From positions 1 through 23,541 of the IMG/VR virus record IMGVR_UViG_3300028548_002631: a DNA stretch of 23,541 nucleotides. One strand, given 5' to 3'. Source of the stretch: a virus. The notes under the pieces were generated by a model. The model was not told where the DNA came from, did no database searches, and saw only the letters and a program-made list of their open reading frames with translations. Shown one piece after another: positions 1 through 23,541 of the stretch; positions within the stretch are counted from its first letter, which is position 1; every line of letters starts with the position of its first letter. The position numbers were made by a program, and so were the translations under genes.

Positions 1-41
1 TTTTCTCCTTTTTTATTATTAAATAAACTTTCCATATACTT

Positions 42-79
42 ATTATGCCTACTTTACACAAAATTGCAAGTTTTTATAC
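42..79 (-). promoter_or_regulatory. Sigma70-like promoter and leader for a gene beyond the left edge
   Basis: Read on the minus strand there is a -35 box TTGCAA (69-64), a 16-bp spacer and a -10 box CATAAT (47-42). An AAAGGAG ribosome binding site follows at about 11-5, so a minus-strand start codon should lie just outside the window. Bases 64-79 are one of four intergenic copies of a 16-bp element with consensus GTATAAATAGTTGYAM on the minus strand. From the -10 box on, CATAATAAGTATATGG is identical to the leader of the gene at 16365-16685. The repetition supports a real promoter; the boxes were found by eye. Confidence 0.7.
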
Positions 80-88
80 AAATTAATA

Positions 89-988
89 TTATGCAACTTT
101 CTCCTCTGCTACCTGCATTTCGATTAAACAATCCAAAGACTTCTGAGCTAGGGTGAACGCTTTGGTCAGAGCTTTCTCAGAATCTTCTATTTTTTGAATC
201 CAAGCATTGAGATACTTGGCATGATCTTTTCTAGGAGTCTTGCTAATTCCAAGGTGGGCACATAAGAAGGCTGAACCTATCTCAGCGACTAACTCTTCTG
301 TGGCGTAGTCAAGTCCTTCAGCAACTCTGTTGGTTCGATCCTTGGTCATGCTCCAGTGAGTCAGTTCGTGTAACTTAGTAGAGTAATAATCTAAGTCAGT
401 AAAGAAATCTGTTTTATCAGGCATGGTAATGAAATCCATGAATCTGTCGTAGTAAGCACCATCTTGGCTACCATGCACAATGTGTGCTCCAGTGTTCTCG
501 ATAAACTTTTCAATCATGATGACATCGTTTTGATCTAGTTTAGTTTTGTGCTGTTTGATTGCTTCGAATTTAAAGTCTTCGATTTGTACACCATTAAAAA
601 CAAATGCAAACTTTTGTAAAAGATAAGTGGGTAGTTTTTTTGTTGCTAGGTATTTTGCTTTCTCACCTTCAGTCAACCAAGACACTTTTTTTTCTCTAAG
701 CTCCCAGTAATAAACCTGACTTCCCTTTGAGCCTTTTTTAATTTTATAACCCATGTCACTCCACTGTTTAAAAGTTGCCCACTGGTTGCACTTCCATTCA
801 TTCTTGATAACCTCGCAGTTTAGGTTGAATACATTTCCACCTTTATAGTTTTTCTTGGTTTTCATGTTCATTGGTAATCCGACTTCAACCCAACTCTTAG
901 TCCAGTTGTCGCCTTCTGTTTTCATTAGTTTGATGATGTTGGCTTGCATGTCCTTCATCACATTTGGTTTTATATTTTTTGTTTTCAT
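89..988 (-). CDS. ArdC-like antirestriction protein (N-terminal ssDNA-binding domain plus zincin domain)
   Basis: 299-residue protein with the two-domain layout of the ArdC family. Residues 8-135 match the ArdC N-terminal ssDNA-binding domain, with a W-T/R-K-x-W segment followed by GLP and a Y-x-G-x-N motif. A zincin-like metallopeptidase domain follows, with HELTHW at 207-212 and the typical downstream YATEELVAEIG glutamate motif at about 228-238. ArdC proteins of conjugative plasmids bind ssDNA and protect incoming DNA from type I and II restriction; that role here is inferred. The first in-frame ATG (1003) lies against the -10 box, so I chose ATG 988. That puts the start about 7 nt after the -10 with no Shine-Dalgarno, as in a leaderless mRNA. 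The protein ends in VA-stop with the stop in TAAT, like the genes at 14.9-16.4 kb. Confidence 0.88.
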   Translation of the reverse strand: MKTKNIKPNVMKDMQANIIKLMKTEGDNWTKSWVEVGLPMNMKTKKNYKGGNVFNLNCEVIKNEWKCNQWATFKQWSDMGYKIKKGSKGSQVYYWELREKKVSWLTEGEKAKYLATKKLPTYLLQKFAFVFNGVQIEDFKFEAIKQHKTKLDQNDVIMIEKFIENTGAHIVHGSQDGAYYDRFMDFITMPDKTDFFTDLDYYSTKLHELTHWSMTKDRTNRVAEGLDYATEELVAEIGSAFLCAHLGISKTPRKDHAKYLNAWIQKIEDSEKALTKAFTLAQKSLDCLIEMQVAEEKVA

Positions 989-994
989 ATGTTC

Positions 995-1032
995 ATAATA
1001 CATAGTTTATAAATAATTGCAACTATTTATAC
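995..1032 (-). promoter_or_regulatory. Promoter of the ArdC-like gene (leaderless type)
   Basis: On the minus strand: -35 TTGCAA (1022-1017), 16-bp spacer, -10 TATTAT (1000-995). The next ATG begins 6 bases after the -10 box, so the transcription start should fall on or next to the start codon. Bases 1017-1032 are a copy of the 16-bp upstream element. The spacer contains TTTATAAACTATGT, also found in the spacer of the promoter at 6820-6858. Confidence 0.72.
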
Positions 1033-1084
1033 AAATTAATAAATAGGGTGTTCTACATGGAACAATATTAATCTTTATAAATAT

Positions 1085-1114
1085 TTGCACATTTGGATAT
1101 TTGTATGCTATGCT
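1085..1114 (+). promoter_or_regulatory. Plus-strand promoter for the small-gene cluster at 1144-2966
   Basis: TTGCAC (1085-1090), 18-bp spacer, TATGCT (1109-1114). Transcription would start near 1121, about 20 bases before the first Shine-Dalgarno-preceded ATG. The -35 has the TTGCAC form also seen at 6848-6843. The -10 is imperfect. It is divergent from the ArdC promoter, with about 50 bp between the two -35 regions. Confidence 0.5.
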
Positions 1115-1143
1115 TGTCGCATGTTAATAAATCAGGGAAACAA

Positions 1144-1431
1144 ATGGCAGAGATAGAAGAAACCAAAGTGCAGAAGATTAAGAGGTATCGAGCAGAGCTT
1201 GGTGACAATCTTAATGAGACTTACGAAGTGCACTGTGTCTTACATGAAAAGTTTACTGGAACCTTTAAAGGTTTCTTAAACAATCAAATGGGATGTAGTG
1301 AATGTATTAAGCAAGGCTTGATTACTTGGGATAGAGATTTTCACCAAGCAGTCATTTGGCAAGCCATGAACAAACTAATCGCTGACGACAAGTTGGCAAT
1401 CAAAGAAGCTGAGGTGACAGATGAAAATTAA
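1144..1431 (+). CDS. Small protein with a putative zinc-binding motif
   Basis: 95 residues, not recognised by name. An upstream in-frame TTG (1093) lies inside the promoter, so I take ATG 1144, preceded by AGGGA. The middle has C-x2-H and, about 20 residues later, G-C-x2-C. That spacing and the F-x-G-x-F context resemble the short zinc fingers of phage HNH-associated and DUF723-type proteins (CxxHG...GCxxC). It could therefore bind zinc and nucleic acid, but no catalytic motif is visible. The C-terminus is rich in K, A and E. It is the first gene of the plus-strand early cluster and overlaps the next gene by 11 bp through the shared ATGAAAATTAA module, which suggests translational coupling. 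Confidence 0.8.
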   Translation: MAEIEETKVQKIKRYRAELGDNLNETYEVHCVLHEKFTGTFKGFLNNQMGCSECIKQGLITWDRDFHQAVIWQAMNKLIADDKLAIKEAEVTDEN

Positions 1432-1675
1432 ACTTAAAAGACTACACAGGGAATTAACTCATGTTTGGAGTGGCATAGGTCATCGTCATGATTCAAGTAG
1501 ATCACTTTATGGCTACAAGCAATATCGAATCAAGACAAGAGATTATTACCAAGGTTGGGAAGTCTACGAGGGCGAGACTCAAATTAGCGACTCAAATGGT
1601 TTTGGTTTTACTTTTAAAGAAGCTAAACAATGGCTTGAAAATTATTTAGACAAGGAGGTGACTCATGAAAATTAA
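1421..1675 (+). CDS. Hypothetical protein, 84 residues
   Basis: Function not recognised. The protein is polar and aromatic-rich, with a His/Arg-rich N-terminal part, several tyrosines, a YYQGWEVYEGE segment and a C-terminal amphipathic helix (KEAKQWLENYL). Start ATG 1421 is preceded by GAGGTG and lies inside the 3' end of the previous gene. Its own 3' end overlaps the next gene by 11 bp in exactly the same way. The WEVYEG and FKEAKQWLE elements recall small phage proteins that fold as a beta-hairpin plus helix, but I assign no role. Confidence 0.75.
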   Translation: MKIKLKRLHRELTHVWSGIGHRHDSSRSLYGYKQYRIKTRDYYQGWEVYEGETQISDSNGFGFTFKEAKQWLENYLDKEVTHEN

Positions 1676-1832
1676 CTGCCCTAAATGTAATGATGAAAGT
1701 GATTTAAAAAGACCTAAACAACAAACAATTTTTAATCGTCAATGTTTTAACTGTAAAAAATATTATGCTTTAGTGTGGATGGGTAATGTCAAAAATAGTA
1801 AGCCTATTGATGCAACAGTTTTCACCAGTTAA
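1665..1832 (+). CDS. Zinc-ribbon microprotein, 55 residues
   Basis: ATG 1665 is preceded by AAGGAGGTG, one of the strongest ribosome binding sites in the cluster, and the frame runs 55 codons to TAA at 1830. The protein begins MKINCPKC and has CxxC at 5-8 and CFNC at about 27-30. This is a four-cysteine zinc-ribbon layout of the kind found in small transcription- or DNA-associated proteins. No other domain is visible. It overlaps the previous gene by 11 bp. A role in binding host transcription or replication machinery is plausible for an early phage zinc ribbon but is not shown by the sequence. Confidence 0.72.
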   Translation: MKINCPKCNDESDLKRPKQQTIFNRQCFNCKKYYALVWMGNVKNSKPIDATVFTS

Positions 1833-1857
1833 TTAAAACAAAAACAAGGAGTAACTC

Positions 1858-2379
1858 ATGAAAATTAATATTGAGATTGAAGACAACATTGTAAAGCCAT
1901 CTATCAAATCACAAATGTTAGATACAGAAACAAAAAAAATTCTTAGGTCAATGGAAAAAGGACAAAGTTTTACAGTCAAAAAAGCAGGTCAGGTTCAACA
2001 CATACAAGTGTATGGAAGAAGCGTTGGCAAAAGATTTTCTTCAAGAAAAATTTACACAGGTAACAGGCAAGATAAAAACTTTCATTTTAGGATGTGGTTA
2101 GAAGGTGATCGTAGTCCAACAACAAGAAAACTTGACTACGCTAAGAACCAACCTAAGTCCTTTGGGTCGTTATCCAAGAAACAATCACAGTCAGATGGTG
2201 AGGGCAGTGCAACTGAACGCTCTAAGGTGCCTAATGAAATCTTAACTTTGATAGAGCTTAAAGAAGAGAACAGAATGATTGTCGATGATCTTAACAAGAT
2301 TAAAAAGATTCTTAGGCAAGAGTTAGGTTACAGCGATTTTAGTCTTGAGAAGACAGATTTTACGGAGGAGGAGTCATGA
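1858..2379 (+). CDS. Hypothetical protein, 173 residues, possible DNA-binding N-terminus and coiled-coil C-terminus
   Basis: Not recognised. The first 25 residues are acidic and Ile-rich. Residues 30-90 have a GQSFTVKKAGQV...GRSVGKRFSSRKI...NFHFRMWLEGD pattern. That resembles small phage domains built as a helix followed by beta-strands (start-of-mRNA-like GxSFxV...FxxRxxxxGxRVWR), often annotated only as DUFs. Residues 95-125 are a Ser/Gln-rich linker. Residues 125-160 form a probable coiled coil (ILTLIELKEENRMIVDDLNKI). The start has AAGGAG five bases before CTCATG and carries the repeated ATGAAAATTAA module. It overlaps the next gene by 4 bp (ATGA). Confidence 0.78.
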   Translation: MKINIEIEDNIVKPSIKSQMLDTETKKILRSMEKGQSFTVKKAGQVQHIQVYGRSVGKRFSSRKIYTGNRQDKNFHFRMWLEGDRSPTTRKLDYAKNQPKSFGSLSKKQSQSDGEGSATERSKVPNEILTLIELKEENRMIVDDLNKIKKILRQELGYSDFSLEKTDFTEEES

Positions 2380-2558
2380 AGATACATGTAGTAGACATTT
2401 CAAATGAAATTTTAGAAAAAATTACAGCAAAAAAATTTTTAGATAATCATATGAGAAATAAAAAATCAAAAGATGGTGTATGGAGAAATATTAAAGGTTG
2501 GGAAAAATATGATGCAGAACAATTAAAAAAGGAGAAGAAAAATGAGCGAATACTTTAG
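2376..2558 (+). CDS. Small basic hypothetical protein, 60 residues
   Basis: No recognised domain. Very lysine-rich, with a short hydrophobic N-terminus (MKIHVVDI), a central KNKKSKDGVWRNIKGWEKY segment and a basic C-terminal helix. ATG 2376 overlaps the stop of the previous gene (ATGA) and has GGAGGAG immediately upstream, so initiation is well supported. It overlaps the next gene by 17 bp, and its final codons supply that gene's GGAG. It may bind nucleic acid by charge, but that is a guess. Confidence 0.7.
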   Translation: MKIHVVDISNEILEKITAKKFLDNHMRNKKSKDGVWRNIKGWEKYDAEQLKKEKKNERIL

Positions 2559-2775
2559 AACACTGGACTTGTTGTTCAGATCAAATTACCAAGACATTAG
2601 TGCTGATGCACTCAAACGAATAATGCAATCTCGTATTAAACGATCTATGTTAGAACTTAATACTTACGATGGGCAGATGGACACAGTGGATCATGTCATA
2701 GAGATGTGGAGGAACAAGGCTTTGTTTCATACCACTGTCGATGAGGAAGAGAAAAAGATGTTGGTGTGTTTGTGA
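2542..2775 (+). CDS. Hypothetical protein, 77 residues, helical
   Basis: Function unknown. Mostly alpha-helical by composition, with conserved-looking acidic and Met-rich stretches (MSEYFRTLDLLF at the N-terminus, then ALKRIMQSRIKRSMLELNTYDGQMDTV). ATG 2542 has AAGGAGAAG upstream within the previous gene. The stop (TGA 2773-2775) overlaps a GTG that opens the next gene. Length and position fit an early-region accessory protein. Confidence 0.68.
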   Translation: MSEYFRTLDLLFRSNYQDISADALKRIMQSRIKRSMLELNTYDGQMDTVDHVIEMWRNKALFHTTVDEEEKKMLVCL

Positions 2776-2966
2776 GCAAGCACCCAATCTTCATTGTGAT
2801 CTCAACATTCATTGATGGACATAAAACCTTAGAGGGTTTGCACGACTTCTATCGGATCAATAAGAAACCAATAGAGTTATTGCGATCTAGTGATGAGGGT
2901 CAGTATCAGGAGTTGATTGATCTGTTCGCTGACCACAAGAAAATACTATTACTTTCTACCAAATAA
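2772..2966 (+). CDS. Hypothetical protein, 64 residues
   Basis: Starts at GTG 2772, which overlaps the preceding stop as GTGA. An in-frame GTG six bases earlier is an alternative. The protein opens with a hydrophobic strand (HPIFIVISTF) and continues as helices (LEGLHDFYRI, YQELIDLFADHKKILLL). No domain is recognised and the Shine-Dalgarno is weak, so expression probably depends on coupling. The last 18 bp overlap the convergent gene at 2949-3182, ending the early plus-strand cluster with no intergenic space. Confidence 0.6.
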   Translation: MSKHPIFIVISTFIDGHKTLEGLHDFYRINKKPIELLRSSDEGQYQELIDLFADHKKILLLSTK

Positions 2967-3182
2967 ACCACTGTTTTTAGATGTGCTTTTATTTATCTTT
3001 CCACCTTGTGATGCCATTTTGACTGATTTCTTAGGCACAGGCTTGGCAGTCTTAGCAGCTTGTACAAAAGCATTAGAACTTGGTGCTCCCTTTGTTCCTA
3101 CCTTTCGCATCGTTTCACCTGAGCCTTCTTTAATTCTTTTTCTCTTTGCTTGTATGTTTGCATACAGTCCGGGTTTTGCCAT
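2949..3182 (-). CDS. Small basic conserved phage protein, 77 residues
   Basis: Opens MAKPGLYANIQAKRKRIKEG and continues SGETMRKVGTKGAPSSNAF, a pattern I recognise from uncharacterised proteins of many marine phages (GLYANI-x-AKRKRI-x-x-GSGE-x-MRKxGxKGAPT). No function is established to my knowledge. It is extremely rich in Lys, Ser and Ala and probably disordered or nucleic-acid binding. The start has a strong AAGGAG nine bases upstream. It is the last gene of the minus-strand run that begins at 5623, and its 3' end overlaps the convergent plus-strand gene by 18 bp. Confidence 0.82.
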   Translation of the reverse strand: MAKPGLYANIQAKRKRIKEGSGETMRKVGTKGAPSSNAFVQAAKTAKPVPKKSVKMASQGGKINKSTSKNSGLFGRK

Positions 3183-3200
3183 TTTATTCTCCTTGTTGAT

Positions 3201-3497
3201 TTACCATTTTACTTTGTCTGCCCAATAAGCCGCTGACATTTTTCCTTTAGCAATGTTCTTGCCATGCCTAGCTTTAAAACTTTTCCTTCTAGCCTTTTGT
3301 GTAGCTGACTCACCTTTTTTAGGTGCTCCTGCTGTACTAACTCCTTGTTGACCAAAACGAATAAGTTTAAGTGTGTGTCCATTTTGAGCAAGAACCATGT
3401 GTGATTTAGTTTTATGACTAGGGGTTCTTTTAGGTTTGTTAACTCCTTTAAGATTATGCTTTGATATTAAGTTTGCTCTTCTAGTTTCATGTGCCAT
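3201..3497 (-). CDS. Small basic conserved phage protein, 98 residues
   Basis: Strongly basic protein. Its second half has the pattern KLIRFGQQGVSTAGAPKKGE followed by KARRKSFKARHGKNIAKG and SAAYWADKVKW at the C-terminus. I have seen this layout (RFGxQG...ARRxSFxARH...GKxSAxYWA) in hypothetical proteins of many marine and other phages; it is uncharacterised. The net charge and RR/KARH clusters suggest binding to nucleic acid or packaged DNA. ATG 3497 lies three bases after the stop of the 511-residue gene and has AGGA upstream, so the two are probably co-translated. Confidence 0.82.
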   Translation of the reverse strand: MAHETRRANLISKHNLKGVNKPKRTPSHKTKSHMVLAQNGHTLKLIRFGQQGVSTAGAPKKGESATQKARRKSFKARHGKNIAKGKMSAAYWADKVKW

Positions 3498-3499
3498 GG

Positions 3500-5035
3500 T
3501 TATTGTCCTGTGGGAAAATATCCAAACTCATTAACATCGTTTGCATCCCATATTAAATCTTTTACTTTTACTTTTTGCGATATTACATTACCAACTTCAT
3601 CGCCTGATCTTCCGTATCCTGATGATGAATGTAATTCTGCATATTTTGGACTTAAAGTTACAAAATCACCTTCATTTATATTTTTAATTCCTTTTGGAAC
3701 GGCTCTGTAAATTGTAACCTCTGCATCAGGTTTATTTTTAACTTTTGTAATTATGTTATAGCTTTGTTGATTTGCTATACCAAACTCGTCATCTTTAAAA
3801 CGAGGACCAGGTGCGTAATATCTTTGACCTTGTGATCCGTAAAAATCACTTGGATACCCTGCTGTATTTCCAGATATATCTTTGGTCAAATCGTCTAACC
3901 TTATAGCATCTGACTCTAATCCTCTTGCTTGATGTTGTATTCTGTATGATGTATCAACAGAAGCATCTAAAACTTTAACCTCACTAGGATTTTTTGTCTT
4001 GGGTAAATTTTTGCTGTCATAGTATTCGATGTCGTCAAAGAGTTTTACTTCATTGCCATCTGCATCTTTGATAATTCTAAAACTATCAGGGTTATCAAGT
4101 TTAACAAAAACCTCTTCGTTAATAGTGGTTGCTTTGCCATTTTTAATTTCCTTTACACCATAACCTTGTGAGTCCACAAAAACATTTTGTTTCTTAGGAT
4201 TGAAACGAAAAATCTCATCAGGATCAAAAATGTCTAATTCATCGTAGATACCACGCACAGCAGCCATTGGGAACTTGGCTTTAGTTCCACTAGCAATAGA
4301 ATCTCTAGCTGTTTGATTTACTTTAAGCTCAATGGGTACACCATTGGATTTAAGTGTAACAGCAGGGTCATAAGTTATAGCTTTACCATCACCAATCAAT
4401 GATTGAGCTTGGGTAGGCTTGCCAGTTTTTATTAAAATAGGTACATCGTGAATTGTTTGAGCTTTAAACTTTTCTAGCTCAGGATCATCAAAAGAACTTG
4501 CAAGGTTTCTGCGTACCTCAACAATCTTGCCTTCTTTTATCTTGTTAGGAGCAAGCATTTTTTTCGTAGCTTCTTGAGTTCCTGCTGTAGCTTTGCCTTG
4601 TTTCATTAAGTCTTGAGCTTTTTGTATTATGTTTAGTGATGCTATGCCTCGACCAACACCACTGACTGCCTTTAAACCTGTTCCTGCTGTAGCTCCTAGT
4701 ACAGGACCTATCATTGGAGTAGCATACAAAGCATCACCTGCCATGCCTAAACCTTGCATACTGGCATCAAAGTAATTGCCTTCTCTTAGGTTGGTAGACA
4801 AAGAAGGCATAGGATCACCTGAAAAAGCATCTATCAGATCAACCTCACTAGAAGGAAAGCTAGGATAAATACCACTGACATCAGGAATACTAGAACCGGG
4901 TGCTAGGAACGATGCCATGTAGGTAGCTTGGGCAGGAGTGGGTGCGATTGTGTCTGCAACCTGTTGGCGTTGATCTTGTTGCAATTGTTTGGTTTGCAAG
5001 TAACGACCAAATATGTCTATGTCTTCCAGTGCCAT
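3500..5035 (-). CDS. Large polyvalent or virion-associated protein with possible ADP-ribosyltransferase-like C-terminal domain
   Basis: 511 residues. Residues 1-35 are Gln-rich and helical. Residues about 92-135 are a Gly/Ala-rich hydrophobic stretch (GLGMAGDALYATPMIGPVLG), as in phage proteins ejected with DNA. Residues 150-370 hold mixed beta-rich segments I cannot assign. The C-terminal about 70 residues have a strand with Y443-R444 (VTIYRAVP), then FVTLSPKYAELH at 459-469, and end with DLIWDANDVNEFGY at 494-506. A YR strand, an S/T-S-x-x-A-x-x-H segment and a final N-E-x-G-Y resemble the R...STS...E order of ADP-ribosyltransferase folds in phage polyvalent proteins. Catalytic competence is inferred, with E503 the likely key residue. 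It could instead be an inactive structural domain. Confidence 0.72.
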   Translation of the reverse strand: MALEDIDIFGRYLQTKQLQQDQRQQVADTIAPTPAQATYMASFLAPGSSIPDVSGIYPSFPSSEVDLIDAFSGDPMPSLSTNLREGNYFDASMQGLGMAGDALYATPMIGPVLGATAGTGLKAVSGVGRGIASLNIIQKAQDLMKQGKATAGTQEATKKMLAPNKIKEGKIVEVRRNLASSFDDPELEKFKAQTIHDVPILIKTGKPTQAQSLIGDGKAITYDPAVTLKSNGVPIELKVNQTARDSIASGTKAKFPMAAVRGIYDELDIFDPDEIFRFNPKKQNVFVDSQGYGVKEIKNGKATTINEEVFVKLDNPDSFRIIKDADGNEVKLFDDIEYYDSKNLPKTKNPSEVKVLDASVDTSYRIQHQARGLESDAIRLDDLTKDISGNTAGYPSDFYGSQGQRYYAPGPRFKDDEFGIANQQSYNIITKVKNKPDAEVTIYRAVPKGIKNINEGDFVTLSPKYAELHSSSGYGRSGDEVGNVISQKVKVKDLIWDANDVNEFGYFPTGQ

Positions 5036-5039
5036 ATTA

Positions 5040-5207
5040 TTAAGACATGGCTTTTTTCTTGGCTGACTTACTCAAGTCACCATAATGAAATAACCTTACG
5101 CTAGTTTTAGTGTGTGCTTTGTTTGTATGCAAAGTACCATTAGCCATTTTATGGGAACTGCCTTTGTGCTCACTGCCATCTTTTTTATAATGTTTAACGC
5201 CTTTCAT
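5040..5207 (-). CDS. Small basic conserved phage protein, 55 residues
   Basis: Starts at ATG 5207, which overlaps the stop of the nuclease gene (ATGA) and has AAAGGA upstream. A longer frame to 5264 would overlap the nuclease by 60 bp and has no better site. The sequence KHYKKDGSEHKGSSHKM followed by GTLHTNKAHTKTSVRLFHY and a KSAKKKA tail matches a small His/Lys-rich protein type found across marine phages, of unknown function. It lies between the nuclease and the 511-residue gene and belongs to the same transcription unit. Confidence 0.78.
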   Translation of the reverse strand: MKGVKHYKKDGSEHKGSSHKMANGTLHTNKAHTKTSVRLFHYGDLSKSAKKKAMS

Positions 5208-5623
5208 TTGTCTTGGTTCCTTTGTTCGTAAATGTTCCAATTTAACTTTAACACATCTAACCATTCTGCCAATGGCAAGACTGCAATCTTTTGATTGTCT
5301 TCTTCCCAGTCAGTGTTAATCGCATACAGTGGAACGCACACTCGAATAGGCACACGATTAAATTTGTAGATGAGCACAGGTATATCACCTTTGGCTGAAT
5401 CGCACACTTGTCGCCACCAATCTGTTTTTATCCAATTGCCTTCTTTGTAAGACTTGCACTCGACAGCATGAAATGGAATGGGCACATCACATTGACCTGC
5501 CTCTTGGTACTGATCTAAGTTTCGTTTGCAAGAGTAGTCCAAACCATTGTCTGTAAAGAATTGATTAAGGATGTTTACTACCTCTCTTTCAAAAGAGGCA
5601 CCTTTGTTTCTTGAATTGACCAT
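5204..5623 (-). CDS. PD-(D/E)XK nuclease, Holliday-junction-resolvase-like
   Basis: 139 residues. The N-terminal RNKGASFEREVVNIL places E12 in the G-x-x-x-E-R context of archaeal Hjc and phage resolvase-like nucleases. Then come D46 in GQCDV and E55-C-K57 in HAVECKS, the D...ExK core of the PD-(D/E)XK fold. The rest gives strands and helices typical of the fold, including VLIYKFNR. Enzymes of this type resolve branched DNA during replication or packaging; the exact substrate is inferred. ATG 5623 has no Shine-Dalgarno but lies 7 bases after a TATACT box, so it may be leaderless. It overlaps the next gene by 4 bp. Confidence 0.85.
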   Translation of the reverse strand: MVNSRNKGASFEREVVNILNQFFTDNGLDYSCKRNLDQYQEAGQCDVPIPFHAVECKSYKEGNWIKTDWWRQVCDSAKGDIPVLIYKFNRVPIRVCVPLYAINTDWEEDNQKIAVLPLAEWLDVLKLNWNIYEQRNQDK

Positions 5624-5630
5624 GGCAAAA

Positions 5631-5660
5631 AGTATATCACTGGATCAAAGTCATGTGTAA
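5631..5660 (-). promoter_or_regulatory. Candidate promoter of the nuclease gene (leaderless type)
   Basis: On the minus strand: TTACAC (5660-5655), 18-bp spacer, TATACT (5636-5631), then TTTTGCC and ATG. The predicted transcription start coincides with the start codon, as for the ArdC-like gene. The -35 is poor, so the call rests mainly on the -10 and the absence of a Shine-Dalgarno. Confidence 0.42.
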
Positions 5661-5675
5661 TTTTTTGCACAAAGT

Positions 5676-5698
5676 AGACCCTCCACTACAGAGGGTCT
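5676..5698 (-). terminator. Terminator-like hairpin after the metalloprotease gene
   Basis: Perfect 8-bp inverted repeat AGACCCTC / GAGGGTCT with a 7-base loop, 18 bases past the stop of the gene at 5716-6537 and before the nuclease promoter. On the minus strand the following tract is only ACTTTG. On the plus strand the hairpin is followed by TTTT. Termination may therefore be weak or bidirectional. Confidence 0.55.
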
Positions 5699-5715
5699 TT
5701 TCGAATGGTTCAGGA

Positions 5716-6537
5716 TCAGTAGTTCATCTTCCATTCATCCAACTTGCCCTGCTTCTTTAACTCCAAGCCTTCTTGAATTAAATACCACCACTGTTGCCAA
5801 GTCTTGTTCCTAGAACACTGGTCATAATCATTGGGTGGGTTGTCATCAATACAAACATACCTATCTGAAGTCGAGCAGTAACCATCCGAGTATCTTTCAT
5901 CATAGACAAACTCATCATTCTCTTTTGCCCATTGCATCACCTTGCCTTCCCAATCAATCTTTTCCTTTGGCTCCCTGACTGGAAGTGGATCAAGATACTT
6001 GGTGGCTCGTTTCTCCTCAGAGTGAACTCGCTCATACTGTCGAATCTCTTTCTCGACCTTGGCAACATTGGTATTGGCAAGTTTGAGTTTCTTGCTCCAA
6101 GCCTTTTGTCGTTTCAACATTCGCTCATACCTTTGAGCAACTTTGTTGATTCGCTTCTTCACCTTGGTTACCTTCTTCATCTCACCAACATCAAAGTTCT
6201 CTCTGACATCAGCCATTTGCTTTTCGCTCAATGGATGCCTTGGAAACTGATGGTGGTTATAACCATAGTTGTGCATCAGTTCGTGAGCGAACAGTTGACT
6301 TAATGAGTCAATACTAATCTCATCTGATATAGACAAGAACATATCCCACCCACTACCCCATTTACCCAAGTAAGCTCGACCACTGTAAGTAGAAGTGGTT
6401 TTGCTTTGGACTTGAATATTTAAGGTTTTCCAATACGAGAGTTGCCCCTCATCCTGAGCCACTTGTTTATGTATAAAACTAAACAAGGACCTTAACTTTC
6501 CAGTATCAAAACTAGAAGTGTTTTTTATTATTTTCAT
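5716..6537 (-). CDS. Putative zinc metalloprotease with a metzincin-type motif
   Basis: 273 residues. The N-terminal 110 residues form a small zincin-like domain with HELMHNYGYNH at 85-95, which exactly fits HExxHxxGxxH, the three-histidine zinc site of metzincins. A bulky GWDMFLSI strand precedes it. A methionine turn is possible at M107 but unproven. Residues about 115-185 are a long basic coiled coil (KVKKRINKVAQRYERMLKRQ and following), and the C-terminal 80 residues contain three cysteines and many aromatic residues. SprT-like and other phage zincins also carry HExxH, so the family is uncertain, but the full motif favours a peptidase. The start has TGGAGG upstream. The substrate is unknown; head maturation or host-protein cleavage are both possible. 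Confidence 0.75.
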   Translation of the reverse strand: MKIIKNTSSFDTGKLRSLFSFIHKQVAQDEGQLSYWKTLNIQVQSKTTSTYSGRAYLGKWGSGWDMFLSISDEISIDSLSQLFAHELMHNYGYNHHQFPRHPLSEKQMADVRENFDVGEMKKVTKVKKRINKVAQRYERMLKRQKAWSKKLKLANTNVAKVEKEIRQYERVHSEEKRATKYLDPLPVREPKEKIDWEGKVMQWAKENDEFVYDERYSDGYCSTSDRYVCIDDNPPNDYDQCSRNKTWQQWWYLIQEGLELKKQGKLDEWKMNY

Positions 6538-6546
6538 TTGCCTCCA

Positions 6547-6759
6547 TTATCTTATTGACTCCCCAACACCAAGACCTTTATCGGTATTGGTATTGCACTT
6601 GCCACAAGTATACTCAATGGCAGACCAGTTATGGTCAGGTCTAAATGTAATTCCATTACATTCATACATTTCCCATTCGCTTCCCCAAAATCTTCTTTCG
6701 CCAGTGTGTTTGCCAAAGTTAATTTTGTCATTACATTCTTTACATTTCTTAATTTCCAT
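6547..6759 (-). CDS. Zinc-ribbon-like small protein, 70 residues
   Basis: Starts at ATG 6759 with AAGGGA upstream; an in-frame TTG at 6786 has no site. The protein begins MEIKKCKEC and ends with CGKC about 45 residues later, a two-CxxC zinc-ribbon arrangement, with a third internal Cys near MYEC. Between them is an aromatic-rich segment (RRFWGSEWEMY). In phages such proteins often accompany HNH enzymes or regulators, but no catalytic residues are apparent here. It is the first gene after the strong promoter at 6820-6858 and lies 9 bases upstream of the metalloprotease gene, so the two are probably one operon. Confidence 0.75.
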   Translation of the reverse strand: MEIKKCKECNDKINFGKHTGERRFWGSEWEMYECNGITFRPDHNWSAIEYTCGKCNTNTDKGLGVGESIR

Positions 6760-6819
6760 ATGCTTTCCCTTATGAAAATTGGGCAACTTTATATTCTTAT
6801 AAAATCTTGACCCAAATGT

Positions 6820-6858
6820 ATTATAACATAGTTTATAAATTTGTGCAACTTTGTATAC
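6820..6858 (-). promoter_or_regulatory. Strong sigma70-like promoter for the 6759-5716 operon
   Basis: On the minus strand: -35 TTGCAC (6848-6843), 17-bp spacer, consensus -10 TATAAT (6825-6820). Bases 6843-6858 are a copy of the 16-bp upstream element. The spacer contains TTTATAAACTATGT, as in the ArdC promoter. The leader is about 55 bases before the ATG at 6759. It is the best match to consensus in the window. Confidence 0.8.
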
Positions 6859-7018
6859 ATGACCAAATTAGGTGCAGTATTTTTTTTGTGCAAAATTTTA
6901 CACAAATTTTTTTGCATAATTTTTTTTGGAATTTTTTTGGGTTGAGTTTTTTTGGTGATTCAGTGTACCTGACTTGCTTATAAAGGTGACGCCACCAACC
7001 AACCTATATATAGGGGTG

Positions 7019-7063
7019 TAGGGGTCGGAAGAATAAACGATCTGAGAGAAAAGCCGACTCCTA
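7019..7063 (+). repeat. Long-loop hairpin, 10-bp arms
   Basis: TAGGGGTCGG (7019-7028) pairs with CCGACTCCTA (7054-7063) around a 25-base loop. The single non-Watson-Crick position is G-T read on the plus strand and A-C on the minus strand, so an RNA hairpin would favour the plus strand. Flanking AACCTATA (7001-7008) and TATAGGGTT (7062-7070) can extend pairing partially. Confidence 0.6.
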
Positions 7064-7114
7064 TAGGGTTCCTTCCAATAGGTTTGGCGTAGCTGTGACA
7101 CCTATGCACACAGA

Positions 7115-7132
7115 TGTGCAAATGATTGCACA
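7115..7132. repeat. Inverted repeat TGTGCAA/TTGCACA
   Basis: Perfect 7-bp arms separated by ATGA. The arm contains TTGCAC, the -35-like hexamer that recurs at several intergenic sites here. It could be an operator; no adjacent gene start fits a promoter on either strand. Confidence 0.5.
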
Positions 7133-7250
7133 AAGGAATACATAAGAATACAGGCGTAAGCCTTTGATCTGTGGTGCTTTTTTGGTCAGGTCGAGTTTTT
7201 TGAAAGAAATGAAAAAGAAATCAAGAGGTCGCTAATACTTAGTTAAAGTG

Positions 7251-7760
7251 CTACATGTCCTTGGGCGAGTAAGTATCGCTGTCGCCTCCTAAGAGCTTCG
7301 CTAAACGATCCTTAATATCATCCCTTGACATGGCATCAAGGTTGGCATTTATGTTGAGAGATTGAGTCTTATGAACTGATAGTCCTGCGAGTTGATTGAG
7401 CTCCTTGATAGCAGACACAGCGGCATTGAGTTGTCCTGATTCAAACGCTTGTTCAGTGATCTTCCACAACATCGTGCCAGTCTTTTGTGGAGTGATGGCA
7501 TACTTCTCAGCTAACTCATCTTGTTTAATCCTGATAGCTTTGGTGACATGAGGTTGGTCTTTACCATTGAGCATCTTGTTAGCGGCTACGGCTGGAAACT
7601 CATAACCTGCTCGTCTAGCCGCTTCTGTTTGCGAACAAGAACCCTCAGTGTAATGCCACACAAAAGCGTTCTGCATTTCAGTAAGGTTTAACTCAGGGTC
7701 TTTCTCAAACTGCCTTGGAGTATCTGTCAGTGTTGTCTTATCTTTCTTAGGTCTGCCCAA
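7251..7760 (-). CDS. terS: Terminase small subunit
   Basis: Phage DNA-packaging protein that recognises the genome and hands it to the large terminase. The helix-turn-helix region LTEMQNAFVWHYTEGSCSQT then EAARRAGY followed by A-A-N-K-M-L is the standard TerS N-terminal pattern. The C-terminal half has the usual oligomerising helices (AVSAIKELNQLAGL). I place the start at TTG 7760, 169 residues, because GGAG lies seven bases upstream and the protein then opens with GRPKKD, the usual TerS beginning. A GTG at 7835 would add 25 residues but lacks a Shine-Dalgarno and overlaps the upstream gene by 71 bp. The large subunit is not in this window. The adjacent non-coding DNA may hold the recognition site. 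Confidence 0.88.
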   Translation of the reverse strand: MGRPKKDKTTLTDTPRQFEKDPELNLTEMQNAFVWHYTEGSCSQTEAARRAGYEFPAVAANKMLNGKDQPHVTKAIRIKQDELAEKYAITPQKTGTMLWKITEQAFESGQLNAAVSAIKELNQLAGLSVHKTQSLNINANLDAMSRDDIKDRLAKLLGGDSDTYSPKDM

Positions 7761-7764
7761 GACA

Positions 7765-7959
7765 TTACTCCATTCCTTTGTAGATAACTTCGTCTTTCTT
7801 TCTACGATCTTCAAAGACTTTAACTTGTTTGCCACCAGTCAATGTGTGAATCCAATTGTCCTCACCAAATGTGTGCGAGAGACTTACAATTTTATTCTTC
7901 TTCTTTTCTTCTGCTATTTCTTCTCGCCTATCGTCTACCATTTTATTATTCTCAGTCAT
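7765..7959 (-). CDS. Small charged hypothetical protein, 64 residues
   Basis: Not recognised. Very hydrophilic: an acidic and basic N-terminal helix (VDDRREEIAEEKKKNKI), a short strand-like segment with HTFGEDNWIHTLTGG, and a charged tail. AAGGAG is well placed before ATG 7959. The stop is four bases before the TTG of TerS, and this gene's last codons carry the TerS ribosome binding site, so the pair is translationally coupled. A TerS accessory role is only inferred from position. Confidence 0.72.
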   Translation of the reverse strand: MTENNKMVDDRREEIAEEKKKNKIVSLSHTFGEDNWIHTLTGGKQVKVFEDRRKKDEVIYKGME

Positions 7960-8284
7960 TCTATCTACTCCTTGGCTTACGCCATTTTAAAATCTATCAG
8001 TGTACAGTGCACAGTGTATAGCTATCTCCACTACCCCTCGTCTATCAGTCGCATAAACGCCTATTTGTGCTGTTATGTACTGTATATATATATTCTCTTA
8101 TATAGTATATACCTAACACTACCTATAGGCTTTAGCCTTTATTCTATATGGCTTTACCCACAGGGTGTCATTTGCCTAGCTATACCCTTTTTAGCACACT
8201 CTACCCTGTTTCCACTGCCATCCTTGTAAAAACTAACCTGACTCAGTGTTTTACAAACAGTGCGAGGTAAGTGAGTGCCACTCA
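7960..8284 (-). other. Non-coding gap with short hairpins and an operator-like repeat
   Basis: 325 bases without a plausible gene on the minus strand; reading frames from each ATG close within about seven codons. It holds TGGCTTACGCCA (7973-7984), which on the minus strand is TGGC-GTAA-GCCA just before the ribosome binding site of the 64-residue gene. It also has an AGGCTTTAGCCT hairpin near 8127, alternating AT-rich TATATA around 8090-8110, and tandem CACTGT-type repeats around 7999-8020. TATACT near 8108 could be a -10 for the TerS pair, but no convincing -35 is present. Plus-strand frames here are probably incidental. Confidence 0.5.
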
Positions 8285-8452
8285 TTACTTCGAGCCTTCG
8301 TCTTTGATCTTCTTTGGGAGCGTGGTCACAATTACTTGTGCATCACAGTCAGGACAGTGCAAATTAGTTTCCAACACATACTGACCATCTTCATCTTCGA
8401 TGTTTTCGTCTCCACCCCATATGAGGTCGTAATTGCAATGCCAACATTTCAT
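8285..8452 (-). CDS. Zinc-ribbon microprotein, 55 residues
   Basis: The frame starts at ATG 8452, overlapping the stop of the ABC-GNAT gene as ATGA, and ends at TAA 8285. The sequence begins MKCWHCNYDLIWGGDENIED and has CPDC at 33-36. The CxxC...CxxC layout with an IWGGD segment matches a small zinc-ribbon type I recognise from other marine phage genomes, uncharacterised. The Shine-Dalgarno is GGAGAAC within the preceding gene. Its placement directly behind the primase-helicase and ABC-GNAT genes suggests a role in the replication or modification module, but none is demonstrated. Confidence 0.78.
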   Translation of the reverse strand: MKCWHCNYDLIWGGDENIEDEDGQYVLETNLHCPDCDAQVIVTTLPKKIKDEGSK

Positions 8453-9609
8453 GTTTGTTCTCCAAATAAATCTTGTTGTTTATATTCTTCTTTCTTCATC
8501 CAAATAGGATCATAGGATTTATTGTCAGGACCTATGTACTCATGTGAATAGCATATTCTTTCTACATCCAATGTCATATGATGCCATTCTTTCTTCACAT
8601 TCTTTCGTCTTGCCTTCTGTCGATCAACCAAATTGGTAGAAGTAGCTCTCCACAATGGACTGTGTTGTCTGTATTCTCCCATTCTCATGTGTGCTGTCTT
8701 AGAGAAATACCTGTAGCCATCTTCGATGTGTATGTCTGCAATGGCATCTGAAAATCTAACGCCAATGCCAAGACCTTGAAAGTCAGGCAATATCACAGTC
8801 CTACATCCTCTCCATTTCTTTCTAGTATCGCCTTCATACAAGCCTGGTATTTTGCCCGGTAGACTGATGCTTGCTCCGAAGCCTACGAGTTGACCTTCCC
8901 ACACACAACAAAAACACCTAATTGCGTTTGGTATGTTTGCTGTTAGATAGTGATGTTTCGCAAACATTGACCACAAAGATTTATCGCATCGGTATACCTG
9001 AACCTGTATAGGTTGCCGAAGTGACCCCCTTTTTAGCTCTTGAGTGTCAGTACAATACACCCAGTCAGGTTCTAACCAACTAAGTATATCCTCATGACAA
9101 GTCGCTAAAACTATGTTCTTAATGCCCTGTTTCTTTACATACTTTGACAAAGCCACAGAGCAACTTTTGGCTGTCTCTCTATTCACCACCGAAGTAAATT
9201 CATCTATCACAGCGTTGTCCTTAATTTTTCGTGCCATGTCTGCCCTGAATCCCTCGCCATTAGATAATACATGTCTAGGCTTTGCCCAAGATGGAATGGT
9301 GTTGAGTCCAACAGCACTCAGTCTTTGGATTGCATCCTGTTCGTTTACAAAGTGCGATGCAACTGAATGTTTAGGATTCCAATCTAAAACCTCTTCAGTG
9401 CCAAATCTTTTTAGTAAAGTAGACTTGCCACTGCCACTTGAGCCAAAGATAACGCCTATAGAAAAATTGTTTTCTACATCAGGCATCTGTGGCACTTCAA
9501 AAGTTGTTTTGCCTTCGAAGTTGTAATCAAAATTCTTGTAAATAGTTTTATCTATCTCAGTCATTTCGACATTGGATTCTAATATTTCTTTTATTGGTTC
9601 TTCTATCAA
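8449..9609 (-). CDS. ABC-type ATPase fused to a GNAT-fold (acetyltransferase-like) domain
   Basis: 386 residues. The N-terminal half is a soluble ABC ATPase: Walker A GSSGSGKST (56-64), signature LSNGE (115-119), Walker B ending VIDEF (D136, E137) and H-loop H172 in ATCHED. No membrane segment is present, so it is not a transporter. Residues about 203-335 form a GNAT-like domain with LVGFGASI and an acyl-CoA pyrophosphate loop, LPDFQGLGIG (274-283). The layout matches COG2401, described as an ABC ATPase fused to a predicted acetyltransferase. The FAKHHYL segment and domain order also recall Mom, the Mu GNAT-fold DNA-modifying enzyme, so DNA modification against restriction is plausible but inferred. 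TTG 9609 overlaps the primase-helicase stop and has GGAG seven bases upstream. Confidence 0.83.
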   Translation of the reverse strand: MIEEPIKEILESNVEMTEIDKTIYKNFDYNFEGKTTFEVPQMPDVENNFSIGVIFGSSGSGKSTLLKRFGTEEVLDWNPKHSVASHFVNEQDAIQRLSAVGLNTIPSWAKPRHVLSNGEGFRADMARKIKDNAVIDEFTSVVNRETAKSCSVALSKYVKKQGIKNIVLATCHEDILSWLEPDWVYCTDTQELKRGSLRQPIQVQVYRCDKSLWSMFAKHHYLTANIPNAIRCFCCVWEGQLVGFGASISLPGKIPGLYEGDTRKKWRGCRTVILPDFQGLGIGVRFSDAIADIHIEDGYRYFSKTAHMRMGEYRQHSPLWRATSTNLVDRQKARRKNVKKEWHHMTLDVERICYSHEYIGPDNKSYDPIWMKKEEYKQQDLFGEQT

Positions 9610-11762
9610 AACACATCTCCATATTTCTTGTCATTGGTAAAACCATTGTCAGGTTTGTCATATTCTATGTCGTAAACTTTCTTGCCATTGGATCGTCTAG
9701 GTTCGACTCCATTCTGACTGAGGACACGACTAGCCTCTTTAAAGTCAGGCATCCTAGGGTTAGCTATGCCCATGTCTCTAAGTAACTCAGTCATCTGTAC
9801 AGGCTGTGGGTTTTGCGTATCAAATTTTATGTATTGCAACAACAAGTCTTCAACCGATGATTGAGTTCTGTAACCTTCGTTGCTTTCTTGTAACAACTCT
9901 CTTTCATCAGGTGAAAGAAACCAGTTCTTTTGTCCTTGGACATACATCGTTTCTTTGATCTCTGCCCACACTTGTTGCATGTTGATACCATGGTTAAAGT
10001 TTATACCTGTCACTGCGATACACCAAAACCTCCTGTTACCACTGGAATCTGTAAGGAACTCTCTTGCATTGACTGAAGCGTAAAACGCTGTACGCCTTTG
10101 ATAGGTCGTAAACGCCCTGTCGTAGGGCAACCTAAGTTCATCTGTCTTGGCTGTGATAAAGGCTTTGAGCTGATCTATGTCACTCTTCTTAAAGGTAGAC
10201 TCTATCTCACCTAGCTCTACGATCCAGTGACTTACAGCTCTTTTAACTGAGTCCTTGTCACTTGGATTGAGGGTAGCACCCTCCAGTAACCATCCATTGT
10301 TGTAGTCACACAGTCTTTTGAACCACATGGTCTTGCCTAATCCCTGTGCTCCTTGGAACACTAGGATGCCTTCTAACTCGACACCATTTGGCTCATAACA
10401 AGCTGCCACACAACTAATTAACCATTTCTTGAGCAACATGTCTTTCAGAGCTTCAGGTGTACTAGCAGTGATGGTCTTTAAGAACTCATCAATCCTAGAT
10501 GTTCCATCCCAAGGCTTGCTTTCAATCCATTCGATGACAGGGTTGTATTCATTGGCGATCACTTTGAGGTAATCTCTCACCCTAGTGTGTGGCACTCCCA
10601 TCTTGATACAACGATCTTCGATCTCTACCAAACTCGCTTCTTCCTTCATGTCAGCGATAAACTTCATGTGAGGTATCTCTATCTCCATTCTTTTCTTGAT
10701 GACATTGTAATTAACTTGGATGCTGTGGGTTTTCATTACACCTAGAACATTCTCTTTAAGGTTCAACATTCTCCCTTTGTCTGAGGTAACAAAATCGACA
10801 TCTGTGGGAACATCGACAAACTTTAAAGCAGGGATAACTTCGCCACTGATAGCCTTGTGGTCGTTGTAGTCACCTTTTGTTTCAGGCATGTGTACCTCAG
10901 CCATGCCACCTTGCTTAATGATCCACTGACAAGCCTTGACTGCTTCGTTTTCACCTGTCTTAGAGTCATCGTTGTCTGCTACAAAGATGTGTTTGCGATC
11001 TTTAAGTGTCTCAAAAACGCTTTCAGCAACCTTGGATAGGTTGTAAGCATCAAAGGAAACAAACACAGGACATGACATGTCTCGATAAATGTCAGCACAA
11101 GTTGCATAACCTTCACCATAATAAATAGTGTCTGATGTTTTAAGTATTTCTTGTCCAAGAATAAAAAAGCTACCTGCTTTTTTAGAACCAGTAAGAAAAC
11201 GCTTGGTGCCATCGTCAGAGATAAATTGCATACCCACAACAGCCAAGTCATTGTTTAACATAGGAATCATTAACAGTCCTTTGTCATCAACTCTTAACCC
11301 ATAAGACAAAACGCCTTTCTTTTCTAGGTATGGATGTTTCTCACATTTCTCGCCAACTTCCCACATAGACTGACTGCGTTTAGCAGACTTAGAATGTTTC
11401 TCAGCCTTCTTAACTTCTACCTCTGCTTGGAGTCTCTCTATTTCTTCTCTTTCAGTCTTGGTAACTGTCTGTCGTTTGCGATTCTCAGGTTTCCAAATCG
11501 CTGTCGGTTGATCTGTAGACACTCTATAGTCTCCCACCCTTCCAAATGGAACACTTTGATCCATCCACAGTTGGTACCAACCTGACAGCTTCCTCTCACC
11601 ACCTAGGTTAATGTAAGCACGACCAATGCTTCCATCAACCACCAAACCCTTGCGTGGATCAACTTCCATGCCTTGTTCAGATAAAAAACTCGAAAATTGT
11701 GACTGTATATCTCCTGATAAAGGTCGTTCAAAATTCTTGGAAGGTGGTCGTTTTATTTTCAA
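9606..11762 (-). CDS. Toprim primase / VirE-type superfamily 3-like helicase
   Basis: 718-residue replicative protein. The first 90 residues are an N-terminal phage-type module (VDGSIGRAYINLGGE). Residues about 210-310 are a Toprim domain with YGEGYA (E217) and VADNDDS (D263, D265). The C-terminal half is a VirE/VapE-type P-loop helicase with Walker A GAQGLGKT (471-478), Walker B WIVELGEIE (513-521) and SSGNRRFW (573-580). Such proteins synthesise primers and unwind DNA at phage replication forks. No zinc-binding N-terminal domain is visible. The only credible start is TTG 11762, with AGGGAA upstream; the next ATG is residue 32. It is the first gene of its minus-strand operon and overlaps the ABC-GNAT gene by 4 bp. 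Confidence 0.9.
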   Translation of the reverse strand: MKIKRPPSKNFERPLSGDIQSQFSSFLSEQGMEVDPRKGLVVDGSIGRAYINLGGERKLSGWYQLWMDQSVPFGRVGDYRVSTDQPTAIWKPENRKRQTVTKTEREEIERLQAEVEVKKAEKHSKSAKRSQSMWEVGEKCEKHPYLEKKGVLSYGLRVDDKGLLMIPMLNNDLAVVGMQFISDDGTKRFLTGSKKAGSFFILGQEILKTSDTIYYGEGYATCADIYRDMSCPVFVSFDAYNLSKVAESVFETLKDRKHIFVADNDDSKTGENEAVKACQWIIKQGGMAEVHMPETKGDYNDHKAISGEVIPALKFVDVPTDVDFVTSDKGRMLNLKENVLGVMKTHSIQVNYNVIKKRMEIEIPHMKFIADMKEEASLVEIEDRCIKMGVPHTRVRDYLKVIANEYNPVIEWIESKPWDGTSRIDEFLKTITASTPEALKDMLLKKWLISCVAACYEPNGVELEGILVFQGAQGLGKTMWFKRLCDYNNGWLLEGATLNPSDKDSVKRAVSHWIVELGEIESTFKKSDIDQLKAFITAKTDELRLPYDRAFTTYQRRTAFYASVNAREFLTDSSGNRRFWCIAVTGINFNHGINMQQVWAEIKETMYVQGQKNWFLSPDERELLQESNEGYRTQSSVEDLLLQYIKFDTQNPQPVQMTELLRDMGIANPRMPDFKEASRVLSQNGVEPRRSNGKKVYDIEYDKPDNGFTNDKKYGDVF

Positions 11763-11777
11763 TGTCTGTTTTCCCTA

Positions 11778-11805
11778 TTGCATCATCTGTAAAAGTCTGT
11801 ACAAT
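11778..11805 (+). promoter_or_regulatory. Candidate promoter for the ssDNA-binding gene
   Basis: TTGCAT (11778-11783), 16-bp spacer, TACAAT (11800-11805), about 45 bases before ATG 11851. The reverse strand of the same segment carries TTGTAC and TGCAAT, so the divergent primase-helicase gene may use an overlapping promoter. The minus-strand version is weak. Confidence 0.5.
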
Positions 11806-11850
11806 CCTAGACTAATTTATAACTAATTACAACCATGGAGATAGAATATT

Positions 11851-12549
11851 ATGAGTTTAACAATAAGTTCAGACAGCAAAGAATTTGCAACACTACCTGA
11901 AGGGCAACACATAGGTGTGTGTTACAAGATTATAGACCAAGGGAGCAGAAATGAAACCTACCCTAGAGAAGCAGAGCCAAACTCTGAGAATACTAAGAAA
12001 AGAAAAACAATCAATGTAACTTGGGAAATACCTGAGCAAAAAATGGCTGATGGTAGACCCATGAGTATTTCTAAAACTTACACTGCCTCATTAAATGAGA
12101 ACGCTACTTTATATAAAGACTTAGTAACATGGCGTGGCAAATCTTTCTCTAAAGAAGAGTTAGAAGGTTTTGACCTAGACAAAATGATAGGTGCACCTGC
12201 AAATCTTGAGGTAGAACACAACACCAATGGCAACGCTAGTATTAAAGCTATCTTTAAACCTGATGAGTTTAAGAAAACAGAAACAATTAATGCAGGGATG
12301 GTTTTTGACCTAGATGTGTATTGTGAAGAGTTTTCAGGTGATAGCACCGATGACACCAAAGCCATGTGTGATATTTACGATGGTTTACCTGAGTGGCAAC
12401 AAAACCTAATCGAAGAAAGTTTTGAGTTGCAAGGTGCCAAGTCTTCAAGCACAAGTTTTGAAACACCAAAACCTGCGACCAATGGATTAGCTGATCTTGC
12501 TAAAGATGAGCCAGTCAAAGAAGTCACCGAGGATGACATTCCTTTTTAA
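11851..12549 (+). CDS. Phage ssDNA-binding-like protein (DUF669-type) with SSB-style C-terminal tail
   Basis: 232 residues. The central part has the pattern of phage DUF669-type proteins: TWEIPEQ, YTASLNENATLYKDL, WRGKSFSKEELEGFDL then IGAPANLEVEH and ASIKAI, consistent with a beta-barrel. It ends in TEDDIPF, the same acidic-Pro-Phe tip by which bacterial SSB recruits partner proteins. I infer that it is the phage's single-strand-binding protein, cooperating with the primase-helicase and the exonuclease. Residues 195-222 form a Ser/Thr/Pro-rich flexible linker, as in SSB. The start is ATG 11851 with GGAGATAG upstream; it is the first gene of a three-gene plus-strand operon. The function is inferred from family and tail. 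Confidence 0.8.
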   Translation: MSLTISSDSKEFATLPEGQHIGVCYKIIDQGSRNETYPREAEPNSENTKKRKTINVTWEIPEQKMADGRPMSISKTYTASLNENATLYKDLVTWRGKSFSKEELEGFDLDKMIGAPANLEVEHNTNGNASIKAIFKPDEFKKTETINAGMVFDLDVYCEEFSGDSTDDTKAMCDIYDGLPEWQQNLIEESFELQGAKSSSTSFETPKPATNGLADLAKDEPVKEVTEDDIPF

Positions 12550-12615
12550 GTTTCTGATGGGTGACTTAGCTTTTGTTATACATTTTGCTTTCCCTAGTTG
12601 CCCACAGAATTTGTC

Positions 12616-12846
12616 ATGATTAATAAAACAGACAATGTAAACAAGCCACCCCACTATAACCAAGGTGGGGTTGAGTGTATTGATTACATCAAACAACAAC
12701 TTGGGGTTAATTTTAAATATTATTTAGAAGGCTCAATGTTGAAGTACAACCACAGATACAAATACAAAGCTGATCCACTGGAAGATTTAAAGAAAAGCCA
12801 ATGGTATCTAAATCGTTTAATTGAGGAGCTATCGAATGAAATTTAA
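12616..12846 (+). CDS. DUF3310 family protein
   Basis: 76 residues with the full DUF3310 pattern: NKPPHYNQGGVECIDYI, then YYLEGSMLKYNHRY, then DLKKSQWYLNRLIEEL. The family is common in phages and is sometimes labelled a nucleotide-kinase-like or SaV-type protein; its reaction is not established. A TTG at 12598 would add six residues but has no ribosome binding site, so ATG 12616 is preferred; neither site has a good Shine-Dalgarno. It overlaps the exonuclease gene by 11 bp, whose GAGGAG lies in its last codons. Confidence 0.87.
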   Translation: MINKTDNVNKPPHYNQGGVECIDYIKQQLGVNFKYYLEGSMLKYNHRYKYKADPLEDLKKSQWYLNRLIEELSNEI

Positions 12847-13612
12847 AGAAGGCGTTTACGAAGATTTATCTTTTAACATATACAACGAGATACCTGCATA
12901 CAGAGCTTCTGATCTCAAGCAAGTAGAACAATGTGTGTACACATGGAAAAACAGATCAGGGTTTTCTGAGTCTCCTGCCTTGTTAGAAGGTCGAGTACAG
13001 CACACAGTGTTTTTAGAGAACCACAAATTTGATGATGAGTTTGTTATTCAACCTATCTTAGATAGAAGAACCAAAATAGGAAAAGAAGCCTACGAAGATT
13101 TTATAGCTACTGTAGGAGATAAAACTGCTATCACACAGGACATGTACGATGTCTGCATGGAGAGAAGAAGCACTGTTGAAGACTTTATACCTAATGGTGA
13201 AAACGATAAGACTGAGCTCACTGTGTGTTACATGTTGCATGGACATCCTTTTAAATCTAGGTTTGATTGGTACGATGGCAAACATGTTTGGGATTTAAAA
13301 ACCTGTCGTGATGCTTCACCTAGAGGCTTTAAACAAGCGATCAATGGGTACAAGTATCATATGCAGGCTTCTCTGTATGTTGATGCCTGTAAATCTGTGG
13401 GATTGCCTGTAGAAGGATTTTCTTTCTTAGCACAGGAAAAGGCTCACCCATATCCTTATGTGGTTTACACCATGTCTGACGAAGCCTTGGAGTATGGTAG
13501 AGCTAAGAACGAGCAGGCTTTGAATACTTTATTGGAAGCAAAAAAGAATAACTCTTACAAGCCTTACAATCTTGATGGCGTGCAAATGGTAGAGCTCACT
13601 GATTTATGGTGA
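12836..13612 (+). CDS. PD-(D/E)XK exonuclease, RecE/RecB-like
   Basis: 258 residues, starting at ATG 12836 behind GAGGAG; a TTG 15 bases earlier is unlikely. It has the layout of phage RecE-type PDDEXK exonucleases: EGRVQHTVFLE with H56, E127 in the TELTV strand, D144 in RFDW, D153 and K155 in VWDLKT, and YHMQASLYVDA with Q177 and Y181, the RecB-family motif. It would degrade one strand of dsDNA to give recombinogenic ends, working with the ssDNA-binding protein two genes upstream. No separate annealase (Redbeta/RecT) is visible. The 3' end overlaps the convergent oxygenase gene by 9 bp, with no terminator between. Confidence 0.88.
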   Translation: MKFKEGVYEDLSFNIYNEIPAYRASDLKQVEQCVYTWKNRSGFSESPALLEGRVQHTVFLENHKFDDEFVIQPILDRRTKIGKEAYEDFIATVGDKTAITQDMYDVCMERRSTVEDFIPNGENDKTELTVCYMLHGHPFKSRFDWYDGKHVWDLKTCRDASPRGFKQAINGYKYHMQASLYVDACKSVGLPVEGFSFLAQEKAHPYPYVVYTMSDEALEYGRAKNEQALNTLLEAKKNNSYKPYNLDGVQMVELTDLW

Positions 13613-14278
13613 TCCATTCTCCATTAACCATTTCATTCTTTTTCGATCATACAACCAAAATACCAACAAATATCTGTCACCCATATCCACAGGTAATCCT
13701 TTGTGCATGTGAGTAAAGCTAGGAAAAATTAGTGCATGACCTGTGGGTAAAGGTGCAACCTCACCATAATTATGAAACTCAGTGCCACCTCCTTCGTACT
13801 TACCAGTGTTCAATGGTATGACCACACTAATGTCTGCTGATTCATCGTGGTGCCAAGCACCTTGTTGCTTGTCTTTTAAATTGTAATTGGCTATTTGCAC
13901 TGATCCTATGTTGGAACAATTGCGTTGCCAAATAGAATAGATGATTGGGTTAAGAACTGTTTGCACCACAAACCACATGTTTCGATAAAGCTCAGGCACT
14001 TGATCTTTTAATACAATCTCAGGTATCTGCCTAAGCTCATCCTCATCATCGTTGGTTTGGAATTTCATTGTTTGGATTTCATCTACTAACATCTTGCAAA
14101 ACTTTCTTCTAAACAATGGCACCTTGTAAATGTCAGGATGTATCTTGGTGATGTGTTTTTTTAAAGGTGTTTCCAACATACGATCTGTGCCATCGCTTGC
14201 TGAAAATTTAGACAGTATAGGCAAAGATTCATCAACTGCTTGATGAGTGCTGTGCATGATTGACCAATGCGATTGCAT
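13604..14278 (-). CDS. 2-oxoglutarate/Fe(II)-dependent oxygenase, prolyl-4-hydroxylase-like
   Basis: 224 residues from ATG 14278; GTG 14314 and ATG 14179 are alternatives and none has a clear Shine-Dalgarno, so the start is unsettled. The iron site is WHHDES (H143 and D145 as HxD), with a distal H192 in HMHKGLPV and R202 in GDRYLLVFW for 2-oxoglutarate. GGGTEFHNY between them is typical of P4H-like double-stranded beta-helix proteins in marine phages. Such enzymes hydroxylate protein or small-molecule substrates; the target here is unknown. The first 40 residues have no family equivalent. It ends the minus-strand small-gene cluster and may be expressed by readthrough from it. Confidence 0.85.
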   Translation of the reverse strand: MQSHWSIMHSTHQAVDESLPILSKFSASDGTDRMLETPLKKHITKIHPDIYKVPLFRRKFCKMLVDEIQTMKFQTNDDEDELRQIPEIVLKDQVPELYRNMWFVVQTVLNPIIYSIWQRNCSNIGSVQIANYNLKDKQQGAWHHDESADISVVIPLNTGKYEGGGTEFHNYGEVAPLPTGHALIFPSFTHMHKGLPVDMGDRYLLVFWLYDRKRMKWLMENGSP

Positions 14279-14332
14279 TGATAACAGGTAGTTATTTAAC
14301 TTATGAATTGTCACATAAGAAGTTTACACGCT

Positions 14333-14506
14333 TTATTCCTCAATAAAAACCATGTAATTGTCATCTTCTAGTTTTAAGATTCCAAGTATTTCTTTGCTCT
14401 TAAATTTTTTGATTGCACCTGCAAACGACTTAGCTTCTACAATAGGAGTAGAAACTTCCATGTCACCATCGTCAGTATTTAAAATAATTGATTTAAGTAT
14501 GTTCAT
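14333..14506 (-). CDS. Hypothetical protein, 57 residues
   Basis: The frame overlaps the stop of the previous gene as ATGA (ATG 14506) and ends at TAA 14333. Sequence MNILKSIILNTDDGDMEVST and onward has a beta-hairpin-like start, then AGAIKKFKSKEILGILKLED, ending in MVFIEE. It reads like a small alpha/beta protein but resembles no family I know. Initiation depends on coupling because upstream bases lack a strong Shine-Dalgarno. It sits between the 50-residue gene and the oxygenase. Confidence 0.62.
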   Translation of the reverse strand: MNILKSIILNTDDGDMEVSTPIVEAKSFAGAIKKFKSKEILGILKLEDDNYMVFIEE

Positions 14507-14655
14507 TTGCCAAATGCCAGTTTGTGTATGATCTCTTCAATCTTACGATATTTCATTTTGTCTTCTTGGGTTTTCTTTTCTTTGTGAAAGATAGGTAAAC
14601 CTTGTTTAGACAAAGCCTCAATAATGATTTCTCTTTCTGTGTCAGTTAGTATCAT
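14503..14655 (-). CDS. Hypothetical protein, 50 residues
   Basis: ATG 14655 to TGA 14503. It is a short, mostly helical, highly charged peptide (TDTEREIIIEALSKQGLP, then KKTQEDKMKYRKIEEIIHKL). No Shine-Dalgarno is visible, and a 12-base gap separates it from the upstream gene. Reading-frame continuity and the ATGA overlap with the next gene favour a real gene. Function unknown. Confidence 0.55.
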   Translation of the reverse strand: MILTDTEREIIIEALSKQGLPIFHKEKKTQEDKMKYRKIEEIIHKLAFGK

Positions 14656-14666
14656 GGGTAAGTTTA

Positions 14667-14858
14667 TTATAAAGTTTTCTTAGGATCAGTGTTAGCCAAT
14701 CGCTCTTGCACATGACTGGTAATGTTTCTGTTGTAATCTCTTTCTTTGCGATCCATGGCATCAGCTTTGTTGCGATAAGAAGCTACAAAAAGGTTTTCTC
14801 CATGTCTGCCATAACTAGGAATGTATTGGTAAACATCGTACATGATTGTGGTTGGCAT
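14667..14858 (-). CDS. Hypothetical protein, 63 residues
   Basis: ATG 14858 follows AGGGG and shares one base with the previous stop (TAATG). Tyr- and Arg-rich, with segments YDVYQYIPSYGRHGENLFVA and NKADAMDRKERDYNRNI, suggesting a two-strand plus helix fold; no family recognised. An ATG five codons in is an alternative start. One of the genes joined by the repeated TAATG module. Confidence 0.68.
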   Translation of the reverse strand: MPTTIMYDVYQYIPSYGRHGENLFVASYRNKADAMDRKERDYNRNITSHVQERLANTDPKKTL

Positions 14859-15334
14859 TATGCTACCCCTCGCTTACCAAAGTTCCATGGAACATTAGCA
14901 TCTTCTGACATTTTAGAACCTGCCTTATCTCTGATTGCGTTTAACAACCAGTAAGCATCTGTGTGTACCCAGTCATGTACTTCGCATGATTGATACTCAA
15001 GACATCTGACCATGTTGTAAATGTCTTCTGCTTTTAGATTACTCATACCCCTTTTATCAATCGTAGAAATATAATCATAATCATTTTGATACGCAATAAT
15101 ATTTTTGCATTTATCTACATAACCCTCATATTCAACCTCTGCTTGTTCTCCATATCTTGCGACTAGGCTTTGTATGTTTGCTAAAGATAATATCTCTATC
15201 AAACTTTCTGCATCACAATCAATTTCTTTTTTAGTGATCTGATTGTATACATGGCTAAGATTACCTTGTTGTGGGTTTGATGCCCACTTGACGATCTCAG
15301 TTATGTGTTGTGGTTCTACTAAATATGCACTCAT
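14858..15334 (-). CDS. Phage hypothetical protein, 158 residues
   Basis: Starts MSAYLVEPQHITEIVKWA, a beginning I recognise from unnamed phage proteins (AYLVxxxHIxxLVxxA). Three cysteine-containing helical regions follow, including VRCLEYQSCEVHDWVHTDAY, where C, C, H and H could bind a metal. The last residues are GKRGVA, with the stop inside the TAATG junction. AAAGAGG precedes ATG 15334. Function unknown; the repeated D and Y residues and C/H cluster are the only hints. Confidence 0.8.
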   Translation of the reverse strand: MSAYLVEPQHITEIVKWASNPQQGNLSHVYNQITKKEIDCDAESLIEILSLANIQSLVARYGEQAEVEYEGYVDKCKNIIAYQNDYDYISTIDKRGMSNLKAEDIYNMVRCLEYQSCEVHDWVHTDAYWLLNAIRDKAGSKMSEDANVPWNFGKRGVA

Positions 15335-15564
15335 TATTTTACCTCTTTAATTTTAATAATTTTAATACTCCATCCATCAGGTGCATACACTGTGTGTGCG
15401 TCACCTACCTCAAGATTTTCTAAATGTTCGATGGTGAACTCGCCTTCTTCATCAATACCCCAGTCACCCTCAATGCCATCATCCTTAAACTCTGCCATTG
15501 TGACTATCTGTGGTTCTGTATCACCATATGATTCTTCATTCCAAACAACTACGAATCTTTGCAT
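15334..15564 (-). CDS. Acidic hypothetical protein, 76 residues
   Basis: Strongly acidic small protein (many D and E) with alternating hydrophobic strands: RFVVVWNEE, PQIVTMAEF, EFTIEHLENLEVGDAHTVY, WSIKIIKI. It looks like a compact beta-sheet and could be a DNA mimic by charge, but no family is recognised. ATG 15564 is preceded by GGAGGAG and overlaps the previous stop as TAATG. Confidence 0.75.
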   Translation of the reverse strand: MQRFVVVWNEESYGDTEPQIVTMAEFKDDGIEGDWGIDEEGEFTIEHLENLEVGDAHTVYAPDGWSIKIIKIKEVK

Positions 15565-15875
15565 TACGCTACTCCTCCATTTTTCATGTGTTCTGTTATT
15601 ACTTTATTAGTGGCTTTTACCAACTTATCAAACAACTCTTGATTGCAAGATATACCAGTTTTAATATCCATTCTTCTACCTTGATACCTTTCGTCATGTA
15701 CACCCTCACCATTCTTCAAGGCTTCAAATATCAAAAACTGATATTGTTTTCCGTATATGGTTTCGTGTTTAGCAATCTCGGTTTTTGGCAAGAGCTTTAA
15801 ATAAGCATCTTCTCCATGTTTGTCAATAAAGTCTTTTTTACTCATCCAGTCTAATTTTTTGTCGTAGTCTTGCAT
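15564..15875 (-). CDS. Hypothetical protein, 103 residues
   Basis: The frame continues upstream to 15959, but ATG 15875 follows AAAGGAGGTAGCG and overlaps the previous stop as TAATG, so I take the shorter form. It begins MQDYDKKLDWMSKKDFIDKH, then GEDAYLKLLPKTEI, a central YQFLIFEALKNGEGVHDERY and a helical KLVKATNKVITEH. No domain is identified. It ends GGVA-stop, giving the next gene its Shine-Dalgarno. Confidence 0.78.
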   Translation of the reverse strand: MQDYDKKLDWMSKKDFIDKHGEDAYLKLLPKTEIAKHETIYGKQYQFLIFEALKNGEGVHDERYQGRRMDIKTGISCNQELFDKLVKATNKVITEHMKNGGVA

Positions 15876-16249
15876 TACGCTACCTCCTTTTTGATAGTAG
15901 GTCTTACTTGAATCTTGCCCAAGTCTTTTAAAAGCTCTTCTGTTTGTTCTAGTCTCCAAGTAGTTCTTGCCTCATACTTATGCTCAAAGACACCTAGCTC
16001 TACCAAGACATTCCAGTGTTTACGAAAGTTTATGTACTTTTGTCTGACAGTCTTTGTGCTTGCTAACTCTTCACCCTCAATAGGATAATGCATTGCTAGT
16101 GCCAACTCATAATCAAGCTGTGCTTTTAAGAACTTAGCCACCTGTGGCAAAAGATTAGTCTCAAATGAGATGACATGAGTTGTGTCACCCATACCAGTGT
16201 TAGACATATCACCACTGGTGGCTACTAAATAAAGTAATTCTTTTTTCAT
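15875..16249 (-). CDS. Hypothetical protein, 124 residues
   Basis: ATG 16249 has AGGAG seven bases upstream inside the previous gene; an apparent extension to 16345 runs through the membrane peptide gene in another frame and is rejected. The N-terminus KELLYLVATSGD is strand-like, followed by helices including LLPQVAKFLKAQLDYELALA, then TWRLEQTEELLKDLGKIQVR. It ends KKEVA-stop, and those codons form the next gene's GGAGGTAGCG module. Function unknown. Confidence 0.78.
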   Translation of the reverse strand: MKKELLYLVATSGDMSNTGMGDTTHVISFETNLLPQVAKFLKAQLDYELALAMHYPIEGEELASTKTVRQKYINFRKHWNVLVELGVFEHKYEARTTWRLEQTEELLKDLGKIQVRPTIKKEVA

Positions 16250-16365
16250 TACGCTACTCCTGTAATTGTGCCAATTAAGGCGATTAATAAAAATGGTACA
16301 GCCAATGCACTGAATACATTGGCTATTGGATTGTGGTAAAACCACATGTCGATTGTGTGTAACAT
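16249..16365 (-). CDS. Single-pass membrane microprotein, 38 residues
   Basis: ATG 16365 is preceded by AGGAGGTAGCG and overlaps the upstream stop as TAATG. The peptide opens MLHTIDMWFYHNPIANVF and continues with a hydrophobic helix (SALAVPFLLIALIGTITGVA), about 22 residues with no charge, so it is almost certainly a membrane segment. It ends TGVA-stop, sharing its last bases with the next ATG. Possible roles include a holin-like, superinfection-exclusion or membrane-signalling peptide, but there is no direct evidence. Confidence 0.72.
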   Translation of the reverse strand: MLHTIDMWFYHNPIANVFSALAVPFLLIALIGTITGVA

Positions 16366-16685
16366 TACGCTACCTCCTTGTCTAAGTTGATCCAATGAAC
16401 AAGATACAACCACTCAGGCTTCTTAGTAGGGTTGTACTCTAAATCCCATGGCTTGTTCATATGCTCATACTTGCTAATGCTGTCACCTTGTTCGATCAAG
16501 CTACCTATGGTTCCTTCTGCTGTCTTCTGTGTCCAACCATTCTCTAAAAGAATGTTTATCATGTCAGTAACCCAAGCATAGTTAGTAGCCTGTTCAGGTG
16601 TCTCTGCTTCTTCCCAAAAATCTCCACCCTCAACATACTCGTTAAGATGTTTGATGGCTTCAATCTGATTCGCTGTATAGCTCAT
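16365..16685 (-). CDS. Hypothetical protein, 106 residues, first gene of its operon
   Basis: ATG 16685 is behind AAGGAG; a longer frame to 16748 crosses the promoter. It is Trp- and Glu-rich, MSYTANQIEAIKHLNEYVEG then FWEEAETPEQATNYAWVTDM, with a probable helical N-terminal half, a central GWTQKTAEGTIGSLIEQGDSI and a Trp/Tyr-rich C-terminus. No family is recognised. It ends DKEVA-stop, the first use of the repeated TAATG junction. It is transcribed from the promoter at 16728-16766. Confidence 0.8.
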   Translation of the reverse strand: MSYTANQIEAIKHLNEYVEGGDFWEEAETPEQATNYAWVTDMINILLENGWTQKTAEGTIGSLIEQGDSISKYEHMNKPWDLEYNPTKKPEWLYLVHWINLDKEVA

Positions 16686-16727
16686 GTTGTCTCCTTTTTT
16701 GTTATTTAATTTATTTCCCATATACTT

Positions 16728-16766
16728 ATTATGCACAATTTTGCACAAAAGTACAACTATTTATAC
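16728..16766 (-). promoter_or_regulatory. Sigma70-like promoter for the 16685-13604 small-gene cluster
   Basis: On the minus strand: -35 TTGTAC (16756-16751), exactly 17 bp, -10 CATAAT (16733-16728), then AAGTATATGG and a leader ending in AAAAAAGGAGACAACATG. Bases 16751-16766 are the fourth copy of the 16-bp upstream element. The -10 and leader are shared with the promoter at 42-79. Confidence 0.75.
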
Positions 16767-16829
16767 ACTTTATTTCATTTATTTTTATTCATTTATTTAG
16801 CCAAATATATATACTTTTTTGCATATTAG

Positions 16830-16835
16830 TATAAA
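16830..16835 (+). promoter_or_regulatory. Candidate -10 box for the ribbon-helix-helix gene
   Basis: TATAAA lies 12 bases before ATG 16848, and there is no Shine-Dalgarno, so the transcript would have a leader of only about five bases. No clear -35 is seen 17 bases upstream; the region is alternating AT. The call rests on the spacing to the ATG. Confidence 0.35.
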
Positions 16836-16847
16836 ATTACAGCCACT

Positions 16848-17045
16848 ATGGAAGAAAATAATAAATTGGAAACAATACAGACAGTTAAATACCCACTAGG
16901 CAGGAAGAGTTTGGCAGTAGACTTAGACACCTACAATATGTTGCAAGAAATTTGTGATGTACAAAGGCGATCTAAGATAGATCAATTGAAGGTGCTAATT
17001 GAAACAGCACACGATCAGTTGGTTGTTGCAGACACTAACTACTAG
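16848..17045 (+). CDS. Ribbon-helix-helix transcriptional regulator
   Basis: 65 residues. RKSLAVDLDTYNMLQEICDV then RRSKIDQLKVLIETAHDQL fits the Arc/MetJ/CopG fold: a short basic-flanked beta-strand that pairs in the dimer and enters the DNA major groove, then two helices. Such proteins are small dimeric repressors. It is divergent from the promoter of the minus-strand cluster, with about 80 bp between the two -10 boxes, so auto- and cross-regulation is likely but inferred. The start is near-leaderless with no Shine-Dalgarno. Confidence 0.75.
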   Translation: MEENNKLETIQTVKYPLGRKSLAVDLDTYNMLQEICDVQRRSKIDQLKVLIETAHDQLVVADTNY

Positions 17046-17282
17046 ATGTTTAATAACATCTTTAAAGGGAAACAGTTACCTGTTTCTTATAAAATTGAAC
17101 ACCCCAACGAAATTGTAGAATTGTTTAGTCGATTAACCTTGCATCATCAAACAGCGTTGATAAGATTGATTTCAAGAAATCTTGTTCTAAAGATAGACGA
17201 TGAAGCTATCATGGGTTATGAAATGAGCTTTGATGTAAAAGGTGCTGTGATTCAAGGCACCATTGACGAAGACTTAACTTAG
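17046..17282 (+). CDS. Hypothetical protein, 78 residues
   Basis: ATG 17046 immediately follows the stop of the regulator gene, with no Shine-Dalgarno, so translation is probably coupled. The protein begins MFNNIFKGKQLPVSYKIEHP, then a helix ELFSRLTLHHQTALIRLISR and a beta-rich end (GAVIQGTIDEDL). No family recognised; a partner or modulator of the regulator is a guess from position. Its last 9 bases overlap the convergent 948-residue gene. Confidence 0.65.
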   Translation: MFNNIFKGKQLPVSYKIEHPNEIVELFSRLTLHHQTALIRLISRNLVLKIDDEAIMGYEMSFDVKGAVIQGTIDEDLT

Positions 17283-20120
17283 ACCTGCAATCCCTGTTTT
17301 TCTCATCTGCTGATTCATTGCAATCTCTTGATCTTTTGGATTGGGTAGAAGTGTAGGTGAAGGCATTGTATTTGAGATAGGCTCATCAAACAAAGGTTGA
17401 TCTAGTTGTGGCATTTCAAAGTTTTGCATGGCACCTTGTAGGTCTTCTGTAGGTGAAATAGGTAAAGTAACTGGTTGTTGTTCTACATTATTAAATGACA
17501 TTTCATTTGTTAATGGTGGTTCTATATCAGTTTCTACAGGTTGTTCAATCAAAGGTTGTTCAAAACGAGCTAAGGTTTGTCTAGCTCTATCTAATGAAGA
17601 ACTGCCTGCAAAAGGTTCAGGAGAAGCTAACATTTCTTTTTTAGCCAAAGCAGAAATCATTGTATATTCAGCACTAGAGGGATTAAGTTTAATTTCTTTA
17701 ACTAAAGTAGGAATTACATTTTGTTTAAATTGTTTTACTTTTAAAATTTCATCGTCTGTAAAAAACTCATTAATAATTTCTTTTTCATTGTTAAGAATAT
17801 CATTGTAATTTTTTACTATCATTGATCCATTTGCTTGATTATTGTTATCACCACTAAAAACTTTAGTAAGCACCCCATCTTTTAACAAACTATTAACTTG
17901 AACAAATTGATCTTGTGGCAAAGTGTTTCTAAGTTTAGAAATAACAAGAGGTAACGATTGGTTGGGAGCAAATTTATTTTGTCCAAACAAAAGATTAACT
18001 ACATTTTTAGGCGTGTAATTTTTATTGGTAATTTGTTCAAGTATTTTGTTTGCTGTTTTTTCTCTACGATCTACAATATTTTCTTTGTCTGTTAATCCCA
18101 TGTAATTATTATATAAACCAGTGGCATCCTGTAATTGATCTAGCATTTCTTTATCTTCATTAACAAAACCTTGCTCAAGTTTGTTATAAGTAACACCATC
18201 AAGAACCTCTTTCATTTTAACTAAAGCTGATTGTTCAAAACTTTCAGGACTTGATTTGTTAATATTTGTGCTTAATCTTGTTTGAAAATCATGTATTTTT
18301 TTTAAAGTTTGATCTTTAGATTTTGGGTTTTGACTTTGGTTTAATATTCTTTGCAAAGAAACAACCTCTTGTTGCAAAGGGTTACTTTCTAATTGATTTG
18401 GTGAAAAGATATTTTTATACTCTTGCAAAACATTATTAACAATTTCATTAGAACCTTGTGTAATATCTCCACCAGTAGCAGAAAAAATTATATTTGAATT
18501 AATATCATCAGGGTTTGATCCATATTGTTCTTGTAATTCAAGAGCATCTGACCTTATTTCTCCCAACTGAGCACTATCAAGACCTTTTTTTTCTTCCTCA
18601 TCTCTTTCACGCAACAGTCTTAATAATTCTTCTGTTTGGACATCTGTTTCTGATGCTCTTTCTATTTCACCAATAACCCTTGAAGCTCTTGTTGCTTCCA
18701 ATACAGCAGGATTTTTTAAAGGCTCTAATAATTTTTGCATTTGCCCAATCTTAAAAGCAGTTTCACCAACCAATCGAGGAGAGGTTAATGGTAATCCTGC
18801 TAATGCACTAGGATTAACACCCATTCCCACAACACCTACTGTAGCCATACTTGCACCCTGTAATCCTCTTGGTGCAGCATTGCTTAACGCTTGTCCTGCT
18901 ATTTCTGTTACTAAATCAGGGTCAAGTTTTTTCAACATCTCTAACCTATTTCCATAATTAGTATTTACATTATTACGCATAGCAGATTGCAATTTTCTTA
19001 ATGTGGTTCCTGCGTTGGCTTTTTTACCCAAAGAAAGTTCAGTCATGTATTGTTTTTCTAACTTCATGGCAACTTCATAGTCTTTCATGACTTTTCCATA
19101 CTCAGGAACTTCCTTTAAAATTTGTGCTTTAATGCTATTTCTAATTTCAGAAACCACCATTCCTGAATCTCCTACTGCAAGACCAGTAGGATATTCTGCA
19201 TCTATTCTTCTTTTAAGAATATCCATGCCTTTTGCGTTGTGTAATGCAGGATTGCCTTCCCACTCTTTAACTATTTTTTTTATATCTAATAATTTTTTTT
19301 GTGCTTTTGCTGATAGCTCAGACATTCCTTCAAATTGTTTTGATAACTCAAACCCATTGATGTTGTCTAATGTTTGTTTAAAACTAACAGGACTTTTTTC
19401 TAGTTTTAATTCTGCTTTGCTAGATTTGTAGTTACCTGTTCTTGTATCAGATAAATCTTTCATAGCTTGCAATGCTTTTGGCACAATTTCTTCAGGCAAC
19501 ACATTTCCTCTTAAATTATCTGTAAACAATTTTTGTGTTTCTTTGCTACCTCTTCCTGATTCAACAGCTATTCCAATAGCATCACCACCTGTTCCTGTGG
19601 TAGTGCCTAAAAATGGTTTTACAACACTTCCAATACCCTTGGTGGTTGCACCGATTACTTTGCCAGTGGCTTGAACAGGGTCAATAATGTTTCCCACTTT
19701 AGAAATAGTGGCTGTTGTTCTGCCTGCAACACCGGGTACCTTAGCAGCTAAACCTGCACCTCCTGTAAACACAACAGATATGTCACTTACAATACCCAAA
19801 GGGTCTTCTGCAAACGATTTTTTAAATCCTTCAAAACTTCCATAACGATCTGCAAAAAATTTACCCACTGCTCTTGCAGTTGCTTCATCAGGTTGTTCGC
19901 CTTCAGTGGTAAGTTGATAAATTCCTCTGCCCAAACTAGCCAATGATTGTGCTGTTTGTATAGGGTGTCTAATTGGCATGGTTATATCAGAAACCAATTG
20001 ACCTGCACTCGAAGGTATATTTGAAACTGCTTGCCCTAAAACCTCAGAAATAGGCATAGAATCTTCTTCTTGAGAAGAGTTATTTTTTCTTTGTTCTTCT
20101 AATCTTTCTAATAAAGACAT
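17274..20120 (-). CDS. Large internal virion / DNA-ejection-type protein, 948 residues
   Basis: No catalytic motif recognised. Features: a short charged N-terminus; TMPIRHPIQTAQSLASLGRG and AVGKFFADRYGSFEGFKK at 48-101; Gly/Ala-rich hydrophobic stretches at about 110-132 (VSDISVVFTGGAGLAAKVPG) and about 420-445 (ASMATVGVVGMGVNP); long helical and coiled-coil segments from about 200 to 410 and 600 to 830; and a Pro/Gln/Glu-rich C-terminal tail. This layout, size and AEDPLGIVSD context match internal virion proteins of marine podovirus-type phages that are ejected with DNA. That role is inferred. ATG 20120 follows the upstream stop by two bases, with AGGGATAG as ribosome binding site. The 3' end overlaps a plus-strand gene by 9 bp. 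Confidence 0.8.
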   Translation of the reverse strand: MSLLERLEEQRKNNSSQEEDSMPISEVLGQAVSNIPSSAGQLVSDITMPIRHPIQTAQSLASLGRGIYQLTTEGEQPDEATARAVGKFFADRYGSFEGFKKSFAEDPLGIVSDISVVFTGGAGLAAKVPGVAGRTTATISKVGNIIDPVQATGKVIGATTKGIGSVVKPFLGTTTGTGGDAIGIAVESGRGSKETQKLFTDNLRGNVLPEEIVPKALQAMKDLSDTRTGNYKSSKAELKLEKSPVSFKQTLDNINGFELSKQFEGMSELSAKAQKKLLDIKKIVKEWEGNPALHNAKGMDILKRRIDAEYPTGLAVGDSGMVVSEIRNSIKAQILKEVPEYGKVMKDYEVAMKLEKQYMTELSLGKKANAGTTLRKLQSAMRNNVNTNYGNRLEMLKKLDPDLVTEIAGQALSNAAPRGLQGASMATVGVVGMGVNPSALAGLPLTSPRLVGETAFKIGQMQKLLEPLKNPAVLEATRASRVIGEIERASETDVQTEELLRLLRERDEEEKKGLDSAQLGEIRSDALELQEQYGSNPDDINSNIIFSATGGDITQGSNEIVNNVLQEYKNIFSPNQLESNPLQQEVVSLQRILNQSQNPKSKDQTLKKIHDFQTRLSTNINKSSPESFEQSALVKMKEVLDGVTYNKLEQGFVNEDKEMLDQLQDATGLYNNYMGLTDKENIVDRREKTANKILEQITNKNYTPKNVVNLLFGQNKFAPNQSLPLVISKLRNTLPQDQFVQVNSLLKDGVLTKVFSGDNNNQANGSMIVKNYNDILNNEKEIINEFFTDDEILKVKQFKQNVIPTLVKEIKLNPSSAEYTMISALAKKEMLASPEPFAGSSSLDRARQTLARFEQPLIEQPVETDIEPPLTNEMSFNNVEQQPVTLPISPTEDLQGAMQNFEMPQLDQPLFDEPISNTMPSPTLLPNPKDQEIAMNQQMRKTGIAGLS

Positions 20121-20122
20121 GA

Positions 20123-21343
20123 CTATCCCTGTCTTTCTTTTAACAACTTAATAATTGCATCTCTTTCTTTGTCGTCAGAATTTTGAAACATTTCTTCTAA
20201 CTGGTCATCTGTCATATTTTCATAATCAGCAGTCTGTACCATGTTGTTCATTATGCTATTAAAGTCTAAAACTTTAGATTCATAACCTTTAAGAGTTCTA
20301 TTTTCATTAAAATATGCAATTGCTTCTTCTTTAGCTTTAGCTGCCTCAACAATGGTTGTGTACAATCTTTCTAATCTAGCGATATTCATATCTTCATCAA
20401 GATAGCTATTAAATGCTGCTGCTACCAATCTGTCACCCTCTCTTTCAGTAAACTGTGCACCTAATTTTTCTCTTAATGATTGAAAAACTATGTCTCTAAT
20501 GTCACCTATATAAGAAGCTGCTTTGGGAAATAATATTCCTTTTGCTGAATCAGGCAGTAACCCTATGCCTGGACCTGATACATTTATTTCTCCTTCTTTT
20601 AAAATATTTATTTTTTCAATTAAATTTTCTAAATTTGCTTCAATCTGTGCTTGTCCTTTTGTAGTGTAATCAACTGCAATTTTTGAAAACTCTTGATCTA
20701 TACCCTTTTCAACAACAGACAGGTCAATGTCAGCAGGATTTGATCCTTCTCTTTTACCCTTTGCTTTATTCATTTCTAAAAGATATGCAGCAAAAGGGTC
20801 TGAATTTTTCATTGAATCGAATCTTTTTTTACCCTCATCATCTAAGGCTTCCCTAAAATTAAAATTAGTAATGTCAGCAGTTTGTTTTCCAACACCCATA
20901 GAGCCTTTTGCTAACTCAAATAAACTTTTGTCTAAAAATGCGTTAGCCTTTTGTTCGTCTTGCATAGCCATTTGTGCTGCTTGTAATCCTATTTCTTGTT
21001 TGGCTTTTGCATATGCTTCTTGTTTCTGTTTCATTTCAGCAGAAGCATTAGAAAAACCAACACCTAAACCTGTAAAAGCTGATGCTCCACCTGTGTTAGG
21101 AGTAGACAATAATCCTGCTCCCAACTGAGAAGCCAAATCATAAAACCCCATTCTTGAAGGTTTAGGTATATAAGGCTCTAATCTTTGTTGGTATTTTTCT
21201 ATATTGTCTTCATAGTTTCGAGCTTCAAACCTCTCCATCATTAATTTACGAAGTGCATTAGACTGATCGTCAGTAGCACTTACATCACCACCTGTAGCAA
21301 ATGGATCAATGGATTCAAATATTTGTGATCTACCAATGGTCAT
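20123..21343 (-). CDS. Virion-associated protein, 406 residues, coiled-coil
   Basis: Helical structural-type protein. It opens MTIGRSQIFESIDPFATGGD, then ATDDQSNALRKLMMERFEAR. A Gly/Ala segment FYDLASQLGAGLLS at 67-80 is followed by a long Ala/Gln/Lys-rich coiled coil at 105-145 (KQKQEAYAKAKQEIGLQAAQ). The C-terminal part is acidic and helical, ending KLLKERQG. No enzymatic motif is recognised. It lies between two large structural-type genes, sharing one base with the stop upstream (TAATG), and is probably an internal or scaffold-like head protein. Confidence 0.78.
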   Translation of the reverse strand: MTIGRSQIFESIDPFATGGDVSATDDQSNALRKLMMERFEARNYEDNIEKYQQRLEPYIPKPSRMGFYDLASQLGAGLLSTPNTGGASAFTGLGVGFSNASAEMKQKQEAYAKAKQEIGLQAAQMAMQDEQKANAFLDKSLFELAKGSMGVGKQTADITNFNFREALDDEGKKRFDSMKNSDPFAAYLLEMNKAKGKREGSNPADIDLSVVEKGIDQEFSKIAVDYTTKGQAQIEANLENLIEKINILKEGEINVSGPGIGLLPDSAKGILFPKAASYIGDIRDIVFQSLREKLGAQFTEREGDRLVAAAFNSYLDEDMNIARLERLYTTIVEAAKAKEEAIAYFNENRTLKGYESKVLDFNSIMNNMVQTADYENMTDDQLEEMFQNSDDKERDAIIKLLKERQG

Positions 21344-23433
21344 TAGATTGTATATCCTGCGTTAGTTCTTCGTGGTTGTGCTTGTGGTTGTTTGAAGAAG
21401 TTACCCAAAGCACCCAGTGTGCTTAAACCAACACCTAAACCTGACTGTAAAGCACTTGGTTTTGGAGCAAAAGTTGTAGAAGTTTGGAAAGAACCTGTTG
21501 GTACAGATTGCATAAAAGGTAACAAGGATTGATATTGAGCCAATGGAGCCTGTTGAGCTTGTAGCTGATTAGCTCTAGTTGCATCTAACTGTGCTTGTTG
21601 TTGTTGTTGTTGCATCTGTCCTGATCCCATCAACTGATTGATGTCAAATGCACCTGCTTGTTGAGCTTGACCACCAAGATTCTGTAAGTTAGTACCTAAG
21701 TTTTGTTGTGCTTGTGCTCTTTGTTGACCCATTTGACCTTCTAAACCACCCAAGTTACTCAAAGCACCTGCCTGTGTTTGCTGTGCTCCAAACCTAGTGC
21801 CTGCCAATCTACCAAGATTAGATGCTAAACCTTGTTGTGCACCTAATTGTTGTCCTGCAAAGCCTGAGAGTTGATTGGTTAAGTTTTGTTGTGATCCTAG
21901 TCTTGAGCCTGCCAAACCTGATAAGCCTTGTGATGTCGCCATCTCTTGTGCTCTTTGTCTTGCAAATTCGTTTAAACCTGCTGATTGAGCTTGTCCAAAA
22001 CCTTGTGCACGCAAAGAACCTAAAGACTGACCTAAACCTCTACCTAGAGCTTCACGCCTTTCTTCAGCACTTAAACGAGCTCTTGAGCCAAAAGCTGACT
22101 CTCCACCTGTTTGTATGTCTCTAGCTCTTTGAGCCATGTCTTGTTTCTCACCTGCTTTAAAAACATCTTCAATGGTTTGATCTACCACTTGTTGTTCGTA
22201 TGGGTTGTAGAACTGTGAGGTTAAAGACTGGTCGTAACCACCTAAACTACCCCTTAGAAGGTTCTCAGACTCGCCTAAACGATTGCCAAACTCATCTGTG
22301 GCACCTATGCTACGACCTGCTAAACCACCTAACTGAGTGCCAAAGTTACCTGTAGCACCTCTTTGTATGTTTTCTACATCAGATAGTTCTCTACCAAGCG
22401 AGCCTACACCACCTTGTATGACACCCAATGACTCTAATTCTCTTTGTCTTGCTCTGTCTAAGCCTGAGCCTAGTTCTCCAACACTTGAACGAAAAGCAGA
22501 TTGAGCATCACCCAAATACTGATCTTGTATGCCAGTAGCTCCTCTTGCCATCTCCATGGCTCTTTGTTGGTCAGGAGTTAACCCTGCAATTTCTTGATCT
22601 ACAACTCTAGGTGTTCCATCAGGATTAAAGAAGGAAGTCTCAGCTGCTTGCATTGCACCCGGTATGAATCCACCCTTACCATCTAAACCAAAGAGTAATT
22701 GTTGGCTCAGAGCATCTAAGCCTGTCTCGTTTCTTTGTTGATTGCTAACATATGGAGCAGGATCATTGCCACCTGTGTAGGGTGCAAGAGGTTGTTGTAC
22801 AGGAGCAGTTGGTTGTACAGGAGCAGTAGTTTGTACAGGTGCTTGTTGTACAGGAGCAGTAGTGTTTGAATCTATTGGTCTAGGACCAGGCAAACGACCT
22901 TCAAAACCACCATCATAAAACCCAGGGGTTCCACCTGCGTATACTGGAGGTGGATTAAGACCCATTGATGGAGGTAGATTACCAGTCATAATTGTGCCAT
23001 CAGGATTTCTAACAGGCATAGTAGTGATACGATTATTAGTTGGATTTTGTGCCTCTTCTGCCATTGCTCTGTTTAACATATCTTGTTGTAAAATATTTCT
23101 TTCAGAAGTTTGTTGTGCTAATAATTCTTGATTTTGAGGTACTTGTGGCATCATTTGTTGTTGAGCTTGAGCCTGTTCTATCATGTCTTGAAAGCCTTGA
23201 GGATTAGCGTTTATAGCTCTTGGATCAAAGTTACTAAAATCCATACCCATAGGTAAATTAGAAAAATCTATGTTCTGTAAACCGGGTATACCACCTATGC
23301 CTTGTAAGTTTGGCATGTTTGATATGTTAGGCATAACAGAAGGTCTTATTTGTGGCATGTTGCCTATATTGCCAAATAAACCACTGCTAGGCTTTCTTTC
23401 CATGCCATCTCTAAATCTGTCAAATATTCCCAT
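21343..23433 (-). CDS. Gln/Gly/Ala-rich repeat structural protein, 696 residues
   Basis: Low-complexity virion-type protein. Residues 1-110 are Pro/Asn/Gln-rich. Residues 193-213 carry three-fold APVQ repeats. Residues 300-400 have loose Gly-rich repeats. Residues about 504-578 contain four 18-21 residue repeats (LSGLAGSRLGSQQNLTNQ and relatives), and a six-Gln run follows near 607. The C-terminus is LGVGLSTLGALGNFFKQ, a hydrophobic helix. Repetitive Gln/Gly proteins of this type occur in marine phage structural modules; whether this is a fibre, scaffold or ejection protein is not decided. ATG 23433 lacks a strong Shine-Dalgarno; it follows the stop of the upstream partial gene by nine bases. 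Confidence 0.8.
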   Translation of the reverse strand: MGIFDRFRDGMERKPSSGLFGNIGNMPQIRPSVMPNISNMPNLQGIGGIPGLQNIDFSNLPMGMDFSNFDPRAINANPQGFQDMIEQAQAQQQMMPQVPQNQELLAQQTSERNILQQDMLNRAMAEEAQNPTNNRITTMPVRNPDGTIMTGNLPPSMGLNPPPVYAGGTPGFYDGGFEGRLPGPRPIDSNTTAPVQQAPVQTTAPVQPTAPVQQPLAPYTGGNDPAPYVSNQQRNETGLDALSQQLLFGLDGKGGFIPGAMQAAETSFFNPDGTPRVVDQEIAGLTPDQQRAMEMARGATGIQDQYLGDAQSAFRSSVGELGSGLDRARQRELESLGVIQGGVGSLGRELSDVENIQRGATGNFGTQLGGLAGRSIGATDEFGNRLGESENLLRGSLGGYDQSLTSQFYNPYEQQVVDQTIEDVFKAGEKQDMAQRARDIQTGGESAFGSRARLSAEERREALGRGLGQSLGSLRAQGFGQAQSAGLNEFARQRAQEMATSQGLSGLAGSRLGSQQNLTNQLSGFAGQQLGAQQGLASNLGRLAGTRFGAQQTQAGALSNLGGLEGQMGQQRAQAQQNLGTNLQNLGGQAQQAGAFDINQLMGSGQMQQQQQQAQLDATRANQLQAQQAPLAQYQSLLPFMQSVPTGSFQTSTTFAPKPSALQSGLGVGLSTLGALGNFFKQPQAQPRRTNAGYTI
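21700..21924 (-). repeat. Four imperfect 18-21 residue coding repeats
   Basis: Within the 696-residue protein, tandem units LSGLAGSRLGSQQNLTNQ, LSGFAGQQLGAQQGLASN, LGRLAGTRFGAQQTQAGA and LSNLGGLEGQMGQQRAQAQQ share L-x-x-L/F-A/G-G...Q-Q. The exact 18-residue period of the first three points to repeated helical or solenoid-like turns. Confidence 0.75.
22795..22857 (-). repeat. APVQ tandem repeat in coding DNA
   Basis: Short Pro/Gln repeats (APVQ followed by 1-4 residues, four copies) from near-identical DNA units containing TGTACAGGAGCAGT on the plus strand. Such direct repeats are prone to slippage, so copy number may vary between relatives. Confidence 0.7.
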
Positions 23434-23442
23434 AATTATTTC

Positions 23443-23541
23443 TTAGCTTGCGTTTGCACGATTGCCAAAGACCTCCATCATGTTGTACAAAAGTTCTGTA
23501 CCACGATCTCTGTCTTCATCTAACGATGGAATTAAGTTAAG
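23443..23541 (-). CDS. 3' end of a minus-strand gene (runs off the right edge)
   Basis: An open frame from the window edge to TAA 23445-23443 encodes the last 32 residues, NLIPSLDEDRDRGTELLYNM then MEVFGNRANAS. The codon pattern and nine-base gap to the next ATG support a real gene of the structural operon. The fragment is too short to assign. Confidence 0.7.
   Translation of the reverse strand, partial: LNLIPSLDEDRDRGTELLYNMMEVFGNRANAS

Follow-up and report, generated by a model that had tools for sequence, protein, structure and literature searches.

A phage gene encoding a fused ABC ATPase and GNAT domain as a further member of a family predicted to acylate a DNA base

In phages such as Tenacibaculum phage pT24, a GNAT domain is coupled with an ABC ATPase, and such pairs were predicted in 2013 to give a DNA base an acyl modification, itself uncharacterised (Iyer et al., doi 10.1093/nar/gkt573, as restated in PMC7824862). 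Phage GNATs that target RNA polymerase are also on record (PMC7824862). No experiment was found in the literature for any member of the ABC ATPase-GNAT family, and DNA-base acylation by members of PHROG 11143, a group of unknown function, is a prediction. The protein described here, from a marine phage, matches PHROG 11143 almost end to end (3e-104; residues 11-364 of 386 against positions 6-354 of 357 in the profile), and pT24 is a direct tblastn match (34.5% identity over 92%). Since the published prediction names pT24, a direct homologue, the hypothesis of DNA-base acylation is not new; judged by its sequence, the gene is a further member of the known ABC ATPase-GNAT family predicted to acylate a DNA base. 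Relatives are encoded in 190 viral stretches, 51 phage records, and 409 cellular-genome stretches, and this abundance, together with the full-length PHROG match, argues against a chance observation. Most of the cellular relatives are from Planctomycetota; L106, the only one of them looked at closely, belongs to a prophage, where the gene lies beside terminase and portal genes. The pT24 homologue itself (L083:3986-5158) is interrupted by a single in-frame stop and hence annotated as two CDS; the stop may represent a sequencing error, decay, or readthrough.

The window, i.e., the whole stretch of DNA that was analysed, is the entire 23.5-kb IMG/VR record. Its ABC ATPase-GNAT gene (8449..9609, minus strand) encodes 386 amino acids from a TTG start that is preceded by a GGAG ribosome-binding sequence. 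The initial annotation had recognised a fusion of an ABC ATPase with a GNAT-like domain, which is borne out, but its range (8620-9609) omits 171 bases, the last ~56 amino acids; an alignment of relatives shows that this omitted C-terminus carries the conserved motif YSHEY(I/V)G. It had also placed the gene in an operon with a primase-helicase and a zinc-ribbon microprotein, and both junctions were found: the start overlaps the stop of the upstream Toprim/VapE primase-helicase gene (9606..11762, minus strand; PF05272, 3.9e-53) by 4 nt (TTGA), and the stop overlaps the start of the downstream gene for the 55-aa zinc-ribbon microprotein (8285..8452, minus strand) by 4 nt (ATGA). The gene is translationally coupled to the VapE-type primase upstream and the zinc-ribbon microprotein downstream. 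Shortly downstream lies the terminase small subunit gene (7251..7835, minus strand; PF03592, 1.1e-5; phrog_51, 1.6e-10). An ArdC-like protein, which had been brought forward in favour of DNA modification, is present as well (89-1003, minus strand; an ArdC N-terminal domain, PF08401, 1.8e-21, with an MPTase-PolyVal zincin of the anti-restriction type, 3.9e-36), but it is a weak argument, as it indicates anti-restriction generally and not a role of the ABC ATPase-GNAT gene. Elsewhere on the minus strand, the window encodes a 2OG-Fe(II) oxygenase (13604-14314; phrog_61, 9e-31) and three big proteins of 948, 406, and 696 amino acids with no Pfam matches (17274-23433).

Pfam returned weak P-loop and GNAT signals only for the ABC ATPase-GNAT protein. 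Its AlphaFold2 model (pLDDT 84.5) aligns to ABC ATPases over residues 5-197 (9019..9597, minus strand; 1l2t, 6xji, and others by VIA-align, Z 12-13.7) and to GNAT acyltransferases over residues 199-366 (8512..9015, minus strand). All the motifs pointed out earlier were found, on the same strand, with core residues that vary little or not at all over 29 diverse relatives, down to 34% identity. In the ATPase these are Walker A GSSGSGKST (residues 56-64, 9418..9444; G56, S58, G59, G61, and K62 invariant), the ABC signature LSNGE (115-119, 9253..9267; S116 and G118 invariant), Walker B VIDEF (134-138, 9196..9210; D136 and E137 invariant), and the H-loop histidine H172 (9094..9096; invariant). In the GNAT domain, FAKHHYL (216-222, 8944..8964) closes helix 1, with F216, H220, Y221, and L222 invariant and H219 nearly so, and the acyl-CoA pyrophosphate loop is LPDFQGLGIG (274-283, 8761..8790; P275, D276, Q278, G279, G281, and G283 invariant). 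Both hallmarks of the GNAT superfamily are thus present, namely, the fold (Z up to 12.9) and a Q/R-x-x-G-x-G/A acyl-CoA loop with an invariant core, and the identities of the two domains are secure. Over the 29 members, the mean charge is +12 for the GNAT half, in which a basic loop is present, and -7 for the ABC half. The ATPase lacks a membrane part, as had been noted, and no membrane domain was matched in the protein or in the adjacent genes.

In relatives, the gene neighbourhoods support nucleic-acid modification. Outside the window's clade, nearly every relative has a ParB-fold gene immediately upstream, with hits in 91 of 110 loci in the set L067-L176 and in each of the 89 loci L190-L278; it usually overlaps the ABC-GNAT gene by about 20 nt. 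Pfam PF02195 was confirmed on several of these upstream genes, and among the families that the partners match best is the N-terminal part of ParB-DNA methyltransferase fusions (phrog_498, 1.3e-53; PADLOC MTase_II, 6.9e-44). The ParB fold is described as a nucleotide-binding switch that in phages is often fused to DNA methyltransferases (PMC12704722). Outside the ParB domain, the partners (L070:1950-2519 and similar) have a conserved C-terminal tail, V-x-C-x-x-E-x-E-Q ... G-x-K-C-R-V. PF02195/ParB was found in none of the 42 records of the window's clade (the window and 41 related records, which may be fragments, although some exceed 50 kb), so that the argument from ParB context does not extend to the window. 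In the tree, the marine set forms one fully supported clade with Aeromonas phage PX29, all members of which are without ParB; some of the remaining tips that lack ParB come from the end of a contig. Genes of the Mom family are present in six of the 42 records of the window's clade, and in three loci such a gene (PF25680, 1.7e-33; L019:3387-4025, L022:443-1081, and L025:5339-5977) shares 4 nt with the start of the ABC-GNAT gene, whose product has 77-78% identity to the window protein in these loci. These three operons each hold two GNAT-fold modification candidates. A Dam-type MethyltransfD12 gene lies upstream of the family gene in L050-L052, and an ASCH gene lies downstream in Streptococcus and Oenococcus phages and in L078.

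The parallel with Mu Mom that had been drawn for the C-terminal half stands as a functional analogy, but not as membership. PF25680 is absent from the Pfam matches of the window protein up to E = 1, while the neighbouring Mom in L025 scores 1.7e-33; profile-profile alignment (hhalign) of the GNAT half with a nine-member Mom alignment was not significant (probability 3.2%, E 0.013). This weak alignment places HHYL on the invariant H58-Y59 of Mom, but where the family has the canonical Q-x-G-x-G loop, Mom has PRNSES, and the acyl donors are therefore probably used differently. With no Pfam match, no significant profile match, and a different catalytic loop, the GNAT half is ruled out as a member of Mom. 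The structural comparison proposed beforehand was run and ended in a tie: Mu Mom (8bv8) aligns with the GNAT half at Z 11.6 (156 aligned, 14% identity) and ordinary acetyltransferases at Z 11.4-12.9, e.g., RimI or Naa50 at Z 12.3-12.6 over about 135 residues, with equally good matches to N-terminal protein, polyamine, and aminoglycoside acetyltransferases. Because of this tie, the structure comparison cannot decide the substrate. The top Foldseek matches of the GNAT half include the ATPase-GNAT protein TmcA (PDB 2zpa, tRNA(Met) cytidine acetyltransferase), so that the earlier remark that ATP-dependent coupling of a GNAT to DNA would be unusual was too strong; a 90S pre-ribosome chain, probably Kre33, is also among the top fold matches. 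Homology to TmcA was dropped, as hhalign gave no profile support (probability 0.5%). DruA (PF14236, DUF4338) was ruled out, being absent from the Pfam matches of the window protein up to E = 1; PF14236 had no match anywhere in 20 host genomes either, which is uninformative. Membership in a defence system was likewise rejected: PADLOC returned weak matches to the ATPase only for the window protein (mad8, 0.0017; AbiLi, 0.0032), and for relatives mad3 matches to the ATPase part at about 2e-10 to 2e-11, with no match covering the GNAT.

With respect to function, the evidence best supports a soluble GNAT acyltransferase that works on phage DNA and depends on ATP; slightly better than even chances are given to this reading, and DNA is the likely substrate of the window protein. 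DNA modification, as put forward in the initial annotation, has the published prediction for the family behind it (PMC7824862), while its link to Mom is one of analogy. Several lines of evidence lead to this reading, namely, the homology to the pT24 system with intact ATP and acyl-CoA motifs fused in one protein; the overlapping ParB-fold partner in most relatives and the Mom, Dam-type, and ASCH neighbours in others; the coupling to a primase-helicase, the position shortly before the terminase genes, and the lack of a membrane part; and the basic GNAT half with the precedent of TmcA among the fold matches. It should be kept in mind that neighbours of DNA-modification genes need not modify DNA. 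The GNAT might instead modify a host or phage protein, e.g., RNA polymerase, the ribosome, or a defence protein, with the ABC head regulating or presenting the target. Indeed, most of the nearest solved folds are GNATs for proteins or small molecules, there are phage GNATs with RNA polymerase as their target (PMC7824862), and hhalign favours RimI (35%) over Mom (3%), because the CoA loop is common to RimI and the family. However, this would leave unexplained why a ParB-fold partner overlaps the gene and why Mom, Dam-type, and ASCH genes lie adjacent, and a protein target is considered rather unlikely.

An RNA base, acetylated in tRNA or mRNA by a TmcA-like ATPase-GNAT, is judged unlikely: TmcA and the 90S pre-ribosome chain rank near the top in the fold search with the GNAT half and some neighbours have the ASCH fold, which includes the E. 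coli N4-acetylcytidine amidohydrolase, but there is no TmcA sequence-profile match, and the ParB partner and the gene order beside primase and terminase indicate DNA. Fold matches to small-molecule GNATs would also suit an ATP-dependent acylation of a nucleotide precursor or other small molecule, including the inactivation of a defence signal. This is regarded as improbable, given the ParB partner and the modification-gene neighbours; moreover, ABC heads usually move polymers or partner proteins, and a small-molecule GNAT would presumably need none. Many phage records label such proteins as ABC transporter ATPases, which the canonical ABC motifs and the fold of a transporter NBD would justify; yet neither the protein nor its neighbours (a primase and a zinc ribbon are adjacent) contain a membrane domain, and a GNAT is fused or overlapping across the whole family, which makes a transporter highly implausible.

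If the protein is a DNA acyltransferase, the acyl group of an acyl-CoA would most likely be added to the exocyclic amine of a DNA base before packaging, yielding an N-acyl base, and the acylated genome would be shielded from host restriction, anti-restriction being the presumed purpose. ATP-driven dimerisation of the ABC heads may clamp or scan the DNA and gate the GNAT, whose basic face would bind DNA. In the window's clade, in which no ParB partner was found, the fused protein alone probably suffices.

Of 176 loci, 170 have both domains in one frame. Oenococcus and Thomasclavelia phages, as well as a lineage made up of Streptococcus and metagenomic phages, instead have a GNAT in frame -1 that overlaps the ATPase in frame 0 by 94-112 nt (split-frame loci L085, L088-L091, L190, L197, L199, and L201-L208). 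Most split loci have no ATG, GTG, or TTG in the -1 frame before the HYL motif, and a T4-T7 run near the start of the overlap is followed by a hairpin. The mean z of the 70-nt fold is -3.3 in 15 split loci, which are mutually related, versus -0.10 (sd 0.79) for the corresponding stretch of 79 fused relatives. The stem covaries (CCCCAC/GTGGGG, GCCCAC/GTGGGC, AGCCAC/GTGGCA, or GCCCAC with a second GTGGGC further in); the slip site of members with T5 is not a canonical heptamer. It is likely that the split loci employ a programmed -1 ribosomal frameshift, which is absent from the window. In the Thomasclavelia phage, no frameshift is needed, because its -1 frame has start codons; Oenococcus L090 has no hairpin by fold (z +1.3) and has the canonical AAAGGGC slip motif. 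In two loci of a mostly fused lineage (L217:1889-2981 and L219:2138-3228), the ATPase and GNAT parts meet at an A11-A12 run, which ends in an in-frame stop in one of them and can be read as polymerase slippage or an assembly error. A more elaborate and tentative picture, held at well below even chances, is that of an ATP-gated DNA base acyltransferase machine, composed of a ParB-fold NTP switch and the ABC-GNAT protein, that would make an N-acyl base distinct from the product of Mom and sometimes alongside it; one lineage would set the ratio of free ATPase to fusion by the programmed -1 frameshift, and the window's clade would use a constitutive fusion without ParB.

If DNA acylation holds true, the DNA modification would be one never yet measured, made by a gene common in phages and prophages through an ATP-driven mechanism unlike that of Mom, and this could explain restriction evasion in many phages. 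Cultured phages of Gordonia, Rhodococcus, Streptococcus, Nonlabens, and Aeromonas carry a family gene, which makes the 2013 prediction directly testable, and the frameshift signal in relatives is a testable control of domain stoichiometry. In Nonlabens phage P12024S, the gene is fused and no ParB gene was seen next to it; Gordonia phage Jace has ParB. The locus is of interest because the family can be put to the test, ParB is absent from the window's clade, Mom genes lie adjacent in some relatives, and other relatives show the probable frameshift.

Compared with known systems, Mu Mom (PF25680, PDB 8bv8) is similar to the family in its GNAT fold, the H-Y after helix 1, and its nature as a phage gene, and a Mom-type gene adjoins the family gene in some phages; it differs in having no ATPase, a PRNSES-type loop, and no significant sequence-profile similarity. 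RimI and other canonical GNATs share the fold and the acyl-CoA loop but are without an ATPase, and the family's invariant HHYL and C-terminal YSHEYIG lie outside the RimI match. TmcA and Kre33-NAT10 likewise combine an ATPase with a GNAT that acts on a nucleic-acid base, but their ATPase is of the helicase type, not ABC, their substrate is RNA, and there is no profile match. The pT24 system has the same two domains in the same order, with full-length homology; in comparison with it, the window protein is 34.5% identical, no ParB-fold gene was found in its clade, and the genes coupled to its own are, in place of ParB, those of a primase-helicase and a zinc ribbon.
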